Assembly: GCF_003254465.1 (NCBI RefSeq)
Contig: NZ_QDFI01000001.1
Span: forward strand, 62,001-126,000
DNA: 64,000 nucleotides
From: Meridianimarinicoccus zhengii
Lineage (GTDB): Bacteria > Pseudomonadota > Alphaproteobacteria > Rhodobacterales > Rhodobacteraceae
Reading direction: 5' to 3'
Shown: positions 1 to 64,000 of the stretch, piece after piece
Numbering within the stretch: position 1 is the stretch's first letter
Layout: each line of letters opens with the position of its first letter
Made by a program: the position numbers and the translations under genes
The notes under the pieces: model-generated
Seen by the model: only the letters and a program-made list of their open reading frames with translations
What the model was told of the DNA's origin: nothing
The model's database searches: none

Positions 1-684
1 GACCGATGCCGCTTGCCGGATCTTCTCGGTCATGGTGATGTCCGCGTCCGATGGCGTCGGGTCGCCCGACGGATGGTTGTGCACGAGGATCAGCGCCGAG
101 GCGTTCAGTTCCAGCGCGCGCTTGACCACCTCGCGCGGATAGACGGGCACATGGTCCACGGTGCCGCGCGCCTGTTCCTCGTCCGCGATCAGGACGTTCT
201 TGCGATCGAGATACAGCACCCGGAACTGTTCCAGCTCCAGATGCGCCATGGTCGTGTGGCAATAGTCCAGCACTGCGTCCCAGCTTGAAATCACGGGTTT
301 CTGCATCACCCGCGCCCGCGCCAGCCTGTGCGACGCGGCTTCCACGATCTTCAGTTCCAGCACGACCGCGTCGCCGACGCCGCGCACCTTCATCAGCCGG
401 TCACGCGGGGCGGCGCAGACCCGTCCGAAATCGCCGAACGCCTCGATCAGCCGCCGCGCCACCGGCTTCACGTCGCAGCGCGGCAGCGCCCGGAAGAGCA
501 CCAGTTCCAGCAATTCGTAATCGGGCATCGCCGCCGCACCGCCCGCCAGGAACCGGTCGCGCAGCCTTCTGCGGTGATCCTTGATATAGGACGGCAGCTT
601 GCGCCCCTTGGGATCGGTCGAGATGAATTCCTGCCCCTCGAACAGGGGCAGCAACGGTTCGCGGAAGGCACCGGGATCGTTCAT
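1..684 (-). CDS. radC: RadC-family JAB/MPN protein (3' end beyond window)
   Basis: The minus-strand gene starts with the ATG at 684 and runs off the left edge, so only the first 228 codons are present. The N-terminal part holds a helix-hairpin-helix region (VRGVGDAVVLELK), and the visible C-terminal part holds the start of the JAB/MPN metal-binding core, VHNHPSGDPTPS, with the two histidines of the HxH motif. These are diagnostic of the RadC family (UPF0758). Despite its name the family is not clearly a repair protein, and its in vivo role is unsettled. The gene stands about 60 bases downstream of dnaJ on the same strand. The missing part should hold the distal aspartate of the metal site and the C-terminal strands. 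Confidence 0.93.
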   Translation of the reverse strand, partial: MNDPGAFREPLLPLFEGQEFISTDPKGRKLPSYIKDHRRRLRDRFLAGGAAAMPDYELLELVLFRALPRCDVKPVARRLIEAFGDFGRVCAAPRDRLMKVRGVGDAVVLELKIVEAASHRLARARVMQKPVISSWDAVLDYCHTTMAHLELEQFRVLYLDRKNVLIADEEQARGTVDHVPVYPREVVKRALELNASALILVHNHPSGDPTPSDADITMTEKIRQAASV

Positions 685-747
685 CCCGTCACCCTCCGCA
701 AACTGTCTAAATTTCGCGTTAACTTGCGCTGACCGAGGCCGCGCAGG

Positions 748-1896
748 TCAGCTTTTCATGCTGTCCCAGAAGCCCTTCACCTTGGTGAAGAAACTGTCGC
801 CCTCGGGATGGTTGTCGCCCGATTCCGCCTCGAACTGGCGCAGCAGTTCCTTCTGCTTGCCGGTCAGGTTCACGGGGGTTTCCACCGCCATCTCGATGAA
901 CATGTCGCCCGTGCCGCCGCCGCGCAGGGCGGGCATGCCCTTGCCGCGCAGGCGCATCTGGCGGCCCGACTGGCTGCCCGCCGGCACCTTCACCCGCGCG
1001 CGCCCGCCGTCGATGGTCGGCACCTCCACGTCGCCGCCCAGTGCCGCGGTCGTCATCGCGACGGGCACCCGGCAGAACAGGTTGACGCCGTCACGCTGGA
1101 ACAGCGCATGGTCCGCCACGTCGATGAAGATGTACAAGTCCCCTGTCGGCCCGCCGCGCATGCCCGCTTCGCCTTCGCCCGCCAGCCGGATGCGCGTGCC
1201 GGTTTCCACGCCCGCTGGGATGTTCACCGACAGCGCGCGGTCCTTTTCGACCCGGCCCGTGCCGCGGCAGGCGCCGCAGGGGTTCTTGATGATCTGGCCC
1301 AGCCCCGAACAGGTCGGGCAGGTGCGTTCCACCGTGAAGAAACCCTGCTGCGCGCGCACCTTGCCCATACCCGAACAGGTCGGGCAGGTGACGGGTTCCG
1401 ATCCGCCCTCGGCGCCCGTGCCGTTGCACGACCCGCAGGCCACGGCAGAGGGCACGTTGATCGTCTTCTGCAAGCCGCGATAGGCGTCTTCGAGCGAGAT
1501 GCGCAGGTTGTAGCGCAGATCCGATCCGCGCGCCGCGCGCTGCCGGGCACCGCCGCGCCCGTTGCCGCCCATGAAATCGCCGAAGAGATCGTCGAACACG
1601 TCGGAAAAGGCCGAGGCGAAATCCGCCTGCCCCGCGCCGCCGCCGCCGCGCGGGCCGCCCCCCGTGCCGCCTTCGAAGGCCGCATGGCCGAACCGGTCAT
1701 AGGCCGCCTTCTTGTCGGCGTCCTTCAGAACCTCGTAGGCTTCGTTGGCTTCCTTGAACTTCGGCTCCGCATCCGGGTTGTCGGCGTTGCGGTCCGGATG
1801 GAATTCCTTGGCCTTCTGGCGATAGGCCTTCTTGATGTCATCCGGCGATGCGCCGCGCGCCACGCCCAGGATGTCGTAATAGTCACGTTTCGCCAT
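748..1896 (-). CDS. dnaJ: Chaperone protein DnaJ (Hsp40)
   Basis: The 382-residue protein has full class I DnaJ architecture. An N-terminal J domain carries the HPDRN motif that stimulates DnaK ATPase. It is followed by a Gly-rich linker (about residues 75-115), a cysteine-rich zinc-binding domain with four CxxCxGxG-type repeats ([32 protein letters not shown]), and the C-terminal substrate-binding beta domains. It delivers unfolded clients to DnaK in the cytoplasm. The gene lies 78 bases downstream of dnaK in the same direction and is probably cotranscribed from the heat-shock promoter upstream of dnaK. The length is typical for the family and no key residue is missing. Confidence 0.98.
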
Positions 1897-1922
1897 TCGC
1901 GGGTGTCCCCTTGGAAATGCAA

Positions 1923-1959
1923 GGGACCGGCCCCGGCAACGCGCACCGGAACCGGTCCC
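1923..1959 (-). promoter_or_regulatory. Hairpin in the dnaK-dnaJ intercistronic gap
   Basis: An inverted repeat, GGGACCGG (1923-1930) and CCGGTCCC (1952-1959), with further inner GC pairing, lies between the dnaK stop and the dnaJ start. There is no T-tract on the dnaJ side, so a partial attenuator or an mRNA-processing/stability hairpin that lowers dnaJ relative to dnaK is more likely than a full terminator. That role is inferred from position only. Confidence 0.45.
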
Positions 1960-1974
1960 CCCATGTCACCGCGC

Positions 1975-3891
1975 TCAGGAGGCGCGCTTGTCCTCGCCGA
2001 GGTCTTCGAAATCGGCATCCACGATGTCCTCGTCCGACCCGTTCGGGCCGTCGCCATCGTCATCGCCGTCCGATCCGCCCTCGGCGGTCTGCGCCTTGTA
2101 GATCGCTTCGCCCAGCTTCATGGACGCTTCCATGACGTTCTGGATGCCGGACTTGATCTTGGCCGCGTCGTCCTTCTCCAGCGCTTCTTCCAGCGCCGTG
2201 ATGGCGAACTCGATCGCCTCGACCGTGGTCGGATCGACCTTGTCGCCATGCTCTTCGAGCGACTTCTTGGTCGAATGGATCAGGCTTTCGGCCTGGTTGC
2301 GGGCTTCCACCAGCTCCTTGCGGGACTTGTCCGCCTCGGCATTGGCCTCCGCGTCCTTGACCATCTGTTCGATCTCGTCCTCGGTCAGGCCGCCCGACGC
2401 CTGGATCGTGATCTTCTGCTCCTTGCCGGTGCCCTTGTCCTTCGCGCTGACCGACACGATGCCGTCGGCGTTGATGTCGAAGGTCACCTCGATCTGCGGC
2501 ATGCCGCGCGGTGCGGGCGGAATCTGTTCAAGGTTGAACTGGGCCAGCATCTTGTTGTCCGACGCCATCTCGCGCTCCCCCTGGAAAACGCGGATCGTCA
2601 CGGCCGACTGGTTGTCCTCGGCGGTGGAGAAGATCTGCGATTTCTTCGTGGGGATCGTCGTGTTGCGGTCGATCAGGCGCGTGAACACCCCGCCCAGAGT
2701 CTCGATGCCAAGGCTCAGCGGCGTCACGTCGAGCAGGACCACGTCCTTCACGTCGCCCTGCAGCACACCCGCCTGGATCGCCGCACCCAGCGCCACGACT
2801 TCGTCCGGGTTGACGCCCTTGTGCGGTTCCTTGCCGAAGAACTTTGTGACCTCTTCCATCACCTTGGGCATGCGCGTCATGCCGCCGACCAGGACCACCT
2901 CGTCGATATCGCCCACGGACAGGCCCGCATCCTTCAGCGCCGCCTGGCACGGCTTGATCGACGCCTTGATGAGATCGCCCACAAGGCTTTCCAGCTTGGC
3001 GCGGGTCAGTTTCATGACCATGTGCAGCGGCTGACCGTTGCTGCCCATCGAGATGAACGGCTGGTTGATTTCCGTCTGGCTGGCCGAGGAGAGTTCGATC
3101 TTGGCCTTCTCGGCGGCTTCCTTCAGCCGCTGCAGGGCCATCTTGTCCTGCGTCAGGTCCACGCCGTGCTCTTTCTTGAACTCGCCGGCGAGGTAGTTGA
3201 CGATCCGCATGTCGAAGTCTTCACCGCCAAGGAACGTGTCCCCGTTGGTGGACTTCACCTCGAACAGCCCGTCGTCGATTTCCAGGATGGTCACGTCGAA
3301 CGTGCCGCCGCCAAGGTCATAGACGGCGATCGTCTTGGCCTCTTTCTTGTCGAGCCCGTAGGCCAGCGCGGCCGCGGTCGGTTCGTTGATGATCCGCAGC
3401 ACCTCGAGGCCCGCGATCTTGCCCGCGTCCTTGGTCGCCTGCCGCTGGGCGTCGTTGAAATAGGCGGGCACGGTGATGACGGCCTGCGTCACTTCCTCGC
3501 CAAGATAGCTTTCGGCGGTTTCCTTCATCTTGCCGAGGATGAACGCGGAAATCTGGCTGGGCGAATATTTCTCGCCGCGGGCTTCGACCCATGCGTCGCC
3601 ATTGCCACCATCGACGACCGTGAAGGGCAGGTTCTTCTTGTCCTTGGCGATGTCGCTGTCGTCGAAACGGCGCCCGATCAGGCGCTTGACGGCAAAGATG
3701 GTGTTGTCGGGGTTGGTGACGGCCTGGCGCTTGGCGGGCTGGCCGACCAGGCGTTCGTTTTCCGTGAAGGCGACGATGGAGGGCGTTGTACGCGCGCCTT
3801 CTGAATTCTCGATGACCCGGCCTTGCGACCCATCCATGATGGCGACGCAGGAGTTCGTGGTCCCGAGGTCGATACCGATGACTTTGCCCAT
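1975..3891 (-). CDS. dnaK: Chaperone protein DnaK (Hsp70)
   Basis: The 638-residue protein opens with the Hsp70 phosphate-1 loop [12 protein letters not shown]. The nucleotide-binding domain continues through the DLGGGTFD and [10 protein letters not shown] signatures, then the hydrophobic linker ([13 protein letters not shown]), the substrate-binding beta domain and the helical lid. It ends in an acidic tail rich in Asp and Gly followed by a short basic end. It is the ATP-dependent cytoplasmic folding chaperone working with DnaJ and GrpE. No grpE is in the window. A strong RpoH-type promoter lies about 100 bases upstream, so heat-shock induction is expected. Length and all signature motifs are standard. 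Confidence 0.99.
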
Positions 3892-3993
3892 GGCTTACCT
3901 TTCCTTGGCGATTGCGGGGATGGCCCGACTGCGGCGCCGTCCCCTATCCCGTGGCTGTTGACTGTGCCGGATGTCTCCGGCGGACTGCGGGGT

Positions 3994-4022
3994 ATATAAG
4001 CGCGGGGTCTGGGGCCTGCAAG
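3994..4022 (-). promoter_or_regulatory. RpoH (sigma-32) heat-shock promoter of dnaK
   Basis: Read on the minus strand, the -35 element CTTG (4022-4019) and the -10 element CTTATAT (4000-3994) are separated by 18 bases. This fits the alphaproteobacterial RpoH pattern CTTG, 17-18 bases, CYTATNT. The site lies about 100 bases upstream of the dnaK start and directly behind the divergent alkB gene. Confidence 0.75.
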
Positions 4023-4040
4023 AACGGGGGAAACGCGGAT

Positions 4041-4682
4041 TTGGCGACAAAACCGACATTTTCGGGCGCGGATGGCGCGGGCCGGCCGCTCGATCTGAAC
4101 GGTGTGCAGGTGCATCCGGGCCGGATCGCACCGGACGAACAGGCCGCACTCGTGGCGGATCTGCGCGCCGTGGCGGCCGCCGCACCGTTCTTCACGCCGA
4201 CGACGCCGCGCGGAAAGCCGATGTCGGTGCGCATGACATCCGCAGGGCGCTGCGGCTGGGTGTCTGACCGGGCGGGCTATCGCTACGACCCGCGCCACCC
4301 GTCGGGCGTGGACTGGCCGCCGATTCCCGCACGGCTGCTCGCGCTGTGGCGTGACCTGCTGCCCGCGTCCCGCGACCCCGATTGCTGTCTCGTGAACTTC
4401 TATACCGAAGGCGCGCGCATGGGCCTGCACCAGGACCGGGACGAGGCCGACCTGACCCAGCCGGTGCTGTCCGTCAGCCTGGGCGACGATGCGCTTTTCC
4501 GGGTCGGCGGCACGACGCGCGGCGGGCCGACCCGGTCGGTCTGGCTGCGGTCCGGCGATGTCGTCGTGCTCGCGGGGCCGGGGCGTATGGCCTATCACGG
4601 GATCGACCGCATCCGTTTCGGCACCAGCGCGCTTCTGCCGAAGGGCGGGCGGATCAACCTTACCTTGCGCATTGTCACATGA
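4041..4682 (+). CDS. alkB: AlkB-family Fe(II)/2-oxoglutarate DNA repair dioxygenase
   Basis: The 213-residue protein has the AlkB fold signatures: the metal-binding HQDRDE (HxD), a distal His in YHGIDRI, and the 2-oxoglutarate-binding RINLTLR tail. It should oxidatively demethylate 1-methyladenine and 3-methylcytosine. The frame is open further upstream to 3912, but that would run through the divergent dnaK promoter. A TTG at 4041, preceded by a GGGGGA purine run, gives a protein the size of E. coli AlkB (216 residues) and is preferred. The exact start is uncertain. The gene is divergent from dnaK and upstream of cysQ-kdsB. Confidence 0.88.
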   Translation: MATKPTFSGADGAGRPLDLNGVQVHPGRIAPDEQAALVADLRAVAAAAPFFTPTTPRGKPMSVRMTSAGRCGWVSDRAGYRYDPRHPSGVDWPPIPARLLALWRDLLPASRDPDCCLVNFYTEGARMGLHQDRDEADLTQPVLSVSLGDDALFRVGGTTRGGPTRSVWLRSGDVVVLAGPGRMAYHGIDRIRFGTSALLPKGGRINLTLRIVT

Positions 4683-4758
4683 CCCCATCCCGCGTATGAA
4701 GCTGGCATGTGTGCAGCCGCAGCATCGCGGCGCGTGTGTCGGTGATACGGGGGTGAAG

Positions 4759-5556
4759 ATGGATCATGCCAAGCTCGAAGGCGTGATGCGCCGGTTGGCG
4801 ATCGAAGCCGGTGCGCTCATCCTCGAGGTCTATCGCAGCTCCGATTTCGAAGTCCGCGCCAAGGGCGACGACAGCCCGGTGACCGAGGCGGACGAACGTG
4901 CTGACGCCCATATCTCCACCGGCCTGCGCGCGGCCTTTCCCGATGTCCTGCTCGTGACCGAGGAACAGGCGGGCACCCACGGCCAGACAGCGGACAGCTT
5001 CCTGATCGTCGATCCGCTGGACGGCACCAAGGAATTCGTCCAGCGCCGCGGCGATTTTACCGTGAACATCGCCTATGTGGAAAACGGCACACCGATCCGC
5101 GGCGTGGTCTACGCGCCCGCGAAGGACAGGCTGTTCTACACCCGCGCCGATGGCCGCACGGTGGAGGAAACGGGCCCCTTCGACCCCGACACGCCCGGCG
5201 CCACCCGCCCGGTGCAGGTCGGCACGCCCGACAATGACGCGCTGATGGTGGTGGCATCGAAAAGCCACCGGGACGCTGCCACCGACGCCTATATCGGCAA
5301 GTACGCCGTGCGCGACATGACCAGCGCCGGATCCTCGCTGAAGCTCTGCCTCGTCGCCACCGGGGAAGCCGATCTCTATCCGCGCCTCGGGCGCACGATG
5401 GAATGGGATACCGCCGCGGGCGATGCCGTGCTGCGCGGGGCAGGGGGCACGACAGTGCGCTTCGACGATCACACCCCGCTGACCTATGGCAAGCCGGGCT
5501 ACGAGAACCCGTTCTTCATCGCCCACGCACCGGGCGTAGCGCTGAAACCGGCATGA
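4759..5556 (+). CDS. cysQ: 3'(2'),5'-bisphosphate nucleotidase CysQ
   Basis: This is a 265-residue member of the inositol monophosphatase superfamily. It shows the metal-binding motifs EEQ, DPLDGTKEF and EWDTAAGDAVL in order, and the DGTKEF form is typical of CysQ. It hydrolyses 3'-phosphoadenosine 5'-phosphate left over from sulfate assimilation. The ATG at 4759 follows a GGGGGTGAAG stretch; a GTG two codons upstream is possible. The stop overlaps the kdsB start (ATGA), so the two genes are translationally coupled. The frame stays open further upstream into alkB, but that part has no family similarity. Confidence 0.92.
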   Translation: MDHAKLEGVMRRLAIEAGALILEVYRSSDFEVRAKGDDSPVTEADERADAHISTGLRAAFPDVLLVTEEQAGTHGQTADSFLIVDPLDGTKEFVQRRGDFTVNIAYVENGTPIRGVVYAPAKDRLFYTRADGRTVEETGPFDPDTPGATRPVQVGTPDNDALMVVASKSHRDAATDAYIGKYAVRDMTSAGSSLKLCLVATGEADLYPRLGRTMEWDTAAGDAVLRGAGGTTVRFDDHTPLTYGKPGYENPFFIAHAPGVALKPA

Positions 5557-6356
5557 GCGTCCTGATCGCCATCCCGGCGCGCTACGCCTCCACCCGCTAT
5601 CCGGGCAAGCCGCTGGTGCCGCTGCGCGGGCCGGACGGGGTGGCCCGGACCCTGATCGAACGGTCGTGGCGTGCCGCGATGTCGGTGCAGGGCGCGGATC
5701 GGGTGGTGGTGGCCACCGACGACGACCGCATCGCCGAGGCCGCCCGCGGCTTCGGGGCCGAGGTGGCCATGACCGACCCCGCCTGCGCCAACGGCACGGA
5801 ACGTTGCGCGGACCTTATCGACCGGCTCGATGTCGTGACCGAGATCGTCGTGAACCTCCAGGGCGACGCCCCGCTCACCCCGCCATGGTTCGTCGAGGAC
5901 CTGGTCGCAGCCCTGCGCGCCAACCCCGACGCGCAGGTGGCCACGCCGGTCCTGCGCTGCGACGGGCGCGCCCTGCGCGGCTTCCGCGACGACCGCGCGG
6001 CGGGGCGCGTCGGCGGCACCACCGCCGTCTTCGGCACGGACAGCCGCGCGCTCTATTTCTCCAAGGAAGTCATCCCCTACACCGGGCGCGACTATCCCGA
6101 CGACGCGGACACGCCCGTCTTCCACCATGTCGGTGTCTACGCCTATCGCCCGGACGCGCTGCGCGCCTACCGCGCCCTGCCCGAAGGACCGCTGGAACGG
6201 CTCGAAGGGCTCGAACAGCTCCGCTTCATGGAAAACGGCTGCTCCGTCCATTGCGTCGAGGTCGCGGCGCGCGGGCGCAGCTTCTGGGAACTCAACAATC
6301 CCGCGGATGTCGCCCGCATCGAAGCGATCCTCGCGGATGTGCCGGGTGCGGTCTGA
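5553..6356 (+). CDS. kdsB: 3-deoxy-manno-octulosonate cytidylyltransferase
   Basis: The 267-residue protein begins with the CMP-KDO synthetase signature IPARYASTRYPGKPL. It continues with ATDD, NLQGDAPL and the ALYFSK..IPY region that contacts nucleotide and sugar. It activates KDO as CMP-KDO for lipopolysaccharide inner-core assembly by WaaA, whose gene lies at 27,488-28,780. KdsD, the first enzyme of KDO synthesis, is at 10,994-11,959. The start overlaps the cysQ stop by four bases. The length is slightly above the E. coli enzyme (248 residues) and all motifs are intact. Confidence 0.96.
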   Translation: MSVLIAIPARYASTRYPGKPLVPLRGPDGVARTLIERSWRAAMSVQGADRVVVATDDDRIAEAARGFGAEVAMTDPACANGTERCADLIDRLDVVTEIVVNLQGDAPLTPPWFVEDLVAALRANPDAQVATPVLRCDGRALRGFRDDRAAGRVGGTTAVFGTDSRALYFSKEVIPYTGRDYPDDADTPVFHHVGVYAYRPDALRAYRALPEGPLERLEGLEQLRFMENGCSVHCVEVAARGRSFWELNNPADVARIEAILADVPGAV

Positions 6357-6470
6357 CGCGCGCGCCAGCCCCGTAACCGGTGCCGTGGCGGAAAGTACTG
6401 CCGTTGCAATTCCATGCAGCCCGACGCAAGATCGCGCTGCTTTAGACGTAAAGGGTAAAAAGGTCAGGCC

Positions 6471-7364
6471 ATGACACGCAAGGTATCCAAGGCAGTCTTT
6501 CCGGTCGCCGGGCTCGGCACGCGGTTCCTGCCCGCAACCAAGTCCATCCCCAAGGAAATCATGACCCTCGTGGACAGGCCGCTGATCCAGTACGCCATCG
6601 ACGAAGCGCGCGACGCCGGGATCGAAGAGTTCATCTTCGTCACCTCCCGCGGCAAGTCCGCGCTCGAAGACTATTTCGACGCGGCCCCGCAGCTCGAGGA
6701 AACGCTCAAGGCCAAGAACAAGACCGCCCTGCTCGACGCGCTCAAGAAAACCGACATGCCCTCGGGCGCCATCGCCTATGTTCGCCAGCGCGAAGCGCTC
6801 GGGCTAGGCCATGCCGTGTGGTGCGCGCGGCGCCTGATCGGCGACGAACCCTTCGCCGTTCTGCTGCCCGACGACGTGATCGCGGCGGACAAGGCATGCC
6901 TTCAGCAGATGGTCGAAGCCTATGCCGAAACGGGCGGCTGCATGGTGGCCGCGATGGAAGTGCCGAACGACAAGGTGTCGGCCTATGGCGTGCTCGACAT
7001 CGCCGAAAGCCGCGGCAACATCGTGACCGCCAAGGGCATGGTGGAAAAGCCCAAGGCCGAGGACGCGCCGTCGAACCTCGCCGTGATCGGGCGCTACATC
7101 CTGACGCCGAAGGTGCTGGAGAATCTCAACGACATGCGCGCGGGCGCGGGCGGGGAAATCCAGCTCACCGACGCCATCGCGCAGGAAATCGGCGGCACGC
7201 CCGGCGTGCATGGCTACCGCTTCAGCGGCCAGCGGTTCGATTGCGGCTCCAAGGCCGGCTTCCTCCAGGCGACGGTGGCCTTCGGCCTGTCGCGCCCGGA
7301 ACTGTCCGAGGAATTCGAAGCCTTCCTGAACGACATCATGGGAAGCCTGCACGCGGCAGAGTGA
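6471..7364 (+). CDS. galU: UTP-glucose-1-phosphate uridylyltransferase
   Basis: The 297-residue protein matches GalU throughout. It has the nucleotidyltransferase loop VAGLGTRFLPATKSIPKE, the LPDD metal site and the GEIQLTDAI segment near the end. It makes UDP-glucose for envelope polysaccharides and osmolytes. It is preceded by a 114-base gap with no clear regulatory element, and its end faces the end of a convergent Flp-pilin gene 42 bases away. The length is standard. Confidence 0.97.
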   Translation: MTRKVSKAVFPVAGLGTRFLPATKSIPKEIMTLVDRPLIQYAIDEARDAGIEEFIFVTSRGKSALEDYFDAAPQLEETLKAKNKTALLDALKKTDMPSGAIAYVRQREALGLGHAVWCARRLIGDEPFAVLLPDDVIAADKACLQQMVEAYAETGGCMVAAMEVPNDKVSAYGVLDIAESRGNIVTAKGMVEKPKAEDAPSNLAVIGRYILTPKVLENLNDMRAGAGGEIQLTDAIAQEIGGTPGVHGYRFSGQRFDCGSKAGFLQATVAFGLSRPELSEEFEAFLNDIMGSLHAAE

Positions 7365-7406
7365 CCGGCCGCGGCGCACCCCCGAATTGCCGGTGGTCGC
7401 CCTGGG

Positions 7407-7715
7407 TTACCGGCGTTCGACGACTCCGCCCGGACGCACCATGATCCAGTCGCCGCCCGATTCCGACGAAGTGTCGGGGGCTTCATCGGTGGGCGCAGAC
7501 GCCGGATCGAAGCGGGCCCCGATGGTCCGGAACACGTCCCCGATATCCACACCGATCGCGACGACCCCCGCCGCGATCGCAAGCGCGACCAGCGACACGA
7601 AAAGCCCGTACTCGACCGCCGTCGCGCCGCGCGTGGATGCCCCGAACCCCAGGAGTCCGCGGGTCCGGGTGCCATGGCCGGCGCGGGGTGGGCCGGGTTG
7701 CCGCGAAACGGTCAC
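7407..7715 (-). CDS. Flp-type IVb pilin-like protein
   Basis: The 102-residue protein has an N-terminal basic stretch ending in GATAVEYG. That is the Flp prepilin peptidase site (cleavage after Gly, Glu at mature position 5), and it is followed by the hydrophobic helix LFVSLVALAIAAGVVAIGV. The roughly 50 residues after the helix form a longer polar tail than in classical Flp pilins. The GTG start at 7715 overlaps the ptsN stop by four bases (GTGA), implying translational coupling with ptsN. No tad/cpa assembly gene is in the window. It could be a minor pilin or pseudopilin of a tad system encoded elsewhere. Confidence 0.75.
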   Translation of the reverse strand: MTVSRQPGPPRAGHGTRTRGLLGFGASTRGATAVEYGLFVSLVALAIAAGVVAIGVDIGDVFRTIGARFDPASAPTDEAPDTSSESGGDWIMVRPGGVVERR

Positions 7716-8176
7716 GCCGCCTCGCTTTCCTGCGCATCCACGAGGATCGCATGCAGCGTCAGCGGATCGTCATTGGCGCGCAGCTTCATCTGCACCTTCG
7801 TCTGCCGCAGCGCGCGGGCCACCAGCGCCAGCGCCTTGAGATGATGCACGCCGCTGTCCTCGGGCGCGAACAGCCCGAACACCAGGTCAACCGGAACCCG
7901 GTCCACGGCGTCGAAAGATACGGGGCGGTCCAGCTTCATGAACACGCCCGCCACCCGGTCGAGCCCCGGAATCCGCGCATGGGGCAACGCCACGCCATTG
8001 CCGACCCCGGTCGGGCCGATGCTCTCGCGGTCCTGCAACGCGGCCATCGCGGCTTCGGAATCGATGTCATAGCAGGCGGCGGCCACGTCACTCAGATCGC
8101 GCATCAGCCGTTTCTTGCTTGTGACACTGCCCAGAACGCGCACCGCTTCCGGTTTCAGTATGGACCCAAGGTTCAT
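7712..8176 (-). CDS. ptsN: Nitrogen-regulatory PTS EIIA component PtsN
   Basis: The 154-residue EIIA-Ntr protein carries the phosphorylatable histidine in GVALPHARIPG, preceded by the family's ESIGPTGVGNG segment. It receives phosphate through the EI-Ntr/NPr relay and modulates metabolism and potassium transport in other proteobacteria. The start is taken at the ATG at 8176 (MNLGSILKP), because the upstream extension is not family-like. It lies downstream of hpf on the same strand, the usual alphaproteobacterial lpt-hpf-ptsN order, but rpoN is absent here. Its stop overlaps the downstream pilin start. Confidence 0.93.
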   Translation of the reverse strand: MNLGSILKPEAVRVLGSVTSKKRLMRDLSDVAAACYDIDSEAAMAALQDRESIGPTGVGNGVALPHARIPGLDRVAGVFMKLDRPVSFDAVDRVPVDLVFGLFAPEDSGVHHLKALALVARALRQTKVQMKLRANDDPLTLHAILVDAQESEAA

Positions 8177-8248
8177 GTCGTCAGGCTTTCCTGTCCGTGT
8201 TCCGCCCGGCCCCGGACGCAACCCCTTCGCGGCCGACCGGAACGTTCT

Positions 8249-8824
8249 TCAACTGGCGCGCTCGGGCTCGATCCACCCGATATTGCCGTCGTCCCGCCGA
8301 TAAACCACGTTGACCCCCGATGTGCCCTCGTTGCGGAAAACCAGAACGGGCGCCTCGGCCAGTTCCATCTGCATGACGGCTTCGCCCACCGAGATGGACG
8401 GGATCCGCGTCTGCATTTCCGCGATGATGACCGGCGTGAGCGTCTCGGGTTCGTCGTCCGCTTCGACTTCGCTTGCGGCGATCACATACGACGAAGCGCC
8501 GAAGGCTTCAACCGGCTGGGCGCGGTCCTTGTGGTGATCCTTCAACCTGCGCTTGTAGCGGCGCAACTGCTTGTCCATCTTCTCGCAGCAGGACTCGAAG
8601 CTCGGATAGATCTCGAAGGCGTGGGCCTTGGCGCTGACCGTCAGGCCGGTGGACAGATGCACCGTGGCCTCGCACAGGTATTCCTGCCCCGATTTCGAGA
8701 ACACCACGACGGCCTCGGTGGGGCGCTGGGAATACTTTTCCATGACAGCCCCCAGTTCGGTCTGAACATGGGTCTGCAATGCCTCGCCGATGTCGATATG
8801 TTTCCCGGTGATCTGGTAACGCAT
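8249..8824 (-). CDS. hpf: Long-form ribosome hibernation-promoting factor
   Basis: The 191-residue protein has an N-terminal S30AE/YfiA domain (MRYQITGKHIDIGEALQTHV, then a basic RRYKRRLKDHHK segment) and a C-terminal dimerisation domain with VFRNEGTSGVNVVYRR. This is the long HPF form that dimerises ribosomes into inactive 100S particles in stationary phase. The ATG at 8824 follows a clear AGGAGGA ribosome-binding site, so the longer upstream reading is rejected. The 275 bases upstream, up to lptB, hold no gene and probably carry the promoter. Confidence 0.95.
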   Translation of the reverse strand: MRYQITGKHIDIGEALQTHVQTELGAVMEKYSQRPTEAVVVFSKSGQEYLCEATVHLSTGLTVSAKAHAFEIYPSFESCCEKMDKQLRRYKRRLKDHHKDRAQPVEAFGASSYVIAASEVEADDEPETLTPVIIAEMQTRIPSISVGEAVMQMELAEAPVLVFRNEGTSGVNVVYRRDDGNIGWIEPERAS

Positions 8825-9099
8825 GTGTCCTCCTGCGCCGTTCTTCTTGTTTCGCACCACCGGTCGCGTCCCGATCCTGTGGCGCGGGGGTTAAGGTCCC
8901 CTTAATCCGGGTGCTTGCCGCACCGCTGAACTCCTCGTCCCGTGGCGACCGGTCTGCCATGGCGCCCGATCGGCGGCAAGCCATCGGCAGGTCGTTGGCA
9001 AATCTGCGCCCGGGAAGCCTGTTCCCGCTTCCGTCCCTTCATTTGGAGCCAGAACCCTGCCCCATGTCAATCGCCGTGCCCCTTGTGCGCCCCTCGCGG

Positions 9100-9855
9100 T
9101 CAGTCGATCCGGAACCCCTGCCCTAGGTAGACGCGGCGCACGTTCTCGTTGCGCACCACGTCCTCGGTCGTGCCGCTCATCAGCACCGTGCCGTCATGCA
9201 GGATATAGGCCCGGTCCACGATCTCCAGCGTCTCGCGCACGTTGTGATCGGTGATGAGCACCCCGATGCCCCGCGATTTCAGCGCCGTCACCAGCGCCCG
9301 GATGTCGCCCACCGCGATCGGATCGACCCCCGCGAAAGGTTCGTCCATCAGCACGTATCGGGGATTCGCCGCCAGGCAGCGCGCGATTTCCACCCTTCGC
9401 CGTTCGCCGCCCGACAGCGACAGCGCCCGCGCGCGGCGCAGGTGGCCGATTGAAAACTCCGCCAGCAACTCCTCCAGCCGTTCGCTGCGGGTCGTGCGGT
9501 CCTCCGTCGCGATCTCGAGGATGGCGAGGATGTTGTCCTCCACGCTCAGGCCGCGGAAGATGCTGACCTCCTGCGGCAGATAGCCGATCCCCAGCTTCGC
9601 ACGGCGGTACATGGGCAGCAGCGTCACGTCGCGCCCGTCCACCATCACCTGCCCCCCCTCAGGCGTGACCAGCCCCGCGATGCAGTAAAAGCACGTGGTC
9701 TTGCCCGATCCGTTCGGCCCCAGCAGCGCCACGACCTCCCCCCGGCGCAGTTCCAGCGATACGTCGCGGATCACCGGCCGCTTGCGGTAACTCTTGCGCA
9801 GGCCAATCACGCGCAGGCCCGCCGTTCCCTCGGTCATGGTCAGCGGGGCCGTCAT
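9100..9855 (-). CDS. lptB: LPS export ABC transporter ATP-binding protein
   Basis: The 251-residue ABC ATPase has Walker A GPNGSGKTT, signature LSGGERRR, Walker B VLMDEPFAGVDP and the switch histidine in LITDHNVRETL, all typical of LptB. With LptF and LptG (not in the window) it powers extraction of LPS from the inner membrane. The ATG at 9855 overlaps the lptA stop (ATGA). The reading frame is open further upstream inside lptA, but that is antiframe noise. It is the last gene of the kdsD-lptC-lptA-lptB operon. Confidence 0.96.
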   Translation of the reverse strand: MTAPLTMTEGTAGLRVIGLRKSYRKRPVIRDVSLELRRGEVVALLGPNGSGKTTCFYCIAGLVTPEGGQVMVDGRDVTLLPMYRRAKLGIGYLPQEVSIFRGLSVEDNILAILEIATEDRTTRSERLEELLAEFSIGHLRRARALSLSGGERRRVEIARCLAANPRYVLMDEPFAGVDPIAVGDIRALVTALKSRGIGVLITDHNVRETLEIVDRAYILHDGTVLMSGTTEDVVRNENVRRVYLGQGFRID

Positions 9856-10391
9856 TCCTGCGTCCGCTCGGGCTGCAGCACGGTGCGCACGCGGCCCTGC
9901 ACCTCGCCGATGCCGGTCTCCATGTCCACCACCAGCCGGTCGCCCGCCACGGTGTTGCCGCCCTGCGTCAGGATCACGTCGCCGGTCATCACGACCTCGT
10001 TGGTGCGCAGGGTATAGATCGCCTCGTTGCCCTCCGCGGCCTCCTCCGGTGTCACCAGCAGCACGTTGTCGCGCGCGGTGATCCGGTCGATATCCTCGCC
10101 CAGCGTGCCGTCGGGGTTGAGCATGTATTCCACCAGAACCCAGTCCGCCGTCAGCCGCATGTCGCCCTGCACCGCCACGACGTTGCCGGTGAACAGCGCC
10201 GTGCCCGCGTCGCGTTCCAGGTCCAGCCGTTCCGCCGTGACCTCGACCGGCGCATCGGGATCGTCGTTGCGAAATCCGCCCGTGGTCGCGCCGCCGGTCT
10301 GGGCCACGGCGCCGGCCGTCTGCGCCACGGCGACAACCGCTGCCAGCACCCAATTTCGCCCGCGCATCCGCGACCCCCTTCCAGACCCCAT
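9852..10391 (-). CDS. lptA: LPS transport periplasmic protein LptA
   Basis: The 179-residue protein has an N-terminal signal peptide (WVLAAVVAVAQTAGAVAQ) followed by the OstA/LptA beta-jellyroll. Recognisable strands include ERLDLERDAGTALFTGNVV and EVVMTGDVILTQGGNTVAGD. It forms the periplasmic bridge that carries LPS from LptC to LptD. The annotated ATG overlaps the lptC stop by four bases; an internal ATG eight codons later (MRGRNW) would give a more compact signal peptide. Its 3' end overlaps lptB. Confidence 0.93.
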   Translation of the reverse strand: MGSGRGSRMRGRNWVLAAVVAVAQTAGAVAQTGGATTGGFRNDDPDAPVEVTAERLDLERDAGTALFTGNVVAVQGDMRLTADWVLVEYMLNPDGTLGEDIDRITARDNVLLVTPEEAAEGNEAIYTLRTNEVVMTGDVILTQGGNTVAGDRLVVDMETGIGEVQGRVRTVLQPERTQE

Positions 10392-10990
10392 CAGGGGGTA
10401 TATAGCAGCCGGACGCCGCCGGTGAACACAATTCGGGTCTGCCGTTCCGCGCCGGGGGAGGTGAACACCTCCATCCGCCCGGCCTCCAGAAACCCCATCT
10501 CCGCATCGATCCGCACCGGCGCCAGGCTTTCCAGGTAGCTCCGGTCGTTGCGCATCCGCAGCGCCTCGGTCCGCAGCACCGCGCCCTCGGTCGTGACCGC
10601 GATCACGTCGCCGCGCAGGGTCGACAGCATCGCCGGATCGTCCAGTTCGCCCGCCCGGGCCGTGATATCGTACATCGCCCCGTCCGGCATGGTCAGCGTG
10701 GCGGCCACGTCCTCGCCCAGCGTGACCCGGTCGCGCGTGGGGTCGGGCACGAACCGCGCGGCGGTGATCGTCACCTCGCCGCCGTCATCCGTCACCGCCG
10801 CATGGCGCGGGCGGCCCAGCTGCTGGGTTTCCACCAGCGCGCCAATCTCCCCGGTGACGAAGCGCAGCGGCTCCCCCTCCGGCGTCTGCCGCGCCAGCAA
10901 CACCAGTAGCGCCAGCAGTCCAATCGCCACCAGCGGCAGCACCAGCTTGGCCGCCCGCACCGCGAGACTGTAGCGCCGCCCCTGGGGCAC
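10391..10990 (-). CDS. lptC: LPS export protein LptC
   Basis: The 199-residue protein has one N-terminal membrane anchor (LVLPLVAIGLLALLVLLA) and a periplasmic jellyroll of the LptC/YrbK family. It contacts the LptBFG complex and hands LPS to LptA. Sequence conservation in this family is low, so the call rests on size, topology and its position between kdsD and lptA, which is the conserved order. It begins 3 bases after the kdsD stop and overlaps lptA by one base. Confidence 0.9.
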   Translation of the reverse strand: MPQGRRYSLAVRAAKLVLPLVAIGLLALLVLLARQTPEGEPLRFVTGEIGALVETQQLGRPRHAAVTDDGGEVTITAARFVPDPTRDRVTLGEDVAATLTMPDGAMYDITARAGELDDPAMLSTLRGDVIAVTTEGAVLRTEALRMRNDRSYLESLAPVRIDAEMGFLEAGRMEVFTSPGAERQTRIVFTGGVRLLYTP

Positions 10991-10993
10991 CCG

Positions 10994-11959
10994 TCACACC
11001 ACGCCGGCGCGCAGGCAGTCGTGGATCGTGATGATCCCCGCGAGCGCCCCCGCATCGTCCACCGCGAACAGGCAGGTGATCTTGCGATCCTCCATGGCGC
11101 GCACGGCTTCCTGTGCCAGCGCGCCCGCTTGAATCGTCTTCGGCCCCGCCGTCATCACCTCGCCCGCGCGCTGCGCCAGCAACCCGTCCATGTTCCGCCG
11201 CAGGTCGCCATCGGTGATGATCCCCGCCAGCGCGCCACCGCCGTCCAGCACCCCGACCACGCCGAACCCCTTGCCGGTCATCGTCATCAGCGCCTCGGTC
11301 ATCGGCGTATCAATCCCGGCCAGCGGCACTTCGTCGCCGCTATGCATCAGGTCCGACACCTTCGCCAGTTGCGCGCCCAGCTTGCCGCCCGGATGGAACT
11401 GCCGGAAATCCTGCGGCGTGAACTGCCGATGCTCCATCAACGCCACCGCCAGCGCATCGCCAAGGGCCAGCGTCATGGTGGTCGATGTCGTGGGCACCAC
11501 GCCCGTCCCGCAGGCTTCCTCCGCCGGCGGCAGCACCAGCGCCACGTCCGACTGGCGCAACAGCGTGCTGCCCGGCTTGCGCGCCACCCCGATCAGCGGG
11601 ATGCCGAAGCGCCGCGTATGGGCGATCATGTCCGCCAGCTCCGGCGTCTCGCCGGAATTGGACAGCATCATCACCACGTCGCCGCGCGCCAGCATCCCCA
11701 GGTCGCCATGGCTCGCCTCGGCAGGGTGCACGAAATGCGCGGGCGTGCCGGTGGAGGCCAGCGTCGCCGCGATCTTGCGCGCGATATGCCCCGACTTGCC
11801 CATGCCCGACACGATCACCCGGCCCGACGCGCCCAGCAGCAGCGCCACGGCTTCCGCGAAACTGTCGTCGAGCGCGTGGGCCAGCCCCGTCAGCGCCGCC
11901 GCCTCGATGGCGATGACCCGCCGCCCGGCCGCCAGGAACGTCTCCCGGTCGCCGGTCAA
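10994..11959 (-). CDS. kdsD: Arabinose-5-phosphate isomerase (KdsD/KpsF)
   Basis: The protein has an N-terminal SIS sugar-isomerase domain (VSGMGKSGHIARKIAATL; HGDLGMLARGDVVMMLSNSGET) and two C-terminal CBS domains (from about residue 205). It converts ribulose-5-phosphate to arabinose-5-phosphate, the first step to KDO. The most likely start is a TTG at 11959 overlapping the rnd stop (TTGA), giving 321 residues, close to the E. coli enzyme. A GTG nine codons upstream is an alternative. The open frame continues much further upstream through rnd but is not coding there. Confidence 0.93.
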   Translation of the reverse strand: MTGDRETFLAAGRRVIAIEAAALTGLAHALDDSFAEAVALLLGASGRVIVSGMGKSGHIARKIAATLASTGTPAHFVHPAEASHGDLGMLARGDVVMMLSNSGETPELADMIAHTRRFGIPLIGVARKPGSTLLRQSDVALVLPPAEEACGTGVVPTTSTTMTLALGDALAVALMEHRQFTPQDFRQFHPGGKLGAQLAKVSDLMHSGDEVPLAGIDTPMTEALMTMTGKGFGVVGVLDGGGALAGIITDGDLRRNMDGLLAQRAGEVMTAGPKTIQAGALAQEAVRAMEDRKITCLFAVDDAGALAGIITIHDCLRAGVV

Positions 11960-12567
11960 TGGCTGAAGATGTCCATGTCCGGCCACCCCTCCAGATCCAG
12001 CCGCGCCCGCGTGGGCAGGAAATCGAAACAGGATTGCGCCAGCTTCATCCGCCCCTCGCGCTCCAGCCGCGCGTTCAGTTCCTTCCGCAACGCATGCAGG
12101 TAGAGCACGTCCGACGCCGCATACTCGATCTGCGCGGCGCTCAGGGTCGCCGCCCCCCAGTCGCTCGACTGCTGCTGCTTGGACAGGTCCACGCCCAGAA
12201 GTTCCTGCGTCAGGTTCTTCAGCCCGTGCCGGTCCGTATAGGTCCGGATCAGCTTGCTGGCGATCTTGGTGCAATACACGGGTGCCGCCAGCGCACCGAA
12301 CGCATGATACATCGCCGCGATGTCGAACCGCCCGAAGTGGAACAGCTTCAGCACGGACGGGTCGCGCAGCATCCGGCACAGGTTCGGCGCCTCCGTCTGC
12401 CCCTTGGCGATCTGCACCACATGGGCGTTCCCGTCGCCGCCCGACAACTGCACGACACACAGCCGGTCGCGGTGCGGGTTCAGCCCCATGGTCTCGCAAT
12501 CGATGGCCACGACGGGGCCAAGGTCCAGCCCGTCGGGCAGGTCGTTCTTGTGGAGGGTATTGGTCAC
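11956..12567 (-). CDS. rnd: Ribonuclease D-like 3'-5' exoribonuclease
   Basis: The 203-residue protein consists only of the DEDDy exonuclease domain: IDCETMGL (D and E), FHFGRFD (D) and YAASDVLYL (Y and D). It lacks the HRDC domains of full-length RNase D. This short form is common in Alphaproteobacteria and is expected to trim the 3' ends of structured RNAs. It heads the rnd-kdsD-lptCAB run and its stop overlaps the kdsD start. Confidence 0.9.
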   Translation of the reverse strand: MTNTLHKNDLPDGLDLGPVVAIDCETMGLNPHRDRLCVVQLSGGDGNAHVVQIAKGQTEAPNLCRMLRDPSVLKLFHFGRFDIAAMYHAFGALAAPVYCTKIASKLIRTYTDRHGLKNLTQELLGVDLSKQQQSSDWGAATLSAAQIEYAASDVLYLHALRKELNARLEREGRMKLAQSCFDFLPTRARLDLEGWPDMDIFSH

Positions 12568-12908
12568 GCGCGCGTCCGTGCTTGGAGGTTTGCGCCTCGG
12601 TAGTCCCTTCGCGGGCGGGAGTCAAAAGGGCGCGCGCGGGCGCAGGCGCCGGGCAAAGCAGGCGCACGGCAGGTCTGCGAAGCGGCCCGCGCGGGCCTTC
12701 GCGGCCGTGGCCCGCGTCATGCATCACCCGCAGACGGCTTCGCCCTGCACGCCGAACGGGGGGAAACGCGGCACGGGGCCGGATCATCCTCGGTACGGCC
12801 TGCCCGGGCATCACGCGCGTGTTACCGCGTGCAAGCATATTGTCAGCCAACATGCGGGCTGTCGGATGCTAGACCTCGCCCTAACCGACCCGAACACACA
12901 GGACATCC
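12568..12908. other. Gene-free gap between rnd and the yceI-like gene
   Basis: These 341 bases separate two divergent genes and should hold promoters for both. No coding frame with family similarity, RNA gene or strong palindrome is visible. The yceI-like start is preceded by an AGGA ribosome-binding site. Confidence 0.6.
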
Positions 12909-13478
12909 ATGAAACAGTTTTTCCTCGTCGCCGCCGCCACCGGACTTGCCGCCAGCGCGGCCGTCGCAGAGCCGCAACCCTACACGATCGACCCCGCGCA
13001 CAGCGAACTTGTCGCGTCGTGGTCCCATATCGGCTTCTCGACGACGCGCGGTGTCATCTTCGACATCCAGGGCGATTTGATGTTCGACGAAGAGAACCCG
13101 GCGAACTCGTCCGTGGCGATCCAGATCCCAACCTCGGCGATCATCGTGACGCCTGAATTCACCCAGCATCTGCTGGAATCCGGCGATTTCTTTCAGAATG
13201 CCGCCGACAGCATGATCACCTTCACGTCCACCAGCATCGCGGTGACGGGCGAAAACACGGCGGACATCACGGGCGATCTGACCCTGAACGGCGTCACCAA
13301 CGAAGTCACGCTGTCCACCACCATGATCAAGAACGCTGCCGGACCGCAGGGCAAGCCCATCGCCGGGTTCGAGGCGACCACGACGCTCGACCGGACCAAC
13401 TTCAATCTGGGCGCCTTCACCCCGTTCATCCCGGCCGAGGTCGAGGTGGTGATTTCGCTCGAGGCATCTCCGGCCTGA
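12909..13478 (+). CDS. YceI-family periplasmic protein
   Basis: The 189-residue protein has a signal peptide (KQFFLVAAATGLAASAAVAE) followed by the YceI lipocalin-like barrel: YTIDPAHSELVASWSHIGFS, then GDLTLNGVTNEVTL and the FNLGAFTPFIPAEVEV end. Relatives bind polyisoprenoids in a long hydrophobic cavity, and some are induced by stress or alkaline pH. The gene is monocistronic, with two GC-rich hairpins directly after its stop. The native ligand cannot be told from sequence. Confidence 0.9.
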   Translation: MKQFFLVAAATGLAASAAVAEPQPYTIDPAHSELVASWSHIGFSTTRGVIFDIQGDLMFDEENPANSSVAIQIPTSAIIVTPEFTQHLLESGDFFQNAADSMITFTSTSIAVTGENTADITGDLTLNGVTNEVTLSTTMIKNAAGPQGKPIAGFEATTTLDRTNFNLGAFTPFIPAEVEVVISLEASPA

Positions 13479-13485
13479 ACCGAAC

Positions 13486-13545
13486 GGGCGCGCCGTGCGC
13501 CCATGCGGCCCCAACTGACGGCGCGGCGGCAGCACCCGCCGCGCC
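13486..13545 (+). terminator. Two consecutive GC hairpins after the yceI-like gene
   Basis: The first hairpin pairs GGGCGC (13486-13491) with GCGCCC (13497-13502). The second pairs GGCGCGGCGG (13520-13529) with CCGCCGCGCC (13536-13545), a perfect 10-bp stem with a 6-base loop. No T-tract follows, so termination is plausible but not certain. Confidence 0.45.
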
Positions 13546-13608
13546 ACTGACTGGACACGACGACACCCCGCGCGCAAGCTCGCTCCACCCCAACCCCGGA
13601 GCGCGCCC

Positions 13609-13974
13609 ATGCAGTTTCACCACCTTTCCGCCGCCCCGTCCGGCGACAGCGTCTGGTCCGACCGGACCGTCACGCTCACCGAGCGCTCCTTCGCACCGCC
13701 CGCACAGGCCATCGAGGTCTCCGACCCCGAGCCCGCCACCCGCGTGATGTTCCTGCGCCTGCGCGCCGGGTGGGACGAACCGGTCCACCCCTCGCCCATC
13801 CGGCAGAAGCTCGTGGTGCTTGCGGGCACCGTCCGCGTCACCGCCAGCGACGGCGCCGCCCGCGATCTCGGCCCCGGTGCCGTCTGGCACATGGAGGACA
13901 AGACCGGCCGCGGCCATCACACCCGCGTCATCGGCGACAGCGATTTCGAAGCCCTCGTCGTCCAGCTCGAATGA
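13609..13974 (+). CDS. Cupin-domain protein
   Basis: The 121-residue protein reads as a single small cupin barrel. An early segment VHPSPIRQKLVVLAGTVRVTA matches cupin motif 1 spacing, and GPGAVWHMEDKTGRGHHTRV matches motif 2. The metal-binding histidines are only partly conserved. Function is not assignable; small cupins of this type bind sugars or small acids or act as sensors. It is preceded by a short promoter-sized gap and followed by the 11-bp repeat arrays. Confidence 0.7.
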   Translation: MQFHHLSAAPSGDSVWSDRTVTLTERSFAPPAQAIEVSDPEPATRVMFLRLRAGWDEPVHPSPIRQKLVVLAGTVRVTASDGAARDLGPGAVWHMEDKTGRGHHTRVIGDSDFEALVVQLE

Positions 13975-13990
13975 CCGCCGCCTCCGTGCC

Positions 13991-14034
13991 GAGTCATATG
14001 GGAGTCATATGAAAGTCATACGCGACTCATACGC
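13991..14034 (+). repeat. Four-unit 11-bp tandem array, GAGTCATACGC type (copy 1)
   Basis: Units are GAGTCATATGG, GAGTCATATGA, AAGTCATACGC and GACTCATACGC, with TCATA recurring at exactly 11-base steps. The array lies between the end of the cupin gene and the ABC1-kinase gene and reads in the same direction as both. A homologous array lies on the minus strand at 29,120-29,163. An 11-bp period is not a multiple of three, so it is not a peptide repeat. It matches about one helical turn, as for a protein bound cooperatively to one face of the DNA. Confidence 0.85.
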
Positions 14035-14104
14035 GCCCCGCCGATCCTTTGCCCCGAAATATCCCCGCCGACGGCATGAAAGTCTTCGCCGCCGCCGCAC
14101 CCGC

Positions 14105-14148
14105 GTACCGACAAGACTCCTACAAAACTCCGACAGGATTCCGACACG
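14105..14148 (+). repeat. Diverged 11-bp tandem array, ACTCCGACAGG type
   Basis: Four units of exactly 11 bases: GTACCGACAAG, ACTCCTACAAA, ACTCCGACAGG and ATTCCGACACG. The core CCGAC/CCTAC recurs at 14107, 14118, 14129 and 14140 in register. The unit resembles the GACTCATACGC unit of the nearby array (shared ACTC and AC positions), but the two arrays are not in phase with each other. It ends about 65 bases before the ABC1-kinase start. Confidence 0.6.
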
Positions 14149-14214
14149 CCGATTGCCCTCCCGGCAGCCCGGCTTATCTCCGGTCAAACCGCCGGAGCAG
14201 CTTCAGAGAACCCC

Positions 14215-15537
14215 ATGACCGACCGCATCCCCGACCCCCGTGGCCTCGCCGTCCCCAGCGGCCGCTTCAGCCGCCTTGCCCGTCTTGGCGGCATGGCGGG
14301 CGGCGTCGCGGGCAACGTCGCCTACCACGGTGCGCGGGCCGCCATGGCGGGCCAACGCCCTGAATTCAGGGATCTTCTTCTTACGCCCGGCAACGCCAAG
14401 CGCATCGCGGACGAACTTGCCCGGATGCGCGGGGCGGCGATGAAGATGGGCCAACTTCTGTCCATGGAGTCCGGCGAAATCCTGCCGCCGGAACTGGCCG
14501 ACATTCTCGCCCGCCTGCGGCAGGACGCCGATTTCATGCCGCCGAAACAACTGCGGAGCGTCCTCGACGCCGCCTGGGGCCCCGGCTTCCAGTCCCGCTT
14601 CGCCAGCTTCAACGTCCGCCCCATCGCCGCCGCCTCCATCGGCCAGGTCCACCGCGCGCGCCTGCCCGACGGCACGGATCTGGCGATCAAGGTCCAGTAT
14701 CCCGGCGTCCGCCGCAGCATCGACAGCGACGTGGACAATGTCGGCGCCCTGATCCGCATGACCGGCCTGCTGCCCCAAGGGCTTGATATCGCGCCCTTCC
14801 TGGCCGAGGCGAAACGCCAGCTGCACGAGGAAGCGGACTACCGCCGCGAGGCGCGTTACCTCGCCCGCTTCGGCGACCTGCTCACCGACGATCCCGACTT
14901 CGCCCTGCCGGTGGTGCACGACCCGCTGACCACCGACAGCGTGCTGGCCATGACCTACCTGCCCGGTCAGCCCGTGGAATCCCTGACGGACGCCCCGCAG
15001 GAGGTGCGCAATCGGGTCACCGCGCTTCTCATCCGCCTCGTCCTGCGCGAATTGTTCGACTTCGGCGTGATGCAGACCGACCCGAACTTCGCCAACTACC
15101 GCCACGACCCCGAAACCGGGCGCATTGTCCTGCTGGATTTCGGTGCCGCGCGCGACATCGACCCGGCCACCGCCGACCGTCTGCGCGCGATCCTGCGGGC
15201 CGGTCTGTCGGGGGAAAACGCGTGCATCGACAGAGCCTTGCGCGATGCCGGGTTCATCGACGACCGCACTGCTCCACACCATGCCGACCTGCTGCGCACC
15301 ATGGCCCACTCGGCGCTGGAACCGCTACGCGCGGGGGGCCTGTTCGATTTCGCCGACCCGACTTTCGTGCAGCGGATGCGCCGCATGGGCCAGGCGCTGG
15401 GGGAGGATCGGAGCTTCGCCACGATCCCCCCGATGGACGTGCTGTTCATCCAGCGCAAGGTGGCGGGGATGTATCTGCTGGGTGCCCGCCTGCGCGCCCG
15501 CGTGCCGGTGGCGGACCTGTTCGCACCGTACCTGTAG
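14215..15537 (+). CDS. ABC1/UbiB-family atypical kinase
   Basis: The 440-residue protein has the ABC1 (ADCK/UbiB) signatures. KMGQLLSME is the KxGQ motif of the N-terminal extension, and it is followed by an Ala-rich loop replacing the usual P-loop (AAASIGQVHRA), the lysine in AIKVQYPG, the QTDPNFANY catalytic region and LLDFGAARDI (the DFG equivalent). Family members support ubiquinone biosynthesis through ATPase activity. This one has no C-terminal UbiB membrane helices and could serve another lipid-linked role. The next gene downstream starts about 70 bases after its stop on the same strand. Confidence 0.88.
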   Translation: MTDRIPDPRGLAVPSGRFSRLARLGGMAGGVAGNVAYHGARAAMAGQRPEFRDLLLTPGNAKRIADELARMRGAAMKMGQLLSMESGEILPPELADILARLRQDADFMPPKQLRSVLDAAWGPGFQSRFASFNVRPIAAASIGQVHRARLPDGTDLAIKVQYPGVRRSIDSDVDNVGALIRMTGLLPQGLDIAPFLAEAKRQLHEEADYRREARYLARFGDLLTDDPDFALPVVHDPLTTDSVLAMTYLPGQPVESLTDAPQEVRNRVTALLIRLVLRELFDFGVMQTDPNFANYRHDPETGRIVLLDFGAARDIDPATADRLRAILRAGLSGENACIDRALRDAGFIDDRTAPHHADLLRTMAHSALEPLRAGGLFDFADPTFVQRMRRMGQALGEDRSFATIPPMDVLFIQRKVAGMYLLGARLRARVPVADLFAPYL

Positions 15538-15609
15538 ACCCTTGGCGGGTATTCTTTTCCCGGCTTTACCGGTGCCCCTTTCGCGTCTACCTTGGAGGTC
15601 GCATTAACC

Positions 15610-15993
15610 ATGATGGCGGAGACTGTCATGTATCTGAAGGTGACGCTCGCCGGCCCCGACAATGTCGATCAACTGTCCCGCCGCGTGGTGGACGACATCT
15701 TGACGCTGCCCGATATAGAGGATGCCGAGTTGGTGCGCCTGCCGGCGGCGCCGGGCGAGAAGGGGCTGATCGAACAGATCGGCACCATCGGGGTCAGCAT
15801 CCTCAGCGCGGGCGGCGGCGAAATCCTTCTCGACTACCTCAAGACCACGTTGTCCCAGATGGCCGCCGGGCCGTCCGAAAAGACGATCATCGTCGAACTC
15901 GACGGCAAGCGCGCCGAGTTGCGCGGCACCATGAGCGACGCGGAGTTCGCTGCCACGACCGACCGCATCCTGTCGATGATGAAGGGTGGCTGA
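15610..15993 (+). CDS. Small EACC1-like protein partnered with a caspase-like protease
   Basis: A protein of about 127 residues with N-terminal strands (LKVTLAGP; DAELVRLPAAPGEKG), a central hydrophobic helix pair (GVSILSAGGGEILLDYLKTTL), then IIVELDGKRAELRG and a final helix. This layout, including the PGEKG turn and the wLK-type helix before a valine-rich strand, matches effector-associated constant component 1 (EACC1). That family is known mainly from genes next to caspase or trypsin effectors in bacterial conflict systems. The call is from pattern memory without a search. A GGAGG at 15594 favours the ATG at 15610; 15628 (MYLKVT) has its own GGAG and is a good alternative. It ends 2 bases before the caspase start. 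Confidence 0.6.
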   Translation: MMAETVMYLKVTLAGPDNVDQLSRRVVDDILTLPDIEDAELVRLPAAPGEKGLIEQIGTIGVSILSAGGGEILLDYLKTTLSQMAAGPSEKTIIVELDGKRAELRGTMSDAEFAATTDRILSMMKGG

Positions 15994-15995
15994 TC

Positions 15996-17597
15996 ATGGC
16001 CCGCCACGGTCTGCTCATCGGCGTTCAGGACTACGGCGGTGGCGGGGACATGACCCCGCTATCCTGTCCCCGCGCCGATGTGGACCTGATGGCGCAGGTC
16101 CTGCGCGACCCCGATTGCACCGAGGACGTGTACAACGTCATGCCCGTGCTCGACCCGACCTACAGCGATGTGACCCGCGAACTTGCCGCGTTCCTCGACG
16201 TGGTCAAACGCAACGACACGGTGCTGATCTATTTCTCGGGTCACGGGATGCGGGACGATGACGGCAACCTCTACCTGTGCATGAAGGATTCCAAGGGCGA
16301 CAGGCTCGACCTGACGGCACTGTCCTTCGACAGGCTGGCGCGGAACCTTCAGGCCATGAACCTGCGGCGCGTCCTCATCATCCTTGACTGCTGCTACAGC
16401 GGCGCGGCGGGGCTGAAGGACAGCGTGCGCAGCAAGCTTTTCGAGCCCGAGAGGGTGAATCCGGACGGAACGGGCATGTTCGTGCTGTCCTCCGCCGGTC
16501 AGGCCGAAACTTCCAAGGAGGGCGGCTGCCACAGCATATTCACCGAGGTGCTGGTCGAAGGCATGCGGTCCGGGGCCGCGGACAATGACGATGATGGGCG
16601 GATATCGGTCGCCGAGATCGCCGAATACGTCGCCCACGAGGTTCCGAAGCGCGCCGACCGGCAGCGTCCGCAGATCAGCACCAAGGCCGCGTCGGGCACC
16701 TTCGTCGTCGCAGTAAACGCCGCCCGCAAACGCGCCGCCGCGCAGGCCGAAACCGCGAAGGCCGCGGCGGACTGGATGGCGGCGGGCCGCGCGCGCCTGC
16801 TGGATGCACGGCGCGACAACGACGTGACGCTTGAATTCCTGCACTCGGTCGAAAGCTGGATCGAGGCCTGCGACGCGCCCGACACGGACGATCCGAAGCT
16901 GCTGGCGCTGCGTGACTACGGGGACCGGTCCATCGGGCTGATGGAATTCGCCAAGCGGTGGCGCGCGGAGGTGGCGAAGCCTGCGCCCGTGGAACCAACC
17001 GCCACCGTGCCGGCGCCCATGCCCGAACCGATACCGACCGCACCCGGTGCCGAAGCGCAGGCTCCGGAACCGGAGGCGATGGCCGCGAAGGCCCCCGATG
17101 CCGCCTTGGGCGAACCGAATACACCGTCAGTGCCAGAATCGGACGGCACTTGGGGCGATTTTCTTCTCGGCCTGTTGATCCTGCTGGTTCCGGTCCTTGT
17201 CGTGGGCGCAGTGGGATACTTCTGGACCAGCTTCCTGCTGCACGGCACGACTGTCTGGACCCATGCACCCAGTTCACTGGTTCCGCCGCCGCCCTATCTC
17301 GATCCCGACCTGCCACCGGCGACCGTGGCGGACCATTGGCTCGGCAAGCTGTTCTTCGTGGGACTGATGGGTTTCATCTTCTTCATCCCGGTGACGCTTG
17401 TCGTGACGTTCGTCGTGCGGCTTGTGCTGGACGATCTCGGGTTCATCGCCACGGCCGTGCTCGTGTCGATCGTGCTACTTCTGGGCGGGCTGGCCCATGT
17501 CTACATCGCAGCCCCTGTCCCGTGGTCAGAGCGCTTCGACGCCGTCTACCTGTTTCTTTACAACGACTTCACGGGCCCTGTGCCCGCCGAGGAATAA
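15996..17597 (+). CDS. Membrane-anchored caspase-like protease (peptidase C14 family)
   Basis: The 533-residue protein begins with a caspase-like domain (about residues 1-255): GLLIGVQDY, the catalytic His83 in YFSGHG, and [10 protein letters not shown] with Cys133 in the position of the metacaspase DSCHSG cysteine. A helical, Ala-rich segment follows, then a Pro/Ala/Glu-rich linker (about 330-380). The C-terminal third has three to four hydrophobic helices ([56 protein letters not shown]) and a short tail. The protease would sit on one side of the inner membrane. It is paired with the EACC1-like gene 2 bases upstream. Its last 40 bases overlap the end of convergent rlmN. Confidence 0.85.
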
Positions 17598-18769
17598 CCT
17601 TCAGCCGCTGTTGCCCTGCGCGGGTTGCGGGCGCGTTCGCTTTCGGATTTCAGCTGCCCGCAGGCGGCCATGATGTCCTCGCCCCGCGGGGTGCGGATGG
17701 GGCTGGCATACCCGGCCTTGTAGATGATGTCGGCGAAGGCGCGGATGCGGTTGTTCGACGACCGCGTGTAGGGCGCGCCGGGCCATTCGTTGAAGGGGAT
17801 CAGGTTGATCTTGGCCGGGATGCCCTCGATCAGTTTCACCAACCGCCGCGCATCCTCGTCGCTGTCGTTCACGCCGTGCAGCATCACATACTCGAACGTG
17901 ATCCGCTCCGAATTGCTCAGCCGGGGATAGGCGCGCAGGGCGTCCAGCAGCGTCTCGATATTCCAGCGCTTGTTGATCGGCACCAACCGGTCGCGCACCT
18001 CGTCGGTGGTGGCGTGGAAGGACACGGCCAGCAGGCAGCCGATTTCTTCCGCGCAGCGGGCGATTTCCGGCACCACGCCGCTGGTGGACAGGGTGATCCG
18101 GCGGCGTGACAGGCTGATGCCCTCCGGGTCCATGGCGATCTTCATGGCGTCGCGCACCGCGTCGAAGTTATAGAGCGGCTCGCCCATGCCCATCAGCACG
18201 ATATTCGACAGTAGCCGGGTTTCGTCCTTGGGATTGCGCCCCGGCAGTGGCCATTCGCCCAGATCGTCGCGCGCCAGCATGACCTGGCCGACGATTTCCG
18301 CCGCGGTCAGGTTGCGCACCAGCCGCTGGGTGCCCGTGTGGCAGAACGAACAGGTCAGCGTGCAGCCCACCTGGGAGGAAATGCAGAGCGTGCCACGGTC
18401 TTCTTCGGGGATGTAGACGGTTTCGACCTCGTGCCCGCCTGCGATGCGGACAAGGTACTTGCGGGTGCCGTCGCTGCTGATCTCGCGCCGGACGATCTCG
18501 GGGATCTCGATGGTGAAGTTCTCGGCCAGAAGCACACGATACGGCTTGGCGAGGTTGGTCATCGCGTCGAAGTCGCGCACACCCTTCTGGTAGATCCACT
18601 GCCAGACCTGCCCCGCGCGCATCTTCGCCTGCCGTTCGGGCGTGCCCGCGGCGATCAGCGCGTCGCGCAGCGCGTCGCGTGTCAAACCGACAAGGTTCTG
18701 CCGCGCGCCATCGGGCAGCTTGCGGGGGATGGTCAGAACATCCTGCGTGATGGGCGATGTGGCAGTCAT
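17558..18769 (-). CDS. rlmN: Dual-specificity RNA methyltransferase RlmN
   Basis: The 403-residue radical-SAM enzyme has the CTLTCSFC cluster motif (CxxxCxxC), the GMGEPLYN segment, and the RlmN-specific resolving cysteine in the C-terminal IMAACGQL. It methylates C2 of A2503 in 23S rRNA and A37 in some tRNAs. The start is set at the ATG at 18769 (MTATSP), although no strong ribosome-binding site is seen; an ATG 17 codons upstream is possible. The C-terminal tail after CGQL is about 25 residues and overlaps the 3' end of the caspase gene on the other strand. Confidence 0.95.
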
Positions 18770-18968
18770 CGGGAGACTCGCATGCAGGGGGCGGAAAATC
18801 GAACGCTGGTCATACAGCATTCCGCGGGTTGTGGAAACACCCGTGGTGGTCCCTTCGCGCGCGGGTTTGCGCGGCGTGCGTTAACCTTATTGCATTGAAT
18901 CATTAGGGATTCTCCGAAGAGCTGGGATAGGAACGGTGCAAGACGCTTAAAAATTTCAGGAGTGACCC

Positions 18969-19637
18969 ATGAAAACCTATTCCATTGCCGCCTTCGCCGC
19001 TGCCCTGCTGGTATCGGGCGCGGCCCAGGCAGCCATTCTCGATTTCGAGACCGGCTATTCCGCGGACAAGACCGCGATCGTCGGGGACGAGTTCGAGGCC
19101 GCGTTCGGCGTGACCTTTTCCAGCACATTCGGCGTGAACATCGTCAAGGTGGGCGGACCGACCAACGGTTTCGTGCCGAACGATACGCCGGTTCCCGCCG
19201 ATGCCTTCGGCGACTTCTTCCTGACCTCGAACTTCAGCAAGATCACGGACCTGTCCATCTCCTACACGACGGCCGTCGCAGAAGCGTCGTTCGACGTGGC
19301 CGATATCGACGGGTCGGGCAGCCAGCTCGAGGAGTTCACCTTCACCGCGCTGGATGCGGACGACAATGTGCTCGCCACGCGGACGGTCAATGGCAATGAT
19401 GCCGACGCAGGCGATGCCGTGGTGACCCGGATCGGATTCAGCGGACTGTCCGGGCTGATCTCGAAGATCGACATCACCGGCACGACCGCGGGTGGCACGC
19501 GCGACATCGGGATCGCCTTCGACAACTTCAACACCGATTTCGACACGACCACCCCGGTTCCGCTGCCCGCAGGGCTGCCGCTGGCGGCCGCGGCCTTCGG
19601 TGCGCTGGGTCTGCTGCGAGCGCGCCGCAAGGCCTGA
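18969..19637 (+). CDS. Secreted protein with a VPLPA-type C-terminal sorting signal
   Basis: The 222-residue protein has an N-terminal signal peptide (SIAAFAAALLVSGAAQAA). A beta-rich, Asp-rich and Cys-free body follows, and then the C-terminal tripartite signal VPLPAGLPLAAAAFGALGLL ending in RARRKA. This is the VPLPA variant of PEP-CTERM, a putative exosortase/rhombosortase-type target common in Rhodobacterales. The body resembles extracellular beta-sandwich proteins but no specific function is recognised. The gene stands alone, with a ribosome-binding site CAGGAG before the ATG and a strong terminator 25 bases after the stop. No sortase gene is in the window. Confidence 0.85.
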   Translation: MKTYSIAAFAAALLVSGAAQAAILDFETGYSADKTAIVGDEFEAAFGVTFSSTFGVNIVKVGGPTNGFVPNDTPVPADAFGDFFLTSNFSKITDLSISYTTAVAEASFDVADIDGSGSQLEEFTFTALDADDNVLATRTVNGNDADAGDAVVTRIGFSGLSGLISKIDITGTTAGGTRDIGIAFDNFNTDFDTTTPVPLPAGLPLAAAAFGALGLLRARRKA

Positions 19638-19662
19638 TCGCATCGGACATCGAAACAATGGA

Positions 19663-19691
19663 GGGGCGCCAGTACACTGGCGCCCCTTTTT
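19663..19691 (+). terminator. Rho-independent terminator of the VPLPA-CTERM gene
   Basis: GGGGCGCCAGT (19663-19673) pairs perfectly with ACTGGCGCCCC (19676-19686), directly followed by TTTTT (19687-19691). It is the clearest intrinsic terminator in the window and may also slow transcription arriving from the convergent IalB-like gene, which ends at 19694. Confidence 0.9.
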
Positions 19692-19693
19692 CG

Positions 19694-20224
19694 TCAGGAA
19701 CCGCAGCGTTGCAACGCGTCCTCGTAGGCAGCGGTAAAGCCCATCAGGGAAAACGTGTCGGTCGTGGTCGTGCCGCGCGACGACAGGCCGACCACCTTCG
19801 CCTCCACGCCGCGTTTCATGGCGGTGGCGATGCGGCGGTCGTCTTCGGGCGATGCCGCCCAGGCGATCTCTCCATCCGTGAACAGCTCGAACTCGCTGTC
19901 GCCCACGGTCAGCGACACGGAAGACCCATCGGCGAACGGATAGCCGCCCATGAAGGACACCTCGCCAAGCTGGTCCGATTCCGGCCAGAACGACACGAAC
20001 ATGTAGATATCGCCCCGCGTCACCGCGACGACGCGCCCGTCCTGGGTGTTCACGACCTGCTTCGGGGCCGATACGACCCAGCATTGTTTCGGGCTGTCCT
20101 CGACGAAGACGCTCCAGTCGGTGTTTGCGGCGACCTTGTTGGCCGTGTCCTGCGCTGTCGCGGGCGTGCATGCGATGCCGGTTGCCAATGCGATTGCGAA
20201 GAATGTGGTGACCTTGCGTGCCAT
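19694..20224 (-). CDS. Invasion-associated locus B (IalB)-like periplasmic protein
   Basis: The 176-residue protein has a signal peptide (VTTFFAIALATGIACTPATA) and a body resembling IalB/YP_invasion-associated proteins. These features include DWSVFVEDSPKQCWVVSAPK near the start, a SVSLTVGDSEFELFTDGEIAW strand run, and a conserved cysteine near each end that could form a disulfide. Family members are periplasmic and their biochemical role is unknown. The ATG at 20224 (MARKV) is chosen because it places the signal peptide at the N terminus. It is convergent with the VPLPA-CTERM gene. Confidence 0.7.
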   Translation of the reverse strand: MARKVTTFFAIALATGIACTPATAQDTANKVAANTDWSVFVEDSPKQCWVVSAPKQVVNTQDGRVVAVTRGDIYMFVSFWPESDQLGEVSFMGGYPFADGSSVSLTVGDSEFELFTDGEIAWAASPEDDRRIATAMKRGVEAKVVGLSSRGTTTTDTFSLMGFTAAYEDALQRCGS

Positions 20225-20378
20225 GTCGCGCCATGCCTCCATGATGACTGCTTCGATTGTCCACCGCCCACCATGTGTCCCGGTGATGCGTCGGGATGAA
20301 ACCTCGGCTTCAAACTAGGCAAAATGCCGCCCCGCCGAAAGGGGAAACCGGGCACCCGGCAGGATCGTGAACAGCGTG

Positions 20379-21254
20379 TCAGGCGGCGAAGTCGTCGCTC
20401 GAATAGCCTTGCAGGTACAGCAACGCCGTCAGGTCGCCGTGATTGACCCGGATATCGCAGGCGGCCTGAACGCTTGGCTTGGCATGGAGCGCCACGCCCG
20501 TGCCCGCCGCGCCCAGCATCCCGAGATCGTTGGCCCCGTCGCCCACCGCGATCACATCGGCGGGCGCGATCCCGATCCGCGCGGTGATCTCGTGCAGCGC
20601 CGCGACCTTGGCATCCCGCCCGAGGATCGGATCGGCCACGGTGCCGGTCAGCTTTCCCTCCGCCATCAGGAGCGTGTTGGCCCGGTGTTCGTCAAAACCC
20701 AGTGCCGCTGCGACCGCGCCGGTGAAGGCCGTGAACCCGCCCGAGACGAGTGCCGCATGGCCGCCGCGTGCCTTCATCGTCGCCACCAGGGCGCGCCCGC
20801 CGGGCATATGCGTGATCCGTTCGGCCAGCACCCGGTCGATCACCCCCGCGTCCAGTCCCTCCAACAGCGCCACCCGTTCGCGCAACGCGTCCTCGAAATC
20901 CAGCTCGCCGTTCATCGCGCGGGCGGTCACGGCGCGGACATGATCGCCCACGCCCGCGACCTCGGCCAGCTCGTCGATGCATTCCTGCCGGATCATCGTG
21001 CTGTCCATGTCCGCAAGCAGCATCCGCTTCGCGCGCGCTTCTGCCGGTTGCAGCGCCATGTCGATGCCGCGCGCCTGCAGATCGCCCCAGACCTGCCAGA
21101 AATTATCGGGCCGGTCGGGGACCATGAATTCGACCGCCACGCGGGGATCGAGCCAGCGCAGTGCCGTGCCGCCCCACGCGCTGCGCAACGCCTCGGCGGT
21201 CTCGCGGTCCAGGACGGATGTGGCGGGGCTGGTCAGAAGCGTGACGGCGAACAT
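20379..21254 (-). CDS. serB: Phosphoserine phosphatase SerB
   Basis: The 291-residue protein has an N-terminal ACT-like region and a C-terminal HAD phosphatase: LLADMDSTMI (nucleophile and acid Asp), LVSGGFTAFTG and GDGANDLGML. It hydrolyses O-phosphoserine in the last step of serine synthesis. The ATG at 21254 (MFAVTLL) is chosen; the frame continues open upstream through the divergent aldehyde dehydrogenase gene, which is noise. The 129-base divergent gap probably contains both promoters. Confidence 0.95.
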   Translation of the reverse strand: MFAVTLLTSPATSVLDRETAEALRSAWGGTALRWLDPRVAVEFMVPDRPDNFWQVWGDLQARGIDMALQPAEARAKRMLLADMDSTMIRQECIDELAEVAGVGDHVRAVTARAMNGELDFEDALRERVALLEGLDAGVIDRVLAERITHMPGGRALVATMKARGGHAALVSGGFTAFTGAVAAALGFDEHRANTLLMAEGKLTGTVADPILGRDAKVAALHEITARIGIAPADVIAVGDGANDLGMLGAAGTGVALHAKPSVQAACDIRVNHGDLTALLYLQGYSSDDFAA

Positions 21255-21383
21255 CGGTGTCCTCGTGTCGGGGTCGGCCTGCGCCGTGGTGTAAACCATG
21301 CAGGCGCCGCCAAGACCAGAGCCGCGATTGACCGCACCCGCCAAAGCGCCCACAACGCGCGGGCCGAAGTCACAGGTGCCGCC

Positions 21384-22835
21384 ATGTCCGAACCCGCCCA
21401 TGCCCTTGCCGATGCCCCGTCGATGCTGATCGCGGGCCGGTGGGAGGCGCCTGCCGGGGGCACCCGGATACCGCGTGTCGATCCCGCGACCGAAGACCCG
21501 CGCGCGCCGGTCATCCCCGCCAGTCCCGACCAGGTGGCCCGTGCCGTCGCCGCGGCGGCCGGGTCCGGGTGGCAGGCGGCGTCGCGTGACGACCGGCTGG
21601 CCGCGCTCGACCGTCTTGGGGCCGCACTTGCTGCACGGGCCGAGGCGCTGGCACAGGTGATCTCGGCCGAGATCGGCGCGCCCATCGATTTCGCGCGCTC
21701 TGGGCAGGTCGCGGCTGCACTCGGCCATCTGACCGCCACGCGCGATGCGCTGGCCGCCGCGCCCGACGACACCCACGCCCCCGGCCAGCCCGATCACCGC
21801 GTGCGGTACGAACCGGCAGGGGTCGCGGCGCTGATCACGCCGTGGAACTGGCCGCTGAACCAGGTCGCACTGAAGGTCGGCGCGGCGCTGGCGGCGGGCT
21901 GCCCGATGGTGCTGAAACCGTCGGAATTGGGGGCGGATACCGCGGCGGTGTTTGCCGACGCGATGCAGGATGCCGACCTGCCGCCCGGCACCTTCAACCT
22001 GCTGCAGGGCGGGGCGGATGTGGGCGCGGCGCTTGTGGCCGATCCGCGCGTCGCCGTGATCTCCTTCACCGGCTCCACCCGCGCGGGCCAGTCAATCGCG
22101 TCTGCTGCCGCCATCGGGTTCCGCCGCACGGTGCTGGAACTGGGCGGCAAGTCGCCGAATGTCGTCTTCGCCGATTGCGATCTCGACCGGGCGATCCGAC
22201 AGGGGCTGGCGCATTGCTTCCGCAATAACGGGCAGTCCTGCAATGCCGCCGCGCGCATGCTGGTGGAACGATCAGTGTATGAGGACGCGGTCGCGCTTGC
22301 GGCGGACCTTGCCGCCGCTTGGCCTGTAGATGCGCCCGGCCGGTCCGGTGCGCATCTGGGCCCGCAGGTCAGCGCCGTACAGTTCGCCCATGTGCAGGAC
22401 CTGATCGACAGCGGTGTGGCGCAGGGCGCGCGGCTGGTGGCGGGCGGTCGCGGGCGTGCACCGGGTTTCACGCGCGGCTTCTATTCGCGCCCGACGGTCT
22501 TCGCCGACATGACCCCGGCCATGCGTGTCTGGCGGGAGGAGATCTTCGGCCCCGTCCTGACCATGACCCCGTTCGAGGACGAAGCGCACGCGATCGCCCT
22601 TGCCAACGACAGTGCCTACGGGCTGGCGGGGTATGTCCAGACCGGCGATTCAGCGCGTGCCGACCGGGTGGCACGGGCCTTGCGGGTGGGCATGGTGCAG
22701 ATCAATGGCCAGAGCCGCATCGCGGGCGCGCCCTTCGGCGGGGTCAAGGGGTCTGGCATGGGCCGCGAAGCCGGGCTGTGGGGCATCCGTGCGTTTCAGG
22801 ATATCAAGTCGATCTCGGGTGCGGCGCTGGTCTGA
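21384..22835 (+). CDS. NAD(P)-dependent aldehyde dehydrogenase
   Basis: The 483-residue protein is a complete class 3-like aldehyde dehydrogenase. It has the TPWNWPLNQVALKVGAALAA cofactor region, FTGSTRAGQ, the general-base Glu in LELGGKSPN, the nucleophilic Cys in NNGQSCNAA and EEIFGPVLT. It oxidises an aldehyde to the acid; the substrate cannot be fixed from sequence. The start at 21384 (MSEPAHALAD) is preferred over the long open frame upstream that overlaps serB. Confidence 0.92.
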   Translation: MSEPAHALADAPSMLIAGRWEAPAGGTRIPRVDPATEDPRAPVIPASPDQVARAVAAAAGSGWQAASRDDRLAALDRLGAALAARAEALAQVISAEIGAPIDFARSGQVAAALGHLTATRDALAAAPDDTHAPGQPDHRVRYEPAGVAALITPWNWPLNQVALKVGAALAAGCPMVLKPSELGADTAAVFADAMQDADLPPGTFNLLQGGADVGAALVADPRVAVISFTGSTRAGQSIASAAAIGFRRTVLELGGKSPNVVFADCDLDRAIRQGLAHCFRNNGQSCNAAARMLVERSVYEDAVALAADLAAAWPVDAPGRSGAHLGPQVSAVQFAHVQDLIDSGVAQGARLVAGGRGRAPGFTRGFYSRPTVFADMTPAMRVWREEIFGPVLTMTPFEDEAHAIALANDSAYGLAGYVQTGDSARADRVARALRVGMVQINGQSRIAGAPFGGVKGSGMGREAGLWGIRAFQDIKSISGAALV

Positions 22836-22923
22836 CAAAAACGCACACTTCCCGCGTGTTTCCGCCCCTATGTGAATCTGCGTGGCTGGGTTAACGTCTT
22901 CCATACATCAGAGGGAGCGTGGC

Positions 22924-23220
22924 ATGACCATATCGGCCGACCAGATCCACCGCGAACAGGGCGACAGCAAGGGTCGCTACGTCTTTACCGCCGACGGCCA
23001 CACGGCCGAGATGACCTATTCCCGGCTGGGGGCCACGCGCATCATCATCGATCACACGGAAGTGCCCGACGCGTTCCGCGGGCAGGGCGTGGGCGCGGCG
23101 CTCGTCGCGCGGGCCGTCGCCGACGCCCGGACAGAGGGGGTGAAGATCACGCCGCTTTGCCCGTTCGCCGCGGCGCAGTTCCGCCGCCACCCCGACTGGC
23201 ACGACGTGCTGGACCGCTGA
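22924..23220 (+). CDS. Small GNAT-family N-acetyltransferase (YjdJ-like)
   Basis: The 98-residue protein is a minimal GNAT fold with the acetyl-CoA loop FRGQGVGAALVARAV and a C-terminal LCPFAAAQFRRHPDWHDV, the pattern of the short YjdJ/YidJ acetyltransferases. A GAGGGAG ribosome-binding site fixes the ATG at 22924. Substrate unknown. The gene is 16 bases upstream of the pirin gene, so the two are likely cotranscribed. Confidence 0.88.
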   Translation: MTISADQIHREQGDSKGRYVFTADGHTAEMTYSRLGATRIIIDHTEVPDAFRGQGVGAALVARAVADARTEGVKITPLCPFAAAQFRRHPDWHDVLDR

Positions 23221-23236
23221 CAGGAAAGGACAGGCC

Positions 23237-24172
23237 ATGAGCTGGAACCCCGCGCTCGACCCCCATTGCCCCATCGGCGACGAAGCCGACGCCATCGAAA
23301 CCGTCATCGTGCCGCGCGCCCGCGACATCGGCGGGTTCGAGGTGCGCCGCGCCCTGCCTGCGCCCCGCCGCCAGATGGTCGGGCCGTTCATCTTCTTCGA
23401 CCAGATGGGCCCAGCTGAGTTCCTGACCGGGCAGGGCATCGACGTGCGCCCGCATCCGCATATCGGGCTGGCGACCGTGACCTACCTGCTGCGGGGCGAA
23501 TTCCAACACCGCGACAGCCTCGGCACCGACCAGATGATCCATCCCGGCGCGGTCAACTGGATGGTGGCGGGCAATGGCGTCACCCATTCCGAACGCACGA
23601 GTGCGGCGACGCGGGCGAACCCGTCGAGCCTCTACGGTATCCAGACCTGGGTGGCGCTGCCCGAATGGGCGGAGGATGCGGGCGCGAGCTTCGAACACCA
23701 CCCCAAGGATGCGCTGCCCATGCTGGAGGGCGAGGGCAAGACTGTTCGCCTGATCCTTGGCAATGCATGGGGCGAAACGGCCCCCGCGAAGGTGTTCTCG
23801 GAAACCTTCTACGCCGATGCCGTGCTGGCGCCGGGTGCCGCCATCCCGCTGCCCGACAACCACGAAGACCGCGGTGTCTATGTCATCGAAGGCGCCATCA
23901 CCGTGGCCGGGCAGGATTTCACCGCCGGGCAGATGATGGTCTTCCGCCCGGGCGACCGCCTGTCGCTGGCCGCCGGACCGCAGGGCGCGCGGCTGATCCT
24001 GCTCGGTGGGGCGACGCTGGGCGGGCCGCGCCATATCTGGTGGAACTTCGTCGCGTCCTCCCGCGACCGGATCGACGCCGCGAAAGAGGCATGGAAGGCC
24101 GGGGACTGGGCCCATGGGCGTTTCAGCCTGCCGCCGGGCGACGATGCGGAGTTCATCCCCGCGCCGGATTAA
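23237..24172 (+). CDS. Pirin-family protein
   Basis: The 311-residue bicupin has the pirin N-terminal metal site, seen in RPHPHIGLATVTYLLRGEFQ and WMVAGNGVTHSERT, and a C-terminal pirin domain (RGVYVIEGAITVAGQ; LILLGGATLGGPRHIWWNFV). Pirins are iron-binding proteins; some have quercetinase activity or regulate enzymes such as pyruvate dehydrogenase. The end overlaps the end of convergent mutY by four bases. Confidence 0.93.
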   Translation: MSWNPALDPHCPIGDEADAIETVIVPRARDIGGFEVRRALPAPRRQMVGPFIFFDQMGPAEFLTGQGIDVRPHPHIGLATVTYLLRGEFQHRDSLGTDQMIHPGAVNWMVAGNGVTHSERTSAATRANPSSLYGIQTWVALPEWAEDAGASFEHHPKDALPMLEGEGKTVRLILGNAWGETAPAKVFSETFYADAVLAPGAAIPLPDNHEDRGVYVIEGAITVAGQDFTAGQMMVFRPGDRLSLAAGPQGARLILLGGATLGGPRHIWWNFVASSRDRIDAAKEAWKAGDWAHGRFSLPPGDDAEFIPAPD

Positions 24173-25236
24173 TCCTGACAGACCGCGCCCCGCGCCATGT
24201 CGAATGCCTTGCGCATCACCGTGGGCAGATCGGCAGGCCGGAAATCCTGCGCCGGGACGAACCGGCCTTGCGCCGGTTCCTCCCCCGTCGCCACGTGCGC
24301 CACGCGCAGTGTCAGGGTCAGCTCGAAATGGGTGAAGATATGGCGCACGGTTGCGTCCAACTCGTGCCAGTCCGCTTCCAGTGGCGGACGGTGGTCGGGC
24401 ACCTCCTCGGCCCAACCGCTGCCGGGCCAGCCCAGCATCCCGCCCAGCAGCCCCGTGTCGGGCCGGGTTTCCAGCAGCCATGCGCCATCGTGGCGCCGCG
24501 CGATGTAGACCACGCCCCGCCGCTTCGGCTTGGCCACCTTCGGCGCCTTGCGCGGCAGGTCCGTCGCAGTGCCCGCGATCCGCGCAGCACAAAGGTCACG
24601 CAGAGGACAGATGCCGCAGGCGGGGTTGCGCGGCGCGCAGATCGTGGCGCCCAGGTCCATCACCGCCTGCGCGTGGCAACCGGGCCGATCATCGGGCGTC
24701 AGCCGTGCAGCAAGAGCCTTGAGCGCGGGCTTCGACCTTGGCAGCGGGTCGTGAAGGTCGAAGAGCCGCGCCATGACCCGTTCCACGTTGCCGTCCATCA
24801 CCACCGCGGGCCGATCGAAGGCGATGGCCGAGATGGCCGCGGCGGTGTAGGGTCCGATGCCCGGAAGGGCGCGCAACCCGTCCTCGGTCTCGGGAAACAC
24901 GCCGTCCAGATCGTGCGCCACCACGCGCGCGCATTTCAGCAGGTTACGCGCGCGGGCATAGTAGCCCAGCCCCGCCCAGGCCCCCATCACGTCGGCGTCT
25001 TCCGCTGCTGCCAGTGCTGCCACGTCGGGCCAGCGCGCCGTGAAGGCCGCAAAATAGCCGCGCACCGCCGCGACGGTCGTCTGTTGCAGCATCACCTCGG
25101 ACAGCCACACCCGGTAGGGGTCAGGCCGCACGCCCGCGCGGGCCAGCGCGGGCGGCACACGCCACGGCAGATCCCGTGCGTGTCTGTCGTACCAGTCGCG
25201 CAGCAGCGCCGGGGCCAGATCGGCCGGATCACGCAA
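24169..25236 (-). CDS. mutY: A/G-specific adenine glycosylase MutY
   Basis: The 355-residue protein has the EVMLQQTTV catalytic-Glu segment, the helix-hairpin-helix ALPGIGPYTAAAI with the following catalytic Asp (VMDGNVERV), the 4Fe-4S ligands CAPRNPACGICPLRDLC (Cx6Cx2Cx5C), and a C-terminal NUDIX-like domain that recognises 8-oxoguanine. It removes adenine mispaired with 8-oxoG. It is divergent from the DciA-like gene across an 84-base gap. Confidence 0.97.
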   Translation of the reverse strand: MRDPADLAPALLRDWYDRHARDLPWRVPPALARAGVRPDPYRVWLSEVMLQQTTVAAVRGYFAAFTARWPDVAALAAAEDADVMGAWAGLGYYARARNLLKCARVVAHDLDGVFPETEDGLRALPGIGPYTAAAISAIAFDRPAVVMDGNVERVMARLFDLHDPLPRSKPALKALAARLTPDDRPGCHAQAVMDLGATICAPRNPACGICPLRDLCAARIAGTATDLPRKAPKVAKPKRRGVVYIARRHDGAWLLETRPDTGLLGGMLGWPGSGWAEEVPDHRPPLEADWHELDATVRHIFTHFELTLTLRVAHVATGEEPAQGRFVPAQDFRPADLPTVMRKAFDMARGAVCQD

Positions 25237-25320
25237 GATTTAAGTTCCCGTTCAACATTTCACTGGTCCCCGCGTGGTGCTGAGATAGGGTACGGTCCAA
25301 AGAAGGACACCGCGCACCCG

Positions 25321-25842
25321 ATGGCCAACCCGCCCTACACCAGCCCCCGTCCCAAGCGCCGCGCCCGCGGTTTCGCGCAGGCAGGCGGGCTCGTGCAAGC
25401 CCAGATCCGAAAGGCGGGCGAGGCACGGGGCTTTGCCGTCAGTCGCCTTCTGACCCATTGGACCGAAGTCGTTGGCACGGACATCGCGCGCCTGTGCCGC
25501 CCGGTGCGGATCAATTACGGCAAGGGCGGTATCGGCGCCACGCTGACGGTGCTGGCGCGTGGGGCGGCGGGGCCGATCCTGCAGGCGCAGCTGCCCGATA
25601 TCCGCGCGCGGGTGAACGCCTGCTATGGCTACAACGCGGTCGCGCAGATCCGCATCACCCAGACCGCCGCGGACGGCTTCGCCGAACCGCAGGCCGGATG
25701 GGGAGGACAACCCGCGGCCCGCCGCCAGCCAGCCCCTGAACATGCAGCCGCCGCTGACGATCTTGCGGATGGCGTGACCGACCCCGACCTGCGGGCCGCC
25801 CTTGCCGGGCTGGGCGCGCGGGTTCTGTCCCGAAAGACCTGA
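25321..25842 (+). CDS. DciA-like DUF721 protein
   Basis: The 173-residue protein carries a DUF721 domain (about residues 20-100: LVQAQIRKAGEARGFAVSRL, WTEVVGTDIARLCRPVRI, LQAQLPDIRARVNACYGYNAV) and an Ala/Pro-rich C-terminal tail. DUF721 is the core of DciA, the ancestral bacterial loader of the DnaB replicative helicase. Its place beside mutY and a dsbA-like gene is the usual alphaproteobacterial setting. Role in helicase loading is inferred from the family. Confidence 0.85.
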   Translation: MANPPYTSPRPKRRARGFAQAGGLVQAQIRKAGEARGFAVSRLLTHWTEVVGTDIARLCRPVRINYGKGGIGATLTVLARGAAGPILQAQLPDIRARVNACYGYNAVAQIRITQTAADGFAEPQAGWGGQPAARRQPAPEHAAAADDLADGVTDPDLRAALAGLGARVLSRKT

Positions 25843-25853
25843 AGGAGATATCC

Positions 25854-26483
25854 ATGCGTAACCTGTTCGCGCCCGTGCTGCCGGCCCTTGTCGCGGCCGC
25901 CCTGGCCGTCATGCCCCTCACAGCCCCCGCGCAGGAAGCGGACGACGCCGCCGTTGCGGAAATGACGCTCGGCGATGCCGCCGCACCCGTCACCTTCGTC
26001 GAATACGCGTCCTTCACCTGCCCCCATTGCGCGACCTTCCACGCCGAAGTGTTTCCCCAGCTCAAGCGCGACTACATCGACACCGGGAAGGTGCATTTCA
26101 TCCACCGCGAGGTGTATTTTGATCGTTACGGGCTGTGGGCCGGGATGGTCGCGCGTTGCGGCGGCGAGATGCGCTATTTCGGCATGGCCGACATGATCTA
26201 CGACCGTCAGCGGGAATGGACCCAGGGCGACGGACCGGCCGCCGTGGCCGAAAACCTGCGCCGGATCGGCCGCACCGCGGGGCTGAGCGACGACCAGCTG
26301 GATGCCTGCCTGACCGATGCCGACAAGGCGCAGGCGCTCGTGGCATGGTACGAAGACAACGCGACGCGCGACGGGGTCCAGGGCACGCCGTCCTTCGTCA
26401 TCGATGGCGAAATGTATTCCAACATGTCCTACGGCGAACTGCGCGCGATCCTCGACGACAAGATCGCCGCCGCCGAGGGCTGA
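25854..26483 (+). CDS. DsbA/DsbG-family periplasmic thiol oxidoreductase
   Basis: The 209-residue protein has a signal peptide ending near the APAQ site and a thioredoxin-fold DsbA domain with active site CPHC in FTCPHCATFHAEVF. The cis-Pro loop is GTPSFVIDGEMY. It should introduce or isomerise disulfides in the periplasm. It begins 11 bases after the DciA-like gene, behind an AAGGAGAT ribosome-binding site. Its stop directly abuts the convergent lpxK stop. Confidence 0.92.
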   Translation: MRNLFAPVLPALVAAALAVMPLTAPAQEADDAAVAEMTLGDAAAPVTFVEYASFTCPHCATFHAEVFPQLKRDYIDTGKVHFIHREVYFDRYGLWAGMVARCGGEMRYFGMADMIYDRQREWTQGDGPAAVAENLRRIGRTAGLSDDQLDACLTDADKAQALVAWYEDNATRDGVQGTPSFVIDGEMYSNMSYGELRAILDDKIAAAEG

Positions 26484-27488
26484 TTAGTCCGGGCGCGCCA
26501 GCAGCCGGTCGAGCGCGGCATCCAGCGGCCCGGTATCGTCGATCCGCAGGCGCACCGGCAGGGTCAGGACCTTCTGACGGAAGGACGCGGGCAGGCGCAC
26601 CGCGTCCTTTTCCGTTGTCACAAGCTGAAGCCCTTTCAGGCGGGCTTCGGATTCCAGTCGCGTCAGAAGGGCGGGCCGCAGCGCCTGGTGGTCCGACAGC
26701 GGCACGGCCTGCACGACATCTGCCCCCAGGCCGCGAAGGGTGGCGAAGAATTTCTCCGGCATCCCGATCCCGGCGAAGGCCAGCGCGCGCAGGCCGTTCC
26801 AGTCCATGCCGGTCTGCAACGGTTGCAGCGCGCCTGTAATCTGCGGGCAAACCACGGCGTTCCCCCATCGCGCGGTGAAATCCGCCTGCGCCATGTGTCC
26901 GCCGATGGACAGCAACAGATCTGCCCGTGCCAGCCCCGTTGCCACGGGTTCGCGCAGCGGACCTGCGGGGATCACCCGGCCATTGCCGAACCCCGTCCCG
27001 GCATCGACCACCACGAGGGCGAGGTCCTGCGCAAGCGCCGGGTTCTGGAACCCGTCATCCATCACGATCACGCTTGCGCCGCCGCCCTGCGCCATGCGCG
27101 CCGCCGCCGCCCTGTCGTGCCCCACGACGACGGGCGCGAAGGCGGCCAGCAGAAGCGGTTCATCGCCCACGTCGTCCGCCGAATGGTGGCGCGGGTCCAC
27201 GGCCACCGGCCCGGTCAGCCGCCCGCCATGGCCGCGCGACACGATGGCCGGGCTTTGCCCGCGCGCCCGCAGACATTCGATCAGCGCGATGACCGTGGGT
27301 GTCTTGCCCGTACCGCCGACATTGATGTTGCCCACGCAGATCACGGGCACGTCCGCCCGCCAGCCCGGCCCCCCGCGCGCCAGCCTGCGCGCGGTGGCTG
27401 CCGCATAAACGGACCCCAACGGGGCGAGCAGCCGTACCGCAAGCCCGGGCCGGTCGGGCGGGTGCGACCAGAAACCGGGCGCCTGCAT
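26484..27488 (-). CDS. lpxK: Tetraacyldisaccharide 4'-kinase LpxK
   Basis: The 334-residue protein has a P-loop in [13 protein letters not shown] and DEPLLLA, DDGFQN and TTEKDAVRL motifs characteristic of LpxK. It phosphorylates the lipid A precursor at the 4' position on the inner membrane, and the N terminus has a short hydrophobic anchor ([15 protein letters not shown]). The ATG at 27488 overlaps the waaA stop by one base (TGATG). Confidence 0.95.
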
Positions 27489-28780
27489 CAGCGCGGCCCG
27501 GTCGCTGCAAGCGTGTCGCGGATCAGGCGGAGCGCGCGGTTCGTGACTTCCGCCGTGGCCGACCCGACTTCCCACGCGGCATAGGCCATGGGCGCGCGGT
27601 TCTGCGGCTCGGACAGATGCACGAGCGCTTCGGCCAATCCGGCGGTGCCGGCCACCTGCCGCGCGGCGTCCGCCGCATCGAGCTTGCGGTAGATGTCGGC
27701 GAAATTTCCTACATGCGGCCCGTGGAGGATCGCCGATCCCAGCGCCGCCGGTTCATAGGGGTTGTGCCCGCCCACCGGCACCAGCGACCCGCCCACGAAG
27801 CTGACCGGCGCCAGCCGGTACCACAGGCCCAGCTCTCCCAGCGTGTCCGCCAGGAAGATCGCCGTATTGGGGCCGGGATCCTCGCCGCGCGACCGCTGCG
27901 CGACGCTCAGGCCGCGTGCACGCAGGACAGCCGCGATCTCGTTTCCCCGTTCGGGATGGCGCGGCACGAGGATGCACAGAAGGCGCATCACGCTGCGCAT
28001 CGCCGTGATATGCGCGTCCGCGACCATCTCCTCCTCGCCGGGATGGGTGGAGGCGGCGGCCCAGATCGGACGATCCGCAAGCAGCCGGGCAAAGCGCGCG
28101 CGATCGGGCTCCCGGCAGGGCAGGGGCGGGGTGTCCTCCTTCAGGGTGCCGGTGATGGCCAGTCGCCCGGTGGGCAGGCCCAGCCGTACAAGGGCGGCGC
28201 CCGTCGCGCGGTCCTGTGCCTGCGCTGCGGTGAAGAGCGTGACGAGCCGCCGCGCCGCCCATGGCATGTAGCGCCGCCAGCGGCGTGCGCTGCGCATGGA
28301 CATGCGGGCGTTCAACAGCAGCATGGGCGTGCCCCGTGCATGGGTGCGGGTGAGCAGTGTCGGCCAGAACTCGCTTTCCGTCCAGATCGCCAGATCGGGG
28401 TGCCAGTGGTCCAGGAAACGTTGGACAAAAGGACGGAAATCCAAAGGGATGAACTGGTGGATCGCGCCGGGTGGCAAGCGTTCGGTGAGCAGCTCTGCGG
28501 AGGTGAGGGTGCCGGTGGTGACGAGCACCCGGATGTCGGGGTCGGCATCGAGCAGCCGTCGGATCAGTTCCAGCAGCGCGAGACTTTCGCCGACGGAGGC
28601 CGCGTGAAACCACACCAGACGTCCCTCGGGGCGATTTTGTGACGCGATTCCAAGACGTTCAAGGTGGCGTTCGGGGTGTTCCTTCCCCGCCGCCAGCCGC
28701 TTGCGAACCTGACGCCTGCCCAGCCCGGGAAACCCTGCAGTTACAAGGAGATAGGCCCAGAGGGCAGGGCTGGGCGGCAT
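27488..28780 (-). CDS. waaA: 3-deoxy-D-manno-octulosonic acid transferase
   Basis: The 430-residue protein matches KdtA/WaaA: an N-terminal membrane helix region, [26 protein letters not shown] with the catalytic Glu, [25 protein letters not shown], and the GT-B acceptor motif [16 protein letters not shown]. It transfers KDO from CMP-KDO to lipid IVA. Together with kdsD, kdsB and lpxK the window contains much of the KDO/lipid A branch. The ATG at 28780 lies 2 bases after the DUF4170 stop. Confidence 0.96.
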
Positions 28781-28782
28781 GG

Positions 28783-29031
28783 TCAGGCGGACCCGTCGCC
28801 CGCGTCGGCGTCGGGGCTCAGTTCCTCGTCGCGCAGGCGGTGGATATGGGCGATGAAATAGCGCATGTGCGCGTCGTCCACGGTGCGCTGGGCGGCGGAT
28901 TTCCACGCGGCATGGGCAGAGGCATAGTCGGGAAACATCCCAATTATATCAATCGACTCCGGGTCCGTGAAGGTCGTCTTCTGGGGATCGACAAGCTCTC
29001 CGCCGAACACGAGATGCAGCCGCTGGACCAT
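28783..29031 (-). CDS. DUF4170 protein upstream of waaA
   Basis: The 82-residue acidic protein begins RLHLVFGGELVDPQKTTFTD and has a helix with FPDYASAHAAWKSAAQRTVDDAH, typical of DUF4170. Such genes are found next to waaA or LPS genes in Alphaproteobacteria. The function is unknown. It is translated just ahead of waaA and probably forms an operon with waaA and lpxK. A copy of the 11-bp array lies about 90 bases upstream. Confidence 0.85.
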   Translation of the reverse strand: MVQRLHLVFGGELVDPQKTTFTDPESIDIIGMFPDYASAHAAWKSAAQRTVDDAHMRYFIAHIHRLRDEELSPDADAGDGSA

Positions 29032-29119
29032 GGGAAAACCTTTCCGTTGCCACCTGTGCGCAGACCATTGTGCATTTGCGGCATGGGGTCAAGGAAGGCG
29101 GGGCGGGGCCGTGTGCGTG

Positions 29120-29163
29120 GCGTATGACTCGCGTATGACTCTTGTATGACTCCCGTATGACTC
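29120..29163 (-). repeat. Four-unit 11-bp tandem array, GAGTCATACGC type (copy 2)
   Basis: On the minus strand the units are GAGTCATACGG, GAGTCATACAA, GAGTCATACGC and GAGTCATACGC. On the plus strand GTATGACTC recurs at exact 11-base steps. Unit by unit it matches copy 1 at 13,991 in the same order, so the two are homologous elements. It sits between the 3' end of the GntR-family gene and the DUF4170 gene, again oriented with the flanking genes. Confidence 0.85.
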
Positions 29164-29291
29164 GGACCGCGCCGCCCCAACTCCGCCTGAGGTCCGCACA
29201 GGCTGTGCAGCGGCGCACAGATCGCAGTGGCGAGGGGTCAGCCGCGGGGGGGGGCGTGGTGATGCCTGTCGGGGGCGGCGCGGTGCGCCGC

Positions 29292-30023
29292 TCAGCCCGT
29301 CAGGCCGACGGGCTGGAACAGGTAGCCGTCGAAGGCCGGGTCGTCGACGTCGGACAGGGCCATGAGCGTTTCGCGGACATTGCCGAGATGGCGCCACATG
29401 GCGGTCTGGGCGGCCTCCGGGTTGCGGGCCTGAAGCGCCTGGAGGATCGCCTGGTGGTCGTCGAGCCACGCGCGGCGGTAGGTCGTCTCGAATATCCGGC
29501 TGTGCAGCCGCGCCCACATCGGGCTGTGTTCGCGCCGCCGCCACAGATCCTCCACCATGTCCACCAGCACGGAATTCTGCGTCGCCTCGGCGATCAGGCG
29601 GTGAAAGGCGCGGTCGCCGGAATAGTCGGCGCGGCCCGGATCGAGATCGGCGCGTTCCATGTCCAGCGTGTCGCGCATGCGCAGGATGTCGTTCTTGGTG
29701 ACCATGCGCGCGGCGAACCCGGCGATGTCGGATTCGACGAGTTGCCGCGCCTGAAGCAGTTCGAACGGGCCGATATCGTCGCGTACGGGCCCGCCCGCGG
29801 CATGGGGATCGTCCGAGATGTAGATGCCCGAGCCCTTGCGGACCTCTACCGCGCCTTCGATCTCCAGCAGGATCAGCGCCTCGCGCACGAGGGAGCGGGA
29901 CACGTCGAGCCGGTCGGACAGGCCGCGTTCGGGCATCAGCCGGTCGCCGGGACCGAGCCGTTCCGCCGCGATCAGGTCGCGGATGGCGCGCGCGACCTCC
30001 TGGTACTTGCGGGCGGTGCTCAT
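29292..30023 (-). CDS. GntR/FadR-type regulator, probably UxuR/ExuR-like
   Basis: The 243-residue protein has an N-terminal winged helix (KYQEVARAIRDLIAAERLGPGD, LPERGLSDRLDVSRSLVREAL) and a C-terminal all-helical FCD effector domain with metal-ligand-like residues (GDRAFHRLIAEAT; DDHQAIL). FadR-subfamily regulators with this arrangement control hexuronate genes. It overlaps the uidA stop (ATGA) as the last gene of the dctP-uidA unit, so it likely represses its own locus in response to glucuronate. A palindrome of UxuR type lies in the divergent promoter at 32,911. Confidence 0.87.
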   Translation of the reverse strand: MSTARKYQEVARAIRDLIAAERLGPGDRLMPERGLSDRLDVSRSLVREALILLEIEGAVEVRKGSGIYISDDPHAAGGPVRDDIGPFELLQARQLVESDIAGFAARMVTKNDILRMRDTLDMERADLDPGRADYSGDRAFHRLIAEATQNSVLVDMVEDLWRRREHSPMWARLHSRIFETTYRRAWLDDHQAILQALQARNPEAAQTAMWRHLGNVRETLMALSDVDDPAFDGYLFQPVGLTG

Positions 30024-31804
30024 GGCGCGTCCCGTGCCGCGCATTCGGCGTAATAGGCCGCGAGGATGTCGAAGGCGGGCTTGCGCGTGGTCTTGTCGGC
30101 GGCGATCAGCCCCTTGCGGTTCCAGCCGCGCTGGAACACGTTCTGCCGCCGTTCCACCCGGAAATCGTAGAGAATCCACGGCGACATGCCCTTGACGTAG
30201 TCGAGCCTGCGCAGGGTCGCGATCTGCTTCTCGTAGACCTCAGCCTGGTAGGCGAGGGAGAAGAGGCCGCGGTCCGGTCCGGCCTCGTGGTCGCCATCGG
30301 CGCCGGTTTCGGACACGATCACCGGGCGGTCGGGGTCGGAATTCTCGCCGATGACGCGGAGTTCGTCGAAATCCTCATCATACCAGCCGTAGTATTCGTT
30401 CAGCCCGATCACGTCGATATGTTGGGCCAGCCGGTCCTCGATCCGCAGGCGGGCGTGGTTCACCAGACAGGCCGCGGCGATCAGCCGGGTCGGATCCTCG
30501 GCGCGGGCGGTATCGGCGAGGCGGCGCATGAAGTCGAGCCGCGCGTCGGTGTCAGGGTTCTCGTTGCCGATGGACCAGATCGCCACGCTGGCGCGGTTGC
30601 GGTCGCGGCGGATCAGTTCGCGGAGCTGGTTGGTGGCGTCGCGCAGCGTGTCGGGATTGGCGAAGTCGATGGCCCAGTAGACGGGGATCTCCTCCCACAG
30701 CAGGAAGCCCATCTCGTCGGCGATGCGGGCGGCGCGGTCGTGATGGGGGTAATGCGCGAGCCGCAGGAAGTTGCAGCCGAGATCGCGCGCATGGGCGAAG
30801 CGGCGGCGCAGGTCCGCCTCCGTCGTGACCTTGCCGGTGGTCGCGTCGTCCTCGTGCACGGAGATGCCGCGCAGGAACAGGGGCTTGCCGTTGAGCAGGA
30901 TGTCGGTGCCGCGCCGTTCGACGGTGCGAAAGCCGACCCGGTCGGTCACGCGGTCGCCGCCGACGGTGCAGGCCACGTCGTAGAGATGCGGGGTGTCGGG
31001 CGACCAGAGATCGGGGCGCGCGGGGATGCGCGCCTGCCCGTGCCCGTCCGCCAGCGGGATCGCGATGTCGATGCCGAGGCCGGGGATTTCCAGCCGCGCG
31101 CTGTCGGCGGGGCCGTCCGCGATCACGTCCGCCGCGATCACATCGCCATCCAGCCGCAGGAACAGGTCGCGGATCACGGTCGCCGGGGTCTCGTAGAGCG
31201 TCACCTCGCGGTAGACGCCGCCGTAGTTGAACCAGTCGGTATTGCGCATGGGCACCCGGTCGCGCGTGCGGGAATTGTTCACGCACAGCATGATCCAGTT
31301 CTCGCCCGGTTCCAGCGCATCGGTCAGTTCGACGCAGAACGGGGTCGAGCCGCCGTAATGGTTGCCCATGAATTGGCCGTTCACGAACACCTTGCAGTCG
31401 TATTGCGCGGCGCCGATGTGCAGGAACCGCCGCTGTCCGGGGGCTGCCGCATCCAGCGTGACGGCCCGCGAATACCAGCCGGAGCCTTCGAAGAAGTACC
31501 ATTTCTCCTTCAGCATCTGCCAGCAGGACGGCACCGGGATCGTTTCGCCCGCGCGGGGGTCGTAATCCCACGGCTCGATGCGGTCTTCGGGGGCCGCCTG
31601 CGGCAGGGCGAACCATTTCTGCCGCAGGCCGGTGTCCAGCAGATCGACGCAGAAGAACCAGTCCCCATCCAGCGACCGGCCCTGCCGGCCACCAGTGAAG
31701 ATCAGCGTGTCCGCGTTCAGGCTCTGCGTGTTGAAGGGCGCGTCGTAGCCTTCGTCATGCAGCGCCTGAAGCGCGTTTTCCGCAAGATCGGAGCGTTCAA
31801 GCAT
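30020..31804 (-). CDS. uidA: Beta-glucuronidase (glycoside hydrolase family 2)
   Basis: The 594-residue cytoplasmic-type GH2 enzyme has a sugar-binding jellyroll, an Ig-like domain and a TIM barrel. The acid/base is Glu415 in SIGNEN and the nucleophile is Glu499 in VSETGADG. The N-x-K motif that grips the glucuronate carboxylate is present as Asn562-Arg-Lys564 (WNRKG), close to the E. coli GusA positions (413, 504, 566/568). This marks it as a glucuronidase rather than a galactosidase. No signal peptide, so the substrate must be imported, plausibly by the adjacent TRAP system. It overlaps the regulator gene downstream. Confidence 0.93.
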   Translation of the reverse strand: MLERSDLAENALQALHDEGYDAPFNTQSLNADTLIFTGGRQGRSLDGDWFFCVDLLDTGLRQKWFALPQAAPEDRIEPWDYDPRAGETIPVPSCWQMLKEKWYFFEGSGWYSRAVTLDAAAPGQRRFLHIGAAQYDCKVFVNGQFMGNHYGGSTPFCVELTDALEPGENWIMLCVNNSRTRDRVPMRNTDWFNYGGVYREVTLYETPATVIRDLFLRLDGDVIAADVIADGPADSARLEIPGLGIDIAIPLADGHGQARIPARPDLWSPDTPHLYDVACTVGGDRVTDRVGFRTVERRGTDILLNGKPLFLRGISVHEDDATTGKVTTEADLRRRFAHARDLGCNFLRLAHYPHHDRAARIADEMGFLLWEEIPVYWAIDFANPDTLRDATNQLRELIRRDRNRASVAIWSIGNENPDTDARLDFMRRLADTARAEDPTRLIAAACLVNHARLRIEDRLAQHIDVIGLNEYYGWYDEDFDELRVIGENSDPDRPVIVSETGADGDHEAGPDRGLFSLAYQAEVYEKQIATLRRLDYVKGMSPWILYDFRVERRQNVFQRGWNRKGLIAADKTTRKPAFDILAAYYAECAARDAP

Positions 31805-31813
31805 CGCTGCCCG

Positions 31814-32812
31814 TCACGACCCGGAGTCTTCGGCAAGCGCCTGGATGCGCTCGATCAGCGCGGCCACCGCGTCGGACTGGGCCGCGACCTCGTCGAACAT
31901 GGGCTGCACGGCTGCGACGAAGGGGGCCTTGTCCACCTCGTGGATCGTCACGCCCATGTCCGCCTGCGCCTCTTCCAGCGCGGCGTCCGAGACCTTGCCC
32001 CAGTCTTCGCCGTGGCGGACCTGCATTTCGGCGGCGGCGGTGCGCATGGCCTCCTGCTGGTCGGGGGTCATGTCGTCCCAGGCGCAGTTGGAGATGACGA
32101 CGACCGACGGGATGATCGTGTGTTCGTCCAGCGAGAAATGGCTGGACACTTCGCCGTGGCGGGCATTGGTCAGCGCGGTCGGGTTGTTCTCGGCCGCGTC
32201 CACCACGCCCTGCTGCAGCGCGCTGTACAGCTCGCCCCACGGGATCGGGGTCGGGCTGCCGCCCAGGAGTTCCACCATGCGGATGGCCGAGGGCGAGGGC
32301 TGCACGCGCACCTTCACCCCTTCGAGATCGGCGGGCGACAGGATCGGTTTCTGGCCATAGAAGGACCGCGCCCCTTCGGTCAGGAAGGCGATGCCGCGGA
32401 ACCCGTTATCCACCGACGCATCGAGGATTTCGCGCCCGACATCGCCCGAGATCACCGCTTCGAAATGCTCTTCGGAATCGAAGATGTAGGGCAGGTTGAT
32501 CGCGGAATAGCTTTCCTCGAACGCTTCGAGTTCGGAGGCGTTGGACCGGGCCATTTCCAGCGCGCAGTTCTGCACCAGTTCCATGGATTCGCGCTGGGTG
32601 CCGAGTTGCGCGTTCGGGAAGACCTGGATGCGGATTTCGCCATCCGTCAGTTCCGCCACCCGGTCGGCCATGAATTCCATGGAGATATGGGTGGGGTGAT
32701 CCGGCGGGTTGTTGTGGTTGAGCCGCAGCGTGGATTGCGCGGCGGCGGCGGTGGTCATCGCGGCGGACAGCGCGACAAGCGCGGTCGTGGCCTTGAAGAT
32801 CGGCATGGTCAT
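31814..32812 (-). CDS. TRAP transporter periplasmic binding protein (DctP family)
   Basis: The 332-residue protein has a signal peptide (FKATTALVALSAAMTTAAAA) and a DctP body: LRLNHNNPPDHPTHISMEFM, VFPNAQLGTQRESMELVQNC, the carboxylate-binding Arg in GVKVRVQPSPS, GSPTPIPWGELYSALQQGVVDAAENN. An AGGGAGGA ribosome-binding site fixes the ATG at 32812. It presumably delivers glucuronides or uronates to the DctQ/DctM permease encoded divergently from the same intergenic region. The substrate assignment is from context. Confidence 0.93.
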   Translation of the reverse strand: MTMPIFKATTALVALSAAMTTAAAAQSTLRLNHNNPPDHPTHISMEFMADRVAELTDGEIRIQVFPNAQLGTQRESMELVQNCALEMARSNASELEAFEESYSAINLPYIFDSEEHFEAVISGDVGREILDASVDNGFRGIAFLTEGARSFYGQKPILSPADLEGVKVRVQPSPSAIRMVELLGGSPTPIPWGELYSALQQGVVDAAENNPTALTNARHGEVSSHFSLDEHTIIPSVVVISNCAWDDMTPDQQEAMRTAAAEMQVRHGEDWGKVSDAALEEAQADMGVTIHEVDKAPFVAAVQPMFDEVAAQSDAVAALIERIQALAEDSGS

Positions 32813-32892
32813 GGGTTCCTCCCTGTCTGACGTCGGGGACAGGCGGCTGGGCGCCCTATCCACGGGGATACTGGGCATCGGCGGTCAAATCA

Positions 32893-32922
32893 GTCAACCA
32901 AAAACTGAAATTGGTTGACCAG
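32893..32922. promoter_or_regulatory. Operator palindromes in the divergent TRAP promoter
   Basis: GTCAACCAA (32893-32901) and TTGGTTGAC (32911-32919) form a perfect 9-bp inverted repeat with a 9-base spacer. Within its right half, TTGGTTGACCAG (32911-32922) is itself a TGGT-TG-ACCA palindrome, close to the TTGGTnnACCAA site of UxuR/ExuR-type regulators. The site lies between dctP and dctQ, so it can control both sides, and the neighbouring GntR protein is the likely ligand-responsive repressor. Confidence 0.65.
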
Positions 32923-32972
32923 TTTTGTGCGGGCTGACAGTGTGGCGCAAATCACGGGGCAGGGAGGGTCAC

Positions 32973-33023
32973 ATGATATCGATGCACATGCGCTGCGGGC
33001 CGGGACCGGGTGCCGCGCCATGA
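32973..33023 (+). CDS. Putative 16-codon leader peptide ahead of dctQ
   Basis: An AGGGAGGG sequence at 32961 sits 4 bases before the ATG at 32973, which opens a 16-codon frame (MISMHMRCGPGPGAAP). Its TGA overlaps the dctQ ATG as ATGA. The dctQ start has no ribosome-binding site of its own, so translational coupling through this short frame is plausible. There is no family evidence; the support is the ribosome-binding site and the overlap. Confidence 0.4.
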   Translation: MISMHMRCGPGPGAAP

Positions 33024-33523
33024 AGGCGGGGGTGGATGCCGTGCTCCGCTGGATCGTCATCGTGGTCTTCGCAACGCTGGTGGCCTGCGTGACATGGCAG
33101 GTCACGAGCCGCTACGTTCTCGGCACGCCGAGCACCGTCACGGACGAGATCGCGCGCTTCCTGTTCATGTGGCTCGCGCTGATCGGCGGGGCCTACACCT
33201 TCGGGCAGCGCCGCCATCTGGCCATCGATCTGCTGACCATGAACCTGCGCGGGCGCGCGAAGCTGGCGTCGGAGGCCGCGGTGATCCTCGTGGTTCTCGG
33301 CTTCGCCGCCATCGTGATGATCGGCGGCGGCATGTCGCTGGTGACGCGCACGCTGGCATCGGGGCAGGTGACGCCCGCGCTGCGGCTGCCCATGGGCTGG
33401 GTCTATGGCGCCATCCCCTTCGCGGGGGCGGTCATCGTCTATTACTGCGGGCTGTTCCTGGCCCAGATCGCCCGCGGCCGGATGCCCGACGCGGGCACCG
33501 AACCCGCCCTGCCGCTGGAATGA
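33020..33523 (+). CDS. TRAP transporter small permease (DctQ family)
   Basis: The 167-residue protein has four predicted membrane helices (WIVIVVFATLVACVTWQVT; FLFMWLALIGGAYTF; AAVILVVLGFAAIVMIGGGM; GAIPFAGAVIVYYCGLFLA) and the DctQ signature DEIARFLFMWLALIGGAYTFG. The ATG at 33020 gives the usual short cytoplasmic N terminus. It pairs with DctM 10 bases downstream and with DctP encoded divergently. Confidence 0.92.
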   Translation: MKAGVDAVLRWIVIVVFATLVACVTWQVTSRYVLGTPSTVTDEIARFLFMWLALIGGAYTFGQRRHLAIDLLTMNLRGRAKLASEAAVILVVLGFAAIVMIGGGMSLVTRTLASGQVTPALRLPMGWVYGAIPFAGAVIVYYCGLFLAQIARGRMPDAGTEPALPLE

Positions 33524-33533
33524 GGACGCGCCC

Positions 33534-34838
33534 ATGACTTCCGCCATCTGGGTCCTGTTCGGATCCTTCGCCCTGTTCATGGCCATGGGCGTGCCCATCG
33601 CCTTTGCCATCGGCACCGCCGCCACGCTGACCTTCCTGCTGTTCATGGGGGTCGAGCAGTCGATCTTCATCGTCGCCCAGCAGATGGCGTCGGGGCTGGA
33701 CAGTTTCACGCTGCTGGCGATCCCGTTCTTCATCCTCGCGGGCAACATCATGAACCGCGGCGGCATCGCGCTGCGTCTGATCGCCTTCGCCAAGATCCTC
33801 GCCGGGCGGCTGCCCGGGGCGCTTGCCCATTGCAACGTTATCGCCAACATGATGTTCGGCGCGATTTCCGGGTCCGCTGTCGCATCCGCCGCGGCGGTGG
33901 GCGGGGTCATGGCGCCGCTTCAGGCCAAGGAAGGCTATGACCGGGGCTTTTCCGCCGCCGTCAACATCGCGTCCTGCCCGACGGGGCTGCTGATCCCGCC
34001 CTCGGCCACGCTGATCGTCTATTCGCTGATCACCGGGGGCACCTCCATCGCGGCGCTTTTCGTGGCGGGCTACCTGCCGGGGCTGCTGATGGGGCTGGGG
34101 CTGATGACGGTGGCCGGCATCATCGCCCACAGGCGGGGCTATCCCGTGGCCCCCCGCCCGGCATGGGGCGAGGTCTGGCGCGCGGGGCGCGATGCGATCC
34201 TGCCGCTGGGGCTGATCGTCGTCATCATGGGCGGGATCATCAGCGGGGTGTTCACCGCGACCGAGGCGTCGGCGGCCGCGGTGATCTATGCGCTGGTGCT
34301 TGCGCTGGTGTGGTACCGTGAGATCTCGGTCCGTGACCTGCCGCGGATCATCGTCGATTCGGCGGTGACCACATCGGTCGTGCTCCTGATGATCGGGGCG
34401 TCCATCGCCATGAGCCGCGCCATGGCCTTCGGCATGATCCCGGGCACGATTTCCGACCTGCTGCTGGGGATATCGGACAACCCGCTGATGATCCTGCTGG
34501 CGATCAACATCACGCTGCTGCTGGTGGGCACATTCATGGACATGACGCCCGCGCTGCTGATCTTCACGCCGATCTTCATGCCGGTCGTGGGCGATCTGGG
34601 GATGGACCCGGTGCATTTCGGCATCGTGATGACCTTCAACCTGTGCATCGGGATCTGCACGCCGCCCGTGGGGTCGGCGCTGTTCGTCGGCTGTTCGGTG
34701 GGCGGCACGTCCATCGCCGAGGTGATCCGCCCGCTGCTGCCGCTTTATGCCGTGCTGGTGGTGCTGCTGTTCGTGGTGACCTATGTGCCCGCGATCAGCC
34801 TGTTCCTGCCGCGCCTGCTGCTGGGGTATGGCGGATGA
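33534..34838 (+). CDS. TRAP transporter large permease (DctM family)
   Basis: The 434-residue membrane protein has about 12 hydrophobic segments and the DctM signatures MGVPIAFAIGTAATLTF, AIPFFILAGNIMNRGGI, ISGSAVASAAAVGGVM and IGICTPPVGSALFVG. It uses the sodium gradient to move the DctP-bound acid across the inner membrane. The stop overlaps the following GH31 start (ATGA), so transport and hydrolysis are co-expressed. Confidence 0.95.
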   Translation: MTSAIWVLFGSFALFMAMGVPIAFAIGTAATLTFLLFMGVEQSIFIVAQQMASGLDSFTLLAIPFFILAGNIMNRGGIALRLIAFAKILAGRLPGALAHCNVIANMMFGAISGSAVASAAAVGGVMAPLQAKEGYDRGFSAAVNIASCPTGLLIPPSATLIVYSLITGGTSIAALFVAGYLPGLLMGLGLMTVAGIIAHRRGYPVAPRPAWGEVWRAGRDAILPLGLIVVIMGGIISGVFTATEASAAAVIYALVLALVWYREISVRDLPRIIVDSAVTTSVVLLMIGASIAMSRAMAFGMIPGTISDLLLGISDNPLMILLAINITLLLVGTFMDMTPALLIFTPIFMPVVGDLGMDPVHFGIVMTFNLCIGICTPPVGSALFVGCSVGGTSIAEVIRPLLPLYAVLVVLLFVVTYVPAISLFLPRLLLGYGG

Positions 34839-37198
34839 AGACGCTGCGCGACTGGACACTTGCCGAACGGCACCAAGCGGGCGCGGACCTGCTGGTGGAA
34901 GGGCGGCACATCCTGCGCCTGCGCGTGCTGGAGCATGACCTGATCCGCGTGTCGCTGCTGCGCGATGGCGCGTGGCGGCTGGACCGGACCTGGACCGTGG
35001 CGCCGGGCGGCGACGCGCCGCTGGAGGGCCGCGCCCGCGACCGGCTGGACGGGTTTGCCTGCCCGACCCCTGCCATCCTGGACAGCGATGACGGGCTGAT
35101 GATCGAAACCGACCGGCTGCGGCTGACCGTGTCGCACCCGCTCCACCTGTCCTGGGCGGCGCGGATCGGCGATGCTTGGGTGACCTTTGCCGCCGAGCGC
35201 CCCACGGGCGGCACCATGCTGGGGTCGCGCGACCACCGGCACGGACATTTCCTGCGCCGCCATCCCGGCGAGCGGGTGTTCGGGCTGGGCGAGAAGACCG
35301 GCGATCTGGAGCGCACGGGCCGGCGGTTCGAGATGCGCAATCTGGATGCCATGGGCTATGACGCGGACACCACCGATCCGCTGTATAAGCACGTGCCGTT
35401 CACGATGACGCAGACCGATGGCGCGGGCGCATGGTCGGTTTTCTACGACAATTTGGCGTCCTGCTGGTTCGATCTGGGCAACGAGATCGACAATTACCAC
35501 GTGCCCTATCGGTCCTTCCGGGCAGAGGACGGGGATCTCGACTATTACATCCGCTGGGCGCCGCAGCTTCTGGATCTGGTGAAGGGTCAGGTGCGGCTGA
35601 CGGGGGGCACGGCCTTTCCGCCGCGCTGGACGCTGGGCTATTCCGGCTCGACCATGCACTACACCGACGCGCCCGACGCGCAGGCGCAGCTCGAAGGGTT
35701 CATCGACCGGATCGCGGCGCATGAGCTGCCCTGCGACAGTTTCCAGATGTCGTCGGGCTACAGCTCCATCGGGGCGAAGCGCTACGTGTTCCACTGGAAC
35801 CGCGAGAAGGTGCCGGACGTGGACGCGATGACCGCGAAGTTCCGCGCGGCGGGCATCCACCTGATCGCCAACATCAAGCCCTGCCTCTTGCAGGACCATC
35901 CCCGCTATGGCGAGGTCGCGGCGGCGGGTCTGTTCGTGCGCGACGGCGATGCGCCCGACCGACCGGAACGGTCGAGCTTCTGGGACGATGAAGGCTCGCA
36001 TCTGGATTTCACCAACCCGGATGCGGCGGCGTGGTGGCAGAACGGCGTCACGACGCAGCTTCTGGAGCATGGCATCGGGTCCACCTGGAACGACAACAAC
36101 GAGTACGAGGTCTGGGACGGGGCCGCGCAATGCGCGGGCTTCGGGCAGCCGATCGACATCGCTCTGATGCGCCCGGTCATGCCGATCCTGATGACCCGCG
36201 CGTCCGAGGCGGCGCAGCGCGCCCATGCGCCGGGCGTGCGGCCCTACCTGATCTCGCGGTCCGGCGCGCCCGGCCTGCAACGCCATGCGCAGACATGGTC
36301 CGGCGACAACCGCACCGCGTGGAAGACCCTGCGCTACAACCAGCGCACAGGGCTGGGCATGAGCCTGTCGGGTTTCTTCAACATTGGCCATGACGTGGGC
36401 GGGTTTTCCGGGCCGCGTCCCGGGCCGGAGCTGTTCCTGCGCTGGGTGCAGAACGGCGTCTTCCATCCGCGCTTCACCATCCATTCCTGGAACGACGACG
36501 GCACGGTGAACGAGCCGTGGATGCACCCGGAGGTCACGCCGCTGGTGCGCGACGCGATCGCACTGCGCTACCGGTTCCTGCCCTATCTCTATACCTGCCT
36601 GTGGCAGGCGGTGGCGCGGGACGAACCGATGTTGCGGCCGCTGTTTCTCGACCATCCCGACGATCCCGCCTGCTGGGGGGAACGGGACGAATTCCTGCTC
36701 GGGCGCGATCTGCTGGTCGCCACGGTGCTGGACGAAGGTGCCACGACCCGCAGCCTGCGCCTGCCCGAAAACGGCACCGGCTGGTGGGATTTCCACGCCG
36801 GGCGCTGGCACGCGCCGGGCACGGAGGTTACGCTGGCGGTCGGGCTGGACAGCATTCCTCTGTTCGTGCGGGCGGGGGCCGTGCTGCCCATGTCCACCGG
36901 GGCTTTGCGCGCGGATCCGGGGGCCGAGACGGGGCGGGAACTGCGTCTCTTCCCAGCACCGCAGGGGCCGGGCGGGGGGCTGATGTACGAGGATGACGGT
37001 GCCAGCACCGATCCGGTGCACAGCCTGCTGGATTTCGCGCTGGATGCCGATGACGGTACCTTGTCTCTCGACTGGCGGCAGCGCGGGCCGGGGCGGCCTG
37101 TCCTGCCCACGGCGCGCGTGATCCTGCCGGCAGAGGAGACCCGCAACCTGCGCGTGCGGGGCCGTGACGCGGTGCCGGGCGATCAGATCGCGCTTTGA
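34835..37198 (+). CDS. Glycoside hydrolase family 31 protein
   Basis: The 787-residue protein has a GH31 N-terminal beta domain, a barrel with the nucleophile Asp420 in TWNDNNE and the acid/base Asp491 in TWSGDN, and C-terminal beta domains. GH31 includes alpha-glucosidases, alpha-xylosidases and related enzymes. No signal peptide is present, so it works on imported substrate. Its place between a TRAP permease and uxaC suggests an alpha-linked glucuronate-containing or mixed disaccharide. The exact linkage is not readable. It overlaps dctM by four bases. Confidence 0.88.
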   Translation: MKTLRDWTLAERHQAGADLLVEGRHILRLRVLEHDLIRVSLLRDGAWRLDRTWTVAPGGDAPLEGRARDRLDGFACPTPAILDSDDGLMIETDRLRLTVSHPLHLSWAARIGDAWVTFAAERPTGGTMLGSRDHRHGHFLRRHPGERVFGLGEKTGDLERTGRRFEMRNLDAMGYDADTTDPLYKHVPFTMTQTDGAGAWSVFYDNLASCWFDLGNEIDNYHVPYRSFRAEDGDLDYYIRWAPQLLDLVKGQVRLTGGTAFPPRWTLGYSGSTMHYTDAPDAQAQLEGFIDRIAAHELPCDSFQMSSGYSSIGAKRYVFHWNREKVPDVDAMTAKFRAAGIHLIANIKPCLLQDHPRYGEVAAAGLFVRDGDAPDRPERSSFWDDEGSHLDFTNPDAAAWWQNGVTTQLLEHGIGSTWNDNNEYEVWDGAAQCAGFGQPIDIALMRPVMPILMTRASEAAQRAHAPGVRPYLISRSGAPGLQRHAQTWSGDNRTAWKTLRYNQRTGLGMSLSGFFNIGHDVGGFSGPRPGPELFLRWVQNGVFHPRFTIHSWNDDGTVNEPWMHPEVTPLVRDAIALRYRFLPYLYTCLWQAVARDEPMLRPLFLDHPDDPACWGERDEFLLGRDLLVATVLDEGATTRSLRLPENGTGWWDFHAGRWHAPGTEVTLAVGLDSIPLFVRAGAVLPMSTGALRADPGAETGRELRLFPAPQGPGGGLMYEDDGASTDPVHSLLDFALDADDGTLSLDWRQRGPGRPVLPTARVILPAEETRNLRVRGRDAVPGDQIAL

Positions 37199-37220
37199 CC
37201 GCGCCCACCAGAGGATGCCG

Positions 37221-38660
37221 ATGACCCGCTTTCTGAACGACGATTTCCTGCTCGACACGCCCGAGGCCCGCCGCCTGTTCCACGACGTGGCGCGCGATCT
37301 GCCGATCATCGACTATCACAATCACCTGCCCCCGGCGGAGATCGCGGCGGACCGGCGCTGGGACGAGCTGGGGACCCTCTGGCTCGGGCATGACCATTAC
37401 AAGTGGCGCCTGATGCGCTGGGCGGGGGTGGACGAACGTCTGGTCACCGGCGACGCGCCCCCGCGCGCGAAATTCGACGCCTTCGCCCATGCGCTGCCGC
37501 GGATGGTGGCGAACCCGGTGCATCACTGGAGCCACCTGGAATTGTGGCGGTATTTCGGGCTGGAGGGCACGGTGCTGGACCCGTCCACCGCCGACCGCGT
37601 CTGGGATGCCGCGCGCGAACGGCTGGCCCAGCCGGATTACGGGGCGCAGGGTCTGCTGACGCGGATGAAGGTCGAACTGGTGGGCACGACCGACGATCCG
37701 CTCGACACGCTGGAACACCATGCCGCGCTGCGCGACGCCCCGTGGCGGGTGGTGCCGACCTTCCGCCCCGACCCGGTGACGAAGATCGGGCAGGCGGGCT
37801 TCGCGGCCTATGTCGACCGGCTGGAGGAGGCCACCCATCCGATCCGCGGCTTCGACGATCTGGTGGCGGCGCTGGAGATGCGGCTGGATCATTTCGTGGC
37901 CCATGGCTGCCGTGCGGCGGACCACGGGATCGACCTGCTCGATGCCGGGGCGGAGGCGGGGGCGGCGACGCTGGATGCAGCCCTCGATGCGGCCCGCGCG
38001 GGGCGTGACGTGGCCCCCGGCGATGCGGCGGCGTGGCGGGCGGCGGTGTTCGTCGCCATGGGGCGGGCCTATGCGCGGCGCGGGCTTGTCATGCAGTTGC
38101 ATCTGAACGCCGTGCGCAACGCGCGCACGCGGCTGTTGGCGTCGGTCGGGCGCGACGCGGGGGCGGATTCCATCCGCGATACGGACCTGGCGGGGCCGCT
38201 GAACAGGCTGCTGGATCGGCTCGACCGGACGGACGAGCTGCCGCGGACGGTGATCTACGGGCTCGATCCCGCGCGCAACCCGGTGATCGTGACAACCGCC
38301 GGGAATTTCCAGGACGGCACCGTGCCCGGCAAGGTGCAGGCGGGCACCGCGTGGTGGTTCAACGACCAGCTCGACGGGATGGAGGTGCAGATGCGCACGC
38401 TGGCGCAGATGGGGCTGATCTCCACATTCCTCGGCATGCTGACCGACAGCCGGTCCTTCCTGTCCTTCCCGCGGCACGAATATTTCCGACGGCTGTTCTG
38501 CCGGATGCTGGGGCGCTGGCAGGCGGAGGGCCATGTCCCCGACCAGCCTCGCGCGCTGGATGAGCTTGTGCGGAACGTGTGCTACCGCAACGCGCGCGAC
38601 TGGTTCGTGGACGGACCGGCGGTGCCGCCGGGCGGCGGTCGGTCTGCAACGGCTGCTTGA
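37221..38660 (+). CDS. uxaC: Uronate isomerase UxaC
   Basis: The 479-residue amidohydrolase-fold enzyme has the metal-site motif IDYHNHLPP near the N terminus, MQLHLNAVRN mid-protein, IVTTAGNFQDG and RHEYFRRLFCRMLG toward the end. It isomerises D-glucuronate to fructuronate (and galacturonate to tagaturonate). The ATG at 37221 is spaced 6 bases from AGAGG; an ATG at 37215 is too close. The last 15 residues after NARDWF are Gly/Pro-rich and overlap a permease remnant on the other strand, so the original C terminus may have been altered by the deletion there. UxaB/UxuB and UxuA are not in the window. Confidence 0.93.
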   Translation: MTRFLNDDFLLDTPEARRLFHDVARDLPIIDYHNHLPPAEIAADRRWDELGTLWLGHDHYKWRLMRWAGVDERLVTGDAPPRAKFDAFAHALPRMVANPVHHWSHLELWRYFGLEGTVLDPSTADRVWDAARERLAQPDYGAQGLLTRMKVELVGTTDDPLDTLEHHAALRDAPWRVVPTFRPDPVTKIGQAGFAAYVDRLEEATHPIRGFDDLVAALEMRLDHFVAHGCRAADHGIDLLDAGAEAGAATLDAALDAARAGRDVAPGDAAAWRAAVFVAMGRAYARRGLVMQLHLNAVRNARTRLLASVGRDAGADSIRDTDLAGPLNRLLDRLDRTDELPRTVIYGLDPARNPVIVTTAGNFQDGTVPGKVQAGTAWWFNDQLDGMEVQMRTLAQMGLISTFLGMLTDSRSFLSFPRHEYFRRLFCRMLGRWQAEGHVPDQPRALDELVRNVCYRNARDWFVDGPAVPPGGGRSATAA

Positions 38661-38820
38661 TGCCCGCGCGCAGGAACGCCTGCACGAAACGGCGCTGGAA
38701 CAGCACGAAGCCGATCAGCAGGGGCGCGATCACCATGACCGCCGATATCACCGCGATGTCCACCCCGTTTTCCGGCGCGGCGAAGATCGACAGGCCGACG
38801 GTCAGGGGCCGGGTCGTGTC
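38653..38820 (-). pseudogene. C-terminal fragment of a MalG-type sugar ABC permease
   Basis: On the minus strand about 56 codons read RPLTVGLSIFAAPENGVDIA, then AVISAVMVIAPLLIGFVLFQ and a RRFVQAFLRAGIK ending. This is the typical last membrane helix and terminal motif of carbohydrate ABC permeases of the MalG class. There is no upstream part and no stop after the family end; the fragment runs into the uxaC 3' end. It is a truncated remnant left by a deletion. Confidence 0.75.
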
Positions 38821-38959
38821 GGATCGTGTGGGAGGAGACGACGAGGCATTCGGACAGCACTTCGACCGTCACGCGGCCGTCGCGCCGGGCAAGGCGCAGG
38901 ATTTCGTCACGCCGTTCGGTCATGCTCGACGGACCAGTCGACATGCCTTTATCGAGCAA
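38819..38959 (-). pseudogene. N-terminal fragment of a DeoR-family regulator
   Basis: On the minus strand the frame from 38959, or from the internal ATG at 38923, reads TERRDEILRLARRDGRVTVE, then VLSECLVVSSHTIRHD. This is the DeoR-type helix-turn-helix (normally ending VSxxTIRRDL). Similarity stops at the TIR motif, where the permease fragment begins in a different frame. The junction at about 38,820 joins two unrelated gene fragments, so most of a regulator and a sugar ABC operon has been lost. Confidence 0.7.
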
Positions 38960-39563
38960 CTTTGCTTGTCACCGTAACTACATGAGCGTGACGGTTCCCC
39001 GACACCGCGCAGTCGCACCGGGACGGCGGGACGCCGCCTTATGACCGGCCTTGCGGATCTGGCCGGACCCGCGATTGCCACAGGCGGATGCGGTCGCCGC
39101 GATCATGGCGCCGAAGAGAACCCGCCGCCCATGGGCGATCGCATCGACGCCGGGCGCCGTGACCGTCAGTTGTTGCCCGAGAATGCGCGTGCCGTCTTGC
39201 ATCGGCGGGCATCCTGCGCGACACTTGTTATCGGTAACAAGGGCGGGATCGTCGAGACACGAGGACACGCAGAGTGACGCAAGGTGTTCGAGCCGAACCA
39301 AAAGACCCTGGACCATGCCGCGCCGTTTCCAGCGGTTTCGGTCATTCCGCCGGGTCTGTAGCGGACGGATGCCCGGTGCTGGACGTGGCTGGTGACCGGC
39401 TTCTGATGGCGGGCCGTCCTTGCGGCTTTGGTCATTCTGCCGGTCTATGGCCGGTCCATCGACACGAACAGGGCCATCCGGGGAGCGGGCAGCGCTTCTC
39501 CGACGCATCGCCGCCCCCCGAACGGCCCGGGAACATGTCACCAGAAGGAGAAGGAACCGCAGC
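38960..39563. other. Gene-free decayed region between uxaC and the SMP-30 gene
   Basis: About 600 bases without a supportable gene. It contains the palindrome at 39,224-39,241. On the minus strand at 39,074-39,202 is a short stretch (ILGQQLTVTAPGVDAIA, then FGAMIAATA) that may be a degenerate short-chain dehydrogenase N terminus. Two imperfect copies of GCGGYTTYGGTCATTCYGCC start 90 bases apart at 39,332 and 39,422. It looks like the scar of lost catabolic genes next to a functional promoter. Confidence 0.5.
39224..39241. promoter_or_regulatory. LacI/GntR-type operator palindrome 1
   Basis: CTTGTTATCGGTAACAAG has perfect 7-bp arms (CTTGTTA and TAACAAG) around TCGG, close to the TGTTA-n4-TAACA operator of gluconate-type LacI-family regulators. 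It lies about 320 bases upstream of the SMP-30 gene and just upstream of a possible decayed gene on the minus strand. Confidence 0.6.
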
Positions 39564-40487
39564 ATGTACGGAGTGATTGACGGCACGGGTCTTGACGTGA
39601 TCGCCCCCGATTTCGAGACCTGTATCATCGGGCATGCCCGTGTCGAACGGCTTTGGACCGGGGCGCGCTGGTCCGAAGGGCCGGTCTGGTTCGCGGCAGG
39701 CCGGTATCTTCTGTGGTCCGACATTCCCAACGACCGCATCCTGCGCTGGGACGACACCGACGGCACGGTGTCCACCTTTCGCCAGCCGTCGAACAATGCG
39801 AACGGCCACACGGTGGACCGGCAGGGGCGGCTCGTGTCCTGCGAACACCTGACCCGCCGGGTGACCCGCACCGAACATGACGGGCGCGTGACCGTGATCG
39901 CGGACCGGGTCGATGGCAAGCGCCTGAATTCGCCCAATGACGTGGTGGTGAAATCCGATGGCTCGGTCTGGTTCACCGATCCCAGCTACGGGATCATGAT
40001 GGACTACGAAGGCGACCGGGCGGAGAGCGAGATCGGGGCCTGCCATGTCTATCGCGTCGGGCCGGATGGTGCCGTGGCGGCGGTGGCCACCGATTACCTC
40101 AAGCCCAACGGGCTGGCGTTCTCGCCGGATGAAAGTCTGCTCTACATCGCCGACACCGGCGTGACCCATCACGCGGGCGGGCCGAAACACATCCGCCGGC
40201 ACGCGGTCAACGCGGATGGCACCCTGTCGGGGGGCGAGGTCTTTGCCGAATGCACCAGCGGGGTCTTCGACGGGTTCCGGCTGGACCGGGACGGGCGCAT
40301 CTGGACCTCGGCCGCCGATGGCGTGCATTGCTATGCGCCCGACGGGCGGCTGATCGGCAAGGTCCGCATCCCCGAGATGGTGGCCAATGTCTGTTTCGGC
40401 GGGGCCAAGCTGAACCGGCTGTTCATCTGCGGGACGACCTCGCTTTACTCCGTGTTCCTGAACGTCAACGGGGTCTCGCCGGTATGA
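39564..40487 (+). CDS. SMP-30/gluconolactonase-family sugar lactonase
   Basis: The 307-residue beta-propeller enzyme has the SMP-30 metal-site segments: Glu in RWSEGPVWF, LNSPNDVVV with its Asn and Asp, FTDPSYG, and the GLAFSPDESLLYIADTG loop with its Asp. It hydrolyses aldonolactones to aldonic acids. An AAGGAGAAGG ribosome-binding site supports the ATG at 39564. It sits at the head of the gluconate/idonate block and feeds aldonate to the downstream dehydrogenases and kinase. It overlaps the next gene (ATGA). Confidence 0.92.
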   Translation: MYGVIDGTGLDVIAPDFETCIIGHARVERLWTGARWSEGPVWFAAGRYLLWSDIPNDRILRWDDTDGTVSTFRQPSNNANGHTVDRQGRLVSCEHLTRRVTRTEHDGRVTVIADRVDGKRLNSPNDVVVKSDGSVWFTDPSYGIMMDYEGDRAESEIGACHVYRVGPDGAVAAVATDYLKPNGLAFSPDESLLYIADTGVTHHAGGPKHIRRHAVNADGTLSGGEVFAECTSGVFDGFRLDRDGRIWTSAADGVHCYAPDGRLIGKVRIPEMVANVCFGGAKLNRLFICGTTSLYSVFLNVNGVSPV

Positions 40488-40906
40488 GCCATGTCGTGGC
40501 GACCCTGACCCTGACCCATGCCGCCGTGCTGGACATGCTGCGTGCGGCCGTGGTCTGCGCCGAAGAGATCGACCAGCCGCAATGTATCGTCATCGTCGAT
40601 GCCAGCGGCGAAACGCTGGGCGAGATCCGCATGACCGGGGCCAAGTACCTGTCGCGGCGCAGCGCGCGGGCCAAGGCGCGCACCGCGGCCAGCATCGGTG
40701 CGCCATCGTCCGCGATCCCAGAACCGGTGCGGCTGCACATCGCGGCGGCGACGCAGGGCAATATGACCGGGCTTGGCGGCGGCCTGCCAATCCGCGTCGA
40801 CGGTGTGCTGGTCGGCGGCATCGGCGTAGGGTCGGGCAGCGCGGACCAGGATATCGCGGTGGCGCGGGCGGCGCTCGCGGCCATCGGGGCCGAGGTTCAG
40901 AACTGA
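40484..40906 (+). CDS. GlcG/HbpS-family (DUF336) protein
   Basis: The 140-residue protein has the HbpS-like fold signature: LTHAAVLDMLRAAVVCAEEI, VIVDASGETLGEIRMTGA, RRSARAKARTAAS and GGGLPIRVDGVLVGGIGVGS ending QDIAVARAAL. Members bind heme or cobalamin-like ligands or accompany hydroxyacid oxidation operons (GlcG), and no enzyme activity is established. It is translationally coupled to the lactonase. The last 10 bases overlap the convergent dehydrogenase gene. Confidence 0.88.
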   Translation: MSHVVATLTLTHAAVLDMLRAAVVCAEEIDQPQCIVIVDASGETLGEIRMTGAKYLSRRSARAKARTAASIGAPSSAIPEPVRLHIAAATQGNMTGLGGGLPIRVDGVLVGGIGVGSGSADQDIAVARAALAAIGAEVQN

Positions 40907-41925
40907 ATCTGCACCTTGATCGCCTGCGCCCGGTCGGAGGCGAGATCGAAGGCCGCCACCACGTCGGCGAGTGGCATGGCCTGTGTGATCAGCGGCGTCA
41001 CGTCCAGCCGCCCGCCCTGCATCATCGCGACGGCGGTGAAGAACTCGGCGTGAAAGCGGAACGACCCGCGCAATTCGATTTCCTTCGCCGTCATGGCCTG
41101 CACCGGCAGCGTCATGTCGCCGCCGAGCCCCAGTTGCATCACCACCGCGCCGGGCCGCAGGGCCGGGACGGCGCCGGACAGGGCGGCTGCGACGCCGGAG
41201 CATTCGAACATCACGTCGAAACGGCCCTTGTCCGCGGTGTAGCGGTCCAGCGCGTCAGGGTCCTCGGCCATGTTGTGCACGGCGTCCGCGCCGATGTCCT
41301 GCGCCATGCGCAGCGTGAAGGGCGCGATATCGGTGGCGACGACCCGCGCGGCGCCCGCGGCGCGGGCCACCAACACCGCCAGTTGCCCGATGGGGCCGCA
41401 CCCCGTCACCAGCACGTGCTTGCCCATCAGGTCGCCCGCCCGCTTCGCCGCATGCAGGACCACGGACAAGGGTTCGGCCATCGCGGCCTCGCCCGGCGTC
41501 AGGTCTTCGGCGCGGGCGCATTGGCGCGCATCCGCGGCGATGTACGCGCGGAACGCGCCCTGGATATGGGGAAACGGCATGGCCGAGCCGTAGAACCGCA
41601 TTTCGCGGCAATGGTTGTGCCGCCCTTCGAGGCAATAGGCGCAGGCGTAGCAGGGGCGCGACGGGGACACCGCCACCAGTTCGCCCAAGGACAATCCGGT
41701 CACGCCGTCGCCCAATGCCGCGACCCGGCCGGATACCTCGTGGCCGAGGATCATCGGCTCGCGCAGGCGCACGCTGCCGAAGCCGCCATGGTTGTAATAG
41801 TGCAGGTCGGACCCGCAGATGCCGCCCCGTTCCACGCGGATCAGCACCTCGCCGGGTGCAGGGGCGGGCATGTACCGGTCCTCGATCCGCAGATCCTTCG
41901 CGGCGTGCGCGACGATGGCTTTCAT
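40897..41925 (-). CDS. Zinc-dependent alcohol dehydrogenase, L-idonate 5-dehydrogenase-like
   Basis: The 342-residue medium-chain dehydrogenase has the catalytic-zinc region GGICGSDLHYYNHGG and GHEVSGRV. The four-cysteine structural zinc loop is in CYACAYCLEGRHNHC, and the NAD site is VTGCGPIGQLAV. The N-terminal ICGSDLHYY and the MRFYGSAMPFPHIQGAFR segment are typical of IdnD, which oxidises L-idonate to 5-ketogluconate. Context (gluconate kinase, SDR, GarR-like gene) fits that role, but related polyols are possible. It is 8 bases after the 2-hydroxyacid dehydrogenase gene in one unit. Confidence 0.87.
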   Translation of the reverse strand: MKAIVAHAAKDLRIEDRYMPAPAPGEVLIRVERGGICGSDLHYYNHGGFGSVRLREPMILGHEVSGRVAALGDGVTGLSLGELVAVSPSRPCYACAYCLEGRHNHCREMRFYGSAMPFPHIQGAFRAYIAADARQCARAEDLTPGEAAMAEPLSVVLHAAKRAGDLMGKHVLVTGCGPIGQLAVLVARAAGAARVVATDIAPFTLRMAQDIGADAVHNMAEDPDALDRYTADKGRFDVMFECSGVAAALSGAVPALRPGAVVMQLGLGGDMTLPVQAMTAKEIELRGSFRFHAEFFTAVAMMQGGRLDVTPLITQAMPLADVVAAFDLASDRAQAIKVQIQF

Positions 41926-41933
41926 GGCGCGCG

Positions 41934-42881
41934 TCACAGAACGGCCGTCGGCAGGGGCCGCCCTGCGAAATGCGCGGTCAGGTTGTCGCGCAGAAGCTGG
42001 CCCATCGCTTGCCGCGTCTCGACCGTGCCGCTGGCGTGATGGGGCTGCAAGAGCACGTTGGGCAGGTCGAGAAACCGGGGATCCAGCGCCGGTTCCCCCT
42101 CGAACACGTCCAGCGCGGCTGACCCGAGCCGCCCATCCGACAGGGCCGCGATCAGCGCGTCCTCGTCTATGTTCGAGGCGCGGCTGATATTGATGATCAT
42201 TCCGTCGGGCCCCACCGCGTCGATCACGTCGCGCCCGACGATGTGGCGTGTCTGCGCCGATGCGGCCAGCGTCACGAACAGGAAATCCGAATGCCGGGCC
42301 AAGGCGAGCGGGTCGGGCAGGAAGGTCCAGCCAGAGGCATGATCCTTTGCGGCCACGTCCGAATAGGCGATGTCCATGTCGAACCCGGCGAGGCGCTTGC
42401 CCACCTCGAACCCGATGCGCCCCAGCCCGAGGATGCCGGCCCGACGCCCGAACACGCGCCGCTTGAGCGGATATAGCCCCTTCGCCGCCCAGGATCCGTC
42501 CCGCACCCATGCCTCGGCCCCGATCATGCCGCGTGCTTGGCACAGCATCATTGCCACGCCGAGATCCGCCACGTCCCTGGTCAGCACGTCCGGCGTATTG
42601 GTCACCCGGATGTTCCGCGCCCGACACGTGTCAAGGTCGACGGCGTCATAGCCGACGCCATATACGCTGATCACCTCCAAGTGGGGACAGGCCGCGATCA
42701 TGGCGGCGTCGGCACCCAGTTCGCCGCGGGTTGCGATGGCGCGCACATGCGGCCCGTGCTCTGTCAGGAACGCATCCCGATCCTGTGCCTCGAACAGACG
42801 CCGGGCGTCGAAGGCCGCATCGATCGGACCCTGATCCCAGTCCGGATAAGGGCCTACCTGGAGAATGACGGGTTTTGGCAT
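41934..42881 (-). CDS. D-isomer-specific 2-hydroxyacid dehydrogenase (GhrB-like)
   Basis: The 315-residue protein has the Rossmann GLGRIGFEVGKRL, the catalytic Arg in NISRASNIDEDAL, the Glu in FEGEPALD and the catalytic His in LLQPHHASGT. GhrB-type enzymes reduce 2-ketogluconate, hydroxypyruvate or glyoxylate, so conversion of 2-ketogluconate to gluconate fits this block. It is divergent from the SDR gene, with a LacI-type operator between. A frameshifted relative of its C-terminal part lies at 60,065. Confidence 0.9.
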   Translation of the reverse strand: MPKPVILQVGPYPDWDQGPIDAAFDARRLFEAQDRDAFLTEHGPHVRAIATRGELGADAAMIAACPHLEVISVYGVGYDAVDLDTCRARNIRVTNTPDVLTRDVADLGVAMMLCQARGMIGAEAWVRDGSWAAKGLYPLKRRVFGRRAGILGLGRIGFEVGKRLAGFDMDIAYSDVAAKDHASGWTFLPDPLALARHSDFLFVTLAASAQTRHIVGRDVIDAVGPDGMIINISRASNIDEDALIAALSDGRLGSAALDVFEGEPALDPRFLDLPNVLLQPHHASGTVETRQAMGQLLRDNLTAHFAGRPLPTAVL

Positions 42882-42920
42882 GGCGGATATTCCCTGTTGA
42901 CAGCCCTTCGCATGATGAAG

Positions 42921-42936
42921 ATGGTATCGATAACAA
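42921..42936. promoter_or_regulatory. LacI-type operator palindrome 2
   Basis: ATGGTATCGATAACAA is an imperfect palindrome that combines the half-sites of the operators at 39,224 (TAACA) and 45,945 (TGGTATCGATA). It lies between the divergent 2-hydroxyacid dehydrogenase and SDR genes and could repress both. Confidence 0.6.
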
Positions 42937-42991
42937 ATCGCGGCGGCAAGTCCTTACTGACCGCCGCCGAAACAAGACGGAGAAAGTTCGA

Positions 42992-43750
42992 ATGGCAGCA
43001 CCGGGTCTGTTTTCGCTGGCGGGGAAACGCGCGCTCATCACCGGATCGTCGCAGGGCATCGGTTTCGCGCTGGCGCAGGGTCTGGCGGAGGCCGGGGCCG
43101 GGATTGTGCTGAACGGGCGGGATGCAGGCAGGCTTGCCGCCGCAGCCGCCCGGATCGTGGATGCGCGGACCCTTGTCTTCGACGTGACCGACCATGATGC
43201 GGTGCGCACCGCCGTGGACGGGTTCGAGGCGGATCACGGGCCCATCGACATCCTCATCAACAACGCGGGGATGCAGCATCGCACCACGCTGGAGGATTTC
43301 CCTGCCGACGCGTTCGAGCGCCTGTTGCAGACCAATGTGGCCAGCGTGTTCCATGTCGGACAGGCCGTCGCGCGCCACATGATCGTACGCGGTCAGGGCA
43401 AGATCATCAACATCGCCAGCGTCCAGAGCGCGCTCGCCCGTCCGGGGATCGCGCCCTACACGGCGACCAAGGGCGCCGTGGCCAACCTGACCAAGGGCAT
43501 GGCGACCGACTGGGCGCGCCACGGGCTGCAATGCAATGCGATCGCGCCCGGCTATTTCGACACGCCGCTGAACGCAGCACTCGTGGCCGACCCGGAGTTC
43601 TCCGCATGGCTGGAAAAGCGCACCCCGGCAGGGCGCTGGGGGCGGGTCGAGGAACTTGTCGGCGCGGCGGTGTTCCTGTCGTCGGACGCGTCCAGCTTCG
43701 TCAACGGACATACCTTGTTCGTGGACGGTGGCATCACGGCGAGCCTGTGA
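42992..43750 (+). CDS. SDR oxidoreductase, gluconate 5-dehydrogenase-like
   Basis: The 252-residue short-chain dehydrogenase has the TGSSQGIG cofactor loop, NNAG, the catalytic Ser in NIASVQSALA, YTATK (Tyr and Lys) and APGYFDTPLN. The GMQHRTTLEDF segment is typical of IdnO/Gno, which reduces 5-ketogluconate to gluconate. This complements the IdnD-like enzyme encoded at 40,897. An ACGGAGAAAG ribosome-binding site supports the ATG at 42992. Confidence 0.88.
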   Translation: MAAPGLFSLAGKRALITGSSQGIGFALAQGLAEAGAGIVLNGRDAGRLAAAAARIVDARTLVFDVTDHDAVRTAVDGFEADHGPIDILINNAGMQHRTTLEDFPADAFERLLQTNVASVFHVGQAVARHMIVRGQGKIINIASVQSALARPGIAPYTATKGAVANLTKGMATDWARHGLQCNAIAPGYFDTPLNAALVADPEFSAWLEKRTPAGRWGRVEELVGAAVFLSSDASSFVNGHTLFVDGGITASL

Positions 43751-43814
43751 CCATGGCCGTGACGCGCCGCGGCGGAGCCGATAGCATGCCGCCGCGACAA
43801 GAAGGGATCGTGAC

Positions 43815-44702
43815 ATGAGCCAGAGCATCGCATTGATCGGCGCGGGCGCGATGGGCGGCGCGATCGGCACCCGCCTTCTGGAAACGGGCAGCCGCCTGAC
43901 GGTCTTCGACCTCGATCCCGCGAAGGTGGCGGCACTGGTCGACAAGGGCGCAACCGCGGCAAGCAGCGCCGCCGAGGCTGCGCGCGGGGCCTCGGCCGTC
44001 ATCACCAGCCTGAACGCTGCACGCATCGTCGAGCTGGCCGCGTTCGGCAGGGAAGGCATCGGCGACGGCGCGGCCCCCGGAACGCTGATCATCGACATGT
44101 CATCCATCGATCCGGAATCCACGCGGGATTTCGCGCGCAAGGCCGCGGAAAAGGGGCTGGCCTGGGTCGACAGCCCGCTCTCCGGTGGCGCGCCCAAGGC
44201 GCTGACAGGGGAACTGACGCTCATGATGGGCGGTGCCGCGGCGGATGTGGCCCGCGCGCAGGAGGTGCTGAAGGGCATTGCCGCCAACATGACCCGCATG
44301 GGCGGGCCGGGCGCCGGGCAGACGACGAAGATCATCAACCAGGTGCTTTGCGGCTTGGGCTTTCTCGCAGTGGCGGAGGCCACGCAACTGGCGTTGGACG
44401 CCGGTGTGGATGCCGCGATGATCCCGGTCGCGTTGAAAGGCGGTCGGGCCGACAGCGCGCTTTTGCAGGAATACATGCCGCGCATGGCCAGCAAGGATTA
44501 TCGCCGCACCGGACGGATCGACAACATGGTGAAGGATCTCGGGATGGCCGCGGACCTGTCGCGCCAGACCGGGACCGCCATGCCCATGACCGCGCTCTGC
44601 GCCGAGATTCACCGGATGCTGACCGCTGCCGGTCTGGGGGGCGAGGACCAGGCAGCCGTCATGGAATTCTTCAAGGGCGCCGGAAAGGATGCAATCCCAT
44701 GA
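43815..44702 (+). CDS. 3-hydroxyisobutyrate dehydrogenase-family protein (GarR-like)
   Basis: The 295-residue beta-hydroxyacid dehydrogenase has the cofactor loop GAGAMGGAIG, the substrate loop DSPLSGGAPKALTGELTLMMGG, and the catalytic Lys in GAGQTTKIINQVL. Relatives reduce tartronate semialdehyde (GarR/GlxR) or act on 3-hydroxyisobutyrate, and the operon favours a sugar-acid substrate. A GC hairpin (43,768-43,796) without T-tract precedes it, and its stop overlaps the next start (ATGA). Confidence 0.9.
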   Translation: MSQSIALIGAGAMGGAIGTRLLETGSRLTVFDLDPAKVAALVDKGATAASSAAEAARGASAVITSLNAARIVELAAFGREGIGDGAAPGTLIIDMSSIDPESTRDFARKAAEKGLAWVDSPLSGGAPKALTGELTLMMGGAAADVARAQEVLKGIAANMTRMGGPGAGQTTKIINQVLCGLGFLAVAEATQLALDAGVDAAMIPVALKGGRADSALLQEYMPRMASKDYRRTGRIDNMVKDLGMAADLSRQTGTAMPMTALCAEIHRMLTAAGLGGEDQAAVMEFFKGAGKDAIP

Positions 44703-45031
44703 TCACGCGTTTCGCCCTGTTCGAGGGCACAGTCAGACCAGGCCGGACAGACGCGTTTCGCGCGGCAGTGCAGGAACGACTCGTGCCGCTCTGGACGCAG
44801 TTCACCGGGAACACGGACGTGCGCGTCATGTTCAGCGTGGAACGGGACGACGGCGCGCCGGAGTTTCCCCTGATCCTCGCCATCAGCTATCCCGACCGGG
44901 CAACGATGGACGCGGCGCTGGGATGCCCGGCGCGTTTTGCGTCGAGGGATGTGACCGGCGAGATCGTGGCGGAGTTCTTCGACGGGCGCATTCATCACCA
45001 TGTCACGAACCTGCACGTCTTCCCGAGCTAG
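44699..45031 (+). CDS. Small dimeric alpha-beta barrel-like protein
   Basis: The 110-residue protein (MITRFALFEGTVRPGRTDAF, LVPLWTQFTGNTDVRVMFSV, FPLILAISYPDRATMDAALG, FDGRIHHHVTNLHVF) has the size and pattern of EthD/Dabb ferredoxin-like domains. These often act as small isomerases, decyclases or chaperone-like partners in catabolic operons. It is translationally coupled to the GarR-like gene. Function unassigned. Confidence 0.65.
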   Translation: MITRFALFEGTVRPGRTDAFRAAVQERLVPLWTQFTGNTDVRVMFSVERDDGAPEFPLILAISYPDRATMDAALGCPARFASRDVTGEIVAEFFDGRIHHHVTNLHVFPS

Positions 45032-45288
45032 GAACCCTGGTCCGGTGTCGCAGCCGTCGCGCCCGCGGTTTCAGGGTTGCCCGTGAGGGCGAAAACGAAA
45101 ATGCATGGCAGAGGTCTCGAAGCGGGGAAGGCCCGAATCATGGCGCTGGAAGGGTTCCACCCTGCCGAAGGACGCGCCGTGGCCGCCGCGCGGTCGGGGC
45201 GTTCCGACAGCCGAGGCAATCTTGCGGGACCGGCGGGGGCCGGCGCTTCTGGTCATGTTCCCGCACAGGCGCATAGGGGGGCGCTGTC

Positions 45289-45807
45289 ATGAACGGGCGA
45301 TTCGTGGTGATGGGCGTGTCGGGTTGTGGAAAGTCCCATATCGGGCGCGACTTTGCCCGCGTGATCGGCGCGCGATTTTTCGACGGCGATGACCTGCACC
45401 CGCGGGCGAATGTCGAGAAGATGGCCCGCGGCGTGGCGCTGGTTGACTCGGATCGCGCGCCGTGGCTCGAACGGATCGGCGGTACCCTGCGGCACCCCGG
45501 CACCGTCGTGGCCTGTTCCGCGCTGCGGCGGCATTACCGCGACGCGATCTGCGATGCCGCGGGTGCGCCGGTGACCTTCCTGTTCCTGAAGGGTCGCCGC
45601 GACGTGTTGTTGTCGCGGATGGCATTGCGGGCCGGGCATTTCATGCCGGTTTCGCTGCTCGATAGCCAGCTCGCGACACTGGAGGTCCCCGGTCGGGACG
45701 AAAGATGCGTGACGGCGGATATCGACGCGCCGCCGCAGGCCATCGTCGCGGCCTTCCTGTCGGGGCTGATGGGGGCAACCGCCGACGCGCGCGACGATGA
45801 CTTATAG
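45289..45807 (+). CDS. gntK: Gluconokinase
   Basis: The 172-residue P-loop kinase has Walker A GVSGCGKSHIG, the family DGDDLHPRANVEKMARG segment, CSALRRHYRD, FLFLKGRRDVLLSRMALRAGHFMP and LLDSQLATLE, all diagnostic of GntK. It phosphorylates gluconate to 6-phosphogluconate for the Entner-Doudoroff or pentose phosphate route. This makes gluconate the point where the surrounding idonate, ketogluconate and lactone enzymes converge. About 250 bases with no recognisable gene precede it. Confidence 0.95.
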   Translation: MNGRFVVMGVSGCGKSHIGRDFARVIGARFFDGDDLHPRANVEKMARGVALVDSDRAPWLERIGGTLRHPGTVVACSALRRHYRDAICDAAGAPVTFLFLKGRRDVLLSRMALRAGHFMPVSLLDSQLATLEVPGRDERCVTADIDAPPQAIVAAFLSGLMGATADARDDDL

Positions 45808-45944
45808 CTTGGTGTGCGCCTTCGGCCGCAAGTTCCGGCCGGCCAATGGGCAGCACCGAATGGCCCGGAGCAGTTGTAGACTAGCCGGCCATATCGGCCC
45901 CTGAACGGAGGTAAACAGAATGGAATGCGATTTTGCCTTGACGA

Positions 45945-45960
45945 ATGGTATCGATACCAT
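45945..45960. promoter_or_regulatory. LacI-type operator palindrome 3 in the ABC promoter
   Basis: ATGGTATCGATACCAT is a perfect 16-bp palindrome. It falls between a TTGACG -35-like hexamer at 45,938 and a weak TAAGCT -10 at 45,960, upstream of the ABC operon. A regulator bound here would block the promoter. The LacI-family protein encoded at the end of the same block is the best candidate. Confidence 0.75.
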
Positions 45961-45998
45961 AAGCTTTCAACCAGCTTCGGACTGACCGGGAGGATGTC

Positions 45999-46766
45999 AT
46001 GACAGCCAACAGGAAACCGGTGATCTCCATGCGCGGGATCACCAAGCGCTTTGGCGGCGTCGTGGCGCTCGACGGGGTCGATCTCGATGCCTATGCGGGC
46101 GAGGTTCTGGCCATCGTCGGGGACAATGGCGCGGGAAAATCAACGCTCATCAAGATCCTGACCGGGGTCTACCAGCCGACGACGGGTCATGTCGAACTGG
46201 ACGGCAAGCGCTTCACCATGGCCGACCATTCCGACGCCATCGCCAACGGGATCGACGCGGTCTACCAGAATCTCGCTATCGCCGACCACTTGACGCCCGC
46301 CCAGAACCTGTTCCTCGGGGCGGAACTGACGCGCAGTTATCTAGGCATGAACATCCTCGACAACGCGCGCATGGAGCGGGAGGCGACCGAGGTGCTGCGG
46401 ACCCGACTGGGCGTTGAGTTGCGCGACATGAACGTGCTGACCGAAAGCCTGTCAGGCGGCCAGCGCCAGGCCGTCGCCATCGCCCGCGCCGTCCGGCACA
46501 AGGATCTGCGCGTGCTGGTGATGGACGAACCGACCGCGGCGCTCGGCCCGCAGGAAACCGCAAGGACACTGAGCCTGATCAAGGCCCTGCGCGACCAGGG
46601 GCTGGCCGTGATCGTCATATCGCACTCGCTCGACGATGTGTTCGAGATCTCGGACCGAATCCATATCCAGCGCCGCGGCACCTGTGCCGGCGTTGTCGAA
46701 ACCGCAGATGTCACCGTCGAAGACGTTCTTGGCCTGATCACGGGCGCCAGGGCGACCGCGGCCTGA
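45999..46766 (+). CDS. Sugar ABC transporter ATP-binding protein
   Basis: The 255-residue protein is a single ABC domain: Walker A GDNGAGKST, signature SLSGGQRQA, Walker B VLVMDEPTAALGP and switch His in VISHSLDDV. It belongs to the CUT2 class but is one domain, like FrcA, rather than the double-domain RbsA. It powers the permease encoded 14 bases downstream. Confidence 0.93.
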   Translation: MTANRKPVISMRGITKRFGGVVALDGVDLDAYAGEVLAIVGDNGAGKSTLIKILTGVYQPTTGHVELDGKRFTMADHSDAIANGIDAVYQNLAIADHLTPAQNLFLGAELTRSYLGMNILDNARMEREATEVLRTRLGVELRDMNVLTESLSGGQRQAVAIARAVRHKDLRVLVMDEPTAALGPQETARTLSLIKALRDQGLAVIVISHSLDDVFEISDRIHIQRRGTCAGVVETADVTVEDVLGLITGARATAA

Positions 46767-46780
46767 AGGGATCCATACAG

Positions 46781-47917
46781 ATGTCAACCGCCACCACCGC
46801 CTCGGCGTCCGCACGCCCCAACGGATTCATCGCCCGGATCGAACCCTATATGGGTGTGCTCGGCCCGCTCGTGATGATCGTGATGATCGCGCTGTTCATG
46901 GGCGTGTTCGAACCGGCCCGCTATTTCCGCCTGTCCAACATGAACCAGATCCTGCTGGACGCGGCGCTCTACATGCCGATGGCGATGGCGATGACCTTCG
47001 TCATCACCCAGCGCGGCATCGACCTGTCCATCGGCTCCGTGGCGGCGCTGTCCGCGATCATCATCGCGTTCCTGATGAAGCAATACGGCTTTCCGGCCTG
47101 GGTCTGCGTGTTCATCGCGCTGGGCCTTGGGGGAACGATGGGGCTTATCAACGGCCTTGTCATCACCCGGCTCAAGGTTCCGGACCTGATCGGCACGCTG
47201 GCGATGGATCTGGTCTATCGCGGCTTCGCGCTGGTTCTTGCCAAAGGCCTCGTCCTAGCACGGTTCCCGGATCTCATAACGGAAATCGGCCGCGGCCAGA
47301 TGTTCGGTATCCTGCCCACGCCTGTGGTGATCGGTCTGATCACGATGGTTGCGGGCTATTTCCTGCTGCGCACCACCCATTTCGGCCGCTACACCATCGC
47401 CATCGGGTCGAACCCCGAAGCGTCGGAGATGACCGGCGTGTCGGTGGACCGGCACAAGGTCTATGCCTACACGCTGATGGGGGCCATGGCGGCGCTGGCC
47501 GGGCTGATGCTGCTGGGCAAGCTCAACGCGATCCAGGCGACTTCCGCGCCCTATTTCAACCTGCACGTCATCGCGGCCGTCGTGGTCGGCGGCACATCGC
47601 TCTTTGGCGGGCGCCCGTCCATCGTCGGCTCGCTCGCGGGTGTGCTGCTGCTGTCGATGATGATCAACGCGCTCGTCACCCTGCGGATCGAGTTCTTCTG
47701 GCAATCGGTCGCGTCGGGCGTGGTCATCATCCTGTCGGTCGCGGCGTATGCCTTTCTGCAGAAGAAGGACCGCGACGGGGCTGCATCGCTTTCCGCCGCG
47801 CTGGCCAATCCGGACAACCGGAAGATCCTGTCGCTGGTCCTGACCTTCGCGGCAATCCTTGCGGCCCTGTTCGCCATTGGAGCGGTTCTTGCGACCCCAC
47901 CGGGGGCGAGCGGCTGA
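46781..47917 (+). CDS. Sugar ABC transporter permease (RbsC-type)
   Basis: The 378-residue membrane protein has 9-10 hydrophobic segments and the RbsC-family signatures TQRGIDLSIGSVAALSA, RLKVPDLIGTLA, YTIAIGSNPEASEMTGV and VVVGGTSLFGGRPSIVGS. After the usual end (AYAFLQKKDRD) it has an additional polar stretch and one more C-terminal helix (LSLVLTFAAILAALFAIGAV), which is unusual. It forms the channel of the ABC importer with the ATPase and the binding protein. Confidence 0.93.
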   Translation: MSTATTASASARPNGFIARIEPYMGVLGPLVMIVMIALFMGVFEPARYFRLSNMNQILLDAALYMPMAMAMTFVITQRGIDLSIGSVAALSAIIIAFLMKQYGFPAWVCVFIALGLGGTMGLINGLVITRLKVPDLIGTLAMDLVYRGFALVLAKGLVLARFPDLITEIGRGQMFGILPTPVVIGLITMVAGYFLLRTTHFGRYTIAIGSNPEASEMTGVSVDRHKVYAYTLMGAMAALAGLMLLGKLNAIQATSAPYFNLHVIAAVVVGGTSLFGGRPSIVGSLAGVLLLSMMINALVTLRIEFFWQSVASGVVIILSVAAYAFLQKKDRDGAASLSAALANPDNRKILSLVLTFAAILAALFAIGAVLATPPGASG

Positions 47918-47959
47918 CGCAAGGCGGACGACACACAGTTCACCAAGGGAGGACGACAC

Positions 47960-49111
47960 ATGAAACCGACGACACGCATAGGGCTTTGGGGCCTCGCCCC
48001 GGCGCTTGCCCTGACCGCGGGAATGGTCTGGGCCGACGGGCATCTGCCGCTCGTGACCCTGCCCGATGACAGCGAACGCGACTACTGGCTGCCCAGCCAG
48101 GTTAACGAACCCGGAACACTCGAAGCGTTGCAGGCCGTCACGGGCGAGCCGGCGGCACAGTTCTCGGGCACGCTGGAGGGGCCGATCCAGATCGCGCTGA
48201 TCTATCCTTCGGCGGACACGTCGGATTTCTGGGCGCGAAACTACCTGGCGATGACCAAACGCCTGGACGAACTGGGGATTCCCTACGAGACCACGGAATT
48301 CGCCAGCCGCCAGATCGAACATTCGCTTCAGGCGACCTATGCGTCGCAGGTCGATCAGGACGCCGACATCTACGACTTCGTCATCTTCGGTCCCTCGGAA
48401 CTGGCCACGCAGGCCGACAATATCGACAAGCTGGCGGCCAACCCGGACCTGACGACCTTTGTCTGGGCGTTCCATACGCCGCTGCAATACCTCGAAAACC
48501 AACCGGCCAACTGGTTCGACTTCTCTTCCTCGCTGGGTGCGTCGGTGATGTGCGACTACATGCTGGAACGGCTGGGCAACGACGTGACCTATGCCATGAA
48601 CCGCGGCATTCCGGGCATCACCGACAACCAGCGCTCGGGCGAATGGGCGGCCTGCGTGGAGGAACGTGGCAACTGGACGATGGCCTATGAGCATTACGGC
48701 GAATACACCAACGAGGGCGGCTACGAGGGCACCTCGCTGATCCTGCAGGCCTATCCGGAAGCCACCGTGATCCACAACGCCAATACCGCCATGGCGATGG
48801 GCTCAGTCGAGGCGCAGGCCGCGGTCGATGCCACGGGTCGCGTCTTCTCGACCGGCTGGGGCGGGACCGGGCTGGAGCTTGACGCCATCCGCCGGGGCGA
48901 ACTTGACGCCACGCCGATGCGGATGGGTGACGATGTCGGTGCCGCCACGGCCGAAGCGATCCGTTACCATCTCGAAGGGCGCGCTGACGAACTGCCCTTC
49001 GTGTTCCTTGGTCGGATCACCGTGGCCCATGACCAGATGAGCGAGGACGAACTGGCCGCGCTGGAGCAGGAGGCATTCCGCTTCTCCGGCATCGAACCGC
49101 TGGAGCGCTGA
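47960..49111 (+). CDS. LuxP-like periplasmic binding protein of the ABC importer
   Basis: The 383-residue protein has an N-terminal signal region (GLAPALALTAGMVWA) and a type I periplasmic-binding fold. From memory, segments match LuxP of Vibrio closely: IYPSADTSDFWARN (LuxP YPxxxVSDYWxRN), STGWGGTGLELDAIRRGELD and PMRMGDDVGAATAEAIRYHL, and the AFRFSG end. The LuxP ligand residues Ser, Trp, Arg and Trp appear kept (Ser88, Trp91, Trp300, Arg321), but others (Gln77 and Asp267 of LuxP) seem replaced. In this operon it probably binds a sugar or sugar acid, and AI-2-like furanosyl ligands are a possibility. A search is needed to settle this. Confidence 0.7.
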   Translation: MKPTTRIGLWGLAPALALTAGMVWADGHLPLVTLPDDSERDYWLPSQVNEPGTLEALQAVTGEPAAQFSGTLEGPIQIALIYPSADTSDFWARNYLAMTKRLDELGIPYETTEFASRQIEHSLQATYASQVDQDADIYDFVIFGPSELATQADNIDKLAANPDLTTFVWAFHTPLQYLENQPANWFDFSSSLGASVMCDYMLERLGNDVTYAMNRGIPGITDNQRSGEWAACVEERGNWTMAYEHYGEYTNEGGYEGTSLILQAYPEATVIHNANTAMAMGSVEAQAAVDATGRVFSTGWGGTGLELDAIRRGELDATPMRMGDDVGAATAEAIRYHLEGRADELPFVFLGRITVAHDQMSEDELAALEQEAFRFSGIEPLER

Positions 49112-49131
49112 GCGGCACTGAAACGAACCGC

Positions 49132-49160
49132 AGGGGCCGGGCGGCATGCCTGGCCCTTAT
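49132..49160 (+). terminator. Possible terminator after the ABC operon
   Basis: AGGGGCCGGGC (49,132-49,142) can pair with GCCTGGCCCTT (49,148-49,158) through 11 positions, including two G-T pairs, followed by only a short TTAT. It lies about 20 bases after the binding-protein stop. Partial termination before the lacI-type gene is plausible. Confidence 0.45.
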
Positions 49161-49347
49161 CGGACTTGCGGCGCGGGCGCCGGTTTGCCGCGCTGGACAG
49201 TATTTGTGGAAAGTGGAACAACCTGCGGCATCACGCGTTCCGGTAACCGCAACCTGTCGGATGGACAGGACTTCGTTTCATCCATCTTTCCGGGACAGAC
49301 GCCATTTTACGCCCGGTGCGGCCCGGTCAGGACGATAAAGGCACAGG

Positions 49348-50376
49348 ATGCAGCGCTCGGTCAAAATGAAGGACGTCGCGCGTGCCGCGGGCGTATCGGT
49401 CATGACCGTCAGCCGTGCGTTTCGCAAGGATGCCTCGGTCCGGCAGGAAACCCGCGATGCGATCCTGAAAGTGGCCGAGGATCTGGGCTATGTCTTCGAC
49501 AGCACGGCGGCGAACCTGCGTTCGCAGCGCACCGGCTTCGTCGCCGTCACGATCCCCTCGATCAACAACGCGAACTTCGCCGACACCATTGCGGGTCTTT
49601 CCGATGTCCTGTCGGGCGAGGGGCTGCAGGTGCTGCTGGCATACACCAATTACGACGTGGCGCAGGAAGAGCGTGCGATCGAGCAATTGTTGCGCCGCCG
49701 CCCCGAGGCCATCGTAGTGACGGGGGGCAGACACACCGCACGCGGCAGGCGGCTTCTGGAGGGTGCGGGCATTCCCGTGATCGAGGCGTGGGATTTGCCC
49801 GCGGAGCCGGTCGACCATGTCGTGGGGTTTTCCAATGCCGCGACGATGGAAACGATGGTCGATCATCTCGTGGCGCAGGGCCACGAGCGCATCGCGTTCA
49901 TCGGGGGTGACGTCGATGCCGATACCCGCGGCGCGGACCGCCGCCGCGGGTTCATGGCGGCCATGGCGGCGCACGGTCTCGCCTGTGCCCGCCTGATAGA
50001 AGCCGGTCCGCCGCCGATCTCCATGCGCGAAGGGGCGCGGGCGATGGCGCGGCTGATCGCGCTGCATCCCGATACGCAGGCCGTCGTGTGCGTCTCGGAC
50101 CTGTCAGCCTTCGGCGCGCTGACGGAATGCCAGCGGCGCGGGCTGCGCGTGCCGCAGGACATGGCGGTGGCGGGATTCGGCGCCTACGAGATCGCCAGCA
50201 TTTGCGTGCCGACTTTGACGACGGTCAACCCGTTCTCCCGTCGGATCGGCGAGGAGATCGCGCGCCTGATTCTCGAGGCGCGCAAGACACCCGCCGGCCG
50301 CCAATTGCGCAGGATCGCCCCCGAACTCGTCGTCGCCGGCTCCACCGACCAGCAGTCCGACGCGGGCGGCGGGTGA
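49348..50376 (+). CDS. LacI-family transcriptional regulator
   Basis: The 342-residue protein has an N-terminal LacI helix-turn-helix (VKMKDVARAAGVSVMTVSRAF), the hinge YVFDSTAANLRSQRTGFVAV and a periplasmic-binding-like effector domain. The sequence is closest in style to GntR/IdnR gluconate regulators. It closes the gluconate/idonate block, and the three LacI-type palindromes at 39,224, 42,921 and 45,945 are its likely targets. Effector is inferred to be gluconate, a ketogluconate or 6-phosphogluconate. Confidence 0.9.
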   Translation: MQRSVKMKDVARAAGVSVMTVSRAFRKDASVRQETRDAILKVAEDLGYVFDSTAANLRSQRTGFVAVTIPSINNANFADTIAGLSDVLSGEGLQVLLAYTNYDVAQEERAIEQLLRRRPEAIVVTGGRHTARGRRLLEGAGIPVIEAWDLPAEPVDHVVGFSNAATMETMVDHLVAQGHERIAFIGGDVDADTRGADRRRGFMAAMAAHGLACARLIEAGPPPISMREGARAMARLIALHPDTQAVVCVSDLSAFGALTECQRRGLRVPQDMAVAGFGAYEIASICVPTLTTVNPFSRRIGEEIARLILEARKTPAGRQLRRIAPELVVAGSTDQQSDAGGG

Positions 50377-50640
50377 CACGGACATGCCGCCGATAGACCC
50401 ATGCCCGCGGACCTGTGCCGGTTCACGGGTCGTCCGGCAGCCGCCCAGGCAAACGGATACCTGAGCAAGTCCCGACAGTTGCGTTTCGCGGCACCGGCAG
50501 GCGCCGACCCGCGTTTCCCGCATGCGCCCCAAAGATGCCGCGATTCAGCCGTCGTCGAAGCCACGCGGCGGGGTGCTGACCCTGTGCCGACAACAACAGG
50601 CACGCACGATTGCGACAGGGGCGGATGCCCCCCAAAGGAA

Positions 50641-50681
50641 TTGACAGGCGCATGCCGTCTCCATAACCTACCAAATGGTAG
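50641..50681 (+). promoter_or_regulatory. Promoter and operator of the tctCBA operon
   Basis: TTGACA (50,641-50,646) and TAACCT (50,664-50,669), 17 bases apart, form a sigma-70-type promoter. It overlaps the palindrome CTACCAAATGGTAG (50,668-50,681). The 20-bp box TAACCTACYAAWTGGTAGAT recurs at 56,799 before the second operon, so both are likely bound by one repressor. The roughly 260 bases upstream, back to the LacI gene, hold no gene. Confidence 0.7.
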
Positions 50682-50697
50682 ATACGGAGGAGATACC

Positions 50698-51717
50698 ATG
50701 GATTTTCTGCGCAAGCTCGCGGTCGTCGCGGCCGCCGGCGCCCTTGCCGGGCCGGCCGCCGCACAGGACTATAGCTGGAAGCCCGACCGTCCGATCAACA
50801 TCATCGTCCCCTGGTCGGCTGGCGGATCGACCGACCAGGTCACCCGGGTCGTCGCGCCGATCCTGGAGGAGGCACTGGGGATCGAGGTTGTCGTGGTGAA
50901 CCAGCCCGGCGCGTCGGGATCGACCGGAACCAAGGCCGCGCTGGACGCGCCGCGGGATGGCTACACCTGGACCGCGAACGCGATCGCGAACAACGCGACC
51001 TACGCAGTGACGGGGCTGGTCGAAGATACCTCGATCGAGGATTACAGGATCTATCTGCACGTGGCCAACGTGCCCGTGGTCAGCGTCAACGCCGATGCGC
51101 CCTTTCAGACCTTCTCCGAGCTTCTCGAGGCGATGGAAAGCGGCTCGGTCACGGTCGGCACGGCCGGGGTGAACTCGTCGGGCGGGATGGCGCTGGCGGC
51201 GATCAAGGAAAGTGCCGAGGGCGACTTGCCCGGCGCGCGCATGATCACCTATGACGGCGGCAATCCGGCGGTGATCGCGGCGGCCAGCGGCGAGGTGCAG
51301 GTCACGACCCAGCTTGCCGTGGAACAGACCGAGATGATCCGGGCGGGACGCCTGCGCGCGCTGACCGTGCTGTCGGACAGGCCGCTGGAAGTCGAAGGGA
51401 TTGATCCGGTGCCGCCGATCACCGATTTCATGCCCAACTTCCACGTGGCGGCGGATTATTTCGGCGTGTTCATCCCCGTGGGCGCCCCGCAAGAGGTTTA
51501 TGACACGGTCGACCAGGTCTGGCAGGACCACGTCATGAACAGCCCGGAACTCAAGGCCTATGCCAACGACCGCGGTGCGGTCTTCGCGCCGAGCTATGGA
51601 CAGGATGCGCTGGATCAGGCGATGCCGGTGGTGATCGCCGAGGCCTGCGCCCGCGTCACCCGTGGCGAAGCGGTGATCGATCCCTCCGAGATCGGCATCG
51701 AGTGCCCGGCGGAATAA
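50698..51717 (+). CDS. TctC-family tripartite tricarboxylate transporter binding protein
   Basis: The 339-residue protein has a signal peptide (LAVVAAAGALAGPAAA) and the TctC/Bug fold: RPINIIVPWSAGGSTDQVTR, VVNQPGASGSTGTKAAL, GGNPAVIAAASGEVQVTTQL and RALTVLSD. A GGAGGAG ribosome-binding site fixes the ATG. The family binds carboxylates, including sugar acids, for the TctBA permease encoded next. Confidence 0.93.
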   Translation: MDFLRKLAVVAAAGALAGPAAAQDYSWKPDRPINIIVPWSAGGSTDQVTRVVAPILEEALGIEVVVVNQPGASGSTGTKAALDAPRDGYTWTANAIANNATYAVTGLVEDTSIEDYRIYLHVANVPVVSVNADAPFQTFSELLEAMESGSVTVGTAGVNSSGGMALAAIKESAEGDLPGARMITYDGGNPAVIAAASGEVQVTTQLAVEQTEMIRAGRLRALTVLSDRPLEVEGIDPVPPITDFMPNFHVAADYFGVFIPVGAPQEVYDTVDQVWQDHVMNSPELKAYANDRGAVFAPSYGQDALDQAMPVVIAEACARVTRGEAVIDPSEIGIECPAE

Positions 51718-51803
51718 GCCGTCGCTGAGGGGCAGGGCGCTTGTGTCCTGCCCGCCAAGGCAGAGCACCGGGTGGTGTCCCGGTACAGCAAACAGGTGAC
51801 TTC

Positions 51804-52289
51804 ATGACGATGGCTCTGGCCGACCGCGTGACCGCGGGTCTGCTTTTCGTGCTCGGTGTGGCCCTTCTGGTCGGCGGCTACACGATGGACCGGCTGGAAA
51901 TCCGGCAAATCCACCCCGCCTCCATTCCCGGCCTGCTGCCGATGATCCTCGGTATCCTGCTGGCGTTGTGCGCGGGGCTGCTGTTCCGGTCGTCCTTCAG
52001 GCTTGACGCGCATAACGGGGCACCGGTTCTGTCCGATGGCTCGTGGCTGCGGCTTGGTATCACGGGTGCGGTCTGCACGATCTACGCGCTCGGGCTGGTC
52101 GGCTGGCTGTCCTATTTCTGGGCGACCGCGATCTTCGCCAGTGCGTTCGCGCTGATCTTCTCGTTCCCGGTGAACGGCGACCGGCGCGCGCAGGCGGGCT
52201 CGGTCCTTGCGGCGTTGCTTCTGGGCGCCACCGTGGCGTTTGGGTCGTCGCTCCTGTTCCGTGAGCTTTTCCTGGTGCGCTTGCCATGA
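51804..52289 (+). CDS. TctB-family small permease subunit
   Basis: The 161-residue protein has four hydrophobic helices (LLFVLGVALLVGGY; GLLPMILGILLALCAGLLF; LGITGAVCTIYALGLVGWLS; SVLAALLLGATVAFGSSLLF) in the TctB pattern. It lies between tctC and tctA and overlaps tctA by four bases. The ATG at 51804 (MTMALADRV) is the natural start. Confidence 0.88.
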   Translation: MTMALADRVTAGLLFVLGVALLVGGYTMDRLEIRQIHPASIPGLLPMILGILLALCAGLLFRSSFRLDAHNGAPVLSDGSWLRLGITGAVCTIYALGLVGWLSYFWATAIFASAFALIFSFPVNGDRRAQAGSVLAALLLGATVAFGSSLLFRELFLVRLP

Positions 52290-53809
52290 GCGGGCTGGGC
52301 GACCTGATCAACGGTCTCGGCACGCTCATGACGCCGACCCTGCTGTTTCACGCAGGCTGGGCCACGCTCCTGGGCATCATCGTCGGCTCCCTGCCGGGGC
52401 TGACGGCGACGATGGGCGTCGCGCTGATGACGACGCTGACCTATTCGCTGGATTCCACGACCGCGATCCTCGTGCTGGTCTGCATGTATGTTGGGGCGAT
52501 CTACGGCGGGTCGCGCAGTGCGATCCTGCTGAATATCCCCGGCACGCCCGCCAGCGCCGCGACTTCGCTCGACGGCTACCCGCTCGCCAAGGCCGGGCGC
52601 GCGGGTTATGCAATGGGGCTGGCCACGGCGGGCTCCGCACTCGGCACGCTGGCGGGTGTCGTCATGCTGGTGCTGGTGGCCCCGCCGCTGGCCGAGGCGG
52701 CGCTGAATTTCGGCAGTTTCGAATTCTTCTGGCTTGCGGTGTTCGGCATCCTGATCTCGGGGCAACTCACGGCCGACACCACGCCGCTCAAGGGTTATAT
52801 CGCGGGGCTTCTGGGCCTGTCGGTGGCGATGATCGGGTCCGATGGTATCCACGCCCATGTGCGGTTCAACATGGGGCTGACCGACCTCAATGCCGGCATC
52901 GCGCTGATCCCGGCCATGGTCGGCGCCTTCGGCTTCGCCGAGGTGCTGACGGCGATGTGGAATCGCGCCGGTGAAATGGCGACCGCGAAGGACAAGAGCG
53001 ACAAGACGATTCCCGACCTGATCGACCTGTGGCGCTACAAGATCACCATCGCCCGGTCGGGCATCATCGGCACGCTGGTGGGCATCATTCCCGGCGTGGG
53101 CGAGGATATCGGCGCATGGGCCAGTTATGCCGCGGCGCGCCGGACTTCGAAGGAGCGCGACAAGTTTGGCCATGGCAGCTACGAGGGCCTGATCGCGGCA
53201 GAGACCGGCAATTCGGCCGTGGTGCCGGGTTCGCTGATCCCGGCGGTCACGCTGGCGGTGCCCGGCTCGGCGTCCGCGGCGGTGCTGATCGCGGCGCTGT
53301 TCATCCACGGCATCCGCCCAGGTCCGTTGATCATGATCGAGCAGCCGGATTTCATCGGCCTGATCTCGGCCATGGTGGTAGTCGCCACGTTCTTCATGGC
53401 CTTCTTCGGGCTGACGCTCACACGTGCCTTCGTGCAGGTGTTGCGGGTGCCCTATGCCTATCTCATGCCCGTGGTCTTCGTGCTGTGCGTCATTGGCACC
53501 TATGCGCTGAGCCAGCGGATGTTCGATATCTGGATCATGGTGTTCTTCGGCCTTGTGGGCTTCTTGCTGCGCCAGATGAAATATCCCATGGCGCCGTTGG
53601 TGCTGGGCATCATCCTGGGCGATCTGCTGGACAAGAGCCTGCGCCGCGGGCTGACGCTCAGCGACGGGGAACTGGCGCCGTTCTTCACCCGGCCGGTGTC
53701 CGCCGGTTTCGTGGCCCTGATCGTGCTGTCCATTGCCATGAACATCCCGGCGGTCCGGCGCGCGGCCATGGCACCCGTGCGCTGGATCGGGGCGCGGTTG
53801 AATGCTTGA
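52286..53809 (+). CDS. TctA-family large permease subunit
   Basis: The 507-residue membrane protein has the TctA signatures GSLPGLTATMGVALMTTLTY, YGGSRSAILLNIPGTPASAA, DGYPLAKAGRAGYAMGLA and TGNSAVVPGSLIPAVTLAVP. About 12 membrane helices are predicted. It carries the TctC-bound substrate across the inner membrane using the ion gradient. Its last eight bases overlap the following isomerase gene. Confidence 0.95.
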   Translation: MSGLGDLINGLGTLMTPTLLFHAGWATLLGIIVGSLPGLTATMGVALMTTLTYSLDSTTAILVLVCMYVGAIYGGSRSAILLNIPGTPASAATSLDGYPLAKAGRAGYAMGLATAGSALGTLAGVVMLVLVAPPLAEAALNFGSFEFFWLAVFGILISGQLTADTTPLKGYIAGLLGLSVAMIGSDGIHAHVRFNMGLTDLNAGIALIPAMVGAFGFAEVLTAMWNRAGEMATAKDKSDKTIPDLIDLWRYKITIARSGIIGTLVGIIPGVGEDIGAWASYAAARRTSKERDKFGHGSYEGLIAAETGNSAVVPGSLIPAVTLAVPGSASAAVLIAALFIHGIRPGPLIMIEQPDFIGLISAMVVVATFFMAFFGLTLTRAFVQVLRVPYAYLMPVVFVLCVIGTYALSQRMFDIWIMVFFGLVGFLLRQMKYPMAPLVLGIILGDLLDKSLRRGLTLSDGELAPFFTRPVSAGFVALIVLSIAMNIPAVRRAAMAPVRWIGARLNA

Positions 53810-54632
53810 ATATGCGCTGTGCAACGAGTTGCTGGCGGGCGAGGGCAAGCCGCTGGCCGAACAGGCGCGGATCGCGGCGGAGCTGGGCTATGTCGGGCTC
53901 GAACTGGCGCCCGCGACGCTGGGTTCCGAACCGCACCGGCTGGGGGCGGCGGAGGTGGCCGGGATACGCGCGACGGTCGAGGATGCGGGGCTGCGTGTCA
54001 CCGGGTTGCACTGGCTGCTGAGCGGCTATCCGGACGTGGCGATCACCGACCCCGGAACTCGTGACCGAGCGCAGGATATCCTGCTGGGGCTGGTCGATCT
54101 TTGTGCCGATCTGGGGGGTGCCGTGCTGGTTCATGGCTCGCCCCGGCAACGGCGGCGGCCCGAAGGCATGGACGATGCGGCGCTGACCGACTGGCTTGCC
54201 GCGTTCTTTGCGCCGGTGGCGCGGGCGGCGGAAGCGCGCGGCGTGACCTATTGCATCGAACCGCTGTCGCGGGCGGAGGACGATACCGTCAACACCGTGG
54301 CACAGGGCGCGGCACTGGTGCGCGCAGTCGGCAGTCCGGCCTTCCGCACCATGATCGACATGAGCGCGGCAGGGCAGACCGAACCGTCCGTCGCCGACCT
54401 GATCCGCGACTGGGTGCCGACGGAACTGATCGGCCATGTCCATGCCAACGACACCAATCGCGGCGCGCCGGGCATGGGGGACGATCCCTTAGCCGACATC
54501 GTCCGCGCGCTTCTGGCGGTCGGCTGGGACAGGCCCGTGGGTGTCGAGCCGTTCCGCTGCCTGATCGACGCCAGCGTCACGGCGGCGACCGGCATCGCGA
54601 CCCTGAAGGCCTGCGAAAGGGCCTGCGCATGA
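53802..54632 (+). CDS. TIM-barrel sugar-phosphate isomerase/epimerase-family protein
   Basis: The 276-residue protein (AP endonuclease-2 superfamily) has ELGYVGLELAP, VLVHGSPRQRR, CIEPLSRAED with the metal-binding Glu, TMIDMSAAG, the His in LIGHVHANDTNRG and VGVEPFRC. It should bind a divalent metal and epimerise or isomerise a sugar or keto-sugar acid. It is translationally linked to tctA and to the enolase-superfamily gene. Confidence 0.85.
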   Translation: MLEYALCNELLAGEGKPLAEQARIAAELGYVGLELAPATLGSEPHRLGAAEVAGIRATVEDAGLRVTGLHWLLSGYPDVAITDPGTRDRAQDILLGLVDLCADLGGAVLVHGSPRQRRRPEGMDDAALTDWLAAFFAPVARAAEARGVTYCIEPLSRAEDDTVNTVAQGAALVRAVGSPAFRTMIDMSAAGQTEPSVADLIRDWVPTELIGHVHANDTNRGAPGMGDDPLADIVRALLAVGWDRPVGVEPFRCLIDASVTAATGIATLKACERACA

Positions 54633-55945
54633 CCGAGGTGGAGATCCTGTCGGCCACTTGGTCGGAACGTCCGGTGGCGATGCGGCTCCCGTTTCAGTTC
54701 GGCAGCACCGAGGTGCGCAACACCGCCGAGGCGCATTGCCGGGTGGAGATCGCGGTCGATGGCCGCCGCGCGTCGGGGCGGTCGGCGCAACTGATGGTGC
54801 CGCGCTGGTTCAACAAGGCCGCCGCCCTGAGCAATGCCGACACCATCGACGAATTGCGCCGGGTCGTGGCGGCGGCGGTCGCGGCGGCACCGGCGCAGGC
54901 GGGCACGGCGCTGGAGATCACCCGCGCCCTGCGCACACGCATCGCGGAAGAATTGCCGCAAGTGCCCGCGCTGGCGCAGGGCTTCGGCCCGTCGCTGGTG
55001 GAACTGGCGATGCTCGACGCGCTGTGCCGCGCGCTGGACCTGCCCTTCTGGAAGGCGGCGCGGGCGGATGTCTTCGGCCTTGCGGCAGGCTGCCCCCCGG
55101 ACCTGACGCCCGGTGACGTGACCCGGGCGCTGTCCGGCATCGGTGTGCCGGACCATGTCGTGCTGCGCCACACGGTCGGTTTCGACGCGCCGATCTGGCG
55201 ATCTGACGTAGGGGTCGATGCGCCGGATGACGGGCTTCCCGTCTCGCTGGAGGAGGTCATCGCCACGACCGGCATCGCGGCGTTCAAGATCAAGCTGAAG
55301 GGCGACCCGGAAGCCGATCACCGGCGGCTCCGTGCCATCGCGGGACTGATCGACCGGGGGGACGAATATTCCGTGACCCTGGACGCCAACGAACAGTATG
55401 CGCCCGCCGATTTCGACAGGCTGCTGCGCGCTTTGTCCGATGATCGTGCGCTCGACCGTTTTTACCGGGCGATCCGGTTCGTCGAACAGCCCTACCCGCG
55501 TGAAATCGCGCTGGAAACCCCGGTTGCGGCACCCCTGCCGCTGGTCATCGACGAAAGCGACGATACCGAGGATGCCTTTGCCCGCGCGCTGACGCTTGGC
55601 TGGTCGGGCACCTCGATCAAGAGCTGCAAGGGCGTGCTGCGCGCGCTGCTGAACAAGGCGCGGGCCGAAGCCGCAGGGGCGCTTCTTTCGGGCGAGGACC
55701 TGACCTGCCAGCCCGGCATCTGCTGGCTTCAGGACACGGCCATGATGTCGGCCTGCGGCGTTCGGGACATCGAACGCAACGGCCACCATTTCGCTGGTGG
55801 GTTGCAGGGCGCGCCTGCGTCGGAACGCGCGGCGCTGCTGTTGCAACATGGTGACGTGCTCGAAGAACGGGATGGCCGCGTGGTCCTGCGGGTCGCGGCG
55901 GGGCGGGTTTCCATCGGCTCGCTGGCCCGCCCGGGCATGGGCTGA
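54629..55945 (+). CDS. Enolase-superfamily (mandelate racemase-like) dehydratase
   Basis: The 438-residue protein has the capping domain and a barrel with FKIKLKGD (KxK base), metal ligands in TLDANEQY (Asp), FVEQPYPRE (Glu) and VIDESDD (Asp/Glu), and a Lys in SIKSCKG. Such enzymes abstract the proton alpha to a carboxylate, usually dehydrating or racemising sugar acids. The specific sugar acid is not readable, but the TTT carboxylate importer in the same operon fits. Start at 54629 overlaps the isomerase stop. Confidence 0.85.
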   Translation: MTEVEILSATWSERPVAMRLPFQFGSTEVRNTAEAHCRVEIAVDGRRASGRSAQLMVPRWFNKAAALSNADTIDELRRVVAAAVAAAPAQAGTALEITRALRTRIAEELPQVPALAQGFGPSLVELAMLDALCRALDLPFWKAARADVFGLAAGCPPDLTPGDVTRALSGIGVPDHVVLRHTVGFDAPIWRSDVGVDAPDDGLPVSLEEVIATTGIAAFKIKLKGDPEADHRRLRAIAGLIDRGDEYSVTLDANEQYAPADFDRLLRALSDDRALDRFYRAIRFVEQPYPREIALETPVAAPLPLVIDESDDTEDAFARALTLGWSGTSIKSCKGVLRALLNKARAEAAGALLSGEDLTCQPGICWLQDTAMMSACGVRDIERNGHHFAGGLQGAPASERAALLLQHGDVLEERDGRVVLRVAAGRVSIGSLARPGMG

Positions 55946-55980
55946 TACGGTCTGAACCGGACATGATGCAAAGAGGGTGA

Positions 55981-56643
55981 ATGGCCAAGAACGTGACCCC
56001 GATCCGCAAGGACCGCAAGCGGAACCCGGAAGTGACGCGGGCCGCCATCCTGAACGCCGCCCTTCAGGAGTTCAGCGAGGTCGGCCATTCCGGCGCGCGG
56101 GTAGACCGGATCGCCGCGCGGGCCGGGGTCAGCAAGCCGATGATCTACGACTATTTCGGCGATAAGGATGCCATCTATGCCGCCGCCCTGCGCGAGGCCT
56201 ATGTGCAGATCCGGCAGGGTGAGACGACCCTGAATCTCGACCAGTTGGCACCGGAGGAGGCGATCCGCGCGCTGGTCAATTTCACCATGAACCATTTCTG
56301 GCACAACCCCTGGTTCCTCCGGATGCTGAACACCGAGAACCTGCTGGGCGGTTCGACGATCCGCGAACTCGACGACGTGGCCGAGATACAGTCGGTGCTG
56401 CTGCGCCGCGTCGAGGAGGTCCTGCGCCGGGGCCACGGCGAAGGGTCGTTCCGGTCCGAGATCTCGCCCGTGGAGCTATACATCTTCATCGCGTCGGTCT
56501 GCTGGTTTCCCATTTCCAACATGCACACACTGCGCGTGGTCTTCCGCGCGCCGATCGGCGAGGACTGGCTGCACGACCATGCCGCCAAGGCCGCGAACAT
56601 GATCGTCTGCTACCTGAAATCCGCCGATCCGGCCGGTTCCTGA
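55981..56643 (+). CDS. TetR-family transcriptional regulator
   Basis: The 220-residue protein has a TetR helix-turn-helix: AILNAALQEFSEVGHSGARV, RIAARAGVSKPMIYDYFGDK. A helical ligand domain follows, with a TetR_C-type MNHFWHNPWFLRMLNTENLL segment. It stands 35 bases after the enolase-superfamily gene and ahead of the second operon. The twin operators at 50,668 and 56,803 flank it on both sides, so it is the best candidate for the regulator of this block. Confidence 0.9.
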   Translation: MAKNVTPIRKDRKRNPEVTRAAILNAALQEFSEVGHSGARVDRIAARAGVSKPMIYDYFGDKDAIYAAALREAYVQIRQGETTLNLDQLAPEEAIRALVNFTMNHFWHNPWFLRMLNTENLLGGSTIRELDDVAEIQSVLLRRVEEVLRRGHGEGSFRSEISPVELYIFIASVCWFPISNMHTLRVVFRAPIGEDWLHDHAAKAANMIVCYLKSADPAGS

Positions 56644-56783
56644 CGCGTTTCGCCCGCACGCCTTTCCTTTTGCCGATGGGCAGGCCCGGCTTCGGGCCAG
56701 ACCTGCCGCCATCGCGGCGGTCGTGGCTGCGTGCCCGTGGCCCGTGCGCCGGGCCGGACTCCAGCCGCGCGGCGCGGCCGGAG

Positions 56784-56816
56784 TTGACAGCCTTTCACTA
56801 ACCTACTAATTGGTAG
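56784..56816 (+). promoter_or_regulatory. Promoter and operator of the second sugar-acid operon
   Basis: TTGACA (56,784-56,789) lies upstream of the near-palindrome CTACTAATTGGTAG (56,803-56,816). The surrounding 20-bp box matches the one before tctC at 18 of 20 positions. A GGGGGAGGAAAG ribosome-binding site follows further down. The shared site argues for common control of both operons. Confidence 0.7.
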
Positions 56817-56920
56817 ATTAGATATTGCCGACGCGTGGGAAGGGCGCGGCATCGCCGCGGTCCGGCATGTCCGGCGACGGCGCTTGGGGGAGGAAAGTCA
56901 ATGAAGCCAGGAAAGACACC

Positions 56921-58072
56921 ATGACCACACATCGCATCGGCATCATCATGCACGGCGTCACCGGCCGTATGGGCATGAACCAGCACCTCATCCGTTCGGT
57001 CCTCGCGATCCGCGACGAGGGCGGCATGCTGCTCAAGACCGGCGACCGGCTCGTGCCCGATGTGATCATCGTGGGCCGCAACGAGAAGAAGATCGCCGAA
57101 CTTGCCGCGCGCCACGGGGTGGAGCGCTACACCACCGATCTCGATGCAGCGCTGGCCAATCCCGACGACATGATCTTCTTCGACGCCGCCAGCACCAAGA
57201 TGCGCCCCGGTCTGCTGCGCAAGGCCATCGACGCCGGCAAGCATGTCTATTCGGAAAAACCGGTGTCGGAGAGCCTGGAAGAAGCCGTGGCCATCGCGAA
57301 ACATGCCAAGGCGGCCGGCGTGAAGAACGGCATCGTGCATGACAAGCTGGACCTGCCGGGGCTGATCAAGCTCAAGCGCCTGCGCGACAGCGGGTTCTTC
57401 GGGCGAATCCTGTCGGTGCGCGGCGAATTCGGCTACTGGGTCTTCGAAGGCGACTGGATGGCGGCGCAGCGCCCGTCGTGGAACTACCGCAAGCAGGATG
57501 GCGGCGGGATGGTGTCCGACATGCTGTGCCACTGGCGTTACGTGCTCGACAACGTGGTCGCACCGGTCAAGGCCGTGTCCTGCAATGCCGTCACCCATAT
57601 CCCTGAACGCTGGGACGAAAACGGCGCGCGCTACGACGCCACTGCCGACGACGCCGCCTATGCAACATTCGAGCTGGAGGGCGGGATCATCGCCCATATC
57701 AATTCGTCCTGGTGCACGCGCGTGCGGCGCGACGACCTCGTGACGTTCCAGATCGACGGCACCCATGGCAGCGCGGTGGCGGGCCTGCACACCTGTTACA
57801 GTCAGGCGCGGGTCAACACGCCCAAACCCGTCTGGAATCCCGACCAGAAGCAGACCATGAACTTCTTCGACGACTGGGTGGAAGTGCCGGACAACACGAT
57901 CTTCGACAACGGCTTCAAGGTCCAGTGGGAGCAGTTCCTGCGCCACGTGGTGGAGGACGCGCCGTGGTCCTACACGCTGGAAGAGGGCGCCAAGGGCGTG
58001 CAACTGGCCGAGTTGGGCTATGAGAGTTCCGCGAAGCGCTGCTGGCTCGACGTGCCTGCGCTCGACATTTGA
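56921..58072 (+). CDS. Gfo/Idh/MocA-family oxidoreductase
   Basis: The 383-residue protein has an N-terminal nucleotide-binding domain (IIMHGVTGRMGMNQHLIRS) and the EKPVSE motif. It also has KLDLPGLIKLKRLRDSGFFG, the active-site region YRKQDGGGMVSDMLCHWRYV and a C-terminal beta sheet. Its GVTGRMG loop is a DapB-like variant of the usual GxGxxG. It should oxidise a sugar or polyol with NAD(P). The ATG at 56921 has AGGAAAG upstream. A short 7-codon frame from the better-placed ATG at 56901 overlaps it. Confidence 0.87.
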   Translation: MTTHRIGIIMHGVTGRMGMNQHLIRSVLAIRDEGGMLLKTGDRLVPDVIIVGRNEKKIAELAARHGVERYTTDLDAALANPDDMIFFDAASTKMRPGLLRKAIDAGKHVYSEKPVSESLEEAVAIAKHAKAAGVKNGIVHDKLDLPGLIKLKRLRDSGFFGRILSVRGEFGYWVFEGDWMAAQRPSWNYRKQDGGGMVSDMLCHWRYVLDNVVAPVKAVSCNAVTHIPERWDENGARYDATADDAAYATFELEGGIIAHINSSWCTRVRRDDLVTFQIDGTHGSAVAGLHTCYSQARVNTPKPVWNPDQKQTMNFFDDWVEVPDNTIFDNGFKVQWEQFLRHVVEDAPWSYTLEEGAKGVQLAELGYESSAKRCWLDVPALDI

Positions 58073-58085
58073 ATAGGGCGGCGAC

Positions 58086-59240
58086 ATGGCACGACTGATC
58101 CTTCCGACAGCGGATGGCGGGACCGCACCGCTGGACATCACGGCGGGCCCCATCCCCGCACCGGGCGGCGGCTGGACCCGCACCGCCTTTGCCGCGGCGC
58201 ATGTGGTGGCCGACCCGCTGGCTGCGATCGACCCGGGCAACGGCGTGGCCATCGACTGGGACCGCACGCTGGCCTTCCGGCGGCACCTGTGGTCGCTCGG
58301 GCTTGGCGTGGCCGAGGCGATGGATACCGCGCAACGCGGCATGGGGCTCGACTGGCCGACATCGCTGGAGCTGATCTCGCGCAGCATGGATGCCGCGCCG
58401 GACGGGGCGCTGATCGCCAGCGGCGCGGGCACCGACCACCTGGCGCCCGGCCCGGACGTGACCGTCGACGACGTGATCGCCGCCTACGAGACGCAGTGCG
58501 AGGCGGTGGAGGCGACCGGCAGCCGCGTCATCCTGATGGCCAGCCGCGCGCTCGTGAAGGCCGCGAAAGGCCCCGAGGATTACGCTCGTGTCTATGGCCG
58601 CGTGCTGTCTGGGCTGCGGCAACCGGCGATCCTGCACTGGCTGGGCGAGATGTTCGACCCCGCGCTGGCGGGCTACTGGGGCGATGCCGACCACATGGCG
58701 GCCATGGACACGTGCCTGTCCATCATCGCCGACAATGCCGGCAAGGTGGACGGAATCAAGATCTCGCTCCTGTCGGCGGAAAAGGAAATCGCCATGCGCC
58801 GCCGTCTGCCCGACCGCGTCGTCATGTATACCGGCGACGATTTCAACTATCCCGACCTGATCCGGGGCGACGACCTTGGCTATTCGCACGCGCTGCTGGG
58901 GATCTTCGATCCGATCGCCGGGGCGGCCTGCCGCGCGCTGAACGCGCTGGCCGCTGGCGATGACGCGGCTTACGGCGCTGCATTCGACCCGACGGTGCCG
59001 CTCAGCCGCCACATCTTCAAGGCGCCGACCCGGTTCTACAAGACCGGGGTGGTCTTCATGGCCTACCTGATGGGCCACCAGGATCATTTCACCATGGTGG
59101 GCGGGCAGGAAAGCGCGCGCTCCACCCTGCATCTGGCCGAAGCGATCCGGCTGGCGAACGCGGCGCAGCTTTTCACCGACCCGGAGGACGTGGTGCGCCG
59201 GGCTAGGCCGGTGTTCCAGGCGCGTGGGGTGGCGGCATGA
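58086..59240 (+). CDS. DUF993 (dihydrodipicolinate synthase-like) protein
   Basis: The 384-residue protein belongs to DUF993, a divergent class I aldolase-like barrel family. Visible segments are LWSLGLGVAEAMDTAQRGMG, LIASGAGTDHL, PAILHWLGEMFDPALAGYWG, GKVDGIKISLLSAEKE (a candidate Schiff-base lysine), VVMYTGDDFNY and FKAPTRFYKTGVVFMAYLMG. Its reaction is not established. Its operon with a sugar dehydrogenase and an isomerase suggests an aldolase or dehydratase step on a keto-sugar acid. It overlaps the following isomerase by four bases. Confidence 0.85.
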   Translation: MARLILPTADGGTAPLDITAGPIPAPGGGWTRTAFAAAHVVADPLAAIDPGNGVAIDWDRTLAFRRHLWSLGLGVAEAMDTAQRGMGLDWPTSLELISRSMDAAPDGALIASGAGTDHLAPGPDVTVDDVIAAYETQCEAVEATGSRVILMASRALVKAAKGPEDYARVYGRVLSGLRQPAILHWLGEMFDPALAGYWGDADHMAAMDTCLSIIADNAGKVDGIKISLLSAEKEIAMRRRLPDRVVMYTGDDFNYPDLIRGDDLGYSHALLGIFDPIAGAACRALNALAAGDDAAYGAAFDPTVPLSRHIFKAPTRFYKTGVVFMAYLMGHQDHFTMVGGQESARSTLHLAEAIRLANAAQLFTDPEDVVRRARPVFQARGVAA

Positions 59241-60061
59241 GAACCCTGTCCGCTGCCGACCTGTCGCTGAACACCGCCACCGTGTCGAAGCAATGGGACC
59301 TCGCACAGTGCATCGAAGGCTGCGCCTGCCACGGTATCGGCGGCATATCCCCGTGGCGCGACAAGCTGCAAGCCTGCGGCGTGGACCGTGCCGCGAAGCT
59401 GATCCGCGATGCGGGGCTGCGCGTATCGGGCCTTTGTCGCGGAGGCTGGTACACCGCCGAGGGCGCGCTGACGCAAGCCGTGATCGACGACAACAGGCGC
59501 GCCGTGGACGAGGCCGCCGCCATCGGCGCGGAGTGCCTCGTCATGGTCGTTGGCGGGTTACCGGAAGGGTCGAAGGACATCGTGGCCGCGCGCGAGATCG
59601 TCACCGAAGGGCTGGCCAGCACGCTGGACCATGCCCGTGCCGCGGGCGTGCGCGTGGCGATCGAACCGCTGCACCCGATGTACGCCGCCGACCGCGCCTG
59701 CGTGAACATGACGGCGCAGGCGCTGGATATCTGCGACAGGCTGGGAGACGGGATCGGCGTGGCGCTCGATGTCTATCACATCTGGTGGGATCCGGACATC
59801 GCCGCGCAGATCCGGCGGGCGGGCAAGGACCGGATCCACGCCTTCCACGTCTGCGACTGGATGAACCCGACGCAGGACATGCTGCTGGATCGCGGCATGA
59901 TGGGCGAAGGGGTCATCGATATCCCGTCGTTCCGGCGGATGGTCGAGGCCGAGGGCTTCGACGGGCTGGTCGAAGTGGAGATCTTCTCGTCCCGGAACTG
60001 GTGGACGAGACCGGGCGACGAGGTTCTGGCCGCGATGGTGGCGGCGCTTCCCGCGATCTGA
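59237..60061 (+). CDS. TIM-barrel sugar-phosphate isomerase/epimerase-family protein (second copy)
   Basis: The 274-residue protein has the barrel signatures GIGGISPWRDKLQACGVD, VAIEPLHPMYAADRACVN with the metal Glu, GVALDVYHIWWDPDI, HAFHVCDWMNPTQDM and VEVEIFSS. It is not a close repeat of the protein encoded at 53,802; its pattern (DVYHIWWDP) is nearer to xylose-isomerase-like hydroxypyruvate or keto-sugar isomerases. It ends the operon; a decayed dehydrogenase fragment follows immediately. Confidence 0.87.
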   Translation: MRTLSAADLSLNTATVSKQWDLAQCIEGCACHGIGGISPWRDKLQACGVDRAAKLIRDAGLRVSGLCRGGWYTAEGALTQAVIDDNRRAVDEAAAIGAECLVMVVGGLPEGSKDIVAAREIVTEGLASTLDHARAAGVRVAIEPLHPMYAADRACVNMTAQALDICDRLGDGIGVALDVYHIWWDPDIAAQIRRAGKDRIHAFHVCDWMNPTQDMLLDRGMMGEGVIDIPSFRRMVEAEGFDGLVEVEIFSSRNWWTRPGDEVLAAMVAALPAI

Positions 60062-60064
60062 CCG

Positions 60065-60312
60065 GCTGCGCGGGGCAGCATCGTGGATGAAGCCGCGCCC
60101 GTCGCCGCGCTGTCGGATGGCACGCTCGGCAGCGCCGGACCGGATGTGTTCCGCGACGAGCCGGACCCGATCCGGCCCCGGCACCGCTGCCGAATGCCAC
60201 GCTCCATCCGCATGATGCCAGCGGGACGGTGGAAACGCGGGATGCCATGGCGCAACTGTTGGTGGACGGTCTTTCGGCCCATTGCGCGGGCCGGCCGCTG
60301 CTGACGATCATC
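60065..60312 (+). pseudogene. Frameshifted C-terminal remnant of a 2-hydroxyacid dehydrogenase
   Basis: The segment first reads RGSIVDEAAPVAALSDGTLG and SAGPDVFRDEPDP in one frame. It then continues as LPNATLHPHDASGTVETRDA and MAQLLVDGLSAHCAGRPLLT in another. This is the end of a D-2-hydroxyacid dehydrogenase with the catalytic His region (HPHDASGT), broken by at least one frameshift and lacking the first two thirds. It resembles the intact gene at 41,934. It was probably once the last gene of this operon. Confidence 0.75.
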
Positions 60313-60639
60313 GTCAGGACAGCATTGGCCGCTCATCCCCGCCCGGCTGAGCGGTTCCGCGGGCGGAGCGGCGTGTCCAGTCGCGCAAGCGGACGATCTG
60401 GCGCCACCTGCGCGCCAGGCCGTTCCGTGCAGGGTGCTTCCGGGCCGGCGCACGCATCGTGCAAAAGGTGCCAAGCATCGGTCGCCCCCCCCGCGCCCTA
60501 TCCACCGGCGCCGGAGCGCAGCAAGACCGCGCCGGCCGTTTCCGCGCCATGGCATGCACCGCGGCGCCTGGTTCGGTTCGCGGCCCCAGGGCCAGCGGGA
60601 GACACGCGGCGAGAACGATCCCGCAGCGTGGTTCCGGAA
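60313..60639. other. Gene-free gap after the decayed dehydrogenase
   Basis: About 330 bases with no supportable coding frame, between the pseudogene and the convergent phosphatase gene. It includes a run of eight C at about 60,485. No RNA gene or convincing terminator is visible. Confidence 0.5.
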
Positions 60640-61425
60640 CTACCCCCGGCGTGCCAGCAGTTCCGCGTGCAGCGCGGGGTTGGCCGCCAGGATGCCCGGA
60701 GCACGCGGGTGCGGGCGGTTGAAGCTCAGCGCCGCGCCGTGCTGGTCGGTCGCAACGTGTCCGGATTCTTCCAGCAGAAGCATCCCGGCGGCGAGATCCC
60801 AGTCCCAGATCGGCATCGGCGTGAAGGCGGCGTCGAAGCGGCCCTCGGCCAGGGTGGCGAGCCGATAGGCCATCGGGCTGCGCTGCGTCGTTTCCATCGC
60901 CGGGGCGCCGCCGGGCCAGTGCGCCGCGTCCATCAGCGTGCGGCGTGCGAGGATCGTGCCGCCTTCGGGTGCTGTGCGCGGGCTTGCGGCAATGGCCCTG
61001 TCGTTGAGCGTTGCGCCATGCCCGCGCGCGGCGGTGTAGCACTTGTCCATCTTCGGCATCAGCACCACGGCGGCGGTGATCTGTCCGGCATGGGCCACGG
61101 CCAGCGCATGGCCCCAGTCCCGTCCGCCCGCGATGAAGCCGCGCGTGCCGTCAATCGGGTCCACGATGAAGATCGTATCGCGCGACAGGCGCGCATCGGT
61201 GTCGGGCGTTTCTTCGGACAGCCAGCCATAGTTCGGGCGCGCGGCGGTCAGGCGGTCGCGGAGCATGGTGTCCACGGCAAAATCGGCCTCGGTCACCGGG
61301 CCGGCCTCGCCCGGCTTGTCCCAGACCTGGGGGGATTGTCCGAAGTAGCCGAGCGCGAGATCGGCGGCGGCACGGGCAGCGTCCAGCAACAGCGCCAGGT
61401 CGGCGCGCGGATCAGGTGCCGGCAA
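60640..61425 (-). CDS. Inositol monophosphatase-family phosphatase
   Basis: The 261-residue protein has the family motifs in order: EAGPVTEADFAVD, WLSEETPD, VDPIDGTRGF and IWDWDLAAGMLL, with the metal ligands intact. It could be an inositol monophosphatase, a histidinol phosphatase (HisN type) or a CysQ-like nucleotidase. The DPIDGTRGF form differs from the DGTKEF of the CysQ encoded at 4,759, favouring a different substrate. Its first 14 bases overlap the end of the pmbA gene. Confidence 0.88.
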   Translation of the reverse strand: MPAPDPRADLALLLDAARAAADLALGYFGQSPQVWDKPGEAGPVTEADFAVDTMLRDRLTAARPNYGWLSEETPDTDARLSRDTIFIVDPIDGTRGFIAGGRDWGHALAVAHAGQITAAVVLMPKMDKCYTAARGHGATLNDRAIAASPRTAPEGGTILARRTLMDAAHWPGGAPAMETTQRSPMAYRLATLAEGRFDAAFTPMPIWDWDLAAGMLLLEESGHVATDQHGAALSFNRPHPRAPGILAANPALHAELLARRG

Positions 61426-62776
61426 TGGTCATGTCCTCCACCAGCAGCGACGGGATCGGGCGCGACAGGTGCGCCCGGGCGTCGTTGGCGGGGATGATGC
61501 GGCGCAGCATGTCGCGCAGGTTGCCCGCGATGGTGCATTCGTTGACGGCAAAGGCGGGCGTGCCGTTCTCGACCCAGATGCCCGATGCGCCGCGGGAGTA
61601 GTCGCCGGTGGTCGGGTTGATGGTGGACCCGATGAGCGAGGTGACGATCAGACCGGTACCCATCTGCGCGATCAGGTCGTCGCGGCTACGTGGACCGAGC
61701 GTGATGGCGAGGTTCCCGGCGGCGGGCGATGGCGGACCGGACGGGCCGCGGGTCGCCGACGCGGTGGAGGCGAGCCCCAGCTTGCGCGCGGTGCCGAGGT
61801 CGAGCACCCAGCCCGTCAGGCGCCCGTCCGCGACGATGGACCGGCGGGCCGTCGCCAGCCCCTCGGCGTCAAAGGGGCGGGAACCGGACACGCGGCGGCG
61901 GTGCGGATCCTCTATCAGGTCCATGCCGTCGGGCAGGACGGGTTCGCCCATGGCATTCAGCAGCCAGCTTGCGCCGCGGGCGATGGCGGTCCCGTTGATC
62001 GCCGCGGTCAGGTGTCCGATCAGCGATGCGGCGATGCGTTCGTCGAACAGGACAGGGTAGCGACCTGTGCGCGGCTGGCGGGCGCCTGCGCGTGCGAGCG
62101 TGCGTTCGGCGGCGATGCGCCCGATCGTGGCGGGGTCCGTCAGGTCGGCGCGGTGGCTGCGGGCGTCGCCGTGATAGTCGCGTTCCATGCCCGTGCCGGT
62201 ACCGGTGATCGCCACGCAGGACAGGCTGTGCGAGGTGCGCGCATAGCCGCCCTCGAACCCGTTGGTGGCCGCGAGATACATGGACCGGCGCGAAAAGCCG
62301 GCGCTGGCCTGGTCCACCTGTGAAATGCCGGGGACGTCGCGGGCCGCGGATTCGCAGGCCAGGGCCGCGTCCTGGAGGCTGGCGGCGTCGGGGTCCCCGT
62401 CAGGGTCTTCGAGGTCGAGCGACGTGCCTGCGCGGTCCGTGGCAAGGGTGTCCGGGTCGGCCAGGCCGATTGTCGGGTCCTCGGGCGCCTCGCGCGCCAT
62501 GGCGACGGCGCGTTCCGCCATCGCGGCGAGCGTTGCGGGGGACGTGTCCGAGGACGCCACGCAGGCCTGCCGGTGCCCCATCAGCACACGCAGGCCGATA
62601 TCGGTTCCTTCGGCGCGTTCCGCTTCTTCCAGCTTTCCGGCGCGCACGCCTATGCCCATGGAGACGCCGCGCATGACGATGGCGTCGGCAGCCTCGGCCC
62701 CGGCGGCGCGGGCCGCGTCGAGCAGGGCGTGGGCCAGCGCATCGGGCGCATCGGGGTCGGCGTAGGGTCGTGTCAT
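61412..62776 (-). CDS. TldD/PmbA-family metalloprotease-like protein
   Basis: The 454-residue protein matches PmbA/TldE: ADAIVMRGVSMGIGVRAGKL near the start, GHRQACVASSDTS, SFDAEG-like PFDAEGLATARRSIV, GSTINPTTGDYSRGASGIWV and NECTIAGNLRDMLRRIIPAN at the end. TldD/TldE complexes process peptides such as microcin B17 and CcdA. This single gene is the PmbA-like, non-catalytic member (no HEXXH), and no tldD is in the window. The ATG at 62776 (MTRPYAD) is the family-consistent start. Confidence 0.9.
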   Translation of the reverse strand: MTRPYADPDAPDALAHALLDAARAAGAEAADAIVMRGVSMGIGVRAGKLEEAERAEGTDIGLRVLMGHRQACVASSDTSPATLAAMAERAVAMAREAPEDPTIGLADPDTLATDRAGTSLDLEDPDGDPDAASLQDAALACESAARDVPGISQVDQASAGFSRRSMYLAATNGFEGGYARTSHSLSCVAITGTGTGMERDYHGDARSHRADLTDPATIGRIAAERTLARAGARQPRTGRYPVLFDERIAASLIGHLTAAINGTAIARGASWLLNAMGEPVLPDGMDLIEDPHRRRVSGSRPFDAEGLATARRSIVADGRLTGWVLDLGTARKLGLASTASATRGPSGPPSPAAGNLAITLGPRSRDDLIAQMGTGLIVTSLIGSTINPTTGDYSRGASGIWVENGTPAFAVNECTIAGNLRDMLRRIIPANDARAHLSRPIPSLLVEDMTIAGT

Positions 62777-62867
62777 CCGGGGGTCGCTCCGCTGCGGTCG
62801 GGGCAGAGGTAGACCGCTGACGGGTGGGGCGCAAGGCATGGGGGCATGACCGCCGGACCCGGTGCCG

Positions 62868-62936
62868 CGCGCCGGACGATCCCTACGCCGGATTGCAGGC
62901 CGGGGCCGCGATCCGGCGTAGGGATCGTCCGGCGCG
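62868..62936. repeat. Perfect 26-bp inverted repeat with a 17-base loop
   Basis: The left arm (62,868-62,893) contains GCCGGACGATCCCTACGCCG. The right arm (62,911-62,936) is its exact reverse complement over 26 bases. The loop is 17 bases of mostly G and C. It lies between the divergent pmbA-like and psiE-like genes, about 60 bases before the latter's start. Such a long perfect hairpin is too large for an ordinary terminator and has no T-tract; it may be a mobile or regulatory palindromic element. Confidence 0.8.
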
Positions 62937-62998
62937 GCGCAGTTGCCGCGGGGCGGTCAAGCGCCATGTTGACCAAGGGACAATCTTGGAGGCGTGCC

Positions 62999-63427
62999 AT
63001 GGCCATCGGTGTGCAGGACGACACGGGCGCCACGGACCGGCAGGCGGAAAAGCCGCTGGCCGAACGCGCCGTTGAGGCGATCATCAAGACGCTGGAGCGG
63101 CTATTGCTGGTAGTCGTGGTGGGCATGACGCTGGCGGCCTCCGCGGCCGAGGTGCTGATCGTGATCGAGACCCGCACGGTGGACCTGGGCGATATCCTGC
63201 TGATGTTCCTCTATGCCGAAGTGCTGGCGATGGTGTCGGTGTTCTACACCGGTCGCGGCTTGCCGATCGTCTTCCCGATCTTCATCGCCATCACGGCGCT
63301 CGCGCGTCTGATCGTGTTGCAGGGCAAGGAAATGGACCCCGCCAACATCCTGATCGAGGCGGGCGCGATCCTGCTTCTGGCGGTGGCCGCCGTGATCCTG
63401 CTGCGTTTCGTGCGGCGGGGCGGGTGA
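62999..63427 (+). CDS. PsiE-like phosphate-starvation-inducible membrane protein
   Basis: The 142-residue protein has four hydrophobic helices (LLLVVVVGMTLAASAAEVLI; ILLMFLYAEVLAMVSVFY; IVFPIFIAITALARLIVL; AILLLAVAAVILLRFV) and a PsiE pattern (LGDILLMFLYAEVLAMV with its conserved Glu). PsiE responds to phosphate starvation in E. coli but its biochemical role is unknown. A TTGGAGG ribosome-binding site supports the ATG at 62999. It ends 12 bases before the convergent DUF2125 gene. Confidence 0.85.
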   Translation: MAIGVQDDTGATDRQAEKPLAERAVEAIIKTLERLLLVVVVGMTLAASAAEVLIVIETRTVDLGDILLMFLYAEVLAMVSVFYTGRGLPIVFPIFIAITALARLIVLQGKEMDPANILIEAGAILLLAVAAVILLRFVRRGG

Positions 63428-63439
63428 TCGCCCTGTCCG

Positions 63440-64000
63440 CTAGCGCAGCTGCGTTCCGTTCACGACAAGCCCGCCACCGGGCAGCAGTTCGATCCGCGAA
63501 GTGAAGCTGTCGCCTTCGCCTTGCGTCGCGAACATCCCCAGCATCATCTGCGCGCCCATCGCCTGTTCCATGGTCATCGCGCCCGCGCCGATCGCCTGTT
63601 GCAACAGCCCGTTCAGGCCCATGGCCCGCAGGTCCATCGCGCCCACGGTCTGCGCCATGTCGGGCACGCCCATCGGCCCCGCGGGAATGTCGAACGCGCC
63701 GTCGCCCGCAATGCGGGCCGTACCCAGTTGCAGAGCGATCTCGGAGATACGGACGGCGCGGGGCAACAGGCCGGGCAGGTCTTCCGCCGCGTCTGCGTCG
63801 GGGCTCTCGAGATCCGCCTCCGCCCGCAGGGTCGCGGTACCGGGTTCGCGCGGCAGCGCCCCCATCGGGTCGATCAGCGCCCAGAGCCGGTCATCGGGCA
63901 CCACACCGCCAAGATCGAGCGAAAGCGCGGCTGTCTGCATCCCGTCGGCGGGTCCGGCGGGCAGTGACAGTGCCAGTGCCGCGCTGTCCGTCGCCACGCC
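63440..64000 (-). CDS. DUF2125 family protein (5' end beyond window)
   Basis: The minus-strand frame is open from the right edge to the stop at 63440; about 187 codons are visible and the gene continues past the window. The sequence is rich in Ala, Gly, Leu and Asp, with a LSLDLGGVVPDDRLWALIDP segment and an ELLPGGGLVVNGTQLR end. This is the C-terminal part of DUF2125 proteins, common alphaproteobacterial envelope-associated proteins of unknown function. The N-terminal signal would lie outside the window. Confidence 0.75.
   Translation of the reverse strand, partial: GVATDSAALALSLPAGPADGMQTAALSLDLGGVVPDDRLWALIDPMGALPREPGTATLRAEADLESPDADAAEDLPGLLPRAVRISEIALQLGTARIAGDGAFDIPAGPMGVPDMAQTVGAMDLRAMGLNGLLQQAIGAGAMTMEQAMGAQMMLGMFATQGEGDSFTSRIELLPGGGLVVNGTQLR

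Follow-up and report, generated by a model that had tools for sequence, protein, structure and literature searches.

Arrays of four 11-bp direct repeats, candidate protein-binding sites, keep their places in Rhodobacteraceae genomes while their spelling differs between species

The pho box, which is read by PhoB and related response regulators of the OmpR family, consists of 11-bp direct repeats in a row, each comprising a 7-bp core, CTGTCAT, and a 4-bp spacer. The MraZ operator is composed of tandem boxes with a 10-bp period, which are bound by one oligomer at one target operon, and the nucleoid-occlusion sites of Noc and SlmA are not known to be direct-repeat arrays. Dispersed chromosomal sites of one protein are described for Noc and for SlmA in the accessible parts of the respective reports, as is a switch of DNA specificity within the ParB/Noc family (PMC4331003, PMC4117426, PMC7383237). 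The uptake sequences of the Neisseriaceae are, in the accessible part of their description, single 10-mers with ~1900–6000 copies per genome, often arranged as inverted pairs; their spelling is lineage-specific, they occupy permissive intergenic and coding sites, and one protein reads them (PMC3630211).

The window, the whole stretch of 64,000 nucleotides of Meridianimarinicoccus zhengii DNA analysed here, contains arrays of 11-bp direct repeats belonging to a family that is dispersed over the genome. With a probability of roughly 0.6, we read such an array as a 44-bp double-stranded DNA site for a putative sequence-specific DNA-binding protein, whose specificity would drift with the sites following. 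No report of such arrays was found in the literature searched, which mostly lacked subscription papers, nor in the accessible part of PMC2864571.

Anatomy and abundance of the arrays

The target array is located on the minus strand at 29120–29163 and consists, read from 29163 to 29120, of the four 11-bp units GAGTCATACGG GAGTCATACAA GAGTCATACGC GAGTCATACGC. It is flanked by two minus-strand genes, a DUF4170 gene (PF13773; 28783–29031) at a distance of 88 bp and, on the other side, a GntR-family regulator gene (29292–30023), whose end is 128 bp away. A −35 promoter-like TTGACC (29087–29092, minus strand) is found 27 bp from the 3′ end of the array, and a putative −10 element, AATGGT (29064–29069, minus strand), which matches the consensus weakly, would be spaced 17 bp from it. 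A first array of the same family, GAGTCATATGG GAGTCATATGA AAGTCATACGC GACTCATACGC, spans 13991–14034 on the plus strand, between a cupin-like gene (13609–13974, plus strand), which ends 16 bp ahead of it, and a downstream ABC1/UbiB-like gene (PF03109; 14215–15537, plus strand). A third, related array of other spelling, GACTCCTACAA AACTCCGACAG GATTCCGACAC (14115–14147, plus strand), starts 80 bp past the first array, between it and the ABC1/UbiB-like gene. The names GntR and cupin are presumptive, given from the appearance of the sequences rather than from a family search. Positions 15996–17597 of the window hold a caspase-like gene, judged from its sequence to be of the peptidase C14 type, with a small gene (15610–15993) ahead of it.

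The original prediction, an array at 29120–29163 with a homologous array 15 kb off on the opposite strand, is confirmed, and the minus-strand copy is indeed the more regular of the two. The two arrays are the same element, yet the unit-for-unit match that had been claimed for them is only approximate, since 39 of 44 bases are equal.

The paired core GAGTCATNNNNGAGTCAT occurs exactly 34 times in the window genome (G000; 4.6 Mb, 220 contigs), compared with 0 occurrences of the reversed control pattern; when up to two mismatches are allowed, 130 occurrences compare with 3 of the control. The arrays thus occur far above chance. A profile of the TCATAY spelling, R1, built from 19 of 22 scanned arrays, yielded 57 matches in G000 (E ≤ 0.1), and a unit scan of 55 G000 stretches resulted in 58 arrays, the target included. 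The number of units per array ranges from 3 to 7 in G000, with four as the commonest number, and in the congener G004 it is exactly four in 27 of 31 arrays and five in the other 4. A second model, R2, for the TCCGAY spelling, was built from 26 of 40 arrays.

The information per position and slot was 0.76–1.48 bits within the 44 bp and 0.11–0.40 bits in the flanks (10-bp bins). Aligning the copies with their flanks, as the original prediction had proposed, revealed sharp boundaries without conserved sequence outside the block. The order of the slots was non-random in all five genomes analysed (z of 15.8, 13.3, 3.5, 23.7 and 9.1 for G000, G003, G006, G004 and G002, respectively, with 0, 0, 1, 0 and 0 of 300 permutations reaching the observed value): between arrays, units of the same slot resemble each other more than units of different slots, a signal to which weaker edge units may contribute, as the frame of each array was set to the best-scoring four units and this makes edge units appear weaker. 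For the TCCGAY spelling, slot 1 tends to start with CGG or GGG, slots 2 and 3 with AAG, and slot 4 with AAT or TTT (TAG in G002). The shared unit order and the block of four that had been proposed from the two window arrays are therefore supported by the slot-order test in five genomes and by the fall of information at the block edges.

A structured RNA element was rejected, as four folded arrays showed no stable fold (z-scores of −1.13, −0.18, 0.61 and 0.08) and no Rfam family matched within the window. Neither a palindrome nor terminal inverted repeats were seen in the four folded arrays and the unconserved flanks. A curved-DNA element was likewise dismissed, because the arrays exhibited no excess of predicted bend over shuffled sequence; as calculated from wedge values, 35 of 55, 15 of 27, 5 of 12, 18 of 31 and 1 of 9 arrays in the five sets were bent above their own shuffle mean.

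Position, orientation and spelling between species

For the comparison within the genus, we fetched 27 arrays from G003 (its R1 list), 12 from G006 (picked by two spellings), 31 from G004 and 9 from G002, which is only part of the arrays of each genome, and we took as counterparts arrays that project onto each other through flanking alignments within 150 bp, mostly under 40 bp. Sites matching a G000 array are occupied by 19 of the 27 G003, 12 of the 31 G004 and 8 of the 12 G006 arrays, and 24 of 55 G000 arrays have a counterpart in at least one species. The original prediction hinged on the copies having a common unit order or orientation. The unit order is common; an orientation common to all copies relative to genes was not found, but at matching sites orientation is fixed, being identical in 61 of 61 links from seven species pairs (G000–G003 20, G000–G004 12, G000–G006 8, G003–G004 10, G003–G006 7, G004–G006 3 and G002–G004 1). 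At least three of these links are paralogous, with L155, L141 and L208 each matching two places. L141 and L155 are G000 arrays that adjoin related BrnA-antitoxin-like genes, and alignable counterparts exist in G003 (L208), G004 (L286) and G214 (L351).

At the target site, five of the seven genus members, namely G000, G003 (L317), G006 (L318), G004 (L322) and G002 (L320), carry an array of four units, spelled in the respective dialect, ahead of the DUF4170 gene. The 3′ end of the array is 27 bp from TTGACC in G000, G003 and G006 and 15 bp from it in G004, and the G002 array is 17 bp from TTGCGC; as the shift amounts to about one 11-bp unit, the helical phase is roughly kept. G005 and G001 exhibit only imperfect unit-like stretches at this site, which may be remnants or another dialect. 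Similarly, a site at a pair of ABC-transporter genes (L130) is occupied by arrays in G000, G003 and G006 and by four units in the G004 dialect in G004, and no array was found there in G005 or G001.

Searching 394 genomes of the family at E ≤ 0.001 gave R1 matches in 13 and R2 matches in 11, with G110 in both, and hence 23 genomes, some of which rest on a single weak match, a chance match among 394 genomes being possible at this threshold; copy numbers in these genomes are lower bounds, since no more than 16 candidates were scored per genome. The inspected arrays mostly comprise four units again, and other genera keep arrays at shared sites in different dialects. The gene pair for MAPEG and dihydrolipoyl dehydrogenase flanks an array in G217 and G374 (TCCGAY) and in Rhodovulum marinum (TCATAY), the pair of arfB and a queuosine-precursor transporter gene flanks one in G110, G179 and the Rhodobacter MAG MO_135, and the 3′ end of gltD is accompanied by an array in G000, R. 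marinum, G243, G230 and a contig filed under Pseudodesulfovibrio. Side and orientation were the same in 75 cross-genus flanking-gene matches and different in 14; these rows are non-independent, with 4 of the 75 representing one strain or MAG twice (G192/L080, G025/L110), and the loci L180, L188, L233, L349 and L350 were not part of the comparison, nor were records from M. roseus or from outside the Rhodobacteraceae.

The contig filed under Pseudodesulfovibrio (L089) carries its Rhodobacteraceae-type array beside a gltD whose protein identity to the window genome is 79%, and it is probably misassigned. In G192, the arrays L181 and L189, located on two contigs and both near a contig end, have 30-bp flanks that are identical to the left and to the right, and TTAACC is present on either side; here the array may belong to a larger repeat, or one place may have been assembled twice. 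A scan of a wide collection returned 54 loci, from which Bacteroidales, a MAG and other mostly low-GC records were left out, as these matches look like separate minisatellites. They include 11-bp tandem repeats such as AAGTCATATGT or AAGTCATAYTG in the MAG CALZTP01 (L061, L070, L082, L108, L112) and in Prevotella/Bacteroidales (L078, L091, L099), which are perhaps unrelated minisatellites. Plasmid records yielded no match with two 44-bp queries, a weak test given such short queries.

The units are spelled species-wide in dialects: GAGTCATAYGN in G000 and M. roseus, for the most part GACTCCTACAR in G006, where the spelling is mixed, AAGTCCGATGA in G004 and AAGTCCGAYRA in G002. G003 is a congener matching M. 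roseus TG-679, and the arrays of six G003 contigs are shared with TG-679 records. At E ≤ 0.1, R1 matched 27 times in G003, 6 times in G006, once in G001 and not at all in G002, G004 and G005. The TCCGAT pair pattern was detected at 86 places in G004 (control 1) and 67 in G002 (control 0), and elsewhere at 2 places in G000 (control 1), 6 in G006, 2 each in G003 and G005 and 1 in G001 (controls 0). Pairs of GACTCCTACA occur at 15 places in G006, 12 in G000 and 6 in G003, and at none in the other four genomes. A cluster of CcrM methylation sites was rejected, as GANTC is present in the GAGTC and GACTC dialects only and the AAGTCCGA and GTGTCATA dialects lack it.

Many arrays of G000 and G003 are mosaic, with TCATAY in the inner and TCCTAC or TCCGAC in the outer units. 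For both genomes together, spelling other than TCATAY was observed in 54 of 164 outer slots versus 16 of 164 inner slots (odds ratio 4.5, P = 4e-7; slot totals tallied by hand, the class without TCATAY including four cells scored as 'other' or 'no unit'). The series TCCGAC, TCCTAC, TCATAC takes a single base per step, and its middle form is the commonest spelling in G006. A tree of one locus, unrooted and built without G002, separates G000, G003 and G006 from G004, G005 and G001. We infer that the dialects changed in the direction and order of this series.

Matching arrays of G000 and G004 have an identity of 54% (60% when shifted by one unit to the best fit), compared with a mean of 74% between the same G000 arrays and others of their own genome, the own-genome value being higher in 10 of 10 pairs. 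The corresponding values for G000 and G006 are 64.5% and 74.3% (higher within the genome in 7 of 8 pairs). For the close pair G000 and G003, they are 78.6% and 74.6%, with the own-genome value higher in 8 of 20 pairs; here arrays are more alike at matching sites, which is what plain inheritance would give. These comparisons are based on hand-made pair lists, and one of the 20 G000–G003 pairs (L117/L200) failed a stricter positional test. Because the arrays were collected by dialect-specific searches, other dialects were missed and the similarity within a genome is overestimated; that sites coincide between species is independent of this mode of collection.

These data bear on two alternative explanations. 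A functionless tandem repeat that homogenises itself through slippage or inter-array gene conversion would produce the excess of within-genome over cross-species similarity at matching sites seen with G004 and G006, a signature of concerted evolution, and would be consistent with the arrays of five to seven units. We nevertheless regard it as very unlikely: four units are the rule, slot differences are similarly ordered across dialects, the intermediates are single-base steps with lagging edges, and an array is kept within valS without conservation of the protein sequence. A mobile or copy-spreading intergenic repeat of the REP or MITE kind, inserted as a 44-bp block, is disfavoured and appears highly improbable. 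Its many similar copies, sharp edges and common unit order would be explained, as would the two G192 arrays sharing flanks beyond the block and the 31 of 55 G000 arrays that have no counterpart among those fetched from other species. However, arrays keep their position and orientation from species to species and across genera, dialects differ at matching sites, palindromes and conserved flanks are lacking, and the mosaic arrays appear altered unit by unit. The suggestion that the element spreads or is maintained as a block thus stands for maintenance, with positional orthologs in several species, and not for spreading, as there is no conserved flank and the shared arrays are vertical.

Placement along the chromosome and within genes

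Based on genes called with a custom codon-usage finder, 56 of the 58 G000 arrays lie outside predicted genes in loci that are 85.5% coding (binomial P = 1e-44). Relative to their neighbours, 27 of the 58 are sense to both, 10 antisense, 12 convergent and 7 divergent, and 2 are inside a gene. The sense direction between co-oriented genes that had been noted earlier therefore holds for both window arrays (DUF4170 and GntR on the minus strand, cupin and ABC1/UbiB on the plus strand), but not genome-wide. Among the 31 G004 arrays, 8 are sense, 8 antisense, 4 convergent, 10 divergent and 1 inside, and 9 of 21 R. marinum arrays lie between convergent genes. The median distance to the facing gene end and gene start was 20 and 64 bp in G000, 39 and 75 bp in G003, 22 and 89 bp in G004, and 27 and 155 bp in R. 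marinum. A gene end is found within 40 bp of a fraction of 0.64, 0.44, 0.47 and 0.67 of the arrays, respectively, versus 0.16–0.18 for length-weighted controls; with per-gap controls this bias is gone in G003 (0.44 vs 0.44) and G004 (0.47 vs 0.43).

The proximity to gene ends raises the possibility of a protein-assisted transcription terminator or insulator, in which the array would be followed by a T-rich patch. TTT at +3 to +10 past the array is enriched accordingly (33 of 134 arrays versus 59 of 2010 control windows), in all four sets the arrays are nearer to facing gene ends than to starts and exceed the length-weighted controls, and the convergent share in R. marinum would fit as well. 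On the other hand, G004 exhibits no orientation preference, with its 10 of 31 arrays in divergent gaps, and the gene-end bias is absent in G003 and G004 when measured against per-gap controls, so that we judge this explanation distinctly unlikely.

A broad transcription-factor regulon, for example of an OmpR/PhoB-type response regulator with an operator of four 11-bp direct repeats (7-bp core and 4-bp spacer), is unlikely as well, though it deserves some weight. The architecture resembles the pho box, and the target array keeps a fixed distance to TTGACC in three species and is shifted by about one turn in two more. Furthermore, the genes starting beside G000 arrays, as identified by Pfam, include leuS, thrS, serS, argG, lepA, purA and serA, and branched-chain amino-acid transporter-like genes flank one G003 array. 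Yet both orientations occur, two sites are inside genes, the convergent placement recurs in G000 and R. marinum, and the spelling of the pho box is unlike every dialect seen. A TTGAC box reading away within 80 bp downstream was detected for only 4 of 55 G000 arrays, and the 12 convergent arrays among the 56 intergenic ones have no downstream gene to control; for these two reasons a simple regulon does not fit all arrays. A promoter element in general was rejected, as TTGAC boxes are near few arrays.

The neighbouring genes are mixed housekeeping genes. Among 50 of them in G000 (48 starting beside an array and 2 containing one), four encode tRNA synthetases according to Pfam, the leucyl-, threonyl- and seryl-tRNA synthetase genes starting beside the arrays L120, L143 and L148 and valS containing L139; this share would suggest an enrichment above the genomic share, an excess noticed post hoc. 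On the 4.0-Mb replicon of G374, 16 arrays (E < 0.01) showed no departure from random spacing (largest gap P = 0.81, spacing P = 0.21), and both contigs of this genome carry arrays. From these 16 arrays on one replicon, where base skew was sampled, and from the two window arrays pointing in opposite directions only 15 kb apart, a replication-oriented site was provisionally rejected.

Arrays also reside inside coding sequence. The valS gene carries an in-frame array in the same loop, between FAEMNGV and NRWI, in four species from two genera (G000, G003, G004 and G408 of another genus; L139:2480–2523, L194:2479–2522, L283:2469–2512 and L354), and a photolyase-related gene carries one in G000, G003 and G006. 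In both genes the frame is kept and the residues differ by dialect, and in single alignments the loops bearing the arrays were 12 residues (valS) and 6 residues (photolyase-related gene) longer than in solved homologs. Arrays kept with differing residues argue for a constraint on the DNA. The demand hence seems to act on the DNA and not on RNA or protein, with the in-gene arrays as its strongest sign.

Dialects and permissive sites are also features of the Neisseriaceae uptake sequences, as far as the accessible part of their description goes (PMC3630211), and would be expected of a species-specific DNA uptake sequence. With about 58 four-unit copies in place of ~1900–6000 single 10-mers, an orientation conserved site by site and a tandem arrangement, we give this interpretation next to no likelihood.

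A putative protein-read site and its relation to known systems

In the reading we favour, that of a site for a DNA-binding protein, one putative subunit would occupy each 11-bp turn, over four successive turns and all on one face of the helix. Like subunits bound side by side to one face of the DNA would require direct repeats spaced by one turn, the inner units being the best conserved. About sixty such sites are distributed over the genome, mostly intergenic and occasionally within genes, in permissive loops, and many of them are old and vertically inherited, with fixed places and directions. The preferred unit of the putative protein would have changed along lineages and most sites would have followed by point changes, within the genus from TCCGAY via TCCTAC to TCATAY, inner units first and edge units lagging. 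A protein of shifting specificity would, through selection, cause parallel respelling at fixed sites that begins with the inner units, whereas block copying would swap whole arrays and slippage would alter the number of units, and neither is seen as a rule. Gene conversion between arrays is possible as a partial contribution. Several observations weigh against the favoured reading: the two dialect models reach only 23 of 394 family genomes, 31 of 55 G000 arrays lack a counterpart among those fetched, G005 and G001 are without an array at one site, and matching arrays of the close pair G000 and G003 behave as under plain inheritance.

From this pattern we infer that a protein reads the array, that four subunits would bind and that its role would be chromosome-wide. 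Among its putative tasks, we rank chromosome-wide architecture or insulation ahead of a broad regulon; the control of one pathway is not what we would expect. If true, dozens of sites that co-evolve with one protein, at places fixed across genera, would constitute a natural experiment in genome-wide change of specificity without loss of targets, with the single-base intermediates TCCGAC, TCCTAC and TCATAC present in living species. A global chromosome factor would thereby be revealed in a major group of marine bacteria, and the valS arrays suggest that demands at the DNA level shape a loop of an essential protein.

Compared with the pho box, the arrays share the 11-bp direct-repeat layout, and GTCATA is common to the pho box and the TCATAY dialect. 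In contrast, the array cores are GAGTCAT, GACTCCT and AAGTCCG, none of them CTGTCAT, and TCCGAY and TCCTAC are unrelated in spelling; moreover, many arrays are not upstream of genes, and four units are the rule. Single GTGTCAT units are present in G117. The MraZ operator resembles the arrays in its several direct repeats about one turn apart and differs from them in that the arrays have an 11-bp period and dozens of sites. Like the uptake sequences, as far as the accessible description of these extends, the arrays are genome-wide, have their own spelling in each lineage and occupy permissive intergenic and coding sites; they differ in being 44 bp long, tandem and present in ~58 copies. As described in the accessible parts of the Noc and SlmA reports, the sites of these proteins are likewise dispersed over the chromosome.

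Taken together, it is conceivable, at slightly less than even odds, that Rhodobacteraceae possess an undescribed chromosome-wide DNA-binding system, with four in-phase 11-bp turns at sites shared across genera and even inside an essential gene, whose dialect would switch repeatedly as dozens of sites follow suit. Such a system would be the equivalent, in bacteria, of a genome-organising factor that evolves fast. Since the core and placement of the pho box, the number and form of the uptake sequences and the kind of site used by Noc and SlmA each fail to match, we claim no known family for the array and file it under the broad kind of genome-wide DNA sites read by a protein.
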